Assembly (NCBI GenBank): GCA_012513225.1
Contig: JAAZCQ010000020.1
Location: forward strand, 1-64,000
DNA length: 64,000 bases
Origin: Erysipelotrichaceae bacterium
GTDB taxonomy: Bacteria; Bacillota_I; Bacilli_A; Erysipelotrichales; Erysipelotrichaceae
Direction of reading: 5' to 3'
Shown here: positions 1 through 64,000 of the stretch, one piece after another
Layout: the number at the start of each line of letters is the position of its first letter
Numbering within the stretch: position 1 is the first letter of the stretch
Made by a program: the position numbers and the translations under genes
Notes under the pieces: model-generated
What the model saw: only the letters and a program-made list of their open reading frames with translations
The model's database searches: none
What the model was told of the DNA's origin: nothing

Positions 1-2622
1 AAACCGGCTATTGAGGCAGGTGATTATATAGATCCTAAAGAATATAAAAAGAAACCTATTTCTAAAATGAATGAAAAAGCCAACTCCCCAAGTGTTCAAG
101 AAGATATTTTAAATATTGTAATTGGTGGGTTGGATAAAGGTGCTTTAAGTAAATCAATAGAACAAAATGGTGATGCGATTGCAGATGGTAAACAAGATAT
201 TAAAAAATCTTGGAGTAATGTTATTACAAATCCATTATTTGAAGCTAAAGCTAATTATGCTAAAGAAGTATCTACTAGGTTAGATGATGTTTACAATACA
301 ATAGTTAAAGGATTAAAGATAAAAAAAGGCTCAAAAGAAAGTTCTGCTGTAATGTGGTATGGAGAAGGACAAAGAATAAAGCCTGGATCAAGTAAAATTG
401 AATTAGAATCATATACTGAATTAGATCTTAAGAATGATTTCCCAAATAATTATCAAGAAATTATTAGTGCATCAAAGTATATTAGAAATATGTATGATGA
501 ATATATAACAAGAATAAATGAATCTTTAGAACTTATATATCCAACACAAAAACTGGAAAAAGCACTAAATGAAAGAAAATCAAAACTAACAAAAGAAATA
601 GAACTAAAAAAAGAAGAGTTAATGAAAGCTATAGCAGATAATTCTGATACAGATACTTTAACAAGTATTCAAAAAAGTATAAAAAGATTATCTAATGAAT
701 ATAATAACTCAAAAGAATATATTTATAGAAATAGAAGGTTAGAGCCACGTAAAGATTATTTTATGCATTTTCAAGAAATATCAATGGCTGATAGTTTAAA
801 AGATTTATTTAGCTTAGAAGGTCCATCAAACATTTCAAATCAATTAGCAGGTAAAAGTGAGTTTACTAAGCCTTTATCAAAATGGGAAGGCTTTATGCAA
901 AGAAGAGGAATGGGAAGATATGCAGAAGATGCAGTCGGAGGGTTAATTTCATATATTCCTAAAGCAGAGTATAAAATCAACATTGATCCATATACTTCTT
1001 ACATGAGAGGTGTAATTAAAAATGTTGTTGATATATCAGATGATAATCAAGTTAGCAATACAAAAATGATTACTTATTTATCAAATTTTGCTAATGATTT
1101 AGCTGGAAAAACAAATCCTTTAGACAGATGGATTTCAAATACTGAAAATGGTAGATGGATTGTTCAAAAACTTAAGAAGCTTTCTAGTCGTGCTAAAGGG
1201 AATGCTGTAATGGGTAATATGAATAGTGCTGTATCACAGTTTTTCAATATGCCTAATGCTGTAGCTTTATTAAAAAAACAAGGTGGAATGAAAGCATCTG
1301 TTGATGTCACAAAAGGGACTCAATTGTATTTTGTAGATAAGACAATGAACAATGAAATTATCAAACAAAGTCCTTTTATGATGGAAAGATATATGGATAG
1401 TAAAATATCTCAATTTGATGAAGGAATTTTAAGTGATGCTAAAAACTTTGCGGCGTTTATATTAACATTTGGTGATGAAGTTGTGGCAAAAGAAACATGG
1501 TATAGTGCTTACTCTCAAGGGTTAAGATTAAAAGTGTCAGATCCTATAATGTATGCAGATAAACTTACCAGGGGAGCAATAGCCGGTAGAGGTATTGGAG
1601 AAACAGCTTTATCACAAAAAAGTGCTGTTGTTGGGTTGTTAGCACCTTTTCAAGTAGAAGTTAATAATGCTTGGCAGTTAATGAAATCTTTATCAGGTGG
1701 AAAAGAAAAAGATTTATCCGCTTTAATGTTAATGTTTCTTACAACATGGCTAATGAATAATTTGAATGAAAAAATAACGGGTAATAGAGTTGGTTTAGAT
1801 GCTATTGATGCATTAAATGATGTTGTGAACAATGATGCTGGTATTGGTAGGTTACTAGGAGAAGTATTGAGTAATGTTCCAGGTGGCACACAGTTATCAT
1901 TATTTTTATTTAATAATGATTCAAAACGTGAAAAGTTTTTTGGTGAAGCAGATCCATCAAGATATGGTACTGGTAATATTGGTCTGAATGCTATAACTGA
2001 TCCTGCATTAGATTTATTTAACGGAGAAAATGTTGATTTAATTAAGATATTTACTCAATTAGGTGTACCATTTGGTGGTAAACAAATTGAGCGTACATTA
2101 AAATATGGACAAGATACAGGTGTATTACCTAGATTTAAATTTAATAAAGATGATTTATTTAAATATGAAAATCCATTTGATGGTGCAGTAAGTGATACCG
2201 GAAGAATAAGATATATAATAGATAAAGATGATATATTAAATAATATGAAAGGTTTGTTATTTGGATCATATGCTACTAATGAAGGTAAAGAATATTTAGA
2301 AAAAGGATATAAGCCATTAGGACCAAAACAGACAGAATTATATAAAGAATTTGAAAAACTTGGAGAATCAGGTAATGATATAGTTCAATATATTAGAGAT
2401 ATTAATAAAGTTGATAGTATTAAAGATGAATATGGAAACACAATTAAAAATACTAAGGCACTACAAATTAGAGATATGTGGGAAGATGCTGGACTTTATG
2501 ATGAAGTTGAAAAGATTATCGAAAATACAGAGTTTAAACCAGGTGACTTTGGGTTAAATAAAACCGTATTTGAATTAACTGATAAAGACTTTAAAGAAAT
2601 GTTTGAAGAATTAATTAAATAA
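1..2622 (+). CDS. C-terminal part of a giant phage-type (large polyvalent-like) protein, 5' truncated by the window
   Basis: The reading frame is open from base 1, so the gene starts left of the window; the first internal ATG (67) has no good ribosome binding site and is probably not the start. About 870 residues are visible. They are hydrophilic and lysine/asparagine-rich, with a predicted coiled-coil stretch around 150-240 and a more hydrophobic block near codons 540-620 (LMLMFLTTWLMNNL). The style, length and position resemble the very long multi-domain proteins of Firmicutes phages that are ejected with DNA or carry polyvalent domains. I recognise no catalytic motif. A terminator follows directly. 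The phage assignment is inference from style and context (repressor, ImmA, attR), not from a named domain. Confidence 0.6.
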   Translation, partial: KPAIEAGDYIDPKEYKKKPISKMNEKANSPSVQEDILNIVIGGLDKGALSKSIEQNGDAIADGKQDIKKSWSNVITNPLFEAKANYAKEVSTRLDDVYNTIVKGLKIKKGSKESSAVMWYGEGQRIKPGSSKIELESYTELDLKNDFPNNYQEIISASKYIRNMYDEYITRINESLELIYPTQKLEKALNERKSKLTKEIELKKEELMKAIADNSDTDTLTSIQKSIKRLSNEYNNSKEYIYRNRRLEPRKDYFMHFQEISMADSLKDLFSLEGPSNISNQLAGKSEFTKPLSKWEGFMQRRGMGRYAEDAVGGLISYIPKAEYKINIDPYTSYMRGVIKNVVDISDDNQVSNTKMITYLSNFANDLAGKTNPLDRWISNTENGRWIVQKLKKLSSRAKGNAVMGNMNSAVSQFFNMPNAVALLKKQGGMKASVDVTKGTQLYFVDKTMNNEIIKQSPFMMERYMDSKISQFDEGILSDAKNFAAFILTFGDEVVAKETWYSAYSQGLRLKVSDPIMYADKLTRGAIAGRGIGETALSQKSAVVGLLAPFQVEVNNAWQLMKSLSGGKEKDLSALMLMFLTTWLMNNLNEKITGNRVGLDAIDALNDVVNNDAGIGRLLGEVLSNVPGGTQLSLFLFNNDSKREKFFGEADPSRYGTGNIGLNAITDPALDLFNGENVDLIKIFTQLGVPFGGKQIERTLKYGQDTGVLPRFKFNKDDLFKYENPFDGAVSDTGRIRYIIDKDDILNNMKGLLFGSYATNEGKEYLEKGYKPLGPKQTELYKEFEKLGESGNDIVQYIRDINKVDSIKDEYGNTIKNTKALQIRDMWEDAGLYDEVEKIIENTEFKPGDFGLNKTVFELTDKDFKEMFEELIK

Positions 2623-2626
2623 GAAT

Positions 2627-2661
2627 GCCTATCCTAAATTAACAGGGTAGGCTGTTTTTTT
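2627..2661 (+). terminator. Rho-independent terminator after the phage protein
   Basis: A stem GCCTATCCT / AGGGTAGGC (one G-T pair) with an 8-base loop is followed by a run of T. It closes the late transcription unit before the repressor promoter. Confidence 0.8.
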
Positions 2662-2698
2662 ATTTTATATATATATTTAATAAATATTAACTAAACAG

Positions 2699-2726
2699 TT
2701 GACAAATATCAAATTATATGTATAAT
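2699..2726 (+). promoter_or_regulatory. Near-consensus sigma-A promoter of the repressor operon
   Basis: TTGACA at 2699-2704 and TATAAT at 2721-2726, separated by 16 bases. Both hexamers are perfect. The transcript would have about a 40-base leader ending in AAGGAGG ahead of the XRE gene. No clear operator dyad is seen overlapping it. Confidence 0.8.
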
Positions 2727-2772
2727 AAAATGAGGAGAAAAGAAAGCAATTATGGTTTAAAAGGAGGAAAAA

Positions 2773-3144
2773 ATGCTAACAAAATTTGGAAAGGAATTAA
2801 GAATGCTTAGATTAGAACAAGATGAAATTTTAAAACAGATGGCTGAGAAATTGGAGATATCTCCTTCTTATTTGTCATCTATTGAAAACGGTAAAAAGCC
2901 AATTACAAAAACTCTTTTAGAAAGTATTGAAAGAGTATATAATTTAAACAAAAAAAGATATGTGGAATTGTTAAACGCAGCTGAAATTACTTCAAATGAA
3001 ATAACAATAAATACAGAAGGAATTAGTGAAAGGAACGTTCCTATTGCTTTGAAATTCGCAAGAAGTTTTAATGACTTATCAGATGATGCAATTAACAGAA
3101 TTAATTCAATTTTAAAGGAAGAGGAGGAAATGTATGGTCAATAG
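2773..3144 (+). CDS. XRE-family helix-turn-helix repressor
   Basis: 123 residues. The N-terminal 65 residues form a Cro/C1-type HTH (LRMLRLEQDEILKQMAEKLE, then SPSYLSSIENGKKPI), a DNA-binding fold typical of phage repressors. The C-terminal half is short and helical, probably for dimerisation, and ends in a glutamate-rich tail. The start has a strong AAGGAGG six bases upstream. The last 11 bases overlap the ImmA gene, so the two are translated together. By analogy with phage and ICE modules this is the lysogeny or excision repressor, inactivated by cleavage by its partner protease; this is inference. Confidence 0.85.
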   Translation: MLTKFGKELRMLRLEQDEILKQMAEKLEISPSYLSSIENGKKPITKTLLESIERVYNLNKKRYVELLNAAEITSNEITINTEGISERNVPIALKFARSFNDLSDDAINRINSILKEEEEMYGQ

Positions 3145-3667
3145 TAACTACTGTGCTCCTCCAACCTCTACAAAAGAAATAATTCAACTTGCATCATTTT
3201 TTCGTAAAGTTTTAGGAATATCTGCAGATGAAAAAATTGATGTTATAAGAATTTTAGAGTTTAAAATGCAAGAAATATTTGAAGGATTTAATTATGTAAT
3301 AGTAGATTCACAAGAACTACCAGACACTTATGCGTACACAGATTCAAAGAAAAAAGAAATTGTTATACGAGATGATATTTATGATGCAGCAATTAATGGA
3401 GATGCTAGACATAGATTTACCATAGCACATGAAATTGCACATTATATAAAACACTTGAATTTAGATATTAAATTAGCAAGATCAAAGGATATTAACAAAG
3501 TTCCAATATATGAAACAACAGAATGGCAAGCAAACACATTTGCAAGACATTTTCTTGTTCCTATTGACTATATCAGTAATCTAAGGGAACATGAAATAGC
3601 TGAAAAGTATGGAGTATCGTTAGAAGTGGCAAGGTATCAAATTGATTACTTAAATAAGCGTAAATAA
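3134..3667 (+). CDS. ImmA/IrrE-family zinc metallopeptidase
   Basis: 177 residues. The zinc site HEIAH (His99, Glu100, His103) and the downstream third-ligand segment EWQANTFA (Glu130) match the ImmA/IrrE (DUF955) family. In ICEBs1 and many prophages ImmA cleaves the neighbouring XRE repressor to release the element after DNA damage or a cell signal. GGAGG precedes the ATG, and the gene overlaps the repressor gene by 11 bases, fitting a two-gene control operon. No membrane segment or signal peptide, so cytoplasmic. Confidence 0.9.
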   Translation: MVNSNYCAPPTSTKEIIQLASFFRKVLGISADEKIDVIRILEFKMQEIFEGFNYVIVDSQELPDTYAYTDSKKKEIVIRDDIYDAAINGDARHRFTIAHEIAHYIKHLNLDIKLARSKDINKVPIYETTEWQANTFARHFLVPIDYISNLREHEIAEKYGVSLEVARYQIDYLNKRK

Positions 3668-3705
3668 ACTTATTATCATGAAAATTAATTCATGTTAATA
3701 TAAAA

Positions 3706-3734
3706 AAATCAAACTCACCCAAAGTTTGATTTAA
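3706..3734 (+). terminator. Terminator-like hairpin after immA
   Basis: AAATCAAACT / AGTTTGATTT with a 7-base loop. The T-run on the + side is short (TTTAATT); the A-run on the other side makes it a fair terminator for the - strand too. A smaller dyad (CATGAA/TTCATG) lies just before it at about 3678-3694. Confidence 0.55.
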
Positions 3735-3736
3735 TT

Positions 3737-3803
3737 AAGACATATTGAATGCCTGGACATAACTATAAATTCAAAGTTATTATATCATTCAATAAAATGT
3801 CTT
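3737..3803 (+). other. Compound hairpin (67 bases), possible structured leader RNA or element-specific site
   Basis: Three nested dyads share one axis: AAGACAT (3737-3743) with ATGTCTT (3797-3803); ATTGAATG (3744-3751) with CATTCAAT (3786-3793); and ATAACT (3759-3764) with AGTTAT (3775-3780). The first two arms are contiguous on the left and separated by three A on the right. The structure sits just upstream of the Shine-Dalgarno of the 44-residue gene. It could be a regulatory RNA leader, a small RNA, or a DNA site for replication or excision. No family recognised. Confidence 0.5.
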
Positions 3804-3827
3804 TCAAGTAGAAAGGGGGACATATTT

Positions 3828-3962
3828 GTGACCAAAAAAAGAAATTTTATCTTTAGAGCATCTTTTACTAAGAATGGTATAACATATTATGCATCAGATT
3901 ATGGAAAAAAAGCTTTCTTAATCTATATAGATGATAATGGTAATTATAAAATAAATTTATAA
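3828..3962 (+). CDS. 44-residue basic small protein of the mobile element
   Basis: GTG start with a strong AAAGGGGG 7-12 bases upstream; ends at TAA 3960-3962. The protein has a basic start (MTKKRNFIF) and the pattern RxxFTKNGxTYYAxDYGKKAF, aromatic and likely a small beta fold. Small proteins with a similar 'NG...YA..YGKKAF' pattern occur in Gram-positive phages and plasmids to my memory, with no known function. The structured element at 3737-3803 and a terminator at 3975-4000 frame it as its own unit. Confidence 0.6.
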   Translation: MTKKRNFIFRASFTKNGITYYASDYGKKAFLIYIDDNGNYKINL

Positions 3963-3974
3963 AATAAATATATA

Positions 3975-4000
3975 AAAATGATATCCAGGATCATTTTTTT
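3975..4000 (+). terminator. Rho-independent terminator after the 44-residue gene
   Basis: AAAATGAT / ATCATTTT with a 7-base loop (ATCCAGG) and a tail of seven T. Confidence 0.75.
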
Positions 4001-4017
4001 ATAATAGGAGAAAACAT

Positions 4018-4200
4018 ATGCAAGAAAAAATTAAAGATAAACTTCAAGAACTAGAGTCACTCACAAGGATATTATCAGAATCATTAGAAATGATACCAGG
4101 AACAGAAGATACTACTATTAAGAAAAGTGATGTTAGTAATATTATAGCTATAATTAATAAAGGAATTAATATAATTTTAGATGATTTATCCAAATTATAA
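4018..4200 (+). CDS. 60-residue helical small protein next to the attachment site
   Basis: ATG preceded by AGGAG at 7-8 bases. The product is wholly helical in character: an amphipathic N-terminal half (KIKDKLQELESLTRILSESL) and a second helix rich in Ile/Asn. It has no signal peptide and no known motif. It is the last gene before the tRNA fragment, a place where phages often keep small accessory genes. Function unknown. Confidence 0.55.
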   Translation: MQEKIKDKLQELESLTRILSESLEMIPGTEDTTIKKSDVSNIIAIINKGINIILDDLSKL

Positions 4201-4286
4201 ACATTGTGATTATAGTCAATTATAGTCAAACAAATATACATAATGTCAAAATAAGCGATATGTATCATATATAATAAAGGTACAAA

Positions 4287-4336
4287 ATGGACTGAAAATC
4301 CATGTGTCGCCGGTTCAATCCCGGCTGGGACCACCA
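4287..4336 (+). other. attR: 3' part of tRNA-Phe (GAA), 5' half absent
   Basis: The segment holds a full anticodon arm (ATGGA-CTGAAAA-TCCAT, anticodon GAA), a variable loop, a perfect T-arm (GCCGG-TTCAATC-CCGGC), a 3' acceptor strand TGGGACC, the discriminator A and encoded CCA. The acceptor strand needs GGTCCCA at the 5' end, but the bases upstream (4240-4286) contain neither this nor a D-arm. It is thus a tRNA fragment, as left by integration of an element into the 3' part of tRNA-Phe. The crossover lies at or left of 4287. Confidence 0.85.
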
Positions 4337-4346
4337 TTTGGTAGAG

Positions 4347-4370
4347 AACACTCATATAGAGTGTTTTTTT
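4347..4370 (+). terminator. Terminator behind the tRNA-Phe fragment (host side)
   Basis: AACACTC / GAGTGTT with a 5-base loop and seven T. It lies 10 bases after CCA, as expected for the original terminator of the host tRNA-Phe gene or operon. Confidence 0.8.
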
Positions 4371-4428
4371 AACTTCATAATTTCTTATTATTAATTAATT
4401 ATTTAAAAATTATATTAAAGCATTATCA

Positions 4429-4457
4429 TTCATGTATATATTTTGCTTTGATATAAT
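4429..4457 (+). promoter_or_regulatory. Probable promoter of the 4479-5396 gene pair
   Basis: TATAAT at 4452-4457 with a weak TTCATG 17 bases upstream; the ATG at 4479 has GGAGG between them. The -10 is perfect, the -35 poor. Confidence 0.5.
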
Positions 4458-4478
4458 GATTATAGTGGAGGAAATATT

Positions 4479-4823
4479 ATGAACTATGAAGAAATTAAGG
4501 CTAGATTCCCTTTAACAGATAAAGGTAACGGAATGAAGGCAGAGTATCTTTGGGCTGTAGATACATTTATTGAAGGAATTAATAATAATGAATTTGAACT
4601 ATATGCGGGTGATTGTGAAATGAAAGATATTAAAAAGCATTTAGAACTTAGAGATATCTTTTTTATGAAGCATTATATTAAACATAAAGAAACTGGTGAA
4701 TATTTTTATTTAGGCTTTGATTGTAATCATAATCCTGTTGGATACATGGTTCAATTTCTTCCAAAAAATTTAGCATTAATTTGTAGAAAAAAAGCCGGTA
4801 CATTTTTTGAAGGTAAAAAATAA
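4479..4823 (+). CDS. Uncharacterised 114-residue protein
   Basis: Cytoplasmic, no signal or membrane segment. Strong GGAGG before the ATG. Mixed alpha/beta composition with a central hydrophobic beta stretch (YFYLGFDC) and three cysteines with no metal-site spacing. It is followed with no gap by the acetyltransferase gene (stop at 4823, next ATG at 4824), so the two form an operon. I do not recognise the family. Being next to the attachment site, it could be host or element-associated, but its base composition looks like its neighbours. Confidence 0.7.
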   Translation: MNYEEIKARFPLTDKGNGMKAEYLWAVDTFIEGINNNEFELYAGDCEMKDIKKHLELRDIFFMKHYIKHKETGEYFYLGFDCNHNPVGYMVQFLPKNLALICRKKAGTFFEGKK

Positions 4824-5396
4824 ATGAATGAAAAAGTAAAAATGATTAGTGGCATTATATATGACGCTAATAATTCAACCCTTTTAAAGGAAAGAGAGTA
4901 TGCAAAAGATCTTTGTTTTGAGTTTAATAATACAAAACCTTCAAATACTACTTCACAAGAAGAAATTATAAATAAATTAATAAAAATAAAAGGTAATAAT
5001 GTTACTGTTATTGCACCTTTATATTGTGATTATGGATATAATATTGAAATTGGAAATAATTTTTTTTGTAATCATAATACTATATTTCTTGATGGTAATA
5101 AGATTACATTTGGAGATAATGTTTATATAGGATGCAATTGTGGGTTTTATACGGTTAATCATCCTGTAAATATAACTCAAAGAAATATTGGACTTGAGAT
5201 CACAAAACCCATTAGTATAGGAAATAATGTCTGGTTTGGATCTAATGTTACAGTGCTACCTGGAGTTAATATTGAAGATAATGTAATAATAGGAGCTGGT
5301 AGTGTAGTTACTAAAAATATTCAAAAAAATTCAATTGCTGTAGGAAATCCATGCAAAATCATAAAAGTATTAACTGATGAAGAGCTATATGGCTAG
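4824..5396 (+). CDS. maa: Sugar O-acetyltransferase (maltose/galactoside acetyltransferase type)
   Basis: 190 residues, the usual length. An N-terminal helical 'Mac' domain (residues 1-55, with AKDLCFEFN) precedes a left-handed beta-helix of hexapeptide repeats (IEIGNNFFCNH, ITFGDNVYIG, ISIGNNVWFGSNVTVLPGV, NVIIGAGSVVTKNI). The catalytic His is in the TVNHP segment, and GNPCKII near the C-terminus is typical. The family moves acetyl from acetyl-CoA onto sugars; the true substrate is unknown. It is co-transcribed with the preceding unknown gene. Confidence 0.85.
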   Translation: MNEKVKMISGIIYDANNSTLLKEREYAKDLCFEFNNTKPSNTTSQEEIINKLIKIKGNNVTVIAPLYCDYGYNIEIGNNFFCNHNTIFLDGNKITFGDNVYIGCNCGFYTVNHPVNITQRNIGLEITKPISIGNNVWFGSNVTVLPGVNIEDNVIIGAGSVVTKNIQKNSIAVGNPCKIIKVLTDEELYG

Positions 5397-5413
5397 TTTA
5401 ACTAGCTTTTTTT
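5392..5413 (+). terminator. Terminator after the acetyltransferase
   Basis: GCTAG / CTAGC with loop TTTAA and a tail of seven T; the left arm includes the stop codon of the acetyltransferase gene. Confidence 0.75.
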
Positions 5414-5429
5414 GTGTTATTTCACACAA
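5412..5429 (+). promoter_or_regulatory. Rex-like redox operator upstream of the flavoprotein reductase
   Basis: The 18 bases TTGTGTTATTTCACACAA have exact TTGTG and CACAA ends separated by 8 bases, the layout of the Rex operator (TTGTGAA-N4-TTCACAA); inner positions 6, 7, 12 and 13 differ. It lies just upstream of the promoter at 5441. Rex senses NADH/NAD+ and represses anaerobic and reductive genes, which fits the downstream reductase. No rex gene is in this window. Confidence 0.45.
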
Positions 5430-5440
5430 TTTTCACAATA

Positions 5441-5469
5441 TTGATAAGGTTGTATTTAAATGTTAAAAT
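5441..5469 (+). promoter_or_regulatory. Promoter of the secreted flavoprotein reductase
   Basis: TTGATA at 5441-5446 and TAAAAT at 5464-5469 with 17 bases between. It lies 30 bases before the start codon at 5500 and 12 bases after the Rex-like site. Confidence 0.7.
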
Positions 5470-5499
5470 AGTCACGTCATAAAGACGATGGAGGGAAAT

Positions 5500-7359
5500 A
5501 TGAAAAAGATTTTGTCTATCTTACTTTCAATGATGATGGTTCTAACTCTTAGTGCATGTAATACAACAAGTAGTACAAGTGGTAAATTTACTGCAGGTAC
5601 ATATACTGGTGTTGCAAGTGGAAGAAATGGGGACATTACTGTTGAGGTAACATTATCTACTGAAAAGATTGAAAAAATAGAAGTTGTTAGTCATGAAGAA
5701 ACAGCTGGCATAGCTGAACCAGCTTTAGAAAAAATTCCGGCTGAAATCGTTGAACATCAAAGTTTAAAGGTTGACATTGCTAGTGGTGCAACTATAACTA
5801 GTGAAGCGCTAATTGAAGCAGTTAAAGATGCTTTAAAAAATGCTGGTGCTGATGTTGACGCATTATTAGTTGATATTAATAAAGCTGATAAAGATGAAGA
5901 AACTTTAGAAGCTGATGTTGTAATTATCGGTGCAGGTGGTGCAGGAATGGTTGCTGCAATTACTGCTACTGAACAAGGTAAAAATGTAATTATTTTAGAA
6001 AAGAAATCCATTGCAGGTGGAAATAGTACATTATCTACTGGTGGTATGAACGCTGCAAAAACTAAATACCAAGATGAAAATGAATTCACTGAAGGTGAAG
6101 GGGTTGTTTCTACAATTAAAAATGCAAGAGATAACTATCCTGAATTAAAAGAATTAATTGATACTGTAGAAAAACAATATGATGAATATCTTGCAAGTCC
6201 AGAAGGTTACTTTGATTCTGTAGAATTATTTATATTAGATACTCTTGTTGGTGGTAAAAATCTAAATGATCCAGAATTAGTTCAAACATTGGCAGAAAAT
6301 TCAGAAGAGGCTCTTTATTGGTTAGATTCAATTGGTGCTTTATTAAACCAAGTAGGATCTTTTGGTGGAGCAAGTACTAAAAGAATTCATAAACCAGTAA
6401 ATGATGAAGGAAAAACAATAAGTGTAGGAAGCTATTTAGTTCCTATCTTAGAAAAAACATGTGTTGATAAGGGTGTTACTATTATATATGATGCACCTGT
6501 TACAGAAATCTTAATGGAAGATGGAGCTGCTGTAGGTGTTAAGGCAGATGGTTATACTGTAAATGCTAGTTCTGTAATTATCGCTAGTGGTGGTTTTGGT
6601 GGTAATTTAGAAATGGTTGTAGAATACAAACCTGAATTAGAAGGATTTGCTAGTACAAATACTTCTGGAATTACAGGAGATGGAATTAAAATGGCTGAAG
6701 CTATTGGAGCTGCTTTAGTTGATATGGAACAAATTCAAATTCACCCAACTGCTGAATATGAATCTAAAGCATTAATCACAGAAGGATTACGTGGAGATGG
6801 AGCTATCTTAGTTAACCAAGATGGTGTTAGATTCTTTGATGAAGTAGGTACAAGAGATGCAGTAAGTGCGGCAGAAATTGCACAACCTGGTAGTTATGCT
6901 TATTTAATTATTGACCAAGCAATGGTTGATAAATCAGCAGTAATTGCAGGTTATATAAAGGCAGGTTATACAAAACAAGGTGAAACTTATGAAGAGCTTG
7001 CTAAAGAAATAGATGTTGATGAAGCTGTATTTGCTGAAACTATGGAAAAATGGAATGCTTCTGTTGAAGCAGGAAAAGATGAAGAGTTTGGCAGAACTTC
7101 TATGGCTAATCCACTTGATACTGCACCATACTATGCTATTAAAGTTAGTCCTGGTGTACATCATACAATGGGCGGTATTAAAATTAATACTAATGCAGAA
7201 GTTGTTGATACTGATGGTAATGTAATTCCTGGATTATTTGCTGCAGGTGAAGTAACTGGTGGTGTTCATGGTGCAAATAGATTAGGTGGAAATGCAGTAG
7301 CTGATATTGTAATATTTGGTAGAATTGCTGGAAATAGCGCTGCTACATATTCTGAATAA
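5500..7359 (+). CDS. Secreted lipoprotein flavin reductase, fumarate/urocanate reductase-like (FMN-bind + FAD-binding domains)
   Basis: 619 residues from the ATG at 5500, chosen because GGAGGG is 7 bases upstream and the signal peptide starts there; an upstream in-frame ATG (5488) overlaps that ribosome site. A lipoprotein signal ends at LSAC (Cys20). Residues 30-115 form an FMN-binding domain with DIASGAT (92-98), the site where ApbE/FmnB attaches FMN to Thr98. From 138 follows a flavoprotein domain with GAGGAG (144-149), then QIHPTAEYES, GTRDAVS and HHTMGG, matching the catalytic His/Arg set of flavocytochrome c fumarate reductases. By analogy with Listeria extracellular FrdA it would take electrons outside the membrane and reduce fumarate or a similar enoate. 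Substrate not proven; ApbE is not in the window. Confidence 0.88.
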   Translation: MKKILSILLSMMMVLTLSACNTTSSTSGKFTAGTYTGVASGRNGDITVEVTLSTEKIEKIEVVSHEETAGIAEPALEKIPAEIVEHQSLKVDIASGATITSEALIEAVKDALKNAGADVDALLVDINKADKDEETLEADVVIIGAGGAGMVAAITATEQGKNVIILEKKSIAGGNSTLSTGGMNAAKTKYQDENEFTEGEGVVSTIKNARDNYPELKELIDTVEKQYDEYLASPEGYFDSVELFILDTLVGGKNLNDPELVQTLAENSEEALYWLDSIGALLNQVGSFGGASTKRIHKPVNDEGKTISVGSYLVPILEKTCVDKGVTIIYDAPVTEILMEDGAAVGVKADGYTVNASSVIIASGGFGGNLEMVVEYKPELEGFASTNTSGITGDGIKMAEAIGAALVDMEQIQIHPTAEYESKALITEGLRGDGAILVNQDGVRFFDEVGTRDAVSAAEIAQPGSYAYLIIDQAMVDKSAVIAGYIKAGYTKQGETYEELAKEIDVDEAVFAETMEKWNASVEAGKDEEFGRTSMANPLDTAPYYAIKVSPGVHHTMGGIKINTNAEVVDTDGNVIPGLFAAGEVTGGVHGANRLGGNAVADIVIFGRIAGNSAATYSE

Positions 7360-7366
7360 TAATTAA

Positions 7367-7394
7367 GGTAGAAGTTGGCTTCTACCTTTTTTTT
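7367..7394 (+). terminator. Terminator after the flavoprotein reductase
   Basis: GGTAGAAG / CTTCTACC, 4-base loop, then eight T. Confidence 0.85.
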
Positions 7395-7408
7395 ATTAAA
7401 GAAACATA

Positions 7409-7417
7409 TGATATAAT
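7409..7417 (+). promoter_or_regulatory. Extended -10 promoter directly ahead of the FemAB-like gene
   Basis: TG-A-TATAAT (7409-7417) has a perfect extended -10. The start codon at 7425 is only 8 bases later, so transcription should begin at or next to the ATG. Confidence 0.6.
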
Positions 7418-7424
7418 AATCTAT

Positions 7425-8444
7425 ATGGAATATATAAATTTAAATAAAACTGAATTTGATAAATATGCAAAAAATCATGCATTAAATAGTATTTTTCAAA
7501 ATTCAAGTTGGGCAAATACAAAATCAAATTGGAAACCTTTATATGTTGGAGTAAAAAAGGATGGAAATATAATAGGAGGTGCTTTGGTTCTATTAAGAAG
7601 GCTTCCATTAAATTTTACTTTTGCATATATTCCTAGAGGACCTTTATTAGATTATAGTGATGAACAATTATGCGGATTTTTCTTTAAAAATTTAAAAAAA
7701 CAATTATTAAAAGAGAAAGTACTACTTTGTAAAATTGATCCTAATATAGTAATTGATGAAATTGATTTTAAAGATAAAGAATTAATCACTAATATTAAAA
7801 ATGATGAATTGGTAAATCAATTAAAGCAATATGGACTTAAACATCTTGGGTATACTTTATTAATTAAAGATACAATTCAACCACGAATACAACTTGAATT
7901 ATTAACAGAAGATTATGAAAATACAATCCCTAAAAAAACAATGAAAAAAATAAGAAATAGTTATAATAAAGGTGTTGTAATCGTAAATGAGAAAAGCAAT
8001 GTTGAAAGCTTAACAAAGATGATAGAGTTTACAAAAACTAGGCATAATATTAATTTACGAAATAATGAATATTTTAAAAATTTAATTAATTCATTTGAAG
8101 AAGATGCCTGTGTATTAAGTGCATATTTACAAGATCAACTTGTAAGTTCATGTTTACTAGTTAAATCTAAAAATACTACTGAAATATTATACTCAGGTTA
8201 TGATGATGAATATAAACACTGTAATTCTACTTATCCACTTAGATATGAGGCTATAAAGTGGGCAAAGGATCATGGTTGTAAATACTTTAACTTTGGTGGA
8301 GTTGAAGGCACATTAGATGATGGCTTAACTGTATTTAAATCAAGTTTTAATCCCAAGATAAAAATATATATCGGTGAATTTAATCTTTATACTATACCTT
8401 TAATTAGTAATATCTTTGAATTATTGTTTAAAAAATATAAATAG
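7425..8444 (+). CDS. FemAB-family aminoacyltransferase (peptidoglycan cross-bridge type)
   Basis: 339 residues. The N-terminal part (SIFQNSSWANTKSNW, then IPRGPLLDY) and C-terminal part (YNKGV, LRYEAIKWAKDHGCKYFNFGGVEGT) match the two GNAT-like domains of FemA/FemB/MurM. These cytoplasmic enzymes move amino acids from aminoacyl-tRNA to lipid II, making peptide bridges. No Shine-Dalgarno precedes the ATG; a TATAAT box lies 8 bases before it, suggesting a leaderless transcript. A coiled-coil arm seen in staphylococcal FemA is not evident. Which amino acid is added cannot be told. Confidence 0.85.
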   Translation: MEYINLNKTEFDKYAKNHALNSIFQNSSWANTKSNWKPLYVGVKKDGNIIGGALVLLRRLPLNFTFAYIPRGPLLDYSDEQLCGFFFKNLKKQLLKEKVLLCKIDPNIVIDEIDFKDKELITNIKNDELVNQLKQYGLKHLGYTLLIKDTIQPRIQLELLTEDYENTIPKKTMKKIRNSYNKGVVIVNEKSNVESLTKMIEFTKTRHNINLRNNEYFKNLINSFEEDACVLSAYLQDQLVSSCLLVKSKNTTEILYSGYDDEYKHCNSTYPLRYEAIKWAKDHGCKYFNFGGVEGTLDDGLTVFKSSFNPKIKIYIGEFNLYTIPLISNIFELLFKKYK

Positions 8445-8459
8445 TTTAGGAGAATAAGT

Positions 8460-9251
8460 ATGAAAATAAAGAAGTTTGATTTTATATTTGTATTATTATG
8501 TCTATTATTAATAGTAATAGGAAGTTTTTACGATTTTCAAATCTCTGCATTTTTATTTAATCCAGGTAGTTTGTTTGGAAAAATCTTAGCTGTATATGGA
8601 ATGTATCCCGCATACTTATTTTTGTTTGTAGTGTGTTTATATTTATTTTTCAATTTTAAAGAAATAATATATAAAATAATTGGTATTTTAATATATTTAT
8701 ATTTAATATACGATTGTTTACAAGCTAATTATAAATATGGATTAAATATAAATATATTTTTATCTGTTATTATATTAGTTTTAATATACATCGTGCCATC
8801 TTACTATTTATATAAATATTTAAATACAAAACAAAGTGAACAAATTAATAAATTAATAATATTTATGTTTGTTTATATAATTTTACAAGTAATAGTTATA
8901 AATATACTTAAAGTCATTTGGTTAAGGCCAAGAATGATTCTAATTTCCACTAATGAAAATTATAGTTTTTTACCATGGTATAAGTTTGGAAAATATTTAA
9001 AAGATGTTTCTATGGATTTATTTAGATCTTTTCCAAGTGGACATACTTCTTCAGCAACAACTATTTTATTAATAAAACATATGTCAAATAGTAAGTATAA
9101 TAATGTTTTAGTAGCAATATTCATTATTATTGTCGCTGTTTCTAGATTAATTATTGGAGCACATTTTTTAACTGATGTTGCATTTGGTGCACTAATTTCA
9201 TTTTTATTATATAAATTAGTATACAAATATGTGTATTTAAATATAAAATAG
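8460..9251 (+). CDS. PAP2-family membrane phosphatase
   Basis: 263 residues with about six hydrophobic helices. The three-part phosphatase signature is complete: KVIWLRPR (K-x-x-x-x-RP type), PSGHTSS and SRLIIGAHFLTD. The active site would face outside, as in undecaprenyl-diphosphate or phosphatidylglycerophosphate phosphatases. It lies 15 bases after the FemAB-like gene with its own TTAGGAG site, hinting at a wall or lipid carrier role. The exact substrate is unknown. Confidence 0.85.
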   Translation: MKIKKFDFIFVLLCLLLIVIGSFYDFQISAFLFNPGSLFGKILAVYGMYPAYLFLFVVCLYLFFNFKEIIYKIIGILIYLYLIYDCLQANYKYGLNINIFLSVIILVLIYIVPSYYLYKYLNTKQSEQINKLIIFMFVYIILQVIVINILKVIWLRPRMILISTNENYSFLPWYKFGKYLKDVSMDLFRSFPSGHTSSATTILLIKHMSNSKYNNVLVAIFIIIVAVSRLIIGAHFLTDVAFGALISFLLYKLVYKYVYLNIK

Positions 9252-9262
9252 GGTTTTAATTA

Positions 9263-9304
9263 TGTGAATATGTGTGAAATGAGTAGATTTCATTGTATTT
9301 TCAC
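9263..9304 (+). promoter_or_regulatory. Nested inverted and direct repeats, candidate operator
   Basis: TGTGAA occurs at 9263-9268 and again at 9273-9278 (10-base step), its complement TTCACA at 9299-9304, and TGAAAT (9275-9280) mirrors ATTTCA (9287-9292) around GAGTAG. The block overlaps the -35 region of the next gene. There is no T-run, so it is not a good terminator. Half-sites resemble TTGTGAA of Rex-like operators, but the arrangement differs. Confidence 0.4.
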
Positions 9305-9320
9305 ATTCTAGAATTAGAAT
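9293..9320 (+). promoter_or_regulatory. Probable promoter of the zinc-ribbon membrane gene
   Basis: TTGTAT at 9293-9298 and TAGAAT at 9315-9320, 16 bases apart. The -10 ends 6 bases before the ATG at 9327. Confidence 0.45.
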
Positions 9321-9326
9321 AATATT

Positions 9327-9743
9327 ATGATAAAAGGAATTGTGAATAAATTAAAAGAAACATTTAATGATATTATGAAGGGTCGCTATGGTAGCGATCA
9401 TCTTAATGTCGTTTTAGTTGGAGTAGGGTTTATTTTTTGGATAATAAATCTATTTTTAAAAAATTCTGCATTAGTTCTTCTAACAAATATTATGGTTATA
9501 TATGCATTGTATAGAAGCTTATCTAAAAACATATGGATAAGACAAAAAGAAAATTTAAGATTTTTAGATCTTACAAAAAATTTCAGGAACAAATTAAAAA
9601 TATTTAAATTGAATTTAACTGATAAAAATTTTAAATATTTTATTTGTCCTAATTGTAAACAAATGGTTAAAGTTCCAAAAGGGAAAGGAAAAATAGAAAT
9701 AAGCTGTCCAAGATGTAATACCAAATTTGATAGAAGAAGCTAA
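9327..9743 (+). CDS. Small membrane protein with C-terminal zinc ribbon
   Basis: 138 residues. Two hydrophobic helices (about residues 28-45 and 49-66) are followed by a basic linker and a zinc ribbon with two Cys pairs (CPNCKQ at about 111 and CPRCNT at about 128). Proteins of this build are common in Firmicutes without known function. The ATG at 9327 has no Shine-Dalgarno and sits where transcription should begin; an in-frame GTG at 9342 follows AAAAGGA at only 3 bases, so the start is uncertain. It stands alone between a candidate operator and a terminator. Confidence 0.75.
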   Translation: MIKGIVNKLKETFNDIMKGRYGSDHLNVVLVGVGFIFWIINLFLKNSALVLLTNIMVIYALYRSLSKNIWIRQKENLRFLDLTKNFRNKLKIFKLNLTDKNFKYFICPNCKQMVKVPKGKGKIEISCPRCNTKFDRRS

Positions 9744-9772
9744 AGATAAATGAAAACAACATTTATCTTTTT
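9742..9772. terminator. Bidirectional terminator between converging genes
   Basis: AAAGATAAATG / CATTTATCTTT with a 7-base loop and flanking A and T runs. It serves the zinc-ribbon gene on + and the glucosidase on -. Confidence 0.75.
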
Positions 9773-9790
9773 AAATGTTGTTTATACTCT

Positions 9791-11443
9791 TTAATTAATT
9801 AAATATATATGAGCTTCAAAAGGTTCTAATAGCATTTCTTTAACTAAGTTTTTTGGTTTATAATTGCTCAATATGTGTTTAAATTTATATTTATCCTTTA
9901 AAATAATACTTCTTTTTTTCTTATCTAAATTAATCATTATAAGCATTCTCTCATTATTATATTCTCTAATGTATGCAATTATATGTGGATGTTCTTTTTG
10001 TATTTCTAAAAAACTTCCATAAATTAAAGATGGATAATTTTTTCTTAAAGAAATACATTTTTTATAAAAGTTTAAAATAGAATCTTTATCATTTAAATTA
10101 TCTTCTATATTAATTTTTTTATAATTTGGATTTAAATACATCCAAGGTTCAACATTACTAAATCCTGCATAATTTTCTTTACTCCAATGAATAGGGGTCC
10201 TTGCATTATCTCTAGTAACATAACTTGATATCTTCTTTGCGATAAATTTAGGAACATGTAACATCCTTGTCATTGCTTCATAGCTATTAAAGCATTCTGG
10301 ATCTTTCCAGTCTTTATATTTTAATTTTGGATTGGTCATTCCTATTTCTTCACCCTGATATATAAATGGACTTCCATATAAGGTGAAGTTATATAATGCT
10401 AAAGCTTTACTACTTTCTTTATGGTATTTTTTAATATCACCATATCTTTCTATATGCCTTTTATGGTCATGATTAGATAAGTAGTTACCTAAATATCCAC
10501 CGTTTTCATACATCGATTCTTGCCATAAGGAAGTAATATTTTTAAAATCTTTTATACTAAATCTATATCCTTTTCTAAAATCATACTTACCTAATTCACC
10601 ATAACCAAGCATTGCAAGATCAAATTGGAAAGTCATATGTAATTCTTTATTCTCTTTTTTTGTATAATTTATAGCTATTTCTGGTTTTACAAGAACTGCT
10701 TCACCAAGTCCAAGTGCATCATATGGAGTTAGGACTTTTTCATTCATCTCTTTTAAATATTTATCTACATTTTTGCCATCAATAATATAATCATCAGGGA
10801 ATTGCAAGCCTTTTAAATGTGGGTTTTTATCAGGTAATCCTTCTTTTTTATCTATAGTGTTAATTACATCCATTCTAAAACCACAGATACCCTTATTTAA
10901 ATAAAACTTCATTACATTATAAATACTATTTCTTACCTCTATATTAGCCCAATTAAGATCAGCTTGTGTAGCAGAAAAACTTGCTAGATAATAATAATCA
11001 TCTTGTTTAACCCAAGAGCTATTACCGAAGAAACTAAGCCAATTATTAATATTTTCTTTTTTTTCAAAAAAATAATAATCTCTATATTTACTATTTTTAT
11101 CTTTTATAGCTTCTAAAAACCATTGGTGACTTGTACTAGTATGATTAGCTACCAAGTCCATAATAATTTCTATATTTCTTTTTTTTGCTTCTAAAATCAA
11201 TTCATCAAAATCTTCCATGGAGCCATATTCTTCATTTATTGAATAATAATCAACAACATCATATCCATAATCATCATTATTTGTTTTATAGATTGGACTC
11301 AACCAAATTGCATCAATTCCTAAATTTTTTAAGTAATCTAGCTTTTGTATTATTCCTTGAATATCACCAATCCCATCATTATTGCTATCTTTAAAAGATC
11401 TAGGCCATATTTGATAAAATATTGAATTCTTATAATCAATCAT
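9791..11443 (-). CDS. GH13 alpha-glucosidase (oligo-1,6-glucosidase / trehalose-6-phosphate hydrolase type)
   Basis: 550 residues, the standard length. The start IFYQIWPRSFKDSNNDGIGDIQGI and the motifs DLVANHTS (about 96-103), GFRMDVIN (nucleophile Asp192), GLGEAV (acid/base Glu248) and SNHDH (Asp326) complete the GH13 subfamily 31 set. It hydrolyses small alpha-glucosides in the cytoplasm; the choice between MalL and TreC types cannot be made from sequence alone, and no sugar importer lies alongside. AGGAAG precedes the ATG, which overlaps the rhomboid stop codon by four bases (ATGA), so rhomboid and glucosidase are co-transcribed. Confidence 0.88.
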   Translation of the reverse strand: MIDYKNSIFYQIWPRSFKDSNNDGIGDIQGIIQKLDYLKNLGIDAIWLSPIYKTNNDDYGYDVVDYYSINEEYGSMEDFDELILEAKKRNIEIIMDLVANHTSTSHQWFLEAIKDKNSKYRDYYFFEKKENINNWLSFFGNSSWVKQDDYYYLASFSATQADLNWANIEVRNSIYNVMKFYLNKGICGFRMDVINTIDKKEGLPDKNPHLKGLQFPDDYIIDGKNVDKYLKEMNEKVLTPYDALGLGEAVLVKPEIAINYTKKENKELHMTFQFDLAMLGYGELGKYDFRKGYRFSIKDFKNITSLWQESMYENGGYLGNYLSNHDHKRHIERYGDIKKYHKESSKALALYNFTLYGSPFIYQGEEIGMTNPKLKYKDWKDPECFNSYEAMTRMLHVPKFIAKKISSYVTRDNARTPIHWSKENYAGFSNVEPWMYLNPNYKKINIEDNLNDKDSILNFYKKCISLRKNYPSLIYGSFLEIQKEHPHIIAYIREYNNERMLIMINLDKKKRSIILKDKYKFKHILSNYKPKNLVKEMLLEPFEAHIYLIN

Positions 11444-12006
11444 TTGTTATTCTTCCTAAATGTTAATCCTATAAATGCCCCGACAGTTCCACCAACTATA
11501 TGAGTTAATTGAGAAATGTTATCTTGTATAGTTAAGCCTTGGAACACTTGTTCTCCTATGTAAATTATTGCAACAATAATTAAAGTTAAAGGAATTCCTT
11601 CTTTATCTCCAGTAATTGATGCCAATAAAATAAATGCAAAAACAACACCACTAGCACCAAGTAATATAGTATTAAAAAGAAGAATATGTACTATTCCTGT
11701 AACAAATGCAACAATCAAAATAATATAAAGCAAATTCTTGCTTCCATATTTTTCTTCAAGCATTGGTCCAACCAATAGTAAAAGAAGCATATTATTAGCG
11801 TAATGCTCCATATTGATATGACCTAATACATGTCCAAATAATCTAATATAAAAAAATGGGCTTAACATATTCCCTCTATAAACACTAAAAAATGCTAAAG
11901 TAGAGCGTCCTTTGGTGAGATAGCTTAGTAATAAAACTAATGCACTTAAACCAGCAAAGGTAAGTATAACTGGTGAATTGTATTTAATAGATTTAATAGT
12001 TTTCAT
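11440..12006 (-). CDS. Rhomboid-family intramembrane serine protease
   Basis: 188 residues with six hydrophobic helices. Catalytic Ser119 is in GASG, His169 in the last helix (LTHIVGG), and the oxyanion segment GHINMEHYANN is present. The start at 12006 is chosen over an ATG two codons upstream because AGAGG lies at the right distance (6-8 bases). Rhomboids cut single-pass membrane proteins inside the bilayer; the substrate here is unknown. It leads the two-gene operon with the glucosidase. Confidence 0.88.
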   Translation of the reverse strand: MKTIKSIKYNSPVILTFAGLSALVLLLSYLTKGRSTLAFFSVYRGNMLSPFFYIRLFGHVLGHINMEHYANNMLLLLLVGPMLEEKYGSKNLLYIILIVAFVTGIVHILLFNTILLGASGVVFAFILLASITGDKEGIPLTLIIVAIIYIGEQVFQGLTIQDNISQLTHIVGGTVGAFIGLTFRKNNK

Positions 12007-12154
12007 AAACATCCTCTAGATATTAATATAATAAATATATCTATCTTTCTACTTATATATTATTCTAATATATTTAGTAATAAATTTCTTTAGAAGTGGT
12101 TTAAATACCAAATTATTTTATTATAAAGTATAATTGTTTGTAGAGGTAATTAGT

Positions 12155-12907
12155 ATGAGCAAAAATAAACCCATAGAAAACAGCTCTCTTATTGAAGCTA
12201 TAAATAATTTAAAATTAAACCCCAATAAGATTTCAGAAAATATGTTTTTTAGTGAATTGAAAAAAGCGAAATTTATTATTCCTGTAAAATTTAATAAACA
12301 GCCTACAGTTGATGATAATAATAATTATGTATTTGATAAAGATGTGTCAATTAATTTGATTTTAATTAAAGATTTAAAAGATACTTATTATTATCCAGCT
12401 TTTTTAGATTATGGCTCATTTAAAACGTGGAATAAAAATGTAGAATTATCAAACATAATAACAGATTATCAAGGTTATCATCAGTTTCTAAATTCTGAAT
12501 CTAACAAAGCTAAAGGAGTAGCTATAGATCCATTTGGTTTAAATATTATTTGTAGTAAAGAATTAATAGATGATTTAGTAGACGGTAATATGAATAAAAT
12601 AAATATTGATGATAAACCAATAATCAGTAACCCTAAAATTTATCCAACTTCTATGGTAAATGCGTTATATGATTACTTAAAAGAAAATAAAAATGTTAAT
12701 AAAGTTTTCTTAAAAACATTAGTATATCCAGATAATATGAAATTTTTAATAATTGTTGATAAAGATTGTGATGATAGTATATTTATAAATCTTAGAGAAA
12801 TAGCTTTTCCTTTTAGTAAGGGAGTAGAATTAGTGTTTATTAATATTAATGAAGAAATGGCAATTAATGCAATTAAAGAAAGGGATATACCATTTTTTGA
12901 AAGATAA
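12155..12907 (+). CDS. SseB-family protein
   Basis: 250 residues from ATG 12155, selected because AGAGGT lies 7 bases upstream; an in-frame TTG at 12134 has none. The N-terminal half carries the SseB fold (LKKAKFIIPV, FPAFLDYGSFKTW-like) and the C-terminal half the SseB C-terminal domain (GLNIICSKELIDDL, VYPDNMKFLIIVDKDCDD). In E. coli SseB gives serine tolerance, and in Gram-positives its role is unknown. The next gene begins 2 bases later. Confidence 0.75.
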   Translation: MSKNKPIENSSLIEAINNLKLNPNKISENMFFSELKKAKFIIPVKFNKQPTVDDNNNYVFDKDVSINLILIKDLKDTYYYPAFLDYGSFKTWNKNVELSNIITDYQGYHQFLNSESNKAKGVAIDPFGLNIICSKELIDDLVDGNMNKINIDDKPIISNPKIYPTSMVNALYDYLKENKNVNKVFLKTLVYPDNMKFLIIVDKDCDDSIFINLREIAFPFSKGVELVFININEEMAINAIKERDIPFFER

Positions 12908-12909
12908 AT

Positions 12910-13701
12910 ATGATTGTTAGAAGGATAGAAGTAGTAAAATTAAATGATGCTATTGAATTAATTAAACGTGTTTTTGAAGAGTTTGAATATTTTGACTATG
13001 ACCAAGAAGGAATTAATAATTTTTATAAATCAATAGAATTAGAAACTTTACTTAAAGAAATTAACAATGAAAATTTAAAATTAATTGGAACCTTTGAAAA
13101 AAAGGTCTTAACAGGAGTATTAGGCTATAAAGATAATAGAATTGTATTATTTTATGTTGACTATGATTATCAAGGTCATGGTATGGGTAAAGCATTATTA
13201 CAGCATTACTTAGAAGAATCTAAGTTTAAAGGAATAAGGCAAGTAGTAGTAAATTCTACTTTATTGGTAGAAGAGATTTTTGAAAAATATGGATTTTATA
13301 AAACTGGTGAAGCTATAAAAGAAAATGGTATTACATATGTTCCAATGGCGTACATATTAGCAAATGTTGCATTAGGAAGTTTTGTGAATGTTATTGTAGA
13401 TGCTCCTATAGGGATGATTCATCCTTATCTTCCTGATACCTTTTATAATGTAAACTTCGGCTTTATTAGTGATATTTTAAGTATTAATGAACAATTTCAA
13501 GAAGCTTATATTTATAATGTTTATGAACCAATTGAGTCATTTAATGGTACTGTAATAGGTATAATTCATTACAAAGATAGAGATAGTACTAAATGGATAG
13601 TATCTAATTCAATAGAGTTTGATAAAGATGATGTTATGAATGATTTAAGAGATCTTGAACAAGGTGTTGACTTAAAGTTTGAATGGTTAAATATTAATTG
13701 A
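12910..13701 (+). CDS. GNAT N-acetyltransferase with an extra C-terminal domain
   Basis: 263 residues. Residues 1-150 are a GNAT fold with the acetyl-CoA loop YQGHGMGKALL. The remaining 110 residues (from ILANVALGSFVNVIVDAP) form a second, beta-rich domain that I do not recognise and that is not part of standard GNATs. It follows the SseB gene after two bases, and the permease gene follows 7 bases on, so all belong to one operon. Substrate unknown. Confidence 0.75.
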   Translation: MIVRRIEVVKLNDAIELIKRVFEEFEYFDYDQEGINNFYKSIELETLLKEINNENLKLIGTFEKKVLTGVLGYKDNRIVLFYVDYDYQGHGMGKALLQHYLEESKFKGIRQVVVNSTLLVEEIFEKYGFYKTGEAIKENGITYVPMAYILANVALGSFVNVIVDAPIGMIHPYLPDTFYNVNFGFISDILSINEQFQEAYIYNVYEPIESFNGTVIGIIHYKDRDSTKWIVSNSIEFDKDDVMNDLRDLEQGVDLKFEWLNIN

Positions 13702-13708
13702 GGTTAAA

Positions 13709-14383
13709 ATGAATATAGTAAATTTTAAAAAAGCTTTTGTCCTAACTATTCCAGTATTTTTAGGCTATATATTTCTTGGAATGGCTTTTGGCATATTAGT
13801 AGTTACAAACGGTTTTAGTATAGATGTATCTTTTTTAAGTTCTTCATTAATCTATGCAGGCAGTATGCAATTTGCATTAATGGCATTCCTTAAAGAAAAT
13901 GCTTCTTTAATATCAATACTTGTTATGACTTTTTTTATTAATTCTAGACATATGTTCTATGGATTATCTTTAGTAGAAAGATACAATAATATGGGCAAAT
14001 TAAAACCATATATGATATTCTCTTTAACAGATGAAACCTATGCATTAATTTGCTCACTTAAAGGGAAAAAGGACTATGAAAATAATTCGATATTATTTTT
14101 AATTTCATTACTTAATCAGATATATTGGGTTATAGGAGGACTAATAGGAAGTATTGTAGGTAGTGTAATACCTTTTAATGCAACAGGGATTGATTTTGCT
14201 ATGACGGCTTTATTTGTTTCAATAGTAGTAGATCAATACAGAAATAGTGAAGATCACTTTCCTTTTTATGTTGGAATATTAAGTGGGATTATTTGTTTGA
14301 TTATATTTAAAGCAAATAACTTTTTATTACCGTCACTAATATTGAGTGTATTAATATTAATAATAAGGAATAAAAAGCTATGA
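13709..14383 (+). CDS. azlC: AzlC-family branched-chain amino acid exporter, large subunit
   Basis: 224 residues with several membrane helices. KAFVLTIPVFLGYIFLGMAFGILV, AGSMQFALMAF and SRHMFYGLSL are typical AzlC motifs. AzlC and AzlD together export branched-chain amino acids or analogues such as azaleucine. GAGG precedes the start. The gene overlaps azlD by four bases (ATGA), so the subunits are made together. Confidence 0.9.
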   Translation: MNIVNFKKAFVLTIPVFLGYIFLGMAFGILVVTNGFSIDVSFLSSSLIYAGSMQFALMAFLKENASLISILVMTFFINSRHMFYGLSLVERYNNMGKLKPYMIFSLTDETYALICSLKGKKDYENNSILFLISLLNQIYWVIGGLIGSIVGSVIPFNATGIDFAMTALFVSIVVDQYRNSEDHFPFYVGILSGIICLIIFKANNFLLPSLILSVLILIIRNKKL

Positions 14384-14697
14384 ATGTATATTTAGTTATC
14401 TTTTTAGTAGCATTAGTAACTATTACTTTAAGATACATTCCATTTTTAATATTTAAAGATGGAAAAGTTAGTAAAGAAATCAGTAAACTAGGTGAAGATT
14501 TGCCTATGGCAATTATGATTTTACTTGTCATATACTGTATTAAAGATGTAAATATAATAAAATCCTATCAAGGATTTGCAGATATTATAGCAATTTTAGT
14601 TGTTATAATAATCCATTATTATAAAAAAAATATTTTATTTACTATATTAGTTGGCACAGTAGTATATATGGTTTTGATACAATATATATTTATTTAA
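14380..14697 (+). CDS. azlD: AzlD-family branched-chain amino acid exporter, small subunit
   Basis: 105 residues, three to four membrane helices, with the AzlD features TLRYIPFLIF and LPMAIMILLVIYCI. The small size, AzlC just upstream and the ATGA overlap make the assignment firm. Confidence 0.88.
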   Translation: MNVYLVIFLVALVTITLRYIPFLIFKDGKVSKEISKLGEDLPMAIMILLVIYCIKDVNIIKSYQGFADIIAILVVIIIHYYKKNILFTILVGTVVYMVLIQYIFI

Positions 14698-14725
14698 ATA
14701 TTTAATGATAAAGGAGAAAATTATT

Positions 14726-15709
14726 ATGAGATTTGGAATTGTTGGTACTAATTTTGTTTCAGATATGTTTATGAAAGCTGCATCTTATGTTGAAGAAGTT
14801 AAGGTAGTTGGTGTTTGTAGTGGTAGAAAAGAGAATGCTATTAAATTTGCTTTAAAATATGATATAGAAAATATTTATGATGATTATATTTCTATGTTGG
14901 AATCAGGTGAAATAGAAGCTATTTATATTGCTACACCTAATGTAAATCATAAAAAAATGACATTAGAAGCATTAAAGAGAAAAGTACCAGTATTTTGTGA
15001 AAAACCTTTTGCAGTAAATGATAAAGAAGTGAAAGAAATGGTAGAATCATCTAAGAAAAATAATACATATTTACATAATGGAATAGTCCCTTTATATACT
15101 CAAAATTTACAAATAATAAAGGATAATTTGGAAAAAGTAGGTAAAATTAGAAAAGTTACTTTTTCATTTTGTAAGTATTCTTCTAGATATGATGCATATT
15201 TAAAAGGAGAAAACCCTACTACTTTTAGAAACGAGCTTGCTAATGGTTCAATTATGGACTTAGGAATATATGTTTTATCAGATGCCATTGCGTTATTTGG
15301 AAAACCTAAAAGTTTAAATGCTAGTGCTATCTTACTTGAAACTCAAGTAGATGCATGTGGAACAATAATACTATCTTATGATGAATTTGAGGTTGTTTTA
15401 TTACATTCAAAAGTAAGTGATACAGAGATTGTTTCAGAAATATCTGGAGAAAAAGGTATGATACACTTTGAAATTCCATCTTTAATAAATAAGGTTTACT
15501 TAACCTTAAAAGAAGATAATGTTAAAACACAGATTTCAATTGATAATGAATATCCATATATGTTTCAATTAAAAGATTTTGTAAAAAATGTTAAAGAAGG
15601 AAATATAGAGTCTAATAAAGTACCACATAGTTTGTCTATATTGATTCATGAAATTCTTACTGAAGCAAGAAAACAAAGTGGAGTAATATATAAGGAAGAT
15701 AATATCTAA
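14726..15709 (+). CDS. Gfo/Idh/MocA-family NAD(P)-dependent oxidoreductase
   Basis: 327 residues from ATG 14726; AAGGAGA 8 bases upstream decides the start (an in-frame ATG at 14705 lies before it). The Rossmann start RFGIVGTNFVS, the EKPFAVN motif (Lys binding the sugar and cofactor) and GSIMDLGIYVL in the C-terminal half are diagnostic. The family oxidises or reduces sugars, inositols or dihydrodiols; the substrate cannot be told. The SDR gene follows 10 bases later. Confidence 0.85.
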   Translation: MRFGIVGTNFVSDMFMKAASYVEEVKVVGVCSGRKENAIKFALKYDIENIYDDYISMLESGEIEAIYIATPNVNHKKMTLEALKRKVPVFCEKPFAVNDKEVKEMVESSKKNNTYLHNGIVPLYTQNLQIIKDNLEKVGKIRKVTFSFCKYSSRYDAYLKGENPTTFRNELANGSIMDLGIYVLSDAIALFGKPKSLNASAILLETQVDACGTIILSYDEFEVVLLHSKVSDTEIVSEISGEKGMIHFEIPSLINKVYLTLKEDNVKTQISIDNEYPYMFQLKDFVKNVKEGNIESNKVPHSLSILIHEILTEARKQSGVIYKEDNI

Positions 15710-15719
15710 GGTAAAAATT

Positions 15720-16487
15720 ATGAATACAGTATTAATTACAGGAACAACTAATGGATTAGGGAAGCTACTTGTTGAAAAGTTTGCACAAGATGGTTATAAC
15801 TTAGTTCTTGTTTCAAGAAGTGAAGAAAAATTATTAAAACAAAAAGAACAACTAAAAAATAATAATGTACATATAATAAGCTATGATCTTTCTAAAGAAG
15901 ATGCTTGTGATTACATAATTGATAATCTAAATGAAAATCAAATTAAAATTGATGTACTAGTAAATAATGTTGGCTTTGATTATGCAGATAAATTTATTGA
16001 TACACCATTTGAGGAGATAGATCAAATGATGACGACAATGATTGATTTGACTGTTAAATTGACTTACTCTTTATTAGTTCATATGTTAGAACAAAATAAA
16101 GGTAAAATAGTTAATGTTTCTAGTGTTGCAGGAAGAATACCTTTGCCTAATAATGTAATATATAGTGCTTGTAAATCATTTGTGTATATGTTTTCTAACG
16201 CTTTAGATATCGAGTTAAAAAATACTAATGTTAGTGTTAGTGTTATCTGCCCTGGACCTACAAAAACAAACTTTGCTAATAGAGCTAATTTGAATAATTC
16301 TTTATTGTTTAAATTTAATACAAAAAAACCTGAACCTGTCATTAATCATGCTTATAAGAAGATTAATAAGGGATCCAGGAATATTACTTATGGATTTATA
16401 AATAATATACAAATATACTTTTATAATGTTTTACCGAAAAAATTATTTGACGGATTAATAATAATGTTAACTAAGATTTCAAAATGA
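15720..16487 (+). CDS. Short-chain dehydrogenase/reductase (SDR)
   Basis: 255 residues. Cofactor loop [12 protein letters not shown], catalytic Ser in VNVSSVAG, and YSACK with Tyr and Lys complete the classical SDR set. The C-terminus ends in a hydrophobic patch ([21 protein letters not shown]), as in membrane-associated DltE/YqjQ-like SDRs. Substrate unknown. Its 3' end overlaps the convergent cysE gene by 17 bases. Confidence 0.85.
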
Positions 16488-16986
16488 TTTTAGCTGGTAT
16501 TCCAACAGCAGTAGCATAATCAGGAACATCAACTAAGACAACAGCATTAGCACCTACTTTTGCATGTTTCCCAATAGTAATATCTCCTAGTACTTTAGCT
16601 CCGGCACCTATTATGGCATTGTCTTTAATTGTAGGGTGCCTTTTTCCTTTTTCAACACCGACACCACCAAGGGTTACATTATGATATAGTTTCACATAAT
16701 CACCTATAATGGCAGTTTCTCCAATTACAACTCCCATACCATGATCAATAAACAAGCCTTTACCTATTACAGCTCCAGGATGAATTTCAATTCCTGTTAA
16801 AAACCTTGAAAATTGAGAAACAGCTCTAGCAAGAAATATTAGTTTATTTTTAAATAAAAAATGAGCAAGATAATGCCAACAACAAGCGTGTATGCTTGGA
16901 TATAACAAAAATATACTTACTGAATTTGTTGCAGCAGGATCTGTGGTTTTAATATGTTCAATTTGAGCTTTTAAGTTTTGAATCAT
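16471..16986 (-). CDS. cysE: Serine O-acetyltransferase
   Basis: 171 residues, the short Gram-positive type. Left-handed beta-helix with [28 protein letters not shown] and the GK(R)HPT loop are specific for CysE; the catalytic Asp/His pair lies in FIDHG and the ACCWH segment. It makes O-acetylserine from serine and acetyl-CoA, feeding CysK encoded at 18302 on the other strand. GAGGGA precedes the ATG. The gene diverges from hflX across 76 bases. Confidence 0.92.
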
Positions 16987-17062
16987 AAGTTTTCCCTCAT
17001 ATTAGTAGTAATATTAACACAAAAATGATATTTTAAACAAGGATAGTAATAGAGGTGATATT

Positions 17063-18298
17063 ATGCAAAAAGCGATTTTAGCAGGAATAAATATTAATAA
17101 AGATGATCAGGAGTTTCAAATTATAATGGATGAGACAAAAGAGTTATGTTTAGCTTGCGATATTGAAGTAATAGATTTTTGTACACAAAAAAGTAGAAGA
17201 TTAGATCCAAGGACTGCTTTTAGAAAAGGCAAATTAGAAGAATTAAAAGATCTTATAATTCGCCATGAAGTAAATTTAGTGGTTTTTTATAATAATTTAA
17301 GTATTGCAATGTTATCACGAATTCAAAAAGAGTGTGATGTTAGGGTTGTAGATAGAACTAATTTAATATTAGATATATTTTCCATGAGAGCAAAAACAAA
17401 AGAAGCTAAATTACAAACTCAACTTGCAAGATTAAAATATGATTTACCAAAACTATACTTAGAAGAATTTGACGCAGATAGACAAAGGGGTGGAAAAGAT
17501 CATAATAGGGGAGCAGGAGAGACAAAATTAGAAATTTATAGAAGAAAGATAGAAAAAGAAATAAGTGATATAAATAAACAATTAGATTCTTTAAGATTAT
17601 CAAATCAAGAAAGATCAAGGAAAAGAAATGAATCATTTATTAAATCTGTTTCTTTAGTGGGGTATACAAACGCAGGGAAATCAAGTTTAATGAATTTAAT
17701 ATTAAAATATAGTAACAAAAAAGAAGATAAATTTGTTTTTGAAAAAGATATGCTATTTGCAACTTTAGATACTAGTATTAGAAATATATCATATGATGGT
17801 CAAAGTTTTTTATTATTCGATACGGTAGGATTTGTTTCTGATTTACCTCACGAGTTAATAGAAGCATTTAAAAGCACACTAGATGCAGTGAATGATGCAG
17901 ATCTATTAATACATGTAATAGATGCAAGTGACCCTTATTTTAATGAACAAAAGGAAATAACATACAATACTTTAAAAGTAATTAATGCAAATGATATTCC
18001 AGTCATAGAAGTATATAATAAATCAGATAAATTAATGGAGAAGGACGAGCATTTAAGATATATTTCATGTGTTAGTGAAGAAGGAATTGAAGAATTGTTA
18101 CATCTTATAATAGAGACTTTATATCCTAAAGACTATGCATTAACTATAAAATTAACTTACGATAAACAATATTTATTAGATAAATATAAAAATCATATGA
18201 AAATAACATCACTTGAAAACGTAGATGATGGAAGTATAATTTCAATTGTAGGAGATAAAGTAATGTTTGATTCTCTTATTGAATATAGGAAGGACTAA
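17063..18298 (+). CDS. hflX: Ribosome-associated GTPase HflX
   Basis: 411 residues. The N-terminal HflX domain (LDPRTAFRKGKLEELKDLI, ...FSMRAKTKEAKLQTQLARLKY with the glycine-rich RGGKDHNRGAGETKLE) is followed by a GTPase domain with G1 GYTNAGKSS, G3 DTVGF and G4 NKSD. HflX splits stalled ribosomes under stress. AGAGGTGAT gives the start. cysK begins 4 bases after the stop. Confidence 0.93.
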   Translation: MQKAILAGININKDDQEFQIIMDETKELCLACDIEVIDFCTQKSRRLDPRTAFRKGKLEELKDLIIRHEVNLVVFYNNLSIAMLSRIQKECDVRVVDRTNLILDIFSMRAKTKEAKLQTQLARLKYDLPKLYLEEFDADRQRGGKDHNRGAGETKLEIYRRKIEKEISDINKQLDSLRLSNQERSRKRNESFIKSVSLVGYTNAGKSSLMNLILKYSNKKEDKFVFEKDMLFATLDTSIRNISYDGQSFLLFDTVGFVSDLPHELIEAFKSTLDAVNDADLLIHVIDASDPYFNEQKEITYNTLKVINANDIPVIEVYNKSDKLMEKDEHLRYISCVSEEGIEELLHLIIETLYPKDYALTIKLTYDKQYLLDKYKNHMKITSLENVDDGSIISIVGDKVMFDSLIEYRKD

Positions 18299-18301
18299 AG
18301 A

Positions 18302-19213
18302 ATGATATATAACAATATTTTAGAAACTATAGGAGAAACTCCATTAGTTAAAATTAATAAATTAAATAATACAAAAGCGACAATACTTGCTAAAATTGAA
18401 TCTTTTAATCCAGGAGGAAGTATAAAAGATAGAATTGCTTACCAAATGGTTAAAGATGGTTTAGATAGTGGTTTAATTAGTAAAAAAACAATACTAATAG
18501 AGCCAACAAGTGGAAATACTGGTATTGGATTAGCTATGGTTGCTGCAGCATTAGATATGCAGTTAATACTTGTTATGCCTGAAAGTATGAGTATTGAAAG
18601 AAGAAAACTAATTCAAGGTTATGGAGCAAAATTAGAATTAACAGATCCCAAAACTGGAATGCAAGGATCAATAGAAAAGGCTATGCAATTAAAAGAAGAA
18701 TTAAATGATGCGATAATTCTTCAACAATTTGAAAATCCATCTAATCCTAAAGCACATTATATTAATACTGGAAAAGAAATATTAAAAAATACAAAAGTTG
18801 ATGTGTTTATTGCTGGTATTGGAACTGGAGGTACTATCAGTGGTATTGGTAGATATCTAAAAGGAAACAATCCTAATACACTTGTATATGGTGTTGAACC
18901 CTTAAATTCTAATATTTTAAATAATGGTAAAGTTGGACCACATTTAATACAAGGAATAGGTGCAAATTTTATTCCTAAAAATCTTGATCAAAATATAATA
19001 GATGCATATATAGATGTAAGTGATGAAGATGCAATAGAAACTGCAAAATTACTTATGAAATATGAAGGAATAGCTGTTGGGATTTCTAGTGGTGCAGCAA
19101 TGTTTGGTGCATTAGAAATTGCAAAAAAACCTGAAATGCAAGGAAAAACAATTGTAGTTATACTTCCAGATACTGCTGAAAGATATTTATCTACAAAATT
19201 ATTTGATATATAA
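18302..19213 (+). CDS. cysK: Cysteine synthase A (O-acetylserine sulfhydrylase)
   Basis: 303 residues. PLP lysine in NPGGSIKDR (Lys42), substrate loop TSGNTG, phosphate loop GIGTGGT and the C-terminal SSGAA are all present. It condenses O-acetylserine with sulfide to cysteine. The M-E-G/S loop that would mark O-phosphoserine types is not seen. Together with cysE 1.3 kb away it gives the full serine-to-cysteine route; hflX lies in the same operon. Confidence 0.93.
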   Translation: MIYNNILETIGETPLVKINKLNNTKATILAKIESFNPGGSIKDRIAYQMVKDGLDSGLISKKTILIEPTSGNTGIGLAMVAAALDMQLILVMPESMSIERRKLIQGYGAKLELTDPKTGMQGSIEKAMQLKEELNDAIILQQFENPSNPKAHYINTGKEILKNTKVDVFIAGIGTGGTISGIGRYLKGNNPNTLVYGVEPLNSNILNNGKVGPHLIQGIGANFIPKNLDQNIIDAYIDVSDEDAIETAKLLMKYEGIAVGISSGAAMFGALEIAKKPEMQGKTIVVILPDTAERYLSTKLFDI

Positions 19214-19240
19214 AAAAACCAGTTTTCTGGTTTTTATTTT
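19213..19240. terminator. Bidirectional terminator between cysK and the esterase gene
   Basis: AAAAACCAG / CTGGTTTTT with loop TTTT, A-run on the left and T-run on the right; it overlaps the esterase stop codon. Confidence 0.8.
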
Positions 19241-19998
19241 TCAAAATAATCAATAAATATTGGAACTACACTTTCCCATGTTGCTTCATTATGCATTCCA
19301 TTTACAATAATATTAGGCACAGAATTAATGCCTTTTAGTTGTAATAAATAATTTATAGAAAGCATACTATCAAGAGTTTTAATGGTTCTATTTTTACTTC
19401 CAAGTTCTTTTGAACCAAAGTCCATGTATATTTTAGTATTTTTATTTAAATTAGACTTATTGATATACTCGTATATTTCTTTATACACAAACATTAAGCT
19501 TAATGATAAACAAGCAGCTTTAGAAAAAATATCATTATATTTTATAACAGAATATAAAGCCATTAAACCTCCCATACTAGATCCAGCAATACTTGTATTT
19601 TCTCTGGTTTTTAAAGTTCTATAATTTTTATCTATATGAGGTTTTAATGTACTAACAATCCAGTCAATTGTAATATCACCCTTAGCTTCAATATATCCAA
19701 AATAGTGATCATTAAATTCAAAAGGAGTATATTCAACTAATCTTTGATTACCAGTGTGATTACAATCAATACCAACTACAATATATTCTTTATGGTGTTG
19801 ATCCAAAAATTCTTTCATTTCCCATGATTTTCCATAAGTTGCATAATCGTTAAAAAAGATATTTTGGCCATCAAGCATATATAAAACTGGATATCTTTTT
19901 TTATTATTTAAATAATTATTTGGAAGATATATGAATATGTCTCTTGGACTTTGATCCAAAGGACTAATATCTAATTCAAATTGTCTAACTTCACCCAT
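19234..19998 (-). CDS. Alpha/beta-hydrolase esterase (esterase D / enterochelin-esterase-like family)
   Basis: 254 residues. RDIFIYLPNNYL, YPVLYMLDGQN, the nucleophile elbow GSSMGG (Ser141) and the late NGMHNEATWE (probable catalytic His) match the putative esterase family PF00756. No signal peptide, so cytoplasmic. Likely a carboxylester or S-formylglutathione-type hydrolase; the substrate is unknown. plsY lies 6 bases upstream on the same strand. Confidence 0.8.
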   Translation of the reverse strand: MGEVRQFELDISPLDQSPRDIFIYLPNNYLNNKKRYPVLYMLDGQNIFFNDYATYGKSWEMKEFLDQHHKEYIVVGIDCNHTGNQRLVEYTPFEFNDHYFGYIEAKGDITIDWIVSTLKPHIDKNYRTLKTRENTSIAGSSMGGLMALYSVIKYNDIFSKAACLSLSLMFVYKEIYEYINKSNLNKNTKIYMDFGSKELGSKNRTIKTLDSMLSINYLLQLKGINSVPNIIVNGMHNEATWESVVPIFIDYFEK

Positions 19999-20004
19999 AT
20001 TATT

Positions 20005-20625
20005 TTACATCCACGTAATTTTCTTTTCTGTTTTATTAATAATTCTTTTAATATTATCTTTATGTCTATATGTTACAAATAACCAAAGTACTATAAAAGA
20101 AAAAATAATTTGTATATCATTTTTAAGAATAACACTTATTATAATAGCACTAAAAATAGCAATTAAACTAGATAATGAAACTATTTTTGTTAAATACAAT
20201 AATACAAAAAATATTAACACTACTAGTACAAATTGATAGAAAAAATGGTTTGTAACAAATATGCTTATTCCAGCAAAATATCCCATTGTAGTAGCAACTG
20301 CCTTACCACCTTTAAATCCAGCAAAAATAGGGAAGCAATGTCCAAAACAACATGCTAAACCAGCAAGTATAGTTGCATTAGGAATAAAAAGGTAGCAAAC
20401 AATAACGGTAATAAAAGCTTTTAGACCATCAAGAATAGTCACTGATATTCCTGCTTTTTTACCTAGTACTCTTCCTGCATTAGTTCCACCTAGATTACCA
20501 GATCCTTGTGTTCTTATATCAACTTTATAAAATAGTTTTCCAATTACAAGTGCCCATGGTATTGAACCTAACAAATAACCAAAAATAATTGCAATAATAA
20601 CTTTAATAAATTCCACATTAAACAT
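20005..20625 (-). CDS. plsY: Acyl-phosphate:glycerol-3-phosphate acyltransferase
   Basis: 206 residues, about five membrane helices. The signature loops GSGNLGGTNAGRVLG and GHCFPIFAGFKGGKAVAT are complete. PlsY starts phospholipid synthesis by moving acyl from acyl-phosphate to glycerol-3-phosphate. Divergent from parE, as in Bacillus and Streptococcus relatives. GGGGG upstream of the ATG is the ribosome binding site. Confidence 0.94.
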   Translation of the reverse strand: MFNVEFIKVIIAIIFGYLLGSIPWALVIGKLFYKVDIRTQGSGNLGGTNAGRVLGKKAGISVTILDGLKAFITVIVCYLFIPNATILAGLACCFGHCFPIFAGFKGGKAVATTMGYFAGISIFVTNHFFYQFVLVVLIFFVLLYLTKIVSLSSLIAIFSAIIISVILKNDIQIIFSFIVLWLFVTYRHKDNIKRIINKTEKKITWM

Positions 20626-20668
20626 AAGAGAACCCCCGTAAATATTCTATCATACATTAGGTTTAACC

Positions 20669-20697
20669 TTTAAAACAATTTAAACTTTAGGTATAAT
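20669..20697 (+). promoter_or_regulatory. Probable parE-parC promoter
   Basis: TATAAT at 20692-20697 with a weak TTTAAA 17 bases upstream; the parE start at 20729 has a GGGG Shine-Dalgarno. Confidence 0.45.
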
Positions 20698-20728
20698 TAA
20701 CATTGTTATTAAAGATAAGGGGTATTAA

Positions 20729-22642
<1,914 letters not shown>

Positions 22643-22643
22643 T

Positions 22644-25157
22644 ATGGCTAAAAAAAATAAAGAAATAAAACATAATGAGTATATAATAAGCAACCTTGAA
22701 GATATAATGGGTGATCGTTTTGGTAGATACTCAAAATATATTATTCAAGAAAGAGCTCTTCCTGATGCAAGAGATGGTTTGAAACCAGTTCAAAGAAGAA
22801 TTCTTTATGCAATGTATCATGAAGGAAATACATATGAAAAAGCACATAGAAAATCAGCTAAAACTGTTGGATTAGTTATAGGAAATTATCATCCACATGG
22901 AGATAGCTCAGTTTATGATGCAATGGTAAGGATGTCTCAAGATTGGAAAGTAAGACTTCCTTTAATAGATATGCATGGTAATAATGGATCTATTGATGAT
23001 GATCCAGCAGCAGCAATGCGTTATACAGAAGCAAGACTTTCAAAGGTAGCTAGTACACTGCTTGAAGATATTAAAAATGATACGGTAGAGTTTTCACCTA
23101 ATTTTGATGATACAGAACTAGAACCAACAGTATTACCAAGCAGATTTCCATTAATGCTTGTAAATGGAGCTACAGGTATAGCAGCTGGATATGCAACAAA
23201 TATTGCTCCACATAATATAAATGAAGTTATTGAAGCAACTATATATAGGTTACAAAATCCAACTTGTAGTTTAGAAGAAATTATGAATATAATGCCAGGT
23301 CCAGATTTTCCAACTGGTGCAATTGTGCAAGGAAAACAAGGAATAATAGATGCATTTAAAACTGGTAAGGGTAGGGTAGTAATAAAATCTAAAGCAGAAA
23401 TAGTACAAAATAAATCTATACAACAAATAATTATTACTGAAATTCCATATGAAATAATAAAATCAAATCTTGTTAAAAAAATGGATGATATTAAACTGTC
23501 AAAAGATTTAGAAGGAATTATGGATGTAAGAGATGAAAGTGATAGAAATGGATTAAAAATTGTAGTAGACGTAAAAAAAGATGCAGATGCAAATCTAATT
23601 TTGAATTATTTTTATAAAAATACTGAACTGCAAACTTACTATAACTATAATATGGTTGCAATTGTTAATAAAAGACCAGAGCAATTAGGTGTATTACAGT
23701 TTTTAGATACATTTATAGAACATAGAAAAGAAGTTGTATTAAGAAGAAGTAAATATCTTTTAAATATAAAAGAAAATAAGGTTCACATAATTGAAGGATT
23801 AATGAAAGCAGTGTCTATTTTAGATGAAATAATTGCAATTATTAGAAGTTCTAAAGACAAAGAAGACTCAAAAAGAGGACTAATTAATGCATTTTCATTT
23901 ACTGAAATACAAGCAGAGGCAATTGTAAATTTAAGACTTTATAGATTAAGTAATACAGATATCTTAGAATTAAGAGATGACTTTGCTAAATTAATTAATG
24001 AAATTGAAGAAATAAAAACTATTATTGAAAATAAGAATGTTTTAGTAAGTACTATTGTAAAAGAGTTAAAAGATATTTCAAAAGAATATAAAGATGAAAG
24101 AAGAACAACAATAGAAGATGAAATTGAAGAAATTGTAATAGATAAATTAAGTATGATTACTAATGAAAAAGTAATGATTACTGTATCTAAAGATGGTTAT
24201 ACTAAAAAAGTTTCTTTAAGATCATATCAAGCTAGTGAAGGTTTAACAGGTATAAAAGAGGGAGATGAACTAGTAGGTAGTATTGAAGCAGATACAATTG
24301 ATACATTACTAGTGTTTACAAGTAAAGGAAATTATGGATATCTTCCAGTTTATGAAATAGAAGAAGCAAGATGGAAGGATGTAGGGAGTCATTTAAATAA
24401 TTTATTAAAAATAGATAAAGATGACAAGATTATAAATGCAATTCTTATTAAAAACTTTGAAACACAAGCTTATATAATGACTGTTTCAAAACTTGGTATG
24501 ATAAAGAAAACAATGATTAATCAATGGACAGTTTCAAGAAATAATAAAGTCTATCCAGCAATGAAACTAAAAAAGAATGATGAAGTAGTAAAAGCATTTG
24601 TAGTATATGAAAATGAAGATGTAATTTTAGTAAGTAAAAATGGATATTGTGTTAGATACTCTAATGAATTAGTTCCTTCAACATCCACAAGATCACAGGG
24701 AGTAATAGCCATCAAATTATCAAAAGGAGATTATTTAGCTAGTGCAACAACATTAAGTACAACTGGAAATCTTCTTGTAATAAATGAATCAGGTGGATTA
24801 AAAAGGGTTAGAAATGAAGATATTAATATAACTAATAGAGCAACAAAGGGAAGTCTTATTGCAAAGCAATTAAAATCAAAATCATGGAATATTAATTATG
24901 TATGCAATGTAAATGTCTATGATGAATTGGTATTTATTAATAATGAAGAAATAAAAATAGTTGGAAAAGATATTCCAATTATGGCAAGGGATGCTACATT
25001 TTCAAATCCACTAACTCTTAATAATGGATGGTATTTTCTGAAAAATATTGAAGAATGTAAAATAATTGATTTAGTCATAAATACTACAGAAGAAAAAATT
25101 GAAGAAGAAATACATGATGATTATGAGCAAATAGATATTTTTGAAAAGCTTAATTAA
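22644..25157 (+). CDS. parC: DNA topoisomerase IV subunit A
   Basis: 837 residues. The breakage-reunion domain carries the active-site Tyr127 in AAMRYTEARL and the quinolone region HPHGDSSVYDAMVRM with Ser88 and Asp92 at the resistance positions, thus a wild-type Ser. The C-terminal beta-pinwheel (about 500-800) lacks the GyrA-box typical of gyrase, as far as I can read. AAGGTGG overlaps the parE 3' end and drives translation. Confidence 0.92.
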   Translation: MAKKNKEIKHNEYIISNLEDIMGDRFGRYSKYIIQERALPDARDGLKPVQRRILYAMYHEGNTYEKAHRKSAKTVGLVIGNYHPHGDSSVYDAMVRMSQDWKVRLPLIDMHGNNGSIDDDPAAAMRYTEARLSKVASTLLEDIKNDTVEFSPNFDDTELEPTVLPSRFPLMLVNGATGIAAGYATNIAPHNINEVIEATIYRLQNPTCSLEEIMNIMPGPDFPTGAIVQGKQGIIDAFKTGKGRVVIKSKAEIVQNKSIQQIIITEIPYEIIKSNLVKKMDDIKLSKDLEGIMDVRDESDRNGLKIVVDVKKDADANLILNYFYKNTELQTYYNYNMVAIVNKRPEQLGVLQFLDTFIEHRKEVVLRRSKYLLNIKENKVHIIEGLMKAVSILDEIIAIIRSSKDKEDSKRGLINAFSFTEIQAEAIVNLRLYRLSNTDILELRDDFAKLINEIEEIKTIIENKNVLVSTIVKELKDISKEYKDERRTTIEDEIEEIVIDKLSMITNEKVMITVSKDGYTKKVSLRSYQASEGLTGIKEGDELVGSIEADTIDTLLVFTSKGNYGYLPVYEIEEARWKDVGSHLNNLLKIDKDDKIINAILIKNFETQAYIMTVSKLGMIKKTMINQWTVSRNNKVYPAMKLKKNDEVVKAFVVYENEDVILVSKNGYCVRYSNELVPSTSTRSQGVIAIKLSKGDYLASATTLSTTGNLLVINESGGLKRVRNEDINITNRATKGSLIAKQLKSKSWNINYVCNVNVYDELVFINNEEIKIVGKDIPIMARDATFSNPLTLNNGWYFLKNIEECKIIDLVINTTEEKIEEEIHDDYEQIDIFEKLN

Positions 25158-25163
25158 GTATAT

Positions 25164-25200
25164 AAAAAGTTAAGATTTTTTAAACCTTAACTTTTTTATT
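25164..25200. terminator. Bidirectional terminator between parC and the HAD gene
   Basis: AAAAAGTTAAG / CTTAACTTTTT with an 11-base loop and six T; symmetrical enough to serve both converging genes. Confidence 0.8.
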
Positions 25201-25207
25201 AGATATT

Positions 25208-25858
25208 CTAGTAAGTTTTTAATACATCTATTACATCTTCAAGAGATTCTAAATCATAATCAAATAATGATTTTATATAATCATCCGGTTTGATAGTGTC
25301 ATAGATAAATGCAGCAGTCATTTCAGCGTTTTTAGCTGCAATTATTCCATTTCTGCTATCTTCTAGTACTAAACATTTTTTTGGTTCAACACTGGCCTTA
25401 GAAGCCGCTAATAAGAATACTTCTGGGTTTGGTTTATGATGAGTAACCATATCACCTGTACATATTGCATCAAAATTATATTGATAAGGCATAGCACTAA
25501 GTATTTTTGTTGTCGTATCTAAAAAAGAACTTGTTGCAACACATACTTTATAGTTATTTTCAAATAAATAATCTAATAATATAAATAATCCCTTCTTATA
25601 AAATAAAGGATTATTCTTAGCTTCATAAAGTACTGCTTCTTTTCTTCTTTCTATAATAGTATCTAGACTATTAATAAGATTTGGAAATCTTTCAAATTGA
25701 GCTTTAGAGCTGTTTTTGGCTGTCCCAATAACTCCATTAAAGAACTTTTCGTCTAATTCAAATCCTAATTTTTTTCCTTCTTCTGAGAAAACTCTCCTTG
25801 TAATAACCTCCGAATCAATCATTAAACCATCTAAATCAAATATTACACATTCAATCAT
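25208..25858 (-). CDS. HAD-superfamily phosphatase, beta-phosphoglucomutase-like
   Basis: 216 residues from the ATG complementary to 25856-25858, chosen since GGAG lies upstream and the protein then opens with MIECVIFDLDGLMIDSE; a longer in-frame start 14 codons upstream adds a non-family segment. HAD motifs: DLDG (Asp nucleophile), ATSS, HHKPNPE (Lys) and LEDSRNGI. A helical cap of the beta-PGM type follows motif I. Substrate, probably a sugar phosphate or nucleotide, is unknown. Confidence 0.82.
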   Translation of the reverse strand: MIECVIFDLDGLMIDSEVITRRVFSEEGKKLGFELDEKFFNGVIGTAKNSSKAQFERFPNLINSLDTIIERRKEAVLYEAKNNPLFYKKGLFILLDYLFENNYKVCVATSSFLDTTTKILSAMPYQYNFDAICTGDMVTHHKPNPEVFLLAASKASVEPKKCLVLEDSRNGIIAAKNAEMTAAFIYDTIKPDDYIKSLFDYDLESLEDVIDVLKTY

Positions 25859-25930
25859 TCTATACTCCAATCTATTTTTGTTATAACATGAAACACACAA
25901 TTATTGTATAATTAAACAAGGAGGATTTCT

Positions 25931-26464
25931 ATGTTTGTGAATCTTATTATTCCAAATCAATATGTTAAAAGCTATAAAGATGTTGATTTATTACAGTTAA
26001 AAAAAAATAATATAAAGTTATTTATTTTAGATATAGATAATACATTAGTTAAATCTAATAGTAATAAAATAAGTGAAGATGCAATAAGATTTGTAAAGCA
26101 AATTAAAAGTGCAAAAATAATACCTGTAGTTATTAGTAATAATGTAGAAAATAGAGTAAAAAAGTTTACAGATATATTGAATGTAGATTATTATAGTTTT
26201 GCATTAAAACCTTTAAAAAAATCATATAAGATAATATTACAAAAATATAATGTTGATAGTAATGAAGTTGTTATAATAGGTGATCAATTATTAACGGATA
26301 TTATTGGTGGTAATATTATGAATATGCATACTATTTTAGTAGATCCAATAAGTGAAAAAGACAATATTTTTGGTTCAATAAATCGGGTGGCTGAAAATAC
26401 CATTTTTAAATATTTAGAAATTAAAAAACTTCTAAAGAAAGGTAAATATTATGACAATATGTAA
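25931..26464 (+). CDS. yqeG: YqeG-family HAD-IIIA phosphatase
   Basis: 177 residues. LDIDNTLVK (motif I), VVISNN (motif II), KPLKKS and GDQLLTDIIGGN (motif IV) match YqeG. It opens the conserved yqeG-yqeH-yhbY-nadD-yqeK-rsfS-yqeM operon. Role unproven, probably linked to phosphatidylglycerophosphate or ribosome biogenesis. AAGGAGG precedes the ATG. yqeH overlaps by 14 bases. Confidence 0.9.
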   Translation: MFVNLIIPNQYVKSYKDVDLLQLKKNNIKLFILDIDNTLVKSNSNKISEDAIRFVKQIKSAKIIPVVISNNVENRVKKFTDILNVDYYSFALKPLKKSYKIILQKYNVDSNEVVIIGDQLLTDIIGGNIMNMHTILVDPISEKDNIFGSINRVAENTIFKYLEIKKLLKKGKYYDNM

Positions 26465-27497
26465 AGGTTGTGGTGTTACAATACAGCATCAAAATAAAGA
26501 CGAAATTGGATATAGTCCTAAAACAGATACATTATATTGTCAGCGCTGTTTTAGAATCAAACATTATGATGATTTAATTATGTCTATGAAAACTGGAATT
26601 AATCCTTATGATGTATTAAGCAAACTATCAAATTCAAAAGGGTTAATAATTTGGATTTGTGACTTATTCGATTTTGAAGCAAGTATGATAGATGGTTTAA
26701 ATAGACATTTAAATAATAAAGACATTATTTTAGTAGGTACTAAAAGAGATTTATTACCAAAAGAAGTATCCAATAATAAATTAATTAGTTTTATAAAAGA
26801 AAGATTAAAAGAAAGAGGCATTAAGGTCAAAGGAATTTTAATAACATCTGATAAGGAAAATAATAACTCAGATTTAATATTGGAGTTGTTAAAAAGTCAT
26901 GCTAATAAAGAAAATATTTTTGTAATAGGTAAAGCAAATGCAGGAAAAAGTACATTTTTAAATATGTTATTAAAAGAAGATGTCTTAACAAAAAGTAGAT
27001 ATCCTGGAACAACATTAGACTTTAATGAGATTGTAATAGGCAATCAAAAATTTGTTGATACACCAGGTATAGAAGTAAAAAATAGTATGGTTATGTTAGT
27101 TGAAGAAAAACATTTGAACTATATAATTCCAACTAAAAAAATAAAACCAGTAGTATTTCAATTAGAAAATAACCAAAGTTTAGCTTTTGGTGGATTGGTT
27201 AGAATTGATTTCATAGAATGTGAAAAAACAAGTGTTGTCATTTATATGAGTGACAAGATAGTTATTCACAGAACAAAAGTTGAAAATGCTGATAAATTAT
27301 GGGAAAAACACAAAGGACATTTATTAGTTCCAACTGTAAATTCAAAAATAGTAACCACTACTGTTAAACCAATATATGACAAAACTGATATTGTAATAGA
27401 TGGACTTGGATGGATATGTATAAATAAAAATATTAAACAAATTAAAGTTAGTTATCCTAAAGATGTAAATATTACATTTAGAAAGGCAATGATATGA
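26451..27497 (+). CDS. yqeH: Ribosome biogenesis GTPase YqeH
   Basis: 348 residues. An N-terminal zinc finger (CKGCG...CQRCFRIKHYDD) is followed by a circularly permuted GTPase: G4 GTKRDLL first, then G1 GKANAGKST and G3 DTPGI. YqeH is needed for 30S subunit assembly. The order G4-G1-G3 is visible directly. yhbY overlaps its 3' end by 4 bases. Confidence 0.93.
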   Translation: MTICKGCGVTIQHQNKDEIGYSPKTDTLYCQRCFRIKHYDDLIMSMKTGINPYDVLSKLSNSKGLIIWICDLFDFEASMIDGLNRHLNNKDIILVGTKRDLLPKEVSNNKLISFIKERLKERGIKVKGILITSDKENNNSDLILELLKSHANKENIFVIGKANAGKSTFLNMLLKEDVLTKSRYPGTTLDFNEIVIGNQKFVDTPGIEVKNSMVMLVEEKHLNYIIPTKKIKPVVFQLENNQSLAFGGLVRIDFIECEKTSVVIYMSDKIVIHRTKVENADKLWEKHKGHLLVPTVNSKIVTTTVKPIYDKTDIVIDGLGWICINKNIKQIKVSYPKDVNITFRKAMI

Positions 27498-27784
27498 TTC
27501 TTAGCGGAAAACAAAAAAGATACCTTAGATCTCTTGGAGTAAATGAAAAAGCAATAATCCATGTAGGAAAAGAGGGGATGAGCTACAATTTAGTAGATTC
27601 TACAAAAAACGCATTAAATGCAAGAGAGTTAGTAAAGGTAAGTGTACTAAAATCATATGATGAAGATTTAGATACACTAGCTTTTGATTTGGCAATGCAT
27701 ACAAAAAGTATTGTAGTTCAACAAATTGGAAGAACGATACTTTTATATAAACAAGCAAGGACACCTAAAATACTATTACCATGA
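27494..27784 (+). CDS. yhbY: YhbY-family (CRM domain) RNA-binding protein
   Basis: 96 residues, full length. LSGKQKRYLRSLG and HVGKEGMS (GxxG-like loop), then IVQQIGRTILLYK are the CRM/YhbY signature. It binds pre-50S particles. In Bacillus aroE lies between yqeH and yhbY; here it is absent. The stop overlaps the next start (ATGA). Confidence 0.92.
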   Translation: MILSGKQKRYLRSLGVNEKAIIHVGKEGMSYNLVDSTKNALNARELVKVSVLKSYDEDLDTLAFDLAMHTKSIVVQQIGRTILLYKQARTPKILLP

Positions 27785-28605
27785 AAAAAATAGGAATATT
27801 AAAACAATCATTTGATCCGATTAGTTTACAAGATATATTTTTTGTGAAAGATCAAATTAAAAAAATGAATTTAGATGAAGTTTACTTGATAATTTTAGAT
27901 ATGAATAATCTAGTAAATATATCTAATAGGGAAGAAATGATTTCTTTAGCAATTCAAAATGAAGATAATATTATTTTAACTAAATTTTATGATATAAGTA
28001 ATGATAATAATATCTTACTAGTAAATAATGAAGCTACTATAATACGTAATAAAATATTAAAAGGAAACTTTAGCTTATTAGATGAAAAAGTGAAAAATTA
28101 TATTTTAAAAAATTCTTTGTATTTAGAAGAAATAGTTAAAAACACTTTATCTAAGAAAAGATATGAGCATAGTATGTCTGTTGCAAATCTAGCTGTAGAT
28201 TTAGCGAAATCACATAATTATGATATTAATAAAGCATATATTACTGGTATACTTCATGATATAACTAAAGAAATGCCTTATGAGTATACAATGGAAATTA
28301 TGAAAAAGTATTTTAAAGAATTATTAGTTGAACCATATCCTTTATATCATGCTTATACAGGTGCAGTATTTATAAAAAATAATTTATTAATTGATGATGA
28401 GGAAATATTAAAAGCAATATATTTTCATACAATTGGAACCCATGAAGATACCTTATCTAAAATTATATATATTGCAGATAAACTAGACCCATCAAGAGGG
28501 TATGATAGTAGTAAGCAAATAGAATTTTCTAAAAAAGATTTAAATGAAGGCTTTAAATTAGTGAAAGAAGAGGCACAGAATTATATTAAGGAGAAAAATA
28601 AATGA
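27781..28605 (+). CDS. YqeK HD phosphohydrolase fused to a shrunken, motif-less NadD domain
   Basis: 274 residues. Residues 115-272 are a complete YqeK HD domain: His130 (KRYEHS), His159-Asp160 (LHD), His190, His216 and Asp233 (ADKLDP). YqeK of other bacteria cleaves diadenosine tetraphosphate. Residues 1-112 look like a NadD nucleotidyltransferase cut to half its size: SFDPI survives, but the catalytic HxGH that should follow is SLQD, and the C-terminal ISSTxIR motif has become EATIIRNK with its following KxG and helix kept. Length alone (about 110 versus 190) implies an internal deletion. The NadD part is probably inactive and may only be structural or bind nucleotide. Confidence 0.82.
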   Translation: MKKIGILKQSFDPISLQDIFFVKDQIKKMNLDEVYLIILDMNNLVNISNREEMISLAIQNEDNIILTKFYDISNDNNILLVNNEATIIRNKILKGNFSLLDEKVKNYILKNSLYLEEIVKNTLSKKRYEHSMSVANLAVDLAKSHNYDINKAYITGILHDITKEMPYEYTMEIMKKYFKELLVEPYPLYHAYTGAVFIKNNLLIDDEEILKAIYFHTIGTHEDTLSKIIYIADKLDPSRGYDSSKQIEFSKKDLNEGFKLVKEEAQNYIKEKNK

Positions 28606-28940
28606 GTGATTTGCTAGAGCTTGTAATAAAAGAATTAAAAGAAAAGATGGCTAATGATATTGAAGTAATTGATTTAAAAGGCATTAGTCCTTTTACAGAT
28701 TATTTTGTTATAACTAGTGCTAATAATCAAAGACTTGCTAAAGCTATGGTAAACAGTACAGTAGAAAAAGCATTACAAAATAATTTTGATCTTAGAGCTA
28801 TTGAAGGAGAAGATAGTGAATGGATATTAGTCGATTTATATGATGTAATTATTCATGTTTTTGTTGAAGAAGCTAGATATATATATCAATTAGAAAAGCT
28901 TTGGGGAGATCTTCCTAGGGTTAATATTGATGATTTATAA
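28602..28940 (+). CDS. rsfS: Ribosome silencing factor
   Basis: 112 residues. DLKGISPFTDYFVITSANN and the C-terminal VIIHVFVEEARYIYQLEKLWGD are the RsfS/Iojap signature. It binds L14 and blocks subunit joining in starvation. Start ATG overlaps the preceding stop by 4 bases. Confidence 0.94.
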   Translation: MSDLLELVIKELKEKMANDIEVIDLKGISPFTDYFVITSANNQRLAKAMVNSTVEKALQNNFDLRAIEGEDSEWILVDLYDVIIHVFVEEARYIYQLEKLWGDLPRVNIDDL

Positions 28941-29622
28941 TAATCTTTCTAACTACTATGATGATCTTGTTAAAGATGAACAAGCTACTTTACAGTGGGT
29001 AAAGTTTGTAAAAAAACATACTGATAAAAAAAAGATTCTTGAACTTGCGTGTGGAAGTGGTGAAATCACAAATAAACTAATTTTAGAAGGGTTTGATGTT
29101 TTAGCTACTGATTTATCAGAAAATATGCTTGAAAAATTAAACGAAAAATATCCTAATATTAATACAAGATTAATGGATATGGCTTCATTTAATATAAACG
29201 AAAAATTTGATACAGTTATTTGTTTTTGTGACAGTATTAATTATTTACAAACTTTAGATGAAATTAAAAATATGTTTATATCTTCTTATAATGCATTAAA
29301 TGAAAATGGAAAACTACTATTTGATATGCATACAGAATATAGATTAGAAGAATTTTCAGAGGAATTTCTAGAAGAAGGTTTTATAGATAATATTCCATAT
29401 CAGTGGAGTATCATTAGTGAAGATGATTTAATATATCATCATTTTGCATTTTATACTAAGGATGTTATTTTAGAGGAATATCATGTACAAAAAGTTTACG
29501 ACTTAGATATAATTCTTAATTTATTGAAAGAAATAGGTTATAAATACAAGGTATATACTGATTTTAATATAGAAGGTAAATATGAAGGTGAAAAGTATTT
29601 TATAGTAGGAGAGAAGATATGA
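28930..29622 (+). CDS. yqeM: YqeM-type class I SAM methyltransferase
   Basis: 230 residues from ATG 28930 (a TTG one codon earlier is possible), overlapping rsfS by 11 bases. SAM-binding motif LELACGSGEIT, acidic motif ATDLSENML and motif IV FDTVICFCDSINYL. Target unknown. Position after rsfS is the conserved one. The last four bases overlap mtnN. Confidence 0.87.
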   Translation: MIYNNLSNYYDDLVKDEQATLQWVKFVKKHTDKKKILELACGSGEITNKLILEGFDVLATDLSENMLEKLNEKYPNINTRLMDMASFNINEKFDTVICFCDSINYLQTLDEIKNMFISSYNALNENGKLLFDMHTEYRLEEFSEEFLEEGFIDNIPYQWSIISEDDLIYHHFAFYTKDVILEEYHVQKVYDLDIILNLLKEIGYKYKVYTDFNIEGKYEGEKYFIVGEKI

Positions 29623-30305
29623 TAGCTTTTATTGGTGCAATGGATGAAGAAATAAATGAACTACTTAAAAGAATGAGTAGCTATGAAAAAAAAGTGATAA
29701 GCAACTTAGATTTTTATGAAGGTGTTTTAGCAAATAAGAAATGTATACTAGCTAAATCTGGAGTTGGCAAGGTAGCAGGTGCAATTGTAACCACTGTTTT
29801 ATTTGAAAATTTTCAAATTGATGGTGTTGTTAATATTGGTACTGCTGGAGGGTTAGATCCAAATAATGAAGTATTGGATGTAATTATTTCTGATGTTGTG
29901 GCGCATCATGATATGGATGTTAGTGTATTTGGATGGCCACTAGGTTTTAATCAAGATAAAACAGCTTATAAGGCTGATAGAGGATATATTGAAATAATGA
30001 ATAGAATTATTTCTGAAAATGATAGAGTATTTATAGGGAACATTGCTTCTGGAGATAGTTTTATTCATAGGCAAGATCAAATTGATTTAATAAATAAAAA
30101 TTTCCCTAATGCTTTGTGTGCAGAAATGGAAGCTGCTAGTATTGCTCAAGTATGTAAACATTATAAAAAGCCTTTTATTGTAATTAGATCTTTATCAGAT
30201 ATTACTGTAAAAAAAGGCAATGATATAGATTTTAAAACTTATGTAAGTCTTGCAAGTAAAAGAAGTGCTTTATGGTGTGAAAAATTTATTAAAGAGTTAA
30301 ATTAG
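29619..30305 (+). CDS. mtnN: 5'-methylthioadenosine/S-adenosylhomocysteine nucleosidase
   Basis: 228 residues. GAMDEEI with catalytic Glu, KSGVGKVAGAI, NIGTAGGL, EMEAASIAQVC and the late SDI Asp give the full active site. It removes adenine from MTA and SAH, recycling the by-product of methyltransferases such as YqeM beside it. GGAGA gives the start. Confidence 0.93.
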   Translation: MIAFIGAMDEEINELLKRMSSYEKKVISNLDFYEGVLANKKCILAKSGVGKVAGAIVTTVLFENFQIDGVVNIGTAGGLDPNNEVLDVIISDVVAHHDMDVSVFGWPLGFNQDKTAYKADRGYIEIMNRIISENDRVFIGNIASGDSFIHRQDQIDLINKNFPNALCAEMEAASIAQVCKHYKKPFIVIRSLSDITVKKGNDIDFKTYVSLASKRSALWCEKFIKELN

Positions 30306-30308
30306 CAA

Positions 30309-30836
30309 TCAATTTGGAAGAATTAATTGATGAGATCCACTATAAATATCATTCAAAACCATCCAATTAATTATGTCATCGCTATTTAAAGGGTCGTTTT
30401 CATCAAATTCTAAAGTATTAATAATAATAATTGTATTATTATCTACTTTACAAGATATTAAAGCTGGATAAGTTTTTATTTCCCATTTTTTTAAATTTTC
30501 ATCAAAAGTATCTAATGATAATAATTCAGTTAAATCTACATATTCAATTATTGTATTTATAGGTATACCATTATTTTTTGAAGTAATACTAGGAAATATA
30601 GATTCATAAATATATTTACAGTTAGTATCATATGGAACACAAAATAAAAAATAGTGTGAGGTATTATTACCACCTGAAAGTGTATATTCTTCAACATTAT
30701 TGTAATTAATATAAAAATTAGATAGTGTTAAATCATTTTCTATTTTATTATTTGGCTCAAATATTTTATATCCTGTAAGGACTATACTATTTAATAATAA
30801 AAGTCCCATAATACTTATTGCAATTTTCTTAAACAT
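30309..30836 (-). CDS. Membrane-anchored thioredoxin-fold-like protein of unknown role
   Basis: 175 residues. An N-terminal hydrophobic helix (IAISIMGLLLLNSIVLTGY) acts as signal anchor, placing the rest outside. The segment HYFLFCVPYDTNCKYI has two Cys seven residues apart instead of CxxC, and later KTYPALI has the cis-proline typical of thioredoxin folds. It may be a redox or structural protein of the cell surface. The gene sits between mtnN (3 bases from its stop) and divergently from dnaD; not part of the Bacillus order. Fold assignment is tentative. Confidence 0.6.
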   Translation of the reverse strand: MFKKIAISIMGLLLLNSIVLTGYKIFEPNNKIENDLTLSNFYINYNNVEEYTLSGGNNTSHYFLFCVPYDTNCKYIYESIFPSITSKNNGIPINTIIEYVDLTELLSLDTFDENLKKWEIKTYPALISCKVDNNTIIIINTLEFDENDPLNSDDIINWMVLNDIYSGSHQLILPN

Positions 30837-30918
30837 GTCTTCACCTTTTTCTAAATTAATTTATCACTATTTTAAGGATAATGCAATTTATGATAGAATA
30901 CTACTCGGAAGGTTTAAT

Positions 30919-31467
30919 ATGAAATGGTATAAACAAAACTATGTAAATAGAAGAGATTGGATTTTAGATAATCTAGAATATCTTGGATTAAGTGAGAAAG
31001 AAACTGTTATTGTTTTATTAATAGATTTTTTAAATGAAAATAATATTAATATTACAATACACTATTTAAGTAAGAAAACAAATATTGATGAAGCAAGCAT
31101 TAATAAAATACTAAGTGTATTAGTCGCAAAAAAATATCTTCAAATAGAAGCTAAAAGTAAAAAGGCTCATTTTATTTTGGATGGTTTATTTGAAATAGAA
31201 GTTGCTAGTATAAAAGGCAACTTAGACACGTCTTTATTTGATCTTTTTGAAACTGAATTTAAAAGGCCACTTACACCTAAAGAAATGGAAAAAGTAAGTG
31301 ATTGGTTAAGAACTATAGATTCAAAATTAGTACTAGAAGCTTTAAAACAAGCATCTATGTATAAGAAAGTGAATATTTCATATATAGATAAAATATTAAG
31401 AAGCTGGCAAGAAAAGAATATTACTATAAAAATGATTGAAGAGGGCAAATATATTGACAACCGATGA
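30919..31467 (+). CDS. dnaD: DnaD-domain replication protein
   Basis: 182 residues from ATG 30919, chosen for GGAAGG 6 bases upstream; an ATG at 30835 would overlap the divergent gene's start codon. The N-terminal winged helix (LGLSEKETVIVLLIDFL) and the C-terminal DnaB2/DDBH2 domain (PLTPKEMEKVSDWL, then YIDKILRSW) are both present. DnaD helps load the replicative helicase in Bacilli. Ends in TGA, overlapping nth by 14 bases. Confidence 0.88.
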   Translation: MKWYKQNYVNRRDWILDNLEYLGLSEKETVIVLLIDFLNENNINITIHYLSKKTNIDEASINKILSVLVAKKYLQIEAKSKKAHFILDGLFEIEVASIKGNLDTSLFDLFETEFKRPLTPKEMEKVSDWLRTIDSKLVLEALKQASMYKKVNISYIDKILRSWQEKNITIKMIEEGKYIDNR

Positions 31468-32086
31468 AATACTGAATGAATTAGAAATAATGTTTCCAAA
31501 TGCGCATTGTGAGCTAGTTCATGTAAACCCATTTGAATTAGCTGTTGCGGTTGCTTTATCTGCACAAACTACAGATGTTGCAGTAAATAAAGTTACACCA
31601 GCTTTATTTGAAAAATATCCAAATCCTAAACTTATGGCAGAAGCTAGTGTAAAGGAAATTGAGGAATATATAAAAAAGTTAGGTCTTTTTAGAAATAAAG
31701 CTAAAAATCTAAAGGGAATGGCTACAGTACTTGTTGAAGAGTTTGATTCTGTAGTACCAAATACTATGGAAGAATTACTTAGATTACCTGGAATTGGAAG
31801 AAAAAGTGCTAATGTAATTTTAAGTGTTGCATATCATATTCCTGCAATTGCAGTAGATACCCATGTAGAAAGAGTTTCTAAGCGGCTAGGGTTAGCTTAT
31901 AAAAATGATGATGTTTATACAGTAGAAAAAAAATTAAATAAAAAAATAAAAAAAGAAAGATGGAATGAAGCTCATCATTTATTTATATTTTTTGGAAGAT
32001 ATAAGTGTAAATCTTATAGGCCAGACTGTAATAATTGTCCATTTATTCATATATGTAAATACCAAAAACAAAAGCAATCGCAATGA
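31454..32086 (+). CDS. nth: Endonuclease III
   Basis: 210 residues from TTG 31454; GAGGG lies 8 bases upstream, while an earlier in-frame TTG (31436) has no ribosome site. Helix-hairpin-helix LPGIGRKSANVIL with the catalytic Lys, VDTHVERVSKRLG with the catalytic Asp, and the [4Fe-4S] loop C-x6-C-x2-C-x5-C at the C-terminus. It removes oxidised pyrimidines. dnaD-nth order is that of Bacilli. Confidence 0.93.
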   Translation: MTTDEILNELEIMFPNAHCELVHVNPFELAVAVALSAQTTDVAVNKVTPALFEKYPNPKLMAEASVKEIEEYIKKLGLFRNKAKNLKGMATVLVEEFDSVVPNTMEELLRLPGIGRKSANVILSVAYHIPAIAVDTHVERVSKRLGLAYKNDDVYTVEKKLNKKIKKERWNEAHHLFIFFGRYKCKSYRPDCNNCPFIHICKYQKQKQSQ

Positions 32087-32097
32087 TTGCTTTTAAT
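32070..32097. terminator. Bidirectional terminator between nth and the PBP gene
   Basis: AAAGCAATC / GATTGCTTT with loop GCAAT, flanked by A and T runs; it overlaps the 3' end of nth. Confidence 0.8.
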
Positions 32098-34869
32098 TTA
32101 TTCTGGAGTTTCTTGTGGTTCAGGAGTAGTTATGTTTTGACTAGCTGTATAGATATTTACTGTTACTTCAATATTTGCTAAAGCAGAAGAAGTGGTCTTT
32201 ATAACTTGATTATTTACTTTGACACCATTGTATAGTATCTCGTTTGTATTAGCTTTTGAATCATTAGTAATAATATTTATAGTAGCACTTATTCCTGAAG
32301 AGTTTACCCAGTTTTCTATATCTACTTGACCAGCTGTATCTGAAGGTACCATTAAGTCAATATCTGTATCTACAGCTTTAAATTCAGCACAGATTTCATT
32401 TGAGGAAGTACCTAGATTTTCATATGCATAGTAACCACATACTGTTATAGTAGCACCAGGTTGTAAGCTTACTAAATGTATTAAATTATTAGTTTCACTT
32501 GAAATTTCGTCAATTTGTGCACCATCTTGTAATATTCTAGCTTTATATCTTATAGGTCCATATATCCACGTATAATCAAATATTCGTCTTCCTGTAGCTC
32601 CAACCCAAGAATTGCCGACTTGTAAACCTAAATCCATTGTATCAGGAGCCATTTGAAGTTTAGATTCATCAGGATATGGAGACCATACCATATTTATTGT
32701 TCCATCATTTCCAATGGTTGCACTAAAGGAATCAAGTTGACTTATATCAGAAGTTTCTGGATTAACTAATTTGTTAAATTCATTTTTAATTAATCCTGTA
32801 GTTATAAGTGATCCATCCATACCCTCTATAGGAGATGCGTAAGGAAATGTTCCTAATATATGAGTTATTGAGCTAATTCCTTCTGGCCTTTTAACACCCT
32901 CTGGTTTTAAATCATCAGTTAAAGCTGATAATATTAGATTACTTATATTTCCTGGTAAGTTTAATTTAGACTTAGCGGAACTAAAGTAAGTATCTTTATC
33001 TTTTACACCTTTTTCATAGCCGACCCAGATAGCGGTAGAATATTTAGATGTTGAAGATAACATCCATTTATCTTTAGCAGCACCTTGGGGAATATTATAT
33101 TGTAGACCATCCGATCCCCAGTCAGTTGTACCTGTTTTACCATAAACAGGATAATCTCTTTTTAAAAGTTGCATATAGTTATATATTGGCCCATTAACAA
33201 CTTTATACATTAATTGGGTTATAAGATAAGAGGATGCTTCTGAAATCACCCTAGTTGGAGCATAACCAGGTTCAATGGGTTCACTATTATTTTTAAACTC
33301 TATTTTTGCAATTGTATGTGGCTTAATATAATTACCTCCATTTATCATAGCTGCTTGTGCGGCAACTAATTCTTGTGCACTAGCGGTAAAATTAGATCCA
33401 CCTATTGCAAAACCTATATCAAAATTATTTGCTTCAACCTTAGAAAATCCAAGGCTTTGAAGATATTGAACAACAGCACCACCACCAATATTATCAACTA
33501 CATCCTGAAGTGTTTGTATAGCAGGAGTATTTAATGATTTTTCTAGAGCGTATTCTAGAGTCACTTGACCTTCATAAGTGTTTGTAGCATTTTTAATTAC
33601 CTTACTAGTACCTTTATAAACTATTGGTTTATCAGTAACAACATGACTTGTGGCCCATCCTAGATGCTCAAAAGCTAATGCATAGGATAAGAAGGGCTTA
33701 ACTGATGAACCAGGTTGTTTATATTGTTCAGTTGCATGGTTAAGAAGCATACTGCCACCTCTACCATAATTTCTACCACCACCTATAGCTACAATTGCAC
33801 CTGTGTCATTATCAATGGAAATCATTGCAACTTCCATTAATTCATCAGGAAAAGCAACAGATTCTTCTTGATCAGCTTGAATAGAATCCATTATTTTTTG
33901 AACAGAGGGATCCATGTATGTATAAATTTCCATAGCAACAGATGTAGGATCTAGCCCTGTTAATTGTTTTGCTTCAGCAATAGCTGTGTCTATATAAGAT
34001 TGATATTCATATTCTTGAGCACCAGATCCTTTCGCTATACTTGGATCTACTAACATATTTTCTAGTTTAATACTTTTAAATAATTCACCTTGTTTTTCAG
34101 TTATATATCCATGTCGTACCATCATATTAAGAACTGTATTTCTTCTAGTAGTTGCATAGTCTAAATAATTAAATGGGTTATATGCTGTCGGCCTATTAAC
34201 TATACCTGCAAGCATTGCACTTTCTGGTGTACTTAATTTAGATACATCTTTTCCAAAATAGTACTGTGAAGCTTTTTGTACACCTCTAATATTTCCAGAA
34301 CCACCAAAATTTATTTTATTGATATAAAGTTCTAGTATTGTTTTTTTGTCTACATCGTTTTCAAGTTCTAAAGCAAGGGCAATTTCTTGTACTTTACGTT
34401 CAATTTTCTTAGGTGCTCCAACGCCAGCTTCATCATCAGTAAAATAAGATAATTTTATTAATTGCATTGTAAGAGTACTGCCTCCTTGTGCAAATCTCAT
34501 CTCTTTAATATTTTCAATCATTGCTTTGATAAATCTTGCTGAATCAAAACCACCATGTTCAAAAAATCTTGAGTCTTCAATAGAAACAAAGGCATCAATT
34601 AATGATTCTGGTAATTCATTATAGGTAATATTAGTTCTTATTTGTGTTCCTACATCAGCTATTTGATTTCCGTCTTTATCATATATTTTACTAGATTCTT
34701 TTGAGAATAAATTATTGATTTCTAATTCTGGTTTATCTTTTAACATACTTCCAAGAACAACCAAACCAGTACCTCCACCAATTAAACCTATTATTAATAC
34801 AAAGACAACTAAAATAGTCAACAATGCTTGTTTATTTATTTTTCTTGTTTTTCTTTTTGTTTTACTCAT
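32098..34869 (-). CDS. Class A penicillin-binding protein (PBP1A type)
   Basis: 923 residues. Basic cytoplasmic tail and one membrane helix (about 17-42), then a GT51 glycosyltransferase domain (EDSRFFEHGG with catalytic Glu, QGGSTLTMQL) and a transpeptidase domain with SSVK (Ser nucleophile), SLN and KTGTT. After about residue 700 come about 200 residues with beta-sandwich, fibronectin-like or PASTA-unlike repeats ending in a Pro/Glu/Thr tail. It polymerises and cross-links peptidoglycan. recU lies 9 bases upstream, the standard recU-ponA pair. Confidence 0.92.
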   Translation of the reverse strand: MSKTKRKTRKINKQALLTILVVFVLIIGLIGGGTGLVVLGSMLKDKPELEINNLFSKESSKIYDKDGNQIADVGTQIRTNITYNELPESLIDAFVSIEDSRFFEHGGFDSARFIKAMIENIKEMRFAQGGSTLTMQLIKLSYFTDDEAGVGAPKKIERKVQEIALALELENDVDKKTILELYINKINFGGSGNIRGVQKASQYYFGKDVSKLSTPESAMLAGIVNRPTAYNPFNYLDYATTRRNTVLNMMVRHGYITEKQGELFKSIKLENMLVDPSIAKGSGAQEYEYQSYIDTAIAEAKQLTGLDPTSVAMEIYTYMDPSVQKIMDSIQADQEESVAFPDELMEVAMISIDNDTGAIVAIGGGRNYGRGGSMLLNHATEQYKQPGSSVKPFLSYALAFEHLGWATSHVVTDKPIVYKGTSKVIKNATNTYEGQVTLEYALEKSLNTPAIQTLQDVVDNIGGGAVVQYLQSLGFSKVEANNFDIGFAIGGSNFTASAQELVAAQAAMINGGNYIKPHTIAKIEFKNNSEPIEPGYAPTRVISEASSYLITQLMYKVVNGPIYNYMQLLKRDYPVYGKTGTTDWGSDGLQYNIPQGAAKDKWMLSSTSKYSTAIWVGYEKGVKDKDTYFSSAKSKLNLPGNISNLILSALTDDLKPEGVKRPEGISSITHILGTFPYASPIEGMDGSLITTGLIKNEFNKLVNPETSDISQLDSFSATIGNDGTINMVWSPYPDESKLQMAPDTMDLGLQVGNSWVGATGRRIFDYTWIYGPIRYKARILQDGAQIDEISSETNNLIHLVSLQPGATITVCGYYAYENLGTSSNEICAEFKAVDTDIDLMVPSDTAGQVDIENWVNSSGISATINIITNDSKANTNEILYNGVKVNNQVIKTTSSALANIEVTVNIYTASQNITTPEPQETPE

Positions 34870-34878
34870 ATTACCCTC

Positions 34879-35448
34879 CTAGAAGTATAAATAATCAATA
34901 ATTTTAATATAGTTTACTGGAACTAATAAATTATAAGGGATTATATAACAATTTTCTACGAACCAACTATATGGTATAGATTTTTTTGATTTTTCTTTAT
35001 TTAAGTATATATTAATAATATCATCAGCTTTAACATAAAATGTAGCATCTAGCTTCGTAAATCTAATAATTACAAAAGCAATGGCTCCATGTTGTAATAC
35101 ATTTTGAAGATGTTGAATTTGATGTAAATGTATTGAATTTAAAGGAAAAGACTTACTAGCACATTCTTTTGCTTCAAAATCAATTGCTTTTGCTCTATAT
35201 ACACCATTATAATCAGTTGTGGATGCAACTTTAAAATAGGCTTCTGTAATTTTTGCGGCACTTCTTTTTGGATAGTCAACATTAACTATTTGAATAGGAG
35301 TAGGTTTTTTATGAATATTCGCAATATTTTCACGTAAAAAGTAAGAATTTGAAGCATTTAAATCTTTTTCTAGTGTCATTCCTCTATTACCAAAGGATGT
35401 TTTCACAACTTTTTCTATATGTTTTTTCCCATTTGGATAGTTTACCAT
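34879..35448 (-). CDS. recU: Holliday junction resolvase RecU
   Basis: 189 residues. NRGMTLEKDLNASN, VNVDYPKRSAAKITEAYF and VYRAKAIDFEAKEC (the D-E-K nuclease core) are typical. RecU resolves recombination junctions in Firmicutes and is co-transcribed with the class A PBP. AAGGTG precedes the ATG. Confidence 0.92.
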   Translation of the reverse strand: MVNYPNGKKHIEKVVKTSFGNRGMTLEKDLNASNSYFLRENIANIHKKPTPIQIVNVDYPKRSAAKITEAYFKVASTTDYNGVYRAKAIDFEAKECASKSFPLNSIHLHQIQHLQNVLQHGAIAFVIIRFTKLDATFYVKADDIINIYLNKEKSKKSIPYSWFVENCYIIPYNLLVPVNYIKIIDYLYF

Positions 35449-35549
35449 TTTTTCACCTTGAATAATTATACCTTTTATGCTTTAAATATAAAAGGTTTAT
35501 TGATTTTTAAACAGTTGTTTGTAATAATAAATTATAGGTGGTGATGAAT

Positions 35550-35873
35550 ATGTCAAATAAACTAAATCTTGATGTACATACACTTTATGAAAAAGAGTTT
35601 AATACTGATTTTAAGGGATACAGTCCTATTGAGGTAGATAGTTTTCTTGATTTAATTATAAAGGACTATGAAACTTATCAAAATCTACTATCTGAGTTAA
35701 ATCAAAAAGTTGGTGAACTTGAAAGAACAAATGCTTCATTAAGAGCTAAACTTATTGAGGCTGAAGGTAGAGCAAGAATAAGTGAAGATTATGTTTCAAA
35801 TACAAATAGTAATTTAGATATTATAAAAAGAATTTCTCGATTAGAACAAGAAGTATTTAATTCAAATAAGTAA
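35550..35873 (+). CDS. gpsB: GpsB cell-division adaptor (DivIVA-like)
   Basis: 107 residues from ATG 35550, with AGGTGG about 9 bases upstream; earlier in-frame GTG/ATG codons overlap that site. The membrane-binding DivIVA motif EFNTDFKGYSPIEVDSFLDLI is followed by a coiled coil and a short C-terminal helix (IIKRISRLEQEVF). GpsB links PBP1 to the division site, so its closeness to the PBP gene fits. The RNase P RNA starts right at its stop codon. Confidence 0.9.
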   Translation: MSNKLNLDVHTLYEKEFNTDFKGYSPIEVDSFLDLIIKDYETYQNLLSELNQKVGELERTNASLRAKLIEAEGRARISEDYVSNTNSNLDIIKRISRLEQEVFNSNK

Positions 35874-36218
35874 CACTCAGGTAATCGCTGGTATCAATAG
35901 ATATTAGAGGAAAGTCCATGCTCGCACAATCTGAGATGATTGTAGTGTTTGTGCCAGTTGAAAAAATAAGACTGGGTAACAATAGTTAACGGCGGAATTA
36001 CTTTCTAAGGTATTGCTATGAAAGTAAACCCTAAGGTGTCACAGTGACGTAGTCTTTTGGGAAACTGAAAGAGTGGAACGAGATAAACCCCGCAAGCGAG
36101 AAACCCAAATTTGGTAGGGGAGCTGATTTAATACGAAATGAAGTATGAGTCGGACATGAAAATGTAGATAAATGATTGCCACAAGGAAACTTGGACAGAA
36201 CATGGCTTATCGAGTGTG
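35873..36218 (+). ncRNA. rnpB: RNase P RNA, type B
   Basis: The hallmark GAGGAAAGTCCATGCTCGC (35907-35925) lies near the 5' end, with AACGGCGGA and CCGCAAGCGAGAAACCC later and a 3' end GGACAGAACATGG matching the conserved core. The ends pair as P1 (CACTC...TAA with TTATCGAGTG). It cuts tRNA 5' leaders. The gpsB-rnpB neighbourhood is that of Bacillus, and Bacilli have type B RNA. Ends are placed from the P1 pairing and may be off by a few bases. Confidence 0.93.
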
Positions 36219-36222
36219 CTTA

Positions 36223-36250
36223 AATAAGGAATCGTTTGATTCCTTATTAT
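36223..36250 (+). terminator. Terminator of the RNase P RNA gene
   Basis: AATAAGGAATC / GATTCCTTATT, 4-base loop, short T-rich tail. Confidence 0.75.
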
Positions 36251-36280
36251 TATGTTATACTTAGAACAAATGAGGTTATT

Positions 36281-36874
36281 ATGAATTTACCAAATAGATT
36301 AACTGTTTTAAGGATTATGATGATACCACTAATTATATTGGTATATCTATTTCCTTTTGCACAATTTAATATTTATATTCCTATATATTATATTAGTAAT
36401 ATTCCAATTTCATTGGTAGATATTGCTGTACTTGTGTTATTTTGTATTGCATCTTTTACAGATTTTTTAGATGGTCATATTGCTAGAAAAAATGATTTGA
36501 TAACTACTTTTGGTAAGTTTGCGGATCCAATTGCAGATAAACTATTAGTTAATTCGTTATATATTATGTTTTTATCAAAAGGAATTATACCCGCAGTCCC
36601 TGTTATAATAATGATTTCTAGGGATACTATTGTAGATGGATGTAGAATGATTGCAGCACAAAGTGGCATTGTTGCTGCTGCTGGATATATGGGTAAGCTA
36701 AAAACAGTATTACAAATGCTTTCAATTGTATTAATACTAATCAATAATTTACCATTTGAGTTGCTAAGGCTACCAGTTTCAGACATAGTATTATGGTTTG
36801 CTACATTTATAAGTGTTTCTAGTGGATACTCATATTTTAATCAATTAAAAGAATACATTTTTGAAAGTAAGTAG
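36281..36874 (+). CDS. pgsA: CDP-diacylglycerol-glycerol-3-phosphate 3-phosphatidyltransferase
   Basis: 197 residues from ATG 36281 (TGAGGT 5 bases before; earlier ATG lies inside the rnpB terminator). Signature DFLDGHIARKNDLITTFGKFADPIADK equals the CDP-alcohol phosphatidyltransferase motif. About five membrane helices. It makes phosphatidylglycerophosphate. The usual cinA between pgsA and recA is missing. Confidence 0.94.
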   Translation: MNLPNRLTVLRIMMIPLIILVYLFPFAQFNIYIPIYYISNIPISLVDIAVLVLFCIASFTDFLDGHIARKNDLITTFGKFADPIADKLLVNSLYIMFLSKGIIPAVPVIIMISRDTIVDGCRMIAAQSGIVAAAGYMGKLKTVLQMLSIVLILINNLPFELLRLPVSDIVLWFATFISVSSGYSYFNQLKEYIFESK

Positions 36875-36915
36875 GAATTTACTAATTGCTTGCTATATAT
36901 TTAATGGAGGACAAA

Positions 36916-37926
36916 ATGTCGGAAAAGAATAAAGTTGTAAAAGACGATAAAAAAGATGAATTACTAAAAGATGCGCTTAAGCAAATAGAAAAACAATATG
37001 GCAAAGGAAGTGTCATGAGGTTAGGTGACAGGGCTAATGTTGATATTGACGCAATACCTAGTGGCTCTTTAGCTTTAGATTTAGCTTTAGGAATAGGCGG
37101 CTACCCTAAAGGTAGAATAGTAGAGGTTTATGGCCCAGAATCTAGCGGAAAGACTACAATTGCACTACATGCTATTGCTGAGTGTCAAAAGGGTGGAGGA
37201 AGAGCTGCTTTTATTGATGCAGAAAACGCTATTGACCCTCAATATGCAAAAGCTCTAGGTGTTGATATAGATGAGCTTATTCTTTCTCAACCTGATTCAG
37301 GAGAACAAGCATTAGAAATAACTGAAGTGTTAATAAAAAGTGGAGCAATTGATTTAATTGTAGTAGACTCTGTTGCTGCTTTAGTTCCTCAAGCAGAGTT
37401 AGATGGGGAAATGAGTAAAGAAAGTGTTGGTCTACAAGCTAGATTGATGTCTAAGGCAATGAGAAAGCTTTCTGGTGTTATGAATAGATCTAGTTGTACT
37501 GCTATTTTTATAAACCAATTAAGAGAAAAAGTAGGTATTATTTTTGGCAATCCAGAAACTACTCCAGGAGGAAGGGCTTTAAAATTTTATAGCTCTATTA
37601 GATTGGATGTAAGAAAAGGCGAGGCTATTAAAAATGGTACTGATATAATAGGAAATAAAGTAAATATAAAAGTTGTTAAAAATAAAGTTGCGCCTCCATT
37701 TAAAACTGCACAAGTAGAAATAATGTATGGAGAAGGTATTTCACATCTTTCAGAAGTTATAAATTTAGGGACTAATCTTGAAATAATAGATAAGGCAGGA
37801 GCTTGGTTTTCATATAAAGGTGAAAAGATTGGACAAGGTAGAGAAGCAGTAAGAGCATTTTTAATTGCAAACCCTGAAATAGATGAAGAAATAACTCTAA
37901 AAATTAAAGAAACATTGTATGAGTAG
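36916..37926 (+). CDS. recA: Recombinase RecA
   Basis: 336 residues from ATG 36916 with GGAGG 5 bases upstream. Walker [33 protein letters not shown] and the L2/GGRALKF segment are complete. It drives strand exchange and LexA cleavage. No LexA-type box (GAAC-N4-GTTC) is seen upstream in the 41 bases to pgsA. Confidence 0.97.
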
Positions 37927-37946
37927 CTAGTGCTACTCTTTTTTTA
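37921..37946 (+). terminator. recA terminator
   Basis: GAGTAGC / GCTACTC with loop TAGT and seven T; the left arm covers the recA stop codon. Confidence 0.88.
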
Positions 37947-37949
37947 TTG

Positions 37950-37978
37950 TTGTTAAAGTATAGAGGTTAATTTATAAT
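37950..37978 (+). promoter_or_regulatory. rny-ymdB promoter
   Basis: TTGTTA at 37950-37955 and TATAAT at 37973-37978 with a 17-base spacer, immediately after the recA terminator. Confidence 0.72.
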
Positions 37979-38024
37979 GATTATAAGAGTATTTAACTCT
38001 AAAGAATAAACAATGGAGGATAGT

Positions 38025-39584
38025 ATGATAACAAATAGCATACTTATTTCCATTTTAGTCGGTGCAATAGGTATTATGATAGGAATTATCATTATGATAA
38101 TTGCTGGTCGATTGGGTATTTCTAGTGCTAAAGCTATAGCTAAAAACACTATTGAAGAATCCAACATCAAAGCAGACAGTATTATACGTCAAGCTACATT
38201 AGATGGTAAACAGCAAGTTTACGAACTAAAACTTCAAGCAGAAAAGGAAATTAAAGAAGCAAAATCTTCTTTGCAAAACAGTGAAAACAAGTTATTGCGT
38301 AGGGAAGATACCTTAAACATGCGCGATGAAACCTTGCTGTCTAAAGAAAGACAAATTGATGAAAAAGATCGTCTAGTTACTTCAAAACTAACTAATTTGG
38401 AAAAAATGGAAGTAGAACTACAAACTCGTATTGACAATCAAATAACAGTATTAGAAAAAGCAGCTAATTTAAGTGCTTCAGAAGCAAAGGCTGAATTAAT
38501 GGAAGCTGTTGAAAAGAAATCAGAAAAAGATATTGCGATTTATTTACGAGATCAAGAAGATGAAGCAAAAGCTAAAGCTGCAGAAAAAGCGCGTAATATA
38601 ATAGCTCTTGCAATTCAAAGATATTCACAAGAAGAAACAATTGAAAGAACAGTTTCAGTAGTCGCTTTACCAAGTGAGGATATGAAGGGTAGAATCATTG
38701 GTAGAGAAGGTAGAAATATTCACGCGATTGAACAAATTACAGGGGTAGATTTAATTATTGATGATACACCTGATATTATCACTGTAAGTTGTTTTGACCC
38801 TATTAGAAGGGAAATCGCAAGATTATCATTAGAAACATTAATGAGAGATGGAAGAATTCAACCTGGAAGAATTGAAGAAGTTGTAGAAAAAGTAACAAAA
38901 GATATGGATGAAAACATCATGAAAATTGGTGATGAAGCTGTATTTAAACTAGGTATTGGTAAAATTGATAGAGAAATCATTAAACTAATTGGTAGACTTA
39001 GATTTCGTTATTCTTATGGACAAAATGCTCTTCAACATTCTATGGAAGTTGCAACATTTGCAGGTATTATGGCTGCAGAACTTGGACTAAATCAAACACT
39101 TGCAAAAAGAGCAGGTTTACTACACGATATTGGTAAAGCTCTTGATTTTGAACAAGAAGGCACTCATATTGAACTAGGTGCAAAAATCGCAAAAAAATAT
39201 AAAGAACATCCAGTTGTTATTAATGCAATTGAATCTCATCATGGAGAAGTACCAGCAACAGGTATTATTGCTCAACTTGTAGAAGCAGCAGACACACTAA
39301 GTGCTGCAAGACCTGGTGCAAGATATGAATCTATGGAGGGCTATATTAATAGACTTGAACAACTTGAAACTATCGCGAATAGCTTTGATGGTGTTGAAAG
39401 ATCTTATGCAATTCAAGCTGGTAGAGAAGTAAGAATTATGATACAACCAGAAAAAGTTAATGATATTGGCATGATTAAAATTGCCCAAGATATTAGAGAA
39501 AAGATTGAAAACGAAATGACTTATCCTGGTCAAATTAAAGTAACTTTAATTCGAGAAACAAGGGTAAATGAGTTAGCTAAGTAA
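38025..39584 (+). CDS. rny: Ribonuclease Y
   Basis: 519 residues from ATG 38025; GGAGG just upstream rules out the earlier ATG (38013). One N-terminal membrane helix, a long coiled coil (about 30-200), KH domain (KGRIIGREGRNIHAIEQITG) and HD domain (HDIGKALD). The membrane-bound endonuclease starts mRNA decay in Firmicutes and would pair with RNase J. ymdB follows with a one-base overlap. Confidence 0.95.
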   Translation: MITNSILISILVGAIGIMIGIIIMIIAGRLGISSAKAIAKNTIEESNIKADSIIRQATLDGKQQVYELKLQAEKEIKEAKSSLQNSENKLLRREDTLNMRDETLLSKERQIDEKDRLVTSKLTNLEKMEVELQTRIDNQITVLEKAANLSASEAKAELMEAVEKKSEKDIAIYLRDQEDEAKAKAAEKARNIIALAIQRYSQEETIERTVSVVALPSEDMKGRIIGREGRNIHAIEQITGVDLIIDDTPDIITVSCFDPIRREIARLSLETLMRDGRIQPGRIEEVVEKVTKDMDENIMKIGDEAVFKLGIGKIDREIIKLIGRLRFRYSYGQNALQHSMEVATFAGIMAAELGLNQTLAKRAGLLHDIGKALDFEQEGTHIELGAKIAKKYKEHPVVINAIESHHGEVPATGIIAQLVEAADTLSAARPGARYESMEGYINRLEQLETIANSFDGVERSYAIQAGREVRIMIQPEKVNDIGMIKIAQDIREKIENEMTYPGQIKVTLIRETRVNELAK

Positions 39585-40354
39585 TGAATATATTATTTTT
39601 AGGAGATGTTGTAGGGAAAGCTGGTCGTCAAATTGTAAACGACAAGCTTTCTCTTATTCAAAATCAGTATGAAATAGATTTTACTATTGTAAATGGAGAA
39701 AATTCTGCACATGGAAAAGGTATTACAACTAAAATATATAAAAATTTTAAAAGATTAAATGTAGATGTTGTAACTTTAGGAAATCATGCCTTTTCAAAAA
39801 GAGAAATCATTGATCATTTAGATGAATGTTCTGATCTAATAAGACCCATTAATATTGAGCCTAGCGATATTGGCAAAGGCATTATCATAAAAAAATATAA
39901 AGATAAAAAAATTGCGATAATTAATCTTTGCGGAAAAGTATTTATGGACTCAACAACTAGTAATCCTATTGATGTAATGAATAAAATTTTATCAAAACTA
40001 GTTGCTGATATAATTATTGTTGATTTACATGCAGAGGCAACCAGTGAAAAAATAACTTTCTTTGAATATTTTAAAAGTAAACTTACTGCAGTAATTGGAA
40101 CACATACACATGTTCAAACTGCAGATGAAAGAATTAAAGATGGTTGTGCATTTATCACGGATGTTGGTATGTGTGGAGCTTATGATAGTGTTTTAGGTAG
40201 AGATATTGAAGAAGTATTTGACTTAAACATTAGAAAGATACCTTCAAGATTTAAACCAGCGGAAGGCCCTGCAATACTGTGTGGAGTAATTATTAATATT
40301 GATGATAATACTAATAGAGCTATTAGTATTAAAAGAATTCAAATTAGACCATAG
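39584..40354 (+). CDS. ymdB: YmdB-family metallophosphodiesterase
   Basis: 256 residues. LGDVVGKAGR, VNGENSAHGKG, LGNHAF and GTHTHVQTAD hold the dinuclear metal ligands. YmdB cleaves cyclic nucleotides in vitro and affects biofilm fate in Bacillus. The TAATG stop/start overlap with rny couples their translation. Confidence 0.92.
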   Translation: MNILFLGDVVGKAGRQIVNDKLSLIQNQYEIDFTIVNGENSAHGKGITTKIYKNFKRLNVDVVTLGNHAFSKREIIDHLDECSDLIRPINIEPSDIGKGIIIKKYKDKKIAIINLCGKVFMDSTTSNPIDVMNKILSKLVADIIIVDLHAEATSEKITFFEYFKSKLTAVIGTHTHVQTADERIKDGCAFITDVGMCGAYDSVLGRDIEEVFDLNIRKIPSRFKPAEGPAILCGVIINIDDNTNRAISIKRIQIRP

Positions 40355-40384
40355 GTGCATATTTTGCACCTTTATTTTTTTTAA
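40354..40384 (+). terminator. Terminator after ymdB
   Basis: GGTGCA / TGCACC with a 5-base loop, then TTTATTTTTTTT. Confidence 0.8.
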
Positions 40385-40444
40385 GGGTAATTTACTTGAT
40401 TAATTATTTTATATAGTTTTAAATGTAAAGTGGAAGGTGATTAA

Positions 40445-41230
40445 ATGACTCAAGCGTTAATTATGGCAACTTTAGGTACTTTGTTTACTTTTTTTATGAC
40501 TTCAGCAGGAGCTGCAACAGTATATTTTTTTAAACGTGAACCAAGTGAAAATATTACAAGAGTATTTTTAGGATTTGCAGCAGGAGTAATGATAGCCGCA
40601 TCAGTCTGGAGTTTATTAATTCCAGCTATTGATATGACTGAAGAAGCACAAAGAATTGGCTGGATACCTGCAGCAGGTGGATTTTTAATAGGAGTATTTT
40701 TTTTATTAATACTTGATAGTTTGATACCACATTTACATCCAGATTCTAATGAGACTGAAGGTATAGAAACTAATTGGAAAAGATCAACATTATTAGTAAC
40801 TGCAGTTACATTGCATAATATTCCAGAAGGAATGGCAGTTGGATTGGCATTTGCTTTAGGAGTTCAAAATGGAGGGGAATATGCACCTGCAATTGCTTTA
40901 GCACTAGGAATGGGAATACAAAACTTTCCAGAAGGAGCAGCAATTTCACTACCTTTAAAGCATGAAGGGAAAACTTCAACACAAGCTTTTATTATTGGAA
41001 GTCTTTCTGGTATAGTTGAGCCAATATTTGGGATTGCGGTTGTTTTAATAGCTCAGTACATTACTCCATTAATGCCATGGCTATTAAGCTTTGCAGCAGG
41101 CGCGATGATATATGTAACAGTAGAAGAGCTGATTCCAGAAGCACATTTAGGTGAACACTCTCACTTTGGTACTCTTGGTGTTATTTTTGGATTTATAATT
41201 ATGATGATATTAGATGTGGCACTTGGATAA
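40445..41230 (+). CDS. ZIP-family divalent metal transporter (GufA/ZupT-like)
   Basis: 261 residues, eight membrane helices. HNIPEGMAVGLAF and QNFPEGAAISLPL are the paired metal-binding helices of ZIP proteins. A short acid/His loop (HLHPDSNETEG) lies in the middle. It imports zinc, iron or manganese; which one is not visible. AGGTG before the start. No metal-responsive operator recognised. Confidence 0.9.
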   Translation: MTQALIMATLGTLFTFFMTSAGAATVYFFKREPSENITRVFLGFAAGVMIAASVWSLLIPAIDMTEEAQRIGWIPAAGGFLIGVFFLLILDSLIPHLHPDSNETEGIETNWKRSTLLVTAVTLHNIPEGMAVGLAFALGVQNGGEYAPAIALALGMGIQNFPEGAAISLPLKHEGKTSTQAFIIGSLSGIVEPIFGIAVVLIAQYITPLMPWLLSFAAGAMIYVTVEELIPEAHLGEHSHFGTLGVIFGFIIMMILDVALG

Positions 41231-41288
41231 TGTTAGCCTTGGCTAATTTATTAAAAGTGTATTAAACTATATACGAGGAGGAATTAAA

Positions 41289-41465
41289 ATGCCTGTTGTA
41301 GTAGATCAAGATCTTTGTATTGGTTGTGAAGCTTGCATTAGTGTATGCCCGGTTGACTCATTAACAATGAATGATAATGGAAAAGCAGTTGAAGATGAGG
41401 ATACTTGCATAGATTGTGGTGCTTGCATTGGAGTTTGTCCAGTTTCAGCAATCAGCGAAAAATAA
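41289..41465 (+). CDS. 2[4Fe-4S] ferredoxin
   Basis: 58 residues, GAGGAGG upstream. Two CxxCxxCxxxCP cluster motifs (CIGCEACISVCP and CIDCGACIGVCP) and an acidic surface mark a clostridial-type ferredoxin. It carries low-potential electrons, for example to radical-SAM activases such as YjjW or from pyruvate:ferredoxin oxidoreductase. A clean terminator follows. Confidence 0.94.
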   Translation: MPVVVDQDLCIGCEACISVCPVDSLTMNDNGKAVEDEDTCIDCGACIGVCPVSAISEK

Positions 41466-41479
41466 TAGTGATTAAAAAT

Positions 41480-41512
41480 AATAAAGAGTGATGAAAATCA
41501 CTCTTTATTTTT
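41480..41512 (+). terminator. Ferredoxin gene terminator
   Basis: AATAAAGAGTGAT / ATCACTCTTTATT with a GAAA loop and TTTT tail. Confidence 0.88.
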
Positions 41513-41581
41513 GATATAATATAACTTGTAGTCTTTATTATTAAGATAGTAAAGATTGTGATATAAAGATATGGAGATATA

Positions 41582-43018
41582 ATGAGTAATATTAATATAA
41601 AATTACCTTCTTTGAAGGATGCTAAGAAAAGAACAAAAACACCAATAACTATTCATAGAGATTCTTATGATATTAGTGAAAGTTTAAAAAACTTGGGTGT
41701 TAACAGAAAATATTATTTAAGGACTTATGGTTGTCAAGCTAATGAAAGAGATAGTGAAACTATTTCTGGAATATTAAATGAAATGAATTTTATTAAAACG
41801 GATAATTATGAAGATGCTGATCTTTTGATATTTAATACTTGTGCAATACGTGCAAATGCTGAAAATAAAGTTTTTGGTGAGATAGGGCAATTAAAAAGAT
41901 TGAAAGTTAAAAACCCTGATTTAATATTTGCAGTTTGTGGTTGTATGGTTCAAGAGGAAGTAGTTGTTGAAAAGATTATGAAGACTTATGATCAAATTGA
42001 TCTTGTCTTTGGTACACATAATATTCATAGATTACCATTACTTCTTCAAAACACAATGCTTTCTAAAGAAAGAACAATAGAAGTTTTTTCTAAAGAAGGG
42101 GAAGTAATAGAAAATCTTCCTGTAAATAGGTTTAATGATTACAAGGCTTGGGTAAATATCATGTATGGTTGTGATAAGTTTTGTACATATTGTATAGTTC
42201 CTTATACTAGAGGAAAACAAAGATCAAGATTAATACAAGATATAATTGAAGAAGTTAATGAATTAAAAGAAAAAGGTTATAAAGAAATAACACTTTTAGG
42301 CCAAAATGTTAATGCGTATGGAAAAGATTTAGATATGGAAGATGGATTTGCTCTACTTTTAGAAGAAGTTGCAAAAACAAAAATTGACAGAATAAGATTT
42401 GCAACTAGCCATCCTAGAGATTTCAGTATTAAAATGATTGAAGTTATGAAAGATAATAAAAATATTATGCCCTTTCTTCATTTACCTGTTCAATCAGGGA
42501 ATAATGAAATCCTTAAGCTTATGGGAAGAGGTTATACAGTAGAACATTTTAAAATGCTTTATGATAAACTAAAGGAATCTATTCCTAATATAGCTTTTAG
42601 CACTGATATGATTGTTGGATTTCCAAATGAAACTAGAGAACAATTTGAAGATACATTAAAACTTGTAGATTATTGTAAATTTGATTTTGCATTTCTTTTT
42701 ATTTATAGTCCAAGGGTGGGTACTCCAGCAGCGAAAATGGAGGATAACATTGATGAAAGTGAGAAAAGCAAACGACTTAAAGAGTTAAATGAAAGAGTTG
42801 CAAAGTATGGAAATATAAATAATCAAAAGTATTTAAATAAAATAGTAAAAGTGTTAGTGGATGGTAAAAGTAAGAAGAATGATCAAGTATATAGTGGATA
42901 TAGTGAAGAAAATAAGCTTATAAACTTTACAGGTACAAATATAAATGAAGGTGATATTGTCGATGTTTATATAACAGAAATTAGAAGTTGGTCAATGAAT
43001 GGTAAAAAGGTAAATTAA
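41582..43018 (+). CDS. miaB: tRNA-2-methylthio-N6-dimethylallyladenosine synthase
   Basis: 478 residues. N-terminal UPF0004 domain with three Cys (TYGCQANERDSE, FNTCAIRANAENKVFG, CGCMVQEE), radical SAM motif YGCDKFCTYCIVPYTRG, and C-terminal TRAM domain. It adds the methylthio group at A37 of tRNAs reading UNN codons. Needs two [4Fe-4S] clusters; the ferredoxin gene lies just upstream. GGAGA gives the start. Confidence 0.94.
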   Translation: MSNINIKLPSLKDAKKRTKTPITIHRDSYDISESLKNLGVNRKYYLRTYGCQANERDSETISGILNEMNFIKTDNYEDADLLIFNTCAIRANAENKVFGEIGQLKRLKVKNPDLIFAVCGCMVQEEVVVEKIMKTYDQIDLVFGTHNIHRLPLLLQNTMLSKERTIEVFSKEGEVIENLPVNRFNDYKAWVNIMYGCDKFCTYCIVPYTRGKQRSRLIQDIIEEVNELKEKGYKEITLLGQNVNAYGKDLDMEDGFALLLEEVAKTKIDRIRFATSHPRDFSIKMIEVMKDNKNIMPFLHLPVQSGNNEILKLMGRGYTVEHFKMLYDKLKESIPNIAFSTDMIVGFPNETREQFEDTLKLVDYCKFDFAFLFIYSPRVGTPAAKMEDNIDESEKSKRLKELNERVAKYGNINNQKYLNKIVKVLVDGKSKKNDQVYSGYSEENKLINFTGTNINEGDIVDVYITEIRSWSMNGKKVN

Positions 43019-43083
43019 GATTCTAGTAAATATAAGATTTTCGTGATAGTCTAGAATTAAGGAAGTTTTTGGAGGAAATTATA

Positions 43084-44748
43084 ATGGATAATATTAAAGT
43101 CTTTGCCTTGGGTGGTTTAGATGAAGATGGAAAGAATATGTATGTCGTTGAGATTAACGATAAAATTTTTGTGCTAGAATGTGGACTGAAATATCCTGAA
43201 ACAGATCAATTAGGAATTGAAATGATAATTCCCGATTTTAAATATTTAATAGAAAATAAAAATAGAGTTAAAGGTGTTTTTATAAGCCATGGTAATGATG
43301 ATGTTATGGCTGCGATTGTAAATTTAGTTAAAGAGATTAATGTTCCAATTTACACTGCACCTTTGACTGCATATATAATCGAAGATAAATTTAAAAAAGC
43401 TGGTATAAAAAAATATAATTTACATAGAATTCAAAGAAATTCAAAATTTAAAATAGATGGTATAGAAATTAGAACTTTTGGTGTTACTGAATCTATTGCT
43501 GATGCTATGGGTGTTGCTATTAAAACAGATAAGGGATTTATAGTTTATAGTAGTGAGTTTATATTTGATTTTGATGTAAAAATTGAAGCATTTAAATGTG
43601 ATATTACAAATTTAGCTAATATAGGACAAGAGGGAGTATTACTATTAATGACAGAATCAGTTGCATCAACAAGAGAAGGTCATAGTGCTCCTAAACATAA
43701 ATTAACACCTATAATAGAATCATATTTTGAAGAAACAAAAGATAGAATTTGTATTACTATGTATAATCAAAATCTATTTAGAATTATTGAAGTTATAGAA
43801 CTTGCAAATAAATATAATAGAAAAATAATGTTTTATGATGATGAATTAAGAAGTTTTATGAAAGAAGTTGAAAAACTAGGTTATTATCATGTTCCAGCAG
43901 GGTTAGAAATAGTAAAAAGTAAATTTAGAAATGAAATGGAAAATGTTGTAGTTATAATTTCTGGTGCAGGATCAAATATATTTAAAAAAGTTCAAACTAT
44001 CTCTACTAAAGAAGATCCACTTCTTGAATTTAGACCATCAGATACAATTATTATTGCATCTCCATCAGTTCCTGGAACTGAAAGAGAAGCAAATAGGATG
44101 GAAAATGGTTTATATAAAGAAGGTGCAAAAGTATATGCAACTGATAAAAAAAGAATGTTTTCCATGCACGCTGCAATTGAAGATTTAAAAATGATGATTT
44201 ATTTATTTAAACCAAAATACTATATGCCTGTAAAAGGGGAATATAGACAGTTAATATCTAATGCTAACATAGCTTTGGATATGGGCTATCAAGCAGATAA
44301 AATAATTGTGATGGATAATGGACAAGTTGCAACTTTAAAAAATGGTGAACTTGAGAAAACATACGGTAAAATAGAAGTTGAAGACGTACTTGTTGATGGT
44401 AAGGCATCTTTAGATGCTAGTGGAATGGTATTAAGAGATAGAGAGACACTTTCAACTGATGGCGCAATTATTGTTGGCGTTGTAATTAATCATTCAACAA
44501 AGAAAATTATTGGTGGACCAGATGTTCAAAGTAGGGGTGTAATATATTTAAAAGATGCAGATCATATTGTCAAAGAAATTGGAAATATTATGGAAAAAAT
44601 AATTACTGATGCAGTAAAAAATAAAAAATATGATAATATGGGATGCCGTATGGAAGCAAGGGAAGTAATTGGAAAATATGTTTTAAAACAAACAGGGAAA
44701 CACCCAATGATACTACCTGCAATAGTAGAAATTAATTCAGCTGAATAG
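43084..44748 (+). CDS. RNase J family protein with a ruined metal site (RNase J2 position)
   Basis: 554 residues from ATG 43084 (GGAGGA 8 bases upstream). Architecture is that of RNase J: metallo-beta-lactamase halves, beta-CASP domain and C-terminal domain with SRGVIYLKDAD. The metal ligands are mostly gone: the HxHxDH motif reads HGNDDV (His69 and Asp73 remain), the next His (HSIPD) is Glu136, the metal Asp (GDFKFD) is Glu158, and the late PVHGEYR His is Lys384. STNAE-type motif is also lost (ESVASTREG). Position just before ftsK equals that of rnjB in Bacillus, whose product is the weakly active partner of J1. It is probably a non-catalytic partner of an RNase J1 encoded elsewhere. Confidence 0.88.
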   Translation: MDNIKVFALGGLDEDGKNMYVVEINDKIFVLECGLKYPETDQLGIEMIIPDFKYLIENKNRVKGVFISHGNDDVMAAIVNLVKEINVPIYTAPLTAYIIEDKFKKAGIKKYNLHRIQRNSKFKIDGIEIRTFGVTESIADAMGVAIKTDKGFIVYSSEFIFDFDVKIEAFKCDITNLANIGQEGVLLLMTESVASTREGHSAPKHKLTPIIESYFEETKDRICITMYNQNLFRIIEVIELANKYNRKIMFYDDELRSFMKEVEKLGYYHVPAGLEIVKSKFRNEMENVVVIISGAGSNIFKKVQTISTKEDPLLEFRPSDTIIIASPSVPGTEREANRMENGLYKEGAKVYATDKKRMFSMHAAIEDLKMMIYLFKPKYYMPVKGEYRQLISNANIALDMGYQADKIIVMDNGQVATLKNGELEKTYGKIEVEDVLVDGKASLDASGMVLRDRETLSTDGAIIVGVVINHSTKKIIGGPDVQSRGVIYLKDADHIVKEIGNIMEKIITDAVKNKKYDNMGCRMEAREVIGKYVLKQTGKHPMILPAIVEINSAE

Positions 44749-44759
44749 GGGATAATACA

Positions 44760-47072
44760 TTGGCAAAAAAAGCAGTTAAAAAAACAAAAAAAGAAATAAA
44801 AAAAGAACAAGAATTATATATGTATGTGTTTGCAGTAATACTAATTGCAATTAGTATTATTGCATACTCAAGACAGGGAGTTCTTGGGATTTTCCTTTCC
44901 AACTTAGCTAACTTTTTATTTGGTAGATATTCTGTAATTGTGTTAGTAGTTTTTGTGAGTTTATCAGTACTAATATTAATAAGTAGAAAAAAGAAATTTG
45001 TCACAAAGAGAACAATAGTTGCAATAATATTGTTGCTTTTTGCATTATTTTTATATTCAGCTTTAGATAGTATTACTGATGAAGTTGGTTTAGAAATAGT
45101 TAACAGTTATTTAGAAAGTACTCCAAAATATTTTGAGAACACTGTTTTAATACAGTCCTATGGTGGATTAGTTGGAGCTTTGTTATTATCACTAACTACT
45201 GTTCTAGTTGCGAAAACAGGAACTTATATTGTTATTGTAGCGCTAGTTATAATTGCTTCTTTATTATTAATATCTTTAGATTCTTATAAACAAGCTTTTG
45301 AGTCCTTAAAGAAGTTTTTTACATTACCTGAGAAATTAATGAATGCAGGTTATGAAGAAGAATATTATGAGGATGATGAATATGAAAAATATGAGGAAAT
45401 AATAGAAGAAAAACAAAGTGTAGAACAAATTAAGTATGCTGGTGCATTGGATAATGATTATACAATACAAAATGAAAATACAAATAAATCTATATTTTTA
45501 ACGCTAGATCCAGAACCTACAGTGGATACAGTAGATAGTGAAAGCTTAAGTATTAAAAACGAAAAATTAAGTCAAAATAATACAAGCATTGTTGATTCAA
45601 CAAAGACAGTTGCTGCTAGTAAACCCACTACTACTAGTCCTTATAAAATACCTTCTTATGATATTTTAGATCCAATTGGTGTTAGAACAAGAAACACAGT
45701 AAATCAAAGTGCTGCAAAAGATAAAGCTAAAAAATTATTAGATATTTTAAGAAATTTTGGCATAGAAGCAACCTTAATTGGAACTCATATTGGTCCATCC
45801 GTAACAAAATTTGAAATAAAACCAGAATCTAATGTAAAAGTTTCTAAAATTATTAGTATACAAGATAATATTAAAATGGAATTAGCAGCAAGAGACATAA
45901 GGATTGAAGCACCAATTCCAGGTAGAAATGCCGTTGGAATAGAAATTCCAAATGTTGAATCTACTCCTGTTAAGATGAAGGAAATAATTCTTCAAATTCC
46001 ACATGATAAAAAGAATAAGCCTTTACTATTAGCTTTAGGTAAAGACCTACTTGGAAAACCAGTATTTTGTCAACTTGATAAAATGCCGCATTTACTTATT
46101 GCTGGAGCAACTGGGTCAGGTAAGTCTGTTTGTATGAATTCCATTATTACTTCATTATTATTAAGAACTTCTCCAGATGATGTTAAGTTATTATTAATTG
46201 ATCCTAAAAAAGTTGAGTTTACACAGTATGCAAATATTCCTCATTTAATAGGACCTGTTATTAGTGATTCAAATCATGCTAGTAATGCTTTAAAAGTTAT
46301 AGTTCAGATAATGGAAGAGAGATATGAAGTGTTTTCTGCTGCACAAGTAAGAAATATACAAGTTTATAATGAAAAAGTTAAACAAGATCCAACTGATGCT
46401 TTATTAAAGCCAATGCCATACATTGTTGTAATAATTGACGAATTAGCTGATTTAATGGCTGTTGCTGGTAAAGAGGTTGAACTAAGTATTCAAAGAATTA
46501 CACAGTTAGCTAGAGCAGCAGGCATTCACTTAATTGTAGCTACACAAAGACCAAGTACTGATGTAATTACAGGTATAATAAAAGCGAATATTCCAAGTAG
46601 GATTGCTTTTAGCGTTTCTAGTGGAATTGATAGTAGAACAATTCTAGATCATGTTGGAGCAGAACGCTTGCTTGGTTATGGAGATATGTTATATTTACCT
46701 ATAGGAGAGCCTAGTTCTATAAGACTTCAAGGTGTATATGTAACTGATGAAGAAGTTGTAAGGATTGCAGATTTTTGTGCAAGTCAAAGAGCTCCTATGT
46801 ATGATGATGCCTTTATAAGATTAGAAGGTGTTGACGGAAATGAAGGTACTGCAGTTATAAGTGCAAATGAAGATCCTTTATATCAAGAAGTAAAAGATTA
46901 TGTTATTGAGGTTCAAAAAGCTTCTACATCACTATTACAAAGACGCTTTGGAATAGGATATAATAGAGCTGCAAGGATGATAGATATACTTGAAAATAAC
47001 GGAATTATAGGACCGGTTCAAGGTTCAAAACCAAGAGATGTTTATGTTAAGAAGGAGGAAGAATTATCATGA
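44760..47072 (+). CDS. ftsK: DNA translocase FtsK/SpoIIIE
   Basis: 770 residues, TTG start 11 bases after the RNase J stop with AGGGG before it. A basic N-terminus and four membrane helices (about 15-175), a short acidic linker (EEEYYEDDEYEKYEE), the motor with Walker A GATGSGKS and Walker B VVIIDELADLM, and the C-terminal gamma winged helix (LLQRRFGIGYNRAARMIDILE). It pumps chromosome ends through the septum. Its TGA overlaps the ATG of yjjI (ATGA). Confidence 0.95.
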   Translation: MAKKAVKKTKKEIKKEQELYMYVFAVILIAISIIAYSRQGVLGIFLSNLANFLFGRYSVIVLVVFVSLSVLILISRKKKFVTKRTIVAIILLLFALFLYSALDSITDEVGLEIVNSYLESTPKYFENTVLIQSYGGLVGALLLSLTTVLVAKTGTYIVIVALVIIASLLLISLDSYKQAFESLKKFFTLPEKLMNAGYEEEYYEDDEYEKYEEIIEEKQSVEQIKYAGALDNDYTIQNENTNKSIFLTLDPEPTVDTVDSESLSIKNEKLSQNNTSIVDSTKTVAASKPTTTSPYKIPSYDILDPIGVRTRNTVNQSAAKDKAKKLLDILRNFGIEATLIGTHIGPSVTKFEIKPESNVKVSKIISIQDNIKMELAARDIRIEAPIPGRNAVGIEIPNVESTPVKMKEIILQIPHDKKNKPLLLALGKDLLGKPVFCQLDKMPHLLIAGATGSGKSVCMNSIITSLLLRTSPDDVKLLLIDPKKVEFTQYANIPHLIGPVISDSNHASNALKVIVQIMEERYEVFSAAQVRNIQVYNEKVKQDPTDALLKPMPYIVVIIDELADLMAVAGKEVELSIQRITQLARAAGIHLIVATQRPSTDVITGIIKANIPSRIAFSVSSGIDSRTILDHVGAERLLGYGDMLYLPIGEPSSIRLQGVYVTDEEVVRIADFCASQRAPMYDDAFIRLEGVDGNEGTAVISANEDPLYQEVKDYVIEVQKASTSLLQRRFGIGYNRAARMIDILENNGIIGPVQGSKPRDVYVKKEEELS

Positions 47073-48580
47073 AAGAAGTATTAGATATTATTACTAATGA
47101 AACACTTACATATAATCAACAATTATTAGAACTTGCTAGACTTGCTGAAAATTTTGATCACACCATTGAGTTAGATGATAATTTAGTTCAAGCAAAAGAA
47201 GATAATATTATTTGTGATTTGGGTGAAGGAAATGCCCCTTATAGACCAAGATATATTGTTCCTGATTATTCGATCTTAATGAAAAATGGAAGTGAATTTT
47301 TAGGACTAAAAGCACCAAAAGATTTGGCAGAAGCTTTAAATTCATTATTGATTATGTATAGACATGTTCCTTCTATTACATCTTTCCCTGTATATTTAGG
47401 AAATTTTGATGAGTTATTAGAACCATTTGTATTAAAAGAAGATAGGGAATTTGCTAAAAAACTAATTGGACTATTTTTATTAAATATTGACAGAACTTTG
47501 AATGATAGCTTTGTACATGCAAATATTGGACCAGTAGATACTTTAACAGGAAGAATAATTTTAGAATTAACTGAAGAAATGGAACTTGCCATTCCAAACT
47601 TAACTTTAAAATATGATCCTGATTTAACTTCTAATGAATTTGCTGAATTAGCTGCAAAATGTATGTTAAAAACAGCAAAGCCATCTTTTGCAAATAATAA
47701 AATGTTTAAGAGTGAATGGGGAGATTATGCAATTGCTTCTTGCTACAATGGTTTAAGAATAAAAGGTGGTGGATTTACACTTCCTAGATTAAGACTTTAC
47801 GAAGCATCACTAAAAGCTAAAGATATTGCTGATTTCAAAAATAATATATTACCTAAATATACTGATATTATGTTAAAGATGATGGATGATAGAATTGATT
47901 TTATTGTTGAAGAATCTAGTTTCTTTAAGAGCAATTTCTTAGTTACAGAAGGTTTTGTGGAACTTGATAATTTCACTGGTATGTTTGGAGTTGTTGGACT
48001 TGCTGAATGCGTAAATAATTTATTAAATATTAGTGACAACAAACTTGGTTATGGTAATAATAAAGAAGCTGATGACCTTGGTGAAGAAATCATAAAAGAA
48101 TTATATGATTTAGTAGATTCTCATGATAGTAAATATGCAAAGAATTTCAATCATAAATATAGATTACATGCTCAAGTAGGTATTGACAGTGATGGAAGAG
48201 AGGATTCTCCAGGATGTAGAATTCCTATAGGTGCAGAGCCTATAATGCCTGAACAAATCATACATAGTGAAAGATTTCATAAATATTTTCCAACAGGAAT
48301 TGGAGATATATTTAAATTTGAAGAGACATGGGAAAAAACACCTAATGCTCTTGTAGATATTATTAAAGGAGCACTAACTAATGGAATGAGATATTTTAGT
48401 GCATATTTAGAAAATACAGATGTAGTAAGGGTAACAGGTTACTTAGTTAAAAAGAGTGAACTTGCAAAATTAGATGCTGGTAAACAATCATTAAATAATG
48501 TAAGCATTTTTGGCAAGGGTGCTAGAGATTTTTCTGATGCTTTAGATAGAAGAATTAACACTAATGATAGCTCCAATTAA
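47069..48580 (+). CDS. yjjI: YjjI-family glycyl-radical enzyme
   Basis: 503 residues. The C-terminal radical loop RVTGY carries the radical Gly457, and a Cys in IASCYNGLRIKGGG (Cys225) is the likely thiyl residue. Length and overall pattern match YjjI (DUF3029), a glycyl-radical family whose reaction is not established. It is paired with its activase YjjW and overlaps ftsK by four bases. In E. coli yjjI-yjjW stand next to the deoCABD deoxynucleoside genes, and here a nucleoside importer follows. Oxygen would destroy the radical, so the organism uses it anaerobically. Confidence 0.87.
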   Translation: MKEVLDIITNETLTYNQQLLELARLAENFDHTIELDDNLVQAKEDNIICDLGEGNAPYRPRYIVPDYSILMKNGSEFLGLKAPKDLAEALNSLLIMYRHVPSITSFPVYLGNFDELLEPFVLKEDREFAKKLIGLFLLNIDRTLNDSFVHANIGPVDTLTGRIILELTEEMELAIPNLTLKYDPDLTSNEFAELAAKCMLKTAKPSFANNKMFKSEWGDYAIASCYNGLRIKGGGFTLPRLRLYEASLKAKDIADFKNNILPKYTDIMLKMMDDRIDFIVEESSFFKSNFLVTEGFVELDNFTGMFGVVGLAECVNNLLNISDNKLGYGNNKEADDLGEEIIKELYDLVDSHDSKYAKNFNHKYRLHAQVGIDSDGREDSPGCRIPIGAEPIMPEQIIHSERFHKYFPTGIGDIFKFEETWEKTPNALVDIIKGALTNGMRYFSAYLENTDVVRVTGYLVKKSELAKLDAGKQSLNNVSIFGKGARDFSDALDRRINTNDSSN

Positions 48581-49400
48581 TAATATTATTCCTTTTTCAA
48601 ATGTGGATGGTCCTGGAAATAGAACTAGCATTTTCTTTCAGGGCTGTCCTTTTCAGTGTCTTTATTGCCATAATCCAGAAACAATAAATATTTGTAATAA
48701 TTGTGGAGTTTGTGTAGATCATTGTCCCGTTAATGCTTTAGAATTTATTAATGATAAAGTTGTTTGGAACAAAAAAAAATGTATATCTTGTGATACATGT
48801 ATTAAGGTATGTCCTCATTTATCATCTCCAAAGATAACTTACATGAGTGTTGATCAAGTTTTTGAAGAAATATTAAAATATAGACAATTTATTAAAGGTA
48901 TAACTACTAGTGGTGGGGAATGCATGGTATATGCAGATTTTTTAACTGAATTATTTGAAAAGTGTGTAAATATAGGTTTAGATTGCTTGCTAGATAGTAA
49001 TGGTCATTATGACTTTAAAAAATATGAAAAATTACTTAAATATAGTTCGGGGGTAATGCTAGATGTAAAAGCTATGGATAAAGATTTTCATAGGTATGTT
49101 ACAAAAATGCCTAATGAAAATGTTATAAATAATCTTTTATATCTTCAAAGTATTAATAAACTTTTTGAGGTAAGAACTGTAGTATTACCAAATAATAAAG
49201 AACATAATGAAAATACAATAAATAAATTAAGTGAGATATTAAATAGTGATATTAGTGTAAAGTTAATTAAATATAGGCCATTTGGTGTTAGAAAAGAAGG
49301 TATTGATAAAATAGGTAATAGTATTACAAGCGATGAAGAAGTAAATAGACTATTTAATATTGCAAAATCGAAAGGATTAAAGAATGTTGTCATTATTTGA
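48564..49400 (+). CDS. yjjW: YjjW-family glycyl-radical enzyme activase (radical SAM)
   Basis: 278 residues. Radical SAM motif GCPFQCLYCHNPE, then a ferredoxin-like insert with two [4Fe-4S] motifs (CNNCGVCVDHCP and CISCDTCIKVCP), then TTSGGECM. The layout equals PFL-type activases with the extra clusters of the YjjW and HPAD activase groups. It installs the glycyl radical on YjjI. It starts inside the last 17 bases of yjjI, so the two are made together. Confidence 0.9.
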   Translation: MIAPINNIIPFSNVDGPGNRTSIFFQGCPFQCLYCHNPETINICNNCGVCVDHCPVNALEFINDKVVWNKKKCISCDTCIKVCPHLSSPKITYMSVDQVFEEILKYRQFIKGITTSGGECMVYADFLTELFEKCVNIGLDCLLDSNGHYDFKKYEKLLKYSSGVMLDVKAMDKDFHRYVTKMPNENVINNLLYLQSINKLFEVRTVVLPNNKEHNENTINKLSEILNSDISVKLIKYRPFGVRKEGIDKIGNSITSDEEVNRLFNIAKSKGLKNVVII

Positions 49401-49405
49401 TTTAA

Positions 49406-49434
49406 TTGACTTAATTAATCTTAAAATATAAAAT
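49406..49434 (+). promoter_or_regulatory. Promoter of the BMP lipoprotein gene
   Basis: TTGACT at 49406-49411 and TAAAAT at 49429-49434, 17-base spacer. It gives the importer its own start, separate from the yjjIW operon. Confidence 0.7.
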
Positions 49435-49481
49435 TAAAGTGTGGGCTTAATTGTCTTTACACAATAAACGGAGGAAAACAC

Positions 49482-50549
49482 GTGAAAAAAATTAGTAAAA
49501 TTTTACTATCAATGTTGTTTGTTTCATTAATTTTAGTTGGATGTAGTAGTCCAACTGGAAGTACAGATAACAACCAAACAGATAAACCTGCAGAAGGCTG
49601 TAGTGTACTAATCGGGCTAGTAACAGATACTGGTGGAGTTGATGATAAATCATTTAATCAATCAGCTTGGGAAGGATTAACACAATTTGCAGAAGAAAAC
49701 AATCTACAAGAATGTATACAATACTTACAATCTGATTCTGAAGCAGACTATATCCCTAACCTTACTGGCTATGCAGAAGAAGGATATGATTTAGTAATTG
49801 CAGTTGGTTATTTATTTCAAGATGCAGTAGATACTGTTTCTGTACAATATCCAGATACAAACTTCTTATTTATTGATTCTGAATCATTAAGTGACAATGT
49901 AATGAGTGCTGTATATAATGCAGAACAAGGATCTTATTTAGTAGGAGTTGCTGCTGGTCTAAAAGCAATTGAAAATGAATCAAAAATGGTAGGTTTCCTT
50001 GGAGGCATGGAAGGAGATTTAATTGGATCTTTCCAAGCTGGATATGAACAAGGAGTTCTATCTGTTTGTCCAGATTGTGTTATTTATGTAGATTATGCTG
50101 ATAGCTTTTCTGATGATGCAAAAGGTCAACAACTTGCTGCTAAACAATATGGTGCTGGTGTTTCAGTAATATATCAAGCAGCTGGAACTGCGGGTAATGG
50201 TGTTAATAAAGAAGCAAAAGAACGTGGTGATGTATGGGCTATTGGTGTTGATAAAGACCAATATGAAGATGGAAAAGTAGCTGATGGTTCATCAATTATT
50301 TTAACTTCTATGGTTAAAAGAGTTGATATTTCTACCTATACTGCTGCAACTGAAGTATTAAATGGTACTTTCGAGGGTGGAGTTATGATATTTGACTTAA
50401 CTAACGAAGGTGTTGGTGCAGAATTAAGTAGTGGAAGAAATTTAACTGATGAAGAAATAGCACAAATCCAAGGTTATGCTGATGATATTAAAGCAGGTAC
50501 TATTAAAGTAAGTGCTGTTCCAACTATTGCTAATGGTTCTACAAACTAA
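49482..50549 (+). CDS. BMP-family substrate-binding lipoprotein of a nucleoside ABC importer
   Basis: 355 residues, GTG start with GGAGG 6-7 bases before. Lipoprotein signal ending in LVGC (Cys21). VTDTGGVDDKSFNQSAWEGL and the GGMEGDLIGSFQAGYEQG segment are diagnostic of the BMP/PnrA (Med) family, which binds purine nucleosides. It would feed the ABC transporter encoded just downstream. A strong terminator follows, so the binding protein can be made in excess. Confidence 0.92.
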   Translation: MKKISKILLSMLFVSLILVGCSSPTGSTDNNQTDKPAEGCSVLIGLVTDTGGVDDKSFNQSAWEGLTQFAEENNLQECIQYLQSDSEADYIPNLTGYAEEGYDLVIAVGYLFQDAVDTVSVQYPDTNFLFIDSESLSDNVMSAVYNAEQGSYLVGVAAGLKAIENESKMVGFLGGMEGDLIGSFQAGYEQGVLSVCPDCVIYVDYADSFSDDAKGQQLAAKQYGAGVSVIYQAAGTAGNGVNKEAKERGDVWAIGVDKDQYEDGKVADGSSIILTSMVKRVDISTYTAATEVLNGTFEGGVMIFDLTNEGVGAELSSGRNLTDEEIAQIQGYADDIKAGTIKVSAVPTIANGSTN

Positions 50550-50611
50550 TCTTAGTAATAAATTTCAAATTAGAATTTAATTATTAATATTAGAAAAAAA
50601 GTATATATTTA

Positions 50612-50643
50612 GACTATTTATAAATAATAAATAGTCTTTTTTA
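50612..50643 (+). terminator. Terminator between binding protein and ABC genes
   Basis: GACTATTTAT / ATAAATAGTC with a 5-base loop and six T. Leaves a separate, probably weaker, promoter for the ATPase and permeases. Confidence 0.85.
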
Positions 50644-50698
50644 TGGAAAATTATAGTTTTTTTTGATAATCAATTTATAGAATATGATAAATAAACCG

Positions 50699-50707
50699 TG
50701 TTATAAT
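50699..50707 (+). promoter_or_regulatory. Extended -10 promoter of the nucleoside ABC operon
   Basis: TG-T-TATAAT at 50699-50707, 28 bases before the ATPase start; no good -35 hexamer. Confidence 0.55.
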
Positions 50708-50735
50708 CATTAATAGCAAGTAAATGAGGTAAATA

Positions 50736-52268
50736 ATGGAATATGCAATAGAAATGCTTAATATCACTAAGGATTTCCCTGGTATTAGAGCAAATGATAA
50801 TGTTACTCTACAAGTTGAAAAAGGCAAAATTCATGCTTTACTTGGAGAAAATGGTGCAGGTAAATCTACTCTTATGTCTATACTTTTTGGTTTATATCAA
50901 CCTACATCAGGTACTATAAAAATTAATGGTAAAGAAGTCCTAATTGATAATCCAAATATTGCTAATAGCCTTGGAATTGGTATGGTACATCAACATTTTA
51001 AATTAGTTGAATGTTTTAGTGTTACTGAAAATATTATTTTAGGTAGAGAAGATGTAACAAAATTAAAGACTATTGATTTGAAAACAGTTAAAAAAAAGAT
51101 AAATGAGCTTTCTAAAAAATTCGGTTTTGCAATAGATCCTGATTCAAAGATTCAGGATATTACTGTGGGTATGCAACAAAGAGTAGAGATAATAAAGATG
51201 CTCTATAGAGATGCTGAATTATTAATATTTGATGAGCCTACTGCTGTATTAACCCCTCAAGAAATTAAGGAATTAATGGATATTATGAGAGGGTTAGTTA
51301 AAGAAGGCAAAACAATTATTTTAATAACCCATAAATTAAAAGAGGTAAAAGAGGTTGCTGATGTTTGTACTATTCTTAGAAGAGGGAAATTAGTTGATAC
51401 TGTTAATGTAGCTAAAACTACAGAAAAAGAAATGGCAGAATTGATGGTAGGAAGAGAAATAGACTTTAATATTGATAAACCTGAATTGAAACTAGGAGAA
51501 AAGATATTAACTATAAATAATTTAAATGTAAAATCTAATAGGGGTACAAACGCTGTTAATGATTTAAGTTTAAACGTTTTTGCTGGAGAAATACTTGGTA
51601 TTGCAGGAATTGATGGTAATGGACAATCAGAATTAATATATGCTATTACAGGACTTATGAAGTCTGAAAGTGGTCAAATTATATTAAATGGAAAAGATAT
51701 AACTAATTTTGAAATCAAATCAAGATACGAATATGGATTAGGACATGTTCCTGAGGATAGACATAAACATGGACTTATACTTGATTTCAAATTAAAAGAA
51801 AATTTAATTATTCATGAATATGATGGAAAATTTAGTAAGAAAGGTATATTAGATTTAAAACTAATCGATAAATATGCTGATAATTTAATTAGTGAATTTG
51901 ATGTTAGAAGTGGTCAAGGAAGAGAAACAATAACAAGAAGTATGTCAGGAGGAAACCAACAAAAAGCAATTATTGCTAGAGAAATAGATAGAAGTCCAGA
52001 CTTATTAATAGTTGTTCAACCAACAAGAGGCTTGGATGTTGGGGCAATTGAGTATATACATAAAAGAATTATTTCTGAAAGAAATAAAGGTAAGGCAGTT
52101 TTATTAGTATCTTTTGAGTTAGACGAAATATTAGATTTAAGTGATAGAATTGCAGTTATGTATAATGGAGAATTTACTGGTGTTGTAGATGCAAAATTAA
52201 CAAATGAAAAAGAGTTAGGACTACTAATGGCTGGAGCTAAATTAGAGGAGATAAGTGGCAATGAATAA
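50736..52268 (+). CDS. Nucleoside ABC importer ATPase (duplicated ABC, NupO/YufO-like)
   Basis: 510 residues, two ABC domains. First: Walker A GENGAGKST, signature VGMQQRVEI, Walker B LLIFDEPTAVL. Second: Walker A is altered (GIDGNGQS), signature SGGNQQKAI. This asymmetry is normal for the sugar/nucleoside CUT2-like class. Stop overlaps the permease start. Supplies energy for the two permeases that follow. Confidence 0.93.
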   Translation: MEYAIEMLNITKDFPGIRANDNVTLQVEKGKIHALLGENGAGKSTLMSILFGLYQPTSGTIKINGKEVLIDNPNIANSLGIGMVHQHFKLVECFSVTENIILGREDVTKLKTIDLKTVKKKINELSKKFGFAIDPDSKIQDITVGMQQRVEIIKMLYRDAELLIFDEPTAVLTPQEIKELMDIMRGLVKEGKTIILITHKLKEVKEVADVCTILRRGKLVDTVNVAKTTEKEMAELMVGREIDFNIDKPELKLGEKILTINNLNVKSNRGTNAVNDLSLNVFAGEILGIAGIDGNGQSELIYAITGLMKSESGQIILNGKDITNFEIKSRYEYGLGHVPEDRHKHGLILDFKLKENLIIHEYDGKFSKKGILDLKLIDKYADNLISEFDVRSGQGRETITRSMSGGNQQKAIIAREIDRSPDLLIVVQPTRGLDVGAIEYIHKRIISERNKGKAVLLVSFELDEILDLSDRIAVMYNGEFTGVVDAKLTNEKELGLLMAGAKLEEISGNE

Positions 52269-53367
52269 AAAAAATGAAAAACTATTGATTCCATTTATTG
52301 CTATTATTTTAGGTATATTAGTTGGATGTATAATTCTTATTATTTCAGGTAAAAGTGTTAATGGTTTATTAGTGGGATTACTTAAAGGTTTAACAGGTTT
52401 TGATATCTACAAACCACATTTAGGTTTTAACTTAAGATATCCTGGTGAATTTTTGGTTAGTGCAATGCCTATAATGTTAACTGGATTAGCTGTAGGTTTT
52501 GCCTATAGATGTGGAATGTTTAACATTGGGGCTGAAGGCCAAGTAATAATGGGTTCATTAGCAGTTACAATGTTAGCAATACTAGTTCCTATGCCAAAAG
52601 GAATAGGAGCTATTGTATGCTTAATAGTTGGGGCCCTAGCAGGAGCATTATGGGCTTTTATTCCAGGATTATTAAAACATAAATTTAATATTTCAGAAGT
52701 AGTTTCAGGGATTATGTTAAATTATACTGCAATGTATGGAGCAAATTATTTTTTAAAAATTTTACCTGGTACTAATAATCAAAGAACAGTAGATATACCA
52801 TCATCTACAAAACTAGGTTCAAGTTTTCTTGCGAGTTTAACTGGAAATTCTAGATTTCATTGGGGTTTTATAGTAGTAATTATTTGTGTAATAGCTTATT
52901 GGTTTATTATTGAAAAAACATCATTTGGATTTTCTTTAAGAGCAACAGGTTTTAATAAAGAAGGTGCTAGATACGCAGGTATAAAAGTTGATAAAAGTAT
53001 TATTTTATCAATAATGATATCTGGTGCTTTAGCTGGATTAGCAGGTGCAATAGTAGTTCAAGGTACATTTGGATATGGAAGAGTAATGACTGCTGCAGAT
53101 AATTATGGTTTTGATGGTATTTCTGTTGCCTTAGTTGGATCAAGCAATGCTTTAGGTATTTTATTCTCTGGTATGTTATTTGCTTTACTTAAAGTATCAC
53201 AACCATTACTTCAAATTAATGGTATTCCTAGAGAAATAGGAGAGATTATTTCTTCATCGATTGTATTTTTTGTTGCTATACAACACGCAATTAAATATAT
53301 TCTTTCAAAACTTGAATCTAAAAAGCATAAAAGTATGGTAAATAGTAAAGGAGGAACAAGCAAATGA
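52261..53367 (+). CDS. Nucleoside ABC importer permease 1 (NupP/YufP-like)
   Basis: 368 residues from ATG 52261 (GAGGAG 10 bases before; GTG 52255 is possible). About eight to ten membrane helices; GLAVGFAYRCGMFNIGAEGQ and the C-terminal NALGILFSGMLFALL resemble the YufP family. Overlaps the ATPase gene by 8 bases and the next gene by 4. Confidence 0.92.
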   Translation: MNKKNEKLLIPFIAIILGILVGCIILIISGKSVNGLLVGLLKGLTGFDIYKPHLGFNLRYPGEFLVSAMPIMLTGLAVGFAYRCGMFNIGAEGQVIMGSLAVTMLAILVPMPKGIGAIVCLIVGALAGALWAFIPGLLKHKFNISEVVSGIMLNYTAMYGANYFLKILPGTNNQRTVDIPSSTKLGSSFLASLTGNSRFHWGFIVVIICVIAYWFIIEKTSFGFSLRATGFNKEGARYAGIKVDKSIILSIMISGALAGLAGAIVVQGTFGYGRVMTAADNYGFDGISVALVGSSNALGILFSGMLFALLKVSQPLLQINGIPREIGEIISSSIVFFVAIQHAIKYILSKLESKKHKSMVNSKGGTSK

Positions 53368-54323
53368 AGTTATTAATTTCAATGTTTCCTACAGTATTGC
53401 TTGTGGCAACCCCTATTATTATTGCTGCTTTAGGAGGATTGTTTTCTGAAAGAAGTGGCATTGTTAATATTGCATTAGAAGGAATAATGATGGTTGGAGG
53501 CTTTGCGGGAGCAACTGTTTGTGTTCTTTTAGAATCACAGCCAGGTATTGGTGCTTATGCAGGATGGATGGGTATACTTGCAGGATTGATTGCTGGTGTA
53601 GTATATTCGTTATTACTAGCAGTTTCAACAATATCATTTAAGGCTGATCATACTATTGCTGGTACTGCTTTAAATATGCTTGCAAGTGGTATTACTGTTT
53701 ATTTGTGCCAAATTATTTTTGGTCAGCAAAGAACTAAATCATTTATTGTTGGTATTTCTAAAGTTAAGCGTATTCCAATACTAAGTAATATACCTATAAT
53801 TGGGAAAATGATATTTAGTAATGTTTATCCAACAATATTCATAGCAGTTATATTAGTATTATTTACTTATTTTTTAGTATTTAAAACAAGATTTGGACTT
53901 AGACTAAGAGCTTGTGGAGAAAATCCTCAAGCAGCAGAATCTGTAGGTATAAATGTTTATAAGGTTAGATATATTAGTGTTTTAATATCTGGTGCACTGG
54001 CTGGTAGTGCTGGAGCTATCATGGTACTAACAAGTGGTATTCAATATACAATATCTTCTATACATGGTGTTGGGTTTATTGCAATTGCTGCATTAATATT
54101 TGGAAAATGGAATCCATTTGGGGTTTTAGGTGCTGGAATTTTCTTTGGATTTTCTTCAGCATTAGGTGTTTATGCAAGTATGATTCCTATATTAAAGTTA
54201 TTGCCATCTGAATTTTTTGCTGCAATACCATATGTATTAACTGTAGTTGCATTAATTATATTTAGTGGAAAATCTGTTGGACCAAAAGCTGCTGGAGAAA
54301 TATTTGATTCTTCAAAAAGATAA
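53364..54323 (+). CDS. Nucleoside ABC importer permease 2 (NupQ/YufQ-like)
   Basis: 319 residues, about eight membrane helices. ALGGLFSERSGIVNIALEGIMM is the conserved family start, and LRLRACGENPQAAESVGINVYKVR the cytoplasmic coupling loop. AAGGAGG precedes the ATG inside the previous gene. It pairs with permease 1. Confidence 0.93.
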   Translation: MKLLISMFPTVLLVATPIIIAALGGLFSERSGIVNIALEGIMMVGGFAGATVCVLLESQPGIGAYAGWMGILAGLIAGVVYSLLLAVSTISFKADHTIAGTALNMLASGITVYLCQIIFGQQRTKSFIVGISKVKRIPILSNIPIIGKMIFSNVYPTIFIAVILVLFTYFLVFKTRFGLRLRACGENPQAAESVGINVYKVRYISVLISGALAGSAGAIMVLTSGIQYTISSIHGVGFIAIAALIFGKWNPFGVLGAGIFFGFSSALGVYASMIPILKLLPSEFFAAIPYVLTVVALIIFSGKSVGPKAAGEIFDSSKR

Positions 54324-54360
54324 CATTTATATAACCATTTTTAGATAAAGGAGTTAATTT

Positions 54361-55620
54361 ATGGAAATTGTAAAAATAAATGAAAACGTTCATCTTCATA
54401 TATATAATACTGATAAATTTAAAGATGTTAGTATTTTTATTGAATTTTTAGACAATAGTAATAAACATGATCAAACTTTACGTAATTTACTTGCGCTTAT
54501 GCTAGAAGACTCAAGTAGTCTATATAATAGTAAACAGGCGGTTTCTAATTTGTTTAATAAACTTTATGGTGGTGGATTTAGCATATCTTTTGACATAAAA
54601 GGATGTGCAAGATTGATGGAAGTTAGAAGCTCTTTTGTTAATGGTAAATATGTAGATGACAATAAATTGTTGGAAAAACAATTTAAAGTAATAAATGAAT
54701 TTTTATTAAGACCTTTATGGATAGACAAAGAGTATCCAAAGGAATTATTTGAAGAGTTAAAAGAAAAGCTAAGACAAGATATTAGTGTATTAAATGATAG
54801 GCCATCTTCATATTCTAATAAAAAAGCAGATTTATTATATGGAGAATATATTGGAATTAAGGCAGATATGAATATTAGTGATTTAGAATCTATTCAAGTT
54901 AGTGATGTTATAGGTTTATATAATGAAATAATTAATAAATCAATAATAAATATAATTGTAATTGGTGATGTAGATTCTAATGATATAAAGAAATTCACAA
55001 AACTATATTTAAATTTTGAAAATAGATCTTCTACAAAAGAAATGGTATACAAGTCTAATAGAAGTGAATTCATTGAAAAAGAAGAAAAAAAGAAGATAGG
55101 ACAAACTATATTACAACTTAGATATAAAACAAATAAAAATGTATTAGACTCTGATTTTCCGTCTATGATAATTGGTAATGGAATCTTAGGCACACTACCT
55201 ACATCTTTACTATTTCAAGAAGTAAGAGAAAAAAGAAGTTTGTGTTATAGCATATCTTCTATCGTTTATGGGTATGATGGAATTATGAAAATTTCAACTG
55301 GAATTGATTATTCAAATTTGAAAACTGTTAAAGAATTAATATCTTTACAAATAGATAAAATTAAAACTGGTGATTATGATGATAGTTTACTTGAAACAAC
55401 TAAAAAGATGTATATAAATGTCTATAGGAGTAATTCAGATAGTGCAAAATCTATAATGTGGGATGAATATAGAAATTTTATTATAAATGATGGTATGAGT
55501 ATTGAAAAGATGATTGATGAATTCAAAAAAGTTAGTAAAGCTAGTATTATGGAATCATTTAAAAATTTAGAATTAGTTGAATGTTATGTATTAAGACAAG
55601 CGGAGGAAAATAATGAATAG
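54361..55620 (+). CDS. M16-family peptidase-like subunit without zinc motif (YmfF-like)
   Basis: 419 residues. Overall M16 fold with the C-terminal substrate-gate motif REKRSLCYSISS, but where HxxEH should be the sequence reads LRNLLALMLED, so it cannot bind the zinc. This equals YmfF, the partner of the active YmfH, like alpha and beta subunits of the mitochondrial processing peptidase. AAAGGAG gives the start. ymfH overlaps by 8 bases. Confidence 0.85.
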   Translation: MEIVKINENVHLHIYNTDKFKDVSIFIEFLDNSNKHDQTLRNLLALMLEDSSSLYNSKQAVSNLFNKLYGGGFSISFDIKGCARLMEVRSSFVNGKYVDDNKLLEKQFKVINEFLLRPLWIDKEYPKELFEELKEKLRQDISVLNDRPSSYSNKKADLLYGEYIGIKADMNISDLESIQVSDVIGLYNEIINKSIINIIVIGDVDSNDIKKFTKLYLNFENRSSTKEMVYKSNRSEFIEKEEKKKIGQTILQLRYKTNKNVLDSDFPSMIIGNGILGTLPTSLLFQEVREKRSLCYSISSIVYGYDGIMKISTGIDYSNLKTVKELISLQIDKIKTGDYDDSLLETTKKMYINVYRSNSDSAKSIMWDEYRNFIINDGMSIEKMIDEFKKVSKASIMESFKNLELVECYVLRQAEENNE

Positions 55621-56896
55621 ATTTGAATATAAGCAATTTAATGAAGTTTATTATGAAGATGTATGTGAAAATGGATTAAAAGTTATAGTTTGGCATAAAC
55701 CTCTTTTTAAATCAACTTCTTGTTTGTTTGGAACTCCTTTTGGAGCATATGACCTTCAGCAAATTACAGATGATAATGAGGTGTTTAAGTACTATAGTGG
55801 AATTGCTCACTTTTTAGAACATAAATTATTTGAGTCACAAGAAGGTGATATACTCAGTGAATTTAGTGAACTTGGTGCAAATGTAAATGCATTTACTAGC
55901 TATCAAGAAACTGTGTATTACTTTAGTACTTCTGATGAAGATGTTGAAACACCTTTAAATTTATTGTTAGATTTTGTACAAAATTTAAGTATTACCGAAG
56001 AATCTGTTGAAAAAGAAAAAGGAATCATCACACAAGAATTATTGATGTATCTACAAAATCCTGATTCTAGACTTTATTTTGAATCTTTTAAAAGTATGTA
56101 TCATAATAATCCGTTAAAAGAAGATATAGGAGGAAGTCCTGAATCTGTTTCCAAAATAACAAAAGATGATTTGGAGGAATGTTATAATTTAAATTATCAT
56201 CCTGGAAATATGATGATAATTGTAGTAACTCCAAAAGATCCTAATGTGATTATGGATATTATTAAAGAAAATCAGTCAAAGAAAACATTTCCTAAATATA
56301 AAAATGTTATAAGACAAATAATGAAAGAACCATTAGAAGTTGTTACTAATGAAAAAATTATTGAAATGGATGTAAGTGAAACTAAATGTAGTTTTAGTAT
56401 TAAGCTACCAGTTTTAGATACAAGTGATGAAGAAAGAGTTAAAAGGGATTGGGCAATAAATTTAAGCCTTCAATCATATTTTTCTTCATTAAATTCTGAT
56501 TATCAAAAATGGATAGATGAAAAGAAAATAACATCATATTTTTCTTTTGATTCTGATATAGGTAAAGATCATTCTTATATAATATTTACTGATAATAACG
56601 ATCCTGATACTTTAAAGGAATTTGTACTCACTCAATTTAATAACTTTAAAAAAACATATATGAGTGAAAAAGATTTAAAAATGTTAAAAAATAAAACACT
56701 GGGTTACTTATTAAGACTTTATAATAATCTAGAAAATATAAGTGTTTCATATTTTAGAGATGCTATGAATGGTGTTTCAACTTTTCAAAGCTTAAATATT
56801 GTACAAAATCTTGATGTTGATTATTGTAATAAAGTAATAAAGGATTTAGACATTTCAAATAATACTTTAACTATTATTAAAAGTAATTCTAATTAG
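55613..56896 (+). CDS. M16-family zinc peptidase (YmfH-like)
   Basis: 427 residues. Inverted zinc motif HFLEH (about residues 65-69) with the third ligand in TQELLMYLQNPDSR, 70 residues on. With YmfF it should form a heterodimer that degrades or matures peptides in the cytoplasm; the substrate is unknown. The pair stands in the conserved Bacillus order after the ftsK region. Confidence 0.9.
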   Translation: MNRFEYKQFNEVYYEDVCENGLKVIVWHKPLFKSTSCLFGTPFGAYDLQQITDDNEVFKYYSGIAHFLEHKLFESQEGDILSEFSELGANVNAFTSYQETVYYFSTSDEDVETPLNLLLDFVQNLSITEESVEKEKGIITQELLMYLQNPDSRLYFESFKSMYHNNPLKEDIGGSPESVSKITKDDLEECYNLNYHPGNMMIIVVTPKDPNVIMDIIKENQSKKTFPKYKNVIRQIMKEPLEVVTNEKIIEMDVSETKCSFSIKLPVLDTSDEERVKRDWAINLSLQSYFSSLNSDYQKWIDEKKITSYFSFDSDIGKDHSYIIFTDNNDPDTLKEFVLTQFNNFKKTYMSEKDLKMLKNKTLGYLLRLYNNLENISVSYFRDAMNGVSTFQSLNIVQNLDVDYCNKVIKDLDISNNTLTIIKSNSN

Positions 56897-57010
56897 AAAA
56901 TGCAGTCTCGTTTCAAATATAAGTAAAACTCTTTTTGAGAATATTGGCTTAGTTTGTGACTTTGTTAAATTGTAAATAATTAGACATAATAGCCTATACA
57001 GGAGGTTATT

Positions 57011-57343
57011 ATGTTAAATCAATGCGTGTTAGTAGGTAAAGTGAAGGAATTGCCAACAATTAAACAAACAAATAATGGAAATACTTATGCACAACTTATA
57101 TTAGAGGTAGATAGGAACTTTCGAAATAGTGATGGAACACTAAGTAGTGATTTATTTCAAGTTACTCTTTGGAAGGGTATTGCTGAAACGTGCTTAAATT
57201 TATGTAAACTAAATGATGTGATAGCTTTAAAAGGCAGATTACAAGCAAGCGTTTATGAAAGTGAAAAAAATAAAACTTATTACAATGCAGAAGTTATTGC
57301 GGAAAAGGTTTCTTTTATAACATCAAGAATAGAAAACGAGTAA
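57011..57343 (+). CDS. Short single-stranded DNA-binding protein without acidic tail
   Basis: 110 residues. The OB-fold start LNQCVLVGKVKELP, DLFQVTLWKGIAETCLNLCKLNDVIALKGRLQ and the RNF segment match SSB. It ends at SRIENE just after the OB fold and lacks the disordered linker and DDDIPF tip used to recruit partners. Such short SSBs are secondary paralogues (SsbB-like, often used in natural transformation). AGGAGG before the ATG. Confidence 0.88.
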   Translation: MLNQCVLVGKVKELPTIKQTNNGNTYAQLILEVDRNFRNSDGTLSSDLFQVTLWKGIAETCLNLCKLNDVIALKGRLQASVYESEKNKTYYNAEVIAEKVSFITSRIENE

Positions 57344-57347
57344 GAAT

Positions 57348-57386
57348 ATAGCCTATATTGTTTATTAGACAATATAGGCTATTTAT
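57348..57386 (+). terminator. Terminator after ssb
   Basis: ATAGCCTATATTG / CAATATAGGCTAT with a 9-base loop and a weak T tail (TTTATAT). Confidence 0.75.
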
Positions 57387-57419
57387 ATGTTAAAATAGTA
57401 AAGAAGTGAGGTTAATAAT

Positions 57420-58814
57420 ATGGCATTTGATTCGTTAAGTGAAAGACTTAATAAAGCGTTTAAAAATATATCTGGTCAAGGTAAACTTACAGATAATAAT
57501 ATGGAAATAATGTTAAAAGAGATTAGAATTGCTCTTTTAGAAGCTGATGTTAATTATAGGATAGTAAAAGATTTTCTAGAAACAGTAAAAGAAAAGTCAA
57601 AAGGACAAGAAGTTTTAGATTCAGTAGATCCTGGACAAATGGTTGTAAAAATTGTTCATGATGAAATTATTACATTACTTGGAGAATCTAAAGCAGATAT
57701 TAATTTTAAAGATGAAGGCATCACAAGTGTAATGATGGTTGGATTACAAGGTACAGGTAAGACAACTAGTGTTGCAAAGATTGCAAATATATTAAAAAAT
57801 AAATTAAATAAAAAAGTATTATTAGTTGCAGCTGATATTGTTAGACCAGCAGCAATTGAACAATTAAAAACTTTAGGTGAATCTATAGATGTTGAAGTTT
57901 TTAGTTTAGGTAGTGAGGTTAATGCTGTAGATACAAGTATTAAGGCTTTAGAATATGCTAGAGAAAAAGACTTTGATACTGTTTTAATTGACACTGCAGG
58001 TAGATTACATATAGATGAAGATTTAATGAAAGAACTACAAAATATTAATGAATCTATAAAAGCAGATGAGATTTTATTAAGTGTTGATGCAATGACTGGA
58101 CAAGATATTGTGAATGTTGCAAAATCTTTTAGTGAACAACTACCAATTACTGGACTAGTAGTCACTAAATTTGATGGAGATTCTAGAGGTGGAGGAGTAC
58201 TATCTGTAAGATCTATTACTCAAGTTCCTATTAAATTTGTTGGCCAAGGTGAAAAGATTGAAGATATGGATATGTTTTATCCTGAAAGAATGGCAGATAG
58301 AATACTTGGTATGGGAGATATAGTATCATTTGTTGAACATGCACAAGAAAAAATGGATATGGAAGAAGCTGAAAAAAGTGCTCAAAGGATGTTAGAGGGT
58401 ACTTTTACAATGAATGATATGCTTTTTCAATTAGAACAAACTACCAAACTTGGACCTTTAAGTGGGGTTATGAAAATGCTTCCTGGAATGAGTAATTTTG
58501 CAAATCAATTTAATGATGAGGATGCTAATAAACAATTAAGCAAAACAAAAGCTATTATACAAAGTATGACAAAAGCTGAAAGAAATGATCCTTCAATTTT
58601 ACGAAGCTCTCATAAAAGAAGAATAGCTAAAGGAAGTGGAACTTCAATTAATGAAGTAAACAAGCTTATTAACCAGTATGGAAAGATGCAACAAATGTTT
58701 AAGCAAATTGGTTCAATACAAAAAAAAGGTGGATTTGATGAAAATACCCTTAACAAGATGATGAATCAAATGCAAGGGAAAGTGCCTACACAAAAGAGAA
58801 AATGGAAATTTTAG
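57420..58814 (+). CDS. ffh: Signal recognition particle protein Ffh
   Basis: 464 residues. N domain (LSERLNKAFKNISGQG), GTPase G domain with GLQGTGKTTSVAK, DTAGR and TKFDGDSRGG, then the methionine-rich M domain that grips signal peptides and 4.5S RNA. Targets membrane and secreted proteins such as the lipoproteins here. The usual ylxM regulator upstream is absent; ssb stands there. GAGG gives the start. Confidence 0.96.
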   Translation: MAFDSLSERLNKAFKNISGQGKLTDNNMEIMLKEIRIALLEADVNYRIVKDFLETVKEKSKGQEVLDSVDPGQMVVKIVHDEIITLLGESKADINFKDEGITSVMMVGLQGTGKTTSVAKIANILKNKLNKKVLLVAADIVRPAAIEQLKTLGESIDVEVFSLGSEVNAVDTSIKALEYAREKDFDTVLIDTAGRLHIDEDLMKELQNINESIKADEILLSVDAMTGQDIVNVAKSFSEQLPITGLVVTKFDGDSRGGGVLSVRSITQVPIKFVGQGEKIEDMDMFYPERMADRILGMGDIVSFVEHAQEKMDMEEAEKSAQRMLEGTFTMNDMLFQLEQTTKLGPLSGVMKMLPGMSNFANQFNDEDANKQLSKTKAIIQSMTKAERNDPSILRSSHKRRIAKGSGTSINEVNKLINQYGKMQQMFKQIGSIQKKGGFDENTLNKMMNQMQGKVPTQKRKWKF

Positions 58815-58832
58815 TCTGTTAAGTAAAAAGAC

Positions 58833-58860
58833 TTGACACCTTGTTAATATATGATATTAT
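58833..58860 (+). promoter_or_regulatory. Promoter of the rpsP operon
   Basis: TTGACA at 58833-58838 and TATTAT at 58855-58860, 16-base spacer, just after the ffh stop. Confidence 0.75.
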
Positions 58861-58889
58861 TATCAAGTAATTAAAAGGAGGACACTAAA

Positions 58890-59165
58890 ATGGCAGTAAA
58901 ATTACGTTTGAAGCGTATGGGTGCTAAGAAAGCTCCGTTCTATAGAATAGTTGCAGCTGATTCAAGATTCCCTAGAGATGGTCGTTCAATTGAGGTTATT
59001 GGTTATATAAATCCTACAACTGAGCCTGCGACTGTAAAAGTTGATGCTGAACTTGCAATGAAATGGTTAAGAAATGGTGCACAACCATCAGATACTGTTC
59101 GTAATATTCTATCTGAACAAGGAATTATGAAGCAATACCACGAAGAGAAAAAGAAGAGTAAGTAG
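58890..59165 (+). CDS. rpsP: 30S ribosomal protein S16
   Basis: 91 residues. [24 protein letters not shown] and [15 protein letters not shown] are the S16 signature. AGGAGG ahead of the start is strong, fitting a ribosomal gene. Confidence 0.97.
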
Positions 59166-59167
59166 TT

Positions 59168-59416
59168 ATGGTAGAATTAGATAAAGTTTTATACAATCTA
59201 GTTAAGCCAATGGTAGATGATATTAATAGTTTAGAAGTTCGTCAAATGCCTAGCTTAAATGATAATGAAATTATTCTTTATGTATATGCAGCTAATGATG
59301 ATGTTGCTAGACTTGTAGGGCGTCAGGGTAATATGGCGGTATCTTTAAGACAAATGATGTCAGTTGCATCACATGTTCAAAATAAAAAGATTACCATAAG
59401 ATTTGAATCTATTTAA
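59168..59416 (+). CDS. khpA: KhpA RNA-binding protein (KH domain)
   Basis: 82 residues, a single KH domain with the GRQG loop (VARLVGRQGNMAVSLRQMM). KhpA, with KhpB, binds many RNAs and affects cell division in Gram-positives. It always stands between rpsP and rimM. Its stop codon overlaps the terminator hairpin. Confidence 0.93.
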   Translation: MVELDKVLYNLVKPMVDDINSLEVRQMPSLNDNEIILYVYAANDDVARLVGRQGNMAVSLRQMMSVASHVQNKKITIRFESI

Positions 59417-59438
59417 GGATGCTCTGCATCCTTTTTTT
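59415..59438 (+). terminator. Terminator between khpA and rimM
   Basis: AAGGATGC / GCATCCTT, loop TCT, then TTTTT. It may attenuate transcription into rimM-trmD, giving more S16 and KhpA than the modification factors. Confidence 0.75.
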
Positions 59439-59447
59439 GGAGTATAT

Positions 59448-59954
59448 ATGGAATATTTAAGAATTGGAGTAATTGTAAATACTTTTGGAATTAAAGGAGA
59501 ACTTAAAATTAAAAGTTTTTCTGATTTTGATGATGAAAGATATACTATAGGGAATGAGGTTTTAATAAATATTAATGGTCAATATAAACCTTTTATAGTT
59601 GACTCTTATAAAGTACTAAAACAAATGAATATTGTATCTTTTAAAGATTATAAAGATATTAATTTGGTGGAAAATCTAAAAGGCTTAGATATATATGTAG
59701 ATAGAAGTAAAATAAAGCCCTTAAAAAAGGGTGAATACTATAGATTTGAACTAGTGGGCTTAAATGTTTATGATGAAAATGATAATTATTTAGGTAAAGT
59801 TATAAGAGTTGAAGAAACAGGAGCAAATACAAATTTAAGAATAGAAAAAGAAGATAAAACAACATTTTTAGTGCCAAATGTTAAAGCATTTGTTAAAGAT
59901 GTCGATCTTAATTTAAATAAAATGATAATAAAATTGATTGAAGGTTTAATATGA
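59448..59954 (+). CDS. rimM: Ribosome maturation factor RimM
   Basis: 168 residues from ATG 59448, with GGAG 8 bases before; an in-frame upstream start (59403) would run through the terminator hairpin. RIGVIVNTFGIKGELKIKSFSD is the RimM start, and the C-terminal PRC-barrel (YRFELVGLNVYDEN...LGKVIRVEETGAN) is complete. It helps 30S assembly. TGA overlaps trmD (ATGA). Confidence 0.93.
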   Translation: MEYLRIGVIVNTFGIKGELKIKSFSDFDDERYTIGNEVLININGQYKPFIVDSYKVLKQMNIVSFKDYKDINLVENLKGLDIYVDRSKIKPLKKGEYYRFELVGLNVYDENDNYLGKVIRVEETGANTNLRIEKEDKTTFLVPNVKAFVKDVDLNLNKMIIKLIEGLI

Positions 59955-60667
59955 AGATAAGCATTTTAACTTTATTTCCTGAAATGTTTGAATCTGTCTT
60001 TAATACTTCGATTATAAAAAGAGCTATTGATAATAATCTAGTTGATATTGAGTGTATTAATATAAGAGATTTTACTAATGATAAACATAGTCATGTAGAT
60101 GATACTCCTTTTGGTGGTGGAAAAGGAATGTTGATACAGTGTCAACCTGTTTTGGATGCATTAAGCATCATAAGAACAAAAGATTCTCATGTTATTTTGA
60201 TGAGTCCTGTTGGTATAAAATTTAATCAAAAATATGCTAGAAAATTTTCAAATTATAAACATTTAATAATAATTTGTGGTCACTATGAAGGAATTGATGC
60301 AAGGGTCTATAAATATGTAGATGAACTTGTTAGTATTGGGGACTATATTCTTACAGGTGGAGAACTTGGAGCAATGGTTATAAGTGATGCGATTATTAGA
60401 TTACAAACAGGTGTTATAGAAGAGGAAAGTCATCAAGACGAATCATTTGAAAATGGTTTGTTAGAATATCCTCAATATACTAAGCCTCAAGATTATAATG
60501 GTGATTTAGTACCTGAAGTATTATTATCTGGACATCATGAAAATATAAGGAAATATAGGTTGAAAGAATCCTTAAGACTCACAAAAAACAATAGGCCTGA
60601 TTTATTGATAGGTAGAGCTTTTACTGATGAAGAGCTAGCCTTATTAGATGAAATAGAAAATGAGTAA
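59951..60667 (+). CDS. trmD: tRNA (guanine-37-N1)-methyltransferase
   Basis: 238 residues. SPOUT knot protein: LTLFPEMFE, DTPFGGGKGM, CGHYEGIDARV and GDYILTGGELGAMV are the SAM and tRNA motifs. It methylates G37 next to the anticodon. Translationally coupled to rimM. Confidence 0.95.
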   Translation: MKISILTLFPEMFESVFNTSIIKRAIDNNLVDIECINIRDFTNDKHSHVDDTPFGGGKGMLIQCQPVLDALSIIRTKDSHVILMSPVGIKFNQKYARKFSNYKHLIIICGHYEGIDARVYKYVDELVSIGDYILTGGELGAMVISDAIIRLQTGVIEEESHQDESFENGLLEYPQYTKPQDYNGDLVPEVLLSGHHENIRKYRLKESLRLTKNNRPDLLIGRAFTDEELALLDEIENE

Positions 60668-60674
60668 CCTTATA

Positions 60675-60703
60675 TTGCAATTAATGTATAACTATGATAT
60701 TAT
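60675..60703 (+). promoter_or_regulatory. rplS promoter
   Basis: TTGCAA at 60675-60680 and TATTAT at 60698-60703, 17-base spacer, in the 120 bases between trmD and rplS. Confidence 0.7.
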
Positions 60704-60787
60704 CATTAGGCGCTAGTCGTATCTATACTCCGCTGATCTAATTGATGAATGAGTATTTGATTATAATATTGGAAAAGGAGAGAGAAG
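60704..60787 (+). promoter_or_regulatory. rplS 5' leader, possible L19 autoregulatory RNA
   Basis: About 75 bases of transcribed leader separate the predicted start from the rplS ATG, longer than most leaders here. Several short pairings are possible (GTATCTATACT, ATCTAATTGAT). L19 leaders that respond to the protein are known in Firmicutes; I cannot confirm the consensus by eye. Confidence 0.35.
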
Positions 60788-61135
60788 ATGAATTTAAAGT
60801 TAGTAGATGAAATTACTAAGACACAACTACGTAGCGATATTCCTGACTTTGGAGCTGGAGCTACAGTAAAAGTTCACGTAAAAATTAAAGAAGGCGAAAA
60901 ATCTCGTATCCAAATCTTTGAAGGTGTCGTTATTAAAAGACAAGGAAAAGGTATTGGTGAAACAATTACAGTAAGAAAGATATCTAATGGAATTGGTGTA
61001 GAAAGAACGTTTCCTATTCATTCACCAATAATTGATAAAATAACTGTTGAAAGAATTGGTAAGGTTAGAAGAGCTAAATTATTCTATCTACGTGGTAGAA
61101 GTGGTAAGTCAGCAAGAATTAAAGAGGTAAGATAA
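60788..61135 (+). CDS. rplS: 50S ribosomal protein L19
   Basis: 115 residues. [45 protein letters not shown] and the C-terminal [12 protein letters not shown] are the L19 signature. AAAGGAGAG precedes the ATG. Confidence 0.97.
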
Positions 61136-61160
61136 AGTCGGGGACACATCCGACTTTTTA
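61134..61160 (+). terminator. rplS terminator
   Basis: AAAGTCGG / CCGACTTT, 8-base loop, five T. Confidence 0.85.
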
Positions 61161-61162
61161 CT

Positions 61163-61168
61163 TATAAT
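61163..61168 (+). promoter_or_regulatory. -10 box of lepB, very close to the start codon
   Basis: TATAAT at 61163-61168 lies 8 bases before the ATG at 61177; no -35 hexamer is clear. The transcript would have almost no leader. Confidence 0.5.
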
Positions 61169-61176
61169 AATCGTAT

Positions 61177-61704
61177 ATGAAAAATAATAAATTCAACATA
61201 AAAAAAGAAATAATAAGTTATATAAAAACAATTGCAATTAGCTTATTTATTGTATATCTTTTAAATACCTTTGTTTTTAAACCTGTAAAGGTACAAGGAG
61301 ATTCAATGTATCCAACACTTTTTGATGGAGAATATGGATTTTCTAGCATTTATAATCTAAGAAAAAAAGGTATAGAAAGATTTGATATTGTGATCATATA
61401 TATACCTGAAACAAATGATTATCTTGTAAAAAGAGTTATTGGTTTACCTACTGACAATGTAAGTTATATTAATAATAAATTATATATAAATGGTGACATA
61501 GTAGAAGAAACATTTTTAAATAAGAATGCAGTCACAAATGATTTTGAGGTAACATTAAATAATGATGAGTACTATTGTTTGGGAGACAATAGATCTAAAT
61601 CAAAGGATTCAAGATTCTATGGAGGATTTAGCTCAAAACAAATTAAAAGTAAAGACTTTTATTTAATATATCCTTTAAATAAAGTTGGGAAAAAAGTAAA
61701 TTAG
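61177..61704 (+). CDS. lepB: Type I signal peptidase
   Basis: 175 residues. One N-terminal membrane helix (about 15-33), then GDSMYPTL with catalytic Ser43, VKRVIGL with Lys85, and CLGDNRSKSKDSRFYG box E. It cuts signal peptides of exported proteins. There is no Shine-Dalgarno; see the -10 box just upstream. rplS-lepB-rbgA order is common in anaerobic Firmicutes. Confidence 0.94.
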   Translation: MKNNKFNIKKEIISYIKTIAISLFIVYLLNTFVFKPVKVQGDSMYPTLFDGEYGFSSIYNLRKKGIERFDIVIIYIPETNDYLVKRVIGLPTDNVSYINNKLYINGDIVEETFLNKNAVTNDFEVTLNNDEYYCLGDNRSKSKDSRFYGGFSSKQIKSKDFYLIYPLNKVGKKVN

Positions 61705-61712
61705 AAAATTTT

Positions 61713-62048
61713 GTGATAAATATACTAGAAGAAAAGAATTATTATGTTTTAGATGAGATTAATCAGTTTTCTGGAAATAATGATGCTAAATAAGTTTATC
61801 TAGCAGCTCCACATAGTCATACTTATCAAATTAAATTTTATGAATTGTCAAATGAGACTTATATAATAAGTTTTTTTGATTATAATAAGTCTATATTAGT
61901 ATCTTCAAAGATAATTTTTTTAGTAAAAAATATTTGAATTATAATCTTATATTCTAATAGTACTTATAAAGTAATATCTAGAACTGATAATACAATTATT
62001 TATTAAATTGTTGATACTAGTTATACTGATATTATAATTGTTTTGTAA
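61713..62048 (+). pseudogene. Decayed gene, unrecognised
   Basis: One frame runs from GTG 61713 to TAA 62048 and is broken by three internal stops (TAA 61791-61793, TGA about 61935, TAA about 62004). Between the stops the translation is protein-like (NILEEKNYYVLDEINQF, then AAPHSHTYQIKFYELSNE, then STYKVISRTDNTIIY). It looks like one gene destroyed by point mutations. The family is not recognised. Confidence 0.55.
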
Positions 62049-62068
62049 AAAAAGATTTTACGTGAAAA

Positions 62069-62370
62069 GTTAAAATACCAATAGCAAAGCGTGAAATCCT
62101 TAATTGCCACGCATTTGCAAAAGAAATAACTTCATTAGAAGATATAGCGCTATGCCATTCAGTAGGTCAAGCATGTGGTGTTGTTCATGCAAATGGACAC
62201 GCTATGGGGTTTATATTTTATGATTTAACTTCTATTGTTTATAAATACGGAATTGGTAGTTGCAAAGAATATATTGAAAGTCGCAAAAAAGAATATATAG
62301 AAAAAATTATTTATTGGAAAAGAATTATAAAGAATATATAGGAGAATGGGCAGATTTTATGCTTAAATAG
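62069..62370 (+). pseudogene. Decayed 'putative immunity protein' (Imm5-like) fragment
   Basis: No start codon. The frame reads VKIPIAKREILNCHAFAKEI, then VGQACGVVHANGHAMGFIFYDLTSIV, a pattern I know from small proteins annotated as putative immunity proteins (Imm-5-like). It stops early at TAG 62339-62341, but the +1/-1 frame continues as LLEKNYKEYIGEWADFMLK and ends at TAG 62368-62370, so a frameshift near 62305-62320 is likely. The first part of the gene is also missing or lost in the preceding decay. Confidence 0.6.
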
Positions 62371-62413
62371 CAACCGTAAATTTGAATTTTCACTTAAAAA
62401 AGGAGTGGTATAA

Positions 62414-63277
62414 ATGAATAAAAATAAAACAAGCATAAATTGGTTTCCAGGCCATATGACTAAGGCAAAAAGAGAAATGGAAGCTTCTTTAAAACTTGTT
62501 GACATGGTAATAGAAATAAGAGATTCTAGAATACCTAATTCTTCAAGCAATCCTTTACTCAAGCAAATCATTAAAAATAAGCCATATTTAATAATCTTAT
62601 CTAAAAAAGATAAAGCAGATGATATTCAAACAAGTAGATGGGTAAATTATTTTAAAAAAGATGGAATTAGTTGTGTTGCTGTTGATTTACTTAAAGATGA
62701 TGTAATTAAAATTATTAAAAAAGAAGTGCATCAAATTATGAAGTCTTGGATTTTAAAACAAAAATCTAGAGGAATAAATCCAAGAGCAATTAGAGTAATG
62801 GTCATTGGTATTCCAAATGTTGGAAAAAGTACATTAATAAATAGGATTGCAAAAAAGAAAATTGCTAAAACAGCTGATAAACCAGGTGTAACTAGAAGTT
62901 TACAGTGGATTAGATTAGATAAAGATATTGAACTACTTGATACACCTGGAATATTATGGCCAAAATTTGATGATGAAATTATTGGATTAAATTTGGCAGT
63001 CGTTGGTTCTATTAATGATCAAATCTTAGATATTGAACAAATATCTGTTTATGCTTTAAAATATATACTTAAAAACTATCCAACTAATATTATTGAAAGA
63101 TATAATGTGGAATTAGATGAAGATCCATATATAATGTTTGAAAGAATTGGAAAAGCAAGAAATTTATTAAAAAAGGGTGAAATAGATATAGAAAGAGTAA
63201 TGATACTTTTTATAAATGAACTTAGAAATGATAAGTTAGGTAAAATCACATGGGAAAAAATTGATGAAGAAAACTAG
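62414..63277 (+). CDS. rbgA: Ribosome biogenesis GTPase RbgA (YlqF)
   Basis: 287 residues. Start INWFPGHMTKAKREM; circularly permuted GTPase with SKKDKAD (G4), GIPNVGKST (G1), and DTPGIL (G3); C-terminal ANTAR-like helices. It is essential for late 50S assembly in Bacillus. AAAGGAG gives the start. rnhB overlaps by 14 bases. Confidence 0.95.
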   Translation: MNKNKTSINWFPGHMTKAKREMEASLKLVDMVIEIRDSRIPNSSSNPLLKQIIKNKPYLIILSKKDKADDIQTSRWVNYFKKDGISCVAVDLLKDDVIKIIKKEVHQIMKSWILKQKSRGINPRAIRVMVIGIPNVGKSTLINRIAKKKIAKTADKPGVTRSLQWIRLDKDIELLDTPGILWPKFDDEIIGLNLAVVGSINDQILDIEQISVYALKYILKNYPTNIIERYNVELDEDPYIMFERIGKARNLLKKGEIDIERVMILFINELRNDKLGKITWEKIDEEN

Positions 63278-63875
63278 TAATGAATTTGAACATAAATACT
63301 GGCCAAAAAGTATTATTGGTATAGATGAGGCAGGTAGAGGTCCTATAGCTGGTCCTTTGGTTGTAGCTGGTGTCATATTACCTACTTATTATGAGAATGA
63401 TGATATATATGATTCTAAAGGGTTAAGTGAAAAGAAAAGATTACAACTTTTTGAGTTAATAAAAGAAGTATCATTAGAATACGAAATACTGATTGTATCA
63501 CCTAAAATAATTGATGAAATAAATATATTACAAGCTACAAAAAATGCTATGTTTGAGATTGGTAGTTTATTAAATAGTGAAATTGTATTAACAGATGCAG
63601 TTGATATTAATATTAAAAATAAAACAGTTTTTCCAATTATAAAAGGAGATCAAAAAAGCATTTCTATTGCTGCAGCAAGTATACTTGCAAAAGTAACTAG
63701 AGATAAAATTATGGAAGAATATGATGTCATGTACCCAGGATATGGTTTTAAAAACAATAAAGGCTATCCTACAAAACAACATATAGAAGCATTAAAAAAA
63801 CTAGGGATTTTAGAAATACATAGAAAAACATTTAATCCAGTTTCTAAATATAATCAATTAGAATTAGATTTATAG
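63264..63875 (+). CDS. rnhB: Ribonuclease HII
   Basis: 203 residues from ATG 63264 (a TTG one codon before is also possible). IIGIDEAGRGPIAGPLVVAG holds the Asp-Glu pair, TDAVD the third acid and KGDQKSISIAAASILAKVTRD the rest. It removes ribonucleotides from DNA. Follows rbgA as in Bacillus. Confidence 0.94.
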   Translation: MKKTSNEFEHKYWPKSIIGIDEAGRGPIAGPLVVAGVILPTYYENDDIYDSKGLSEKKRLQLFELIKEVSLEYEILIVSPKIIDEINILQATKNAMFEIGSLLNSEIVLTDAVDINIKNKTVFPIIKGDQKSISIAAASILAKVTRDKIMEEYDVMYPGYGFKNNKGYPTKQHIEALKKLGILEIHRKTFNPVSKYNQLELDL

Positions 63876-63914
63876 GAACTAGAACTTTATCTTTTATAAT
63901 TGTTTGAGGTATGT

Positions 63915-64000
63915 ATGAATATAAAAGATAAAGTGGTGTACTATAGTTATAAATATAATGGTGATTATTATAAGGTCACAAATGCAATAGCTAAAAATGA
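63915..64000 (+). CDS. Start of a further gene, cut by the window (possibly dprA)
   Basis: ATG 63915 opens a frame that is still open at base 64000 (28 codons: NIKDKVVYYSYKYNGDYYK...). TTGAGG lies 6-8 bases before it. In related genomes dprA and topA follow rnhB, and short DprA N-termini can look like this; the visible part is too short to decide. Confidence 0.5.
   Translation, partial: MNIKDKVVYYSYKYNGDYYKVTNAIAKN

Follow-up and report, generated by a model that had tools for sequence, protein, structure and literature searches.

A catalytically degenerate RNase J2 in Erysipelotrichaceae, probably kept as a non-catalytic partner of RNase J1

Why is an RNase J paralogue kept when most of the residues that should bind its catalytic metals have been replaced? 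The question is raised by a gene in a 64,000-nucleotide stretch of contig JAAZCQ010000020.1 from a gut-type bacterium of the Erysipelotrichaceae (assembly GCA_012513225.1); the whole stretch is called the window here. The gene, rnjB (43084..44748, + strand), encodes RNase J2, a catalytically degenerate RNase J paralogue of 554 aa, as judged from the open reading frame, family models, a phylogenetic tree and synteny; it starts with the ATG at 43084, with GGAGG ahead of it, and its stop codon ends at 44748. Directly upstream lies miaB (41582..43018, +), a linkage kept in Erysipelotrichaceae, and 11 bp downstream lies ftsK/spoIIIE (44760..47072, +). A candidate rny gene for RNase Y (38013..39584, +), recognised by eye from its own sequence and from the adjacent ymdB, is found about 3.5 kb upstream of rnjB and is a candidate degradosome neighbour. 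A ZIP-type metal transporter-like gene (40445-41230) is located between ymdB and miaB.

The rnjB product belongs to the RNase J family according to TIGR00649 (426 bits against a curated cut-off of 400), but fails as a J1 under the RNase J1 model NF047419 (442 bits against a cut-off of 820). The Pfam domains b-CASP, RMMBL and RNase_J_C all score on it, giving a full-length architecture, while Lactamase_B does not score on it and does match the J1 of the same genome. The C-terminal RNase_J_C domain (PF17770, 87 bits) spans aa 449-550 (44428..44733, +); in RNase J1 it is the dimerisation part (PMC7864078). In a tree of 258 proteins, 51 J1s and 207 J2s fall into separate clades (support 0.996-0.999), with S. 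epidermidis J2 in the same clade as the window J2; all seven metal ligands are present in 51 of the 51 J1s and in none of the J2s. Moreover, ftsK follows the J2 gene not only in Erysipelotrichaceae but also in the order's second family (f2), in f6, f7, f8 and f12, and in part of f4, so that the rnjB-ftsK order is common to six families of Bacilli and part of a seventh. We take rnjB to adjoin ftsK/spoIIIE in B. subtilis as well. Given the J1/J2 split in the tree and the rnjB-ftsK synteny, the window protein is RnjB and no new paralogue.

An intact J1 of 600 aa (HGHEDH, HSIPD, GDFKFD, PIHGEY) is encoded on another contig of the same genome, beside a peptide-deformylase-like (def-like) gene. The sequence-only reading of this locus had proposed a search for a second RNase J with intact motifs and had named the lack of any J1 as fatal to its case; with this J1 found, that objection falls. 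An RNase J match was obtained in 59 of 60 relatives, nearly all of which have both J1 and J2. Three near-complete drafts of relatives or class members (G016, G046 and G135) have a J2-type RNase J, and no J1 was found in them; these are probably draft gaps and, the genomes being drafts, they are not decisive against a partnership of J2 with J1, although a true absence of J1 would challenge it directly. In another genome of the same family (G018, 10 contigs, 98% complete), neither J1, J2 nor any RMMBL domain was found, which is unusual for Bacilli. Four f12 genomes (G078, G088, G096 and G105) carry three RNase J genes each, in G078, G096 and G105 two with intact motifs and one J2. In the window's own genome (G000), PNPase gave only weak partial matches at the model's end, none above the curated cut-off, and its absence is not established since this genome is about 80% complete.

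We numbered the metal ligands after B. subtilis J1, where H74, H76, H142 and D164 bind metal 1 and D78, H79, D164 and H390 bind metal 2 (PMC7864078, PMC5383250), and wrote the state of each protein as a seven-letter string running through positions 74, 76, 78, 79, 142, 164 and 390, read against the J1 of the same genome and 50 other J1s, each of which is intact at all seven. The window J2 reads HNDVEEK, i.e., five of the seven ligands are replaced (H76N, H79V, H142E, D164E and H390K). Its counterpart of HxHxDH is HGNDDV (aa 69-74; 43288..43305, +), which contains H74 (H69) and D78 (D73), the sole ligands left, together with N71 in place of H76 and V74 in place of H79. HSIPD has become ESIAD (aa 136-140; 43489..43503, +), with E136 for H142; GDFKFD has become SEFIFD (aa 157-162; 43552..43569, +), with E158 for the bridging D164; and PVHGEY has become PVKGEY (aa 382-387; 44227..44244, +), with K384 for H390, a replacement nearly fixed in the order. 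All these substitutions are as first described from the letters of the window. Furthermore, the RNA-contacting GSQGEP motif of J1 has given way to GAGSNI (aa 294-299; 43963..43980, +), and it is lost across the Erysipelotrichaceae J2s. The HxSGH phosphate pocket is FxSMH-like in the window J2, with the first His lost and the Ser and second His kept; the J2s of the family retain this Ser (or Thr) and the second His.

The ligand states of related J2s are nested. HHDVHEK, with three ligands lost, is the state of f2 and of basal Erysipelotrichaceae; HHDVQEK occurs in 80 of the 110 distinct Erysipelotrichaceae J2s, Gln at 142 being the family norm; N71 is confined to the window's genus (three genomes), in two of which E136 is found. 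Because of this nesting, the five losses are most simply explained as stepwise. The second-metal site would have gone first, through H390 to Lys, H79 to Val or Ala and D164 to Glu, all nearly fixed order-wide; H142 would then have changed to Gln or Glu and, in the window's genus only, H76 to Asn. Most Erysipelotrichaceae and their f2 relatives retain H74, H76 and Glu164, and some H142 too. Hence the earlier statement that the catalytic metal site has been lost stands as far as the replacement of five of seven ligands goes, and is overstated in that these relatives keep part of the site and the window J2 itself has an acid cluster (D72, D73, E136 and E158).

Among 202 distinct J2s, a sample weighted towards Erysipelotrichaceae, one ligand is lost in 30, two in 13, three in 59, four in 90, five in 4 and six in 6. 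H390 alone is lost in the families with HHDHHDI. At the other end, mycoplasma-like J2s of f4, in which TGA encodes Trp (L198, L202, L205, L207 and L209), read NAYNSDK or NSNNADK, with six of seven replaced; they share with the window J2 the J2 clade, Lys390 and the loss of H76, H79 and H142, but have also lost H74 and D78 and have kept Asp164. We had considered the window J2 as the deepest J2 decay known, and this was refuted by the f4 genomes together with one f7 genome. The idea that decay in other J2s stops short of this is likewise wrong, since S. epidermidis J2 has lost four ligands, as has that of S. aureus, and others six. The window J2 is thus more decayed than staphylococcal J2, within a continuum, and is not the most decayed known. 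What is new here is the extent, the order and the fixed replacement pattern of J2 decay in Erysipelotrichales; our literature search found no paper on RNase J in Erysipelotrichaceae and none joining "RNase J2" with "pseudoenzyme".

For comparison with J2s of known behaviour we used published papers and the S. epidermidis J2 sequence, which also stand in for Bacillus J2. The S. aureus and S. epidermidis J2s (PDB 6k6w) resemble the window J2 in their full-length RNase J fold, the intact J1 partner gene and the replaced second-metal ligands, with D164E in both, H79A versus Val and H390Q versus Lys. However, S. epidermidis J2 (HGHEHA, Glu and Gln) has four of seven ligands lost versus five of seven, and the staphylococcal protein keeps H76, H142, GxQGEP and one Mn, while the window J2 is without those residues. 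In S. aureus, a J2 with HGH mutated to AGA supports wild-type growth, deletion of J2 is harmful, and a catalytically dead J1 partly substitutes for J2 (PMC3937233); a structural role, in which the protein is needed and its catalytic residues are dispensable, is therefore already known there. By contrast, the J2s of E. faecalis (PMC5383250) and S. mutans (PMC6759994), the same paralogue as that in the window, are reported to be active enzymes; E. faecalis J2 binds J1, its active-site mutants still do so with nanomolar affinity, and pilus regulation depends on its enzymatic activity (PMC5383250). Having lost five ligands and its RNA-contact motif, the window J2 would fall on the S. aureus side, and it is best read as serving J1 in a structural or regulatory capacity, with predicted J1 binding and inactivity. 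We consider it probable that RnjB is a pseudo-nuclease, or close to one, that has been retained as the non-catalytic member of a J1-J2 complex.

Less likely, though still to be taken seriously, is that the window J2 is a residual enzyme with a single, non-canonical metal, in which H69, D72/D73, E136 and E158 hold Mg, Mn or Ca, and which acts as a weak endonuclease in the manner of S. epidermidis J2. The latter, four of whose ligands are lost, nevertheless binds one Mn through His-76, His-78, His-80, His-144 and Glu-166 and shows weak RNA cleavage, strongest with Ca (PMC7864078). The acid cluster of the window J2 might hold a hard metal, and both the ligands kept by most relatives and the Ser and second His of the phosphate pocket are in line with such an activity. 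However, H76 and H142 are both gone in the window's genus, the GSQGEP motif is missing, as is the first His of the pocket, the Lactamase_B domain is unrecognised by Pfam, and K384 would occupy the metal pocket.

AlphaFold predicts an RNase J fold for the window J2 (pLDDT 88.7); the length and overall fold are kept, as claimed from the start. The best PDB match in a fold search is the RNJ2-RNJ1 integrative model 9a5v, followed by B. subtilis J1 (3zq4) and S. epidermidis J2 (6k6w; TM 0.91 by target). A task independent of J1, such as RNA binding or scaffolding with RNase Y or ribosomes, might be read from the faster evolution of J2 than of J1 everywhere, from 35 J2 positions fixed to a residue different from that in J1, and from the position of rnjB, which lies between miaB and ftsK in an operon and not beside rnjA; but we regard it as improbable, since J2 is nearly always found with J1, the RNA-contact motif is lost, and the fold and the C-terminal dimer domain are kept. 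A shift of constraint toward the C-terminal assembly domain seemed strong when 110 J2s were set against 21 J1s; the test on matched genomes gave no significant effect, a fraction of 0.23 of circular shifts being as low, and we dropped the idea.

The window J2 is under strong purifying selection. Comparison of congeneric genomes gives dN/dS values of 0.10-0.13 for J2, at dS of about 0.9-1.2, and of 0.05-0.11 for J1. J2 orthologues occur throughout Erysipelotrichaceae (110 distinct), isolates such as Anaerorhabdus furcosa and Holdemania included, and among 115 sequences of the family E158 is present in 98%, K384 in 94%, V74 in 92% and D73 in 100%. Since the replaced residues are near-fixed in these 115 J2s, isolate genomes included, they are due neither to chance nor to sequencing error. 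A decaying pseudogene or assembly artefact, as the many lost catalytic residues might suggest, is refuted by the intact reading frame with its ribosome-binding site, the dN/dS of about 0.1, the orthologues in isolates and the fixed replacements. The selection and the order-wide orthologues bear out the proposal that a candidate pseudo-nuclease is maintained in the place of J2.

As a non-catalytic subunit, J2 would leave both 5'-3' exonucleolysis and endonucleolysis to J1, whose gene lies elsewhere in the genome and whose active site is perfect. J2 would complete the dimer or tetramer as its second half, stabilise J1 and shape the RNA entry path, and perhaps tether the J1-J2 complex to RNase Y. 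In the pocket itself, the ammonium group of the lysine probably fills the place of metal 2 against Asp73 and Glu158. The covariation among the 202 J2s, of which only four retain H390, suggests that lysine has replaced this metal: Asp or Glu is present at 164 in all 149 J2s with Lys or Arg at 390, and H79 in one of these 149, while of the 39 J2s that keep H79, 38 have a residue other than Lys or Arg at 390, mostly Ile. Within the lysine branch, loss of the acid at 164 goes with loss of the lysine (HHDMHQM in f1 and HHENHNM in f11). This pattern is suggestive and not statistically proven, as most of it stems from few events in the tree, namely one main branch (support 1.0) and f5. Tentatively, and with somewhat more doubt than conviction, we propose that in a large branch of Bacilli, comprising Erysipelotrichales and several further families, a buried lysine in a salt bridge with Asp or Glu may have taken over from the second catalytic metal of J2, and J2, once a nuclease, may have become an obligate allosteric subunit of J1 with no metal or with one. 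Bacteria would then have their own counterpart, separate in origin, of the pseudo-nuclease pairs INTS9/INTS11 and CPSF100/CPSF73, in which inactive and active MBL/beta-CASP proteins are joined via C-terminal domains (PMC7980224). These pairs are the nearest parallel beyond bacteria. As predicted for the window J2, INTS9 and CPSF100 are inactive paralogues beside an active one; unlike the window J2, they are eukaryotic and have extra domains, so that the analogy is one of working and not of membership.

Whether J2 matters for its catalysis or for its partnership with J1 is disputed between staphylococci, where the site is dispensable, and enterococci and streptococci, where it is needed. The graded series of J2s, with one to six ligands lost, offers ready-made test proteins. 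The J2s of Erysipelotrichales, in which the site appears to have been dismantled stepwise while the protein stayed under strong selection, amount to a natural experiment on this dispute; if they still support J1, the non-catalytic role would be the common one.
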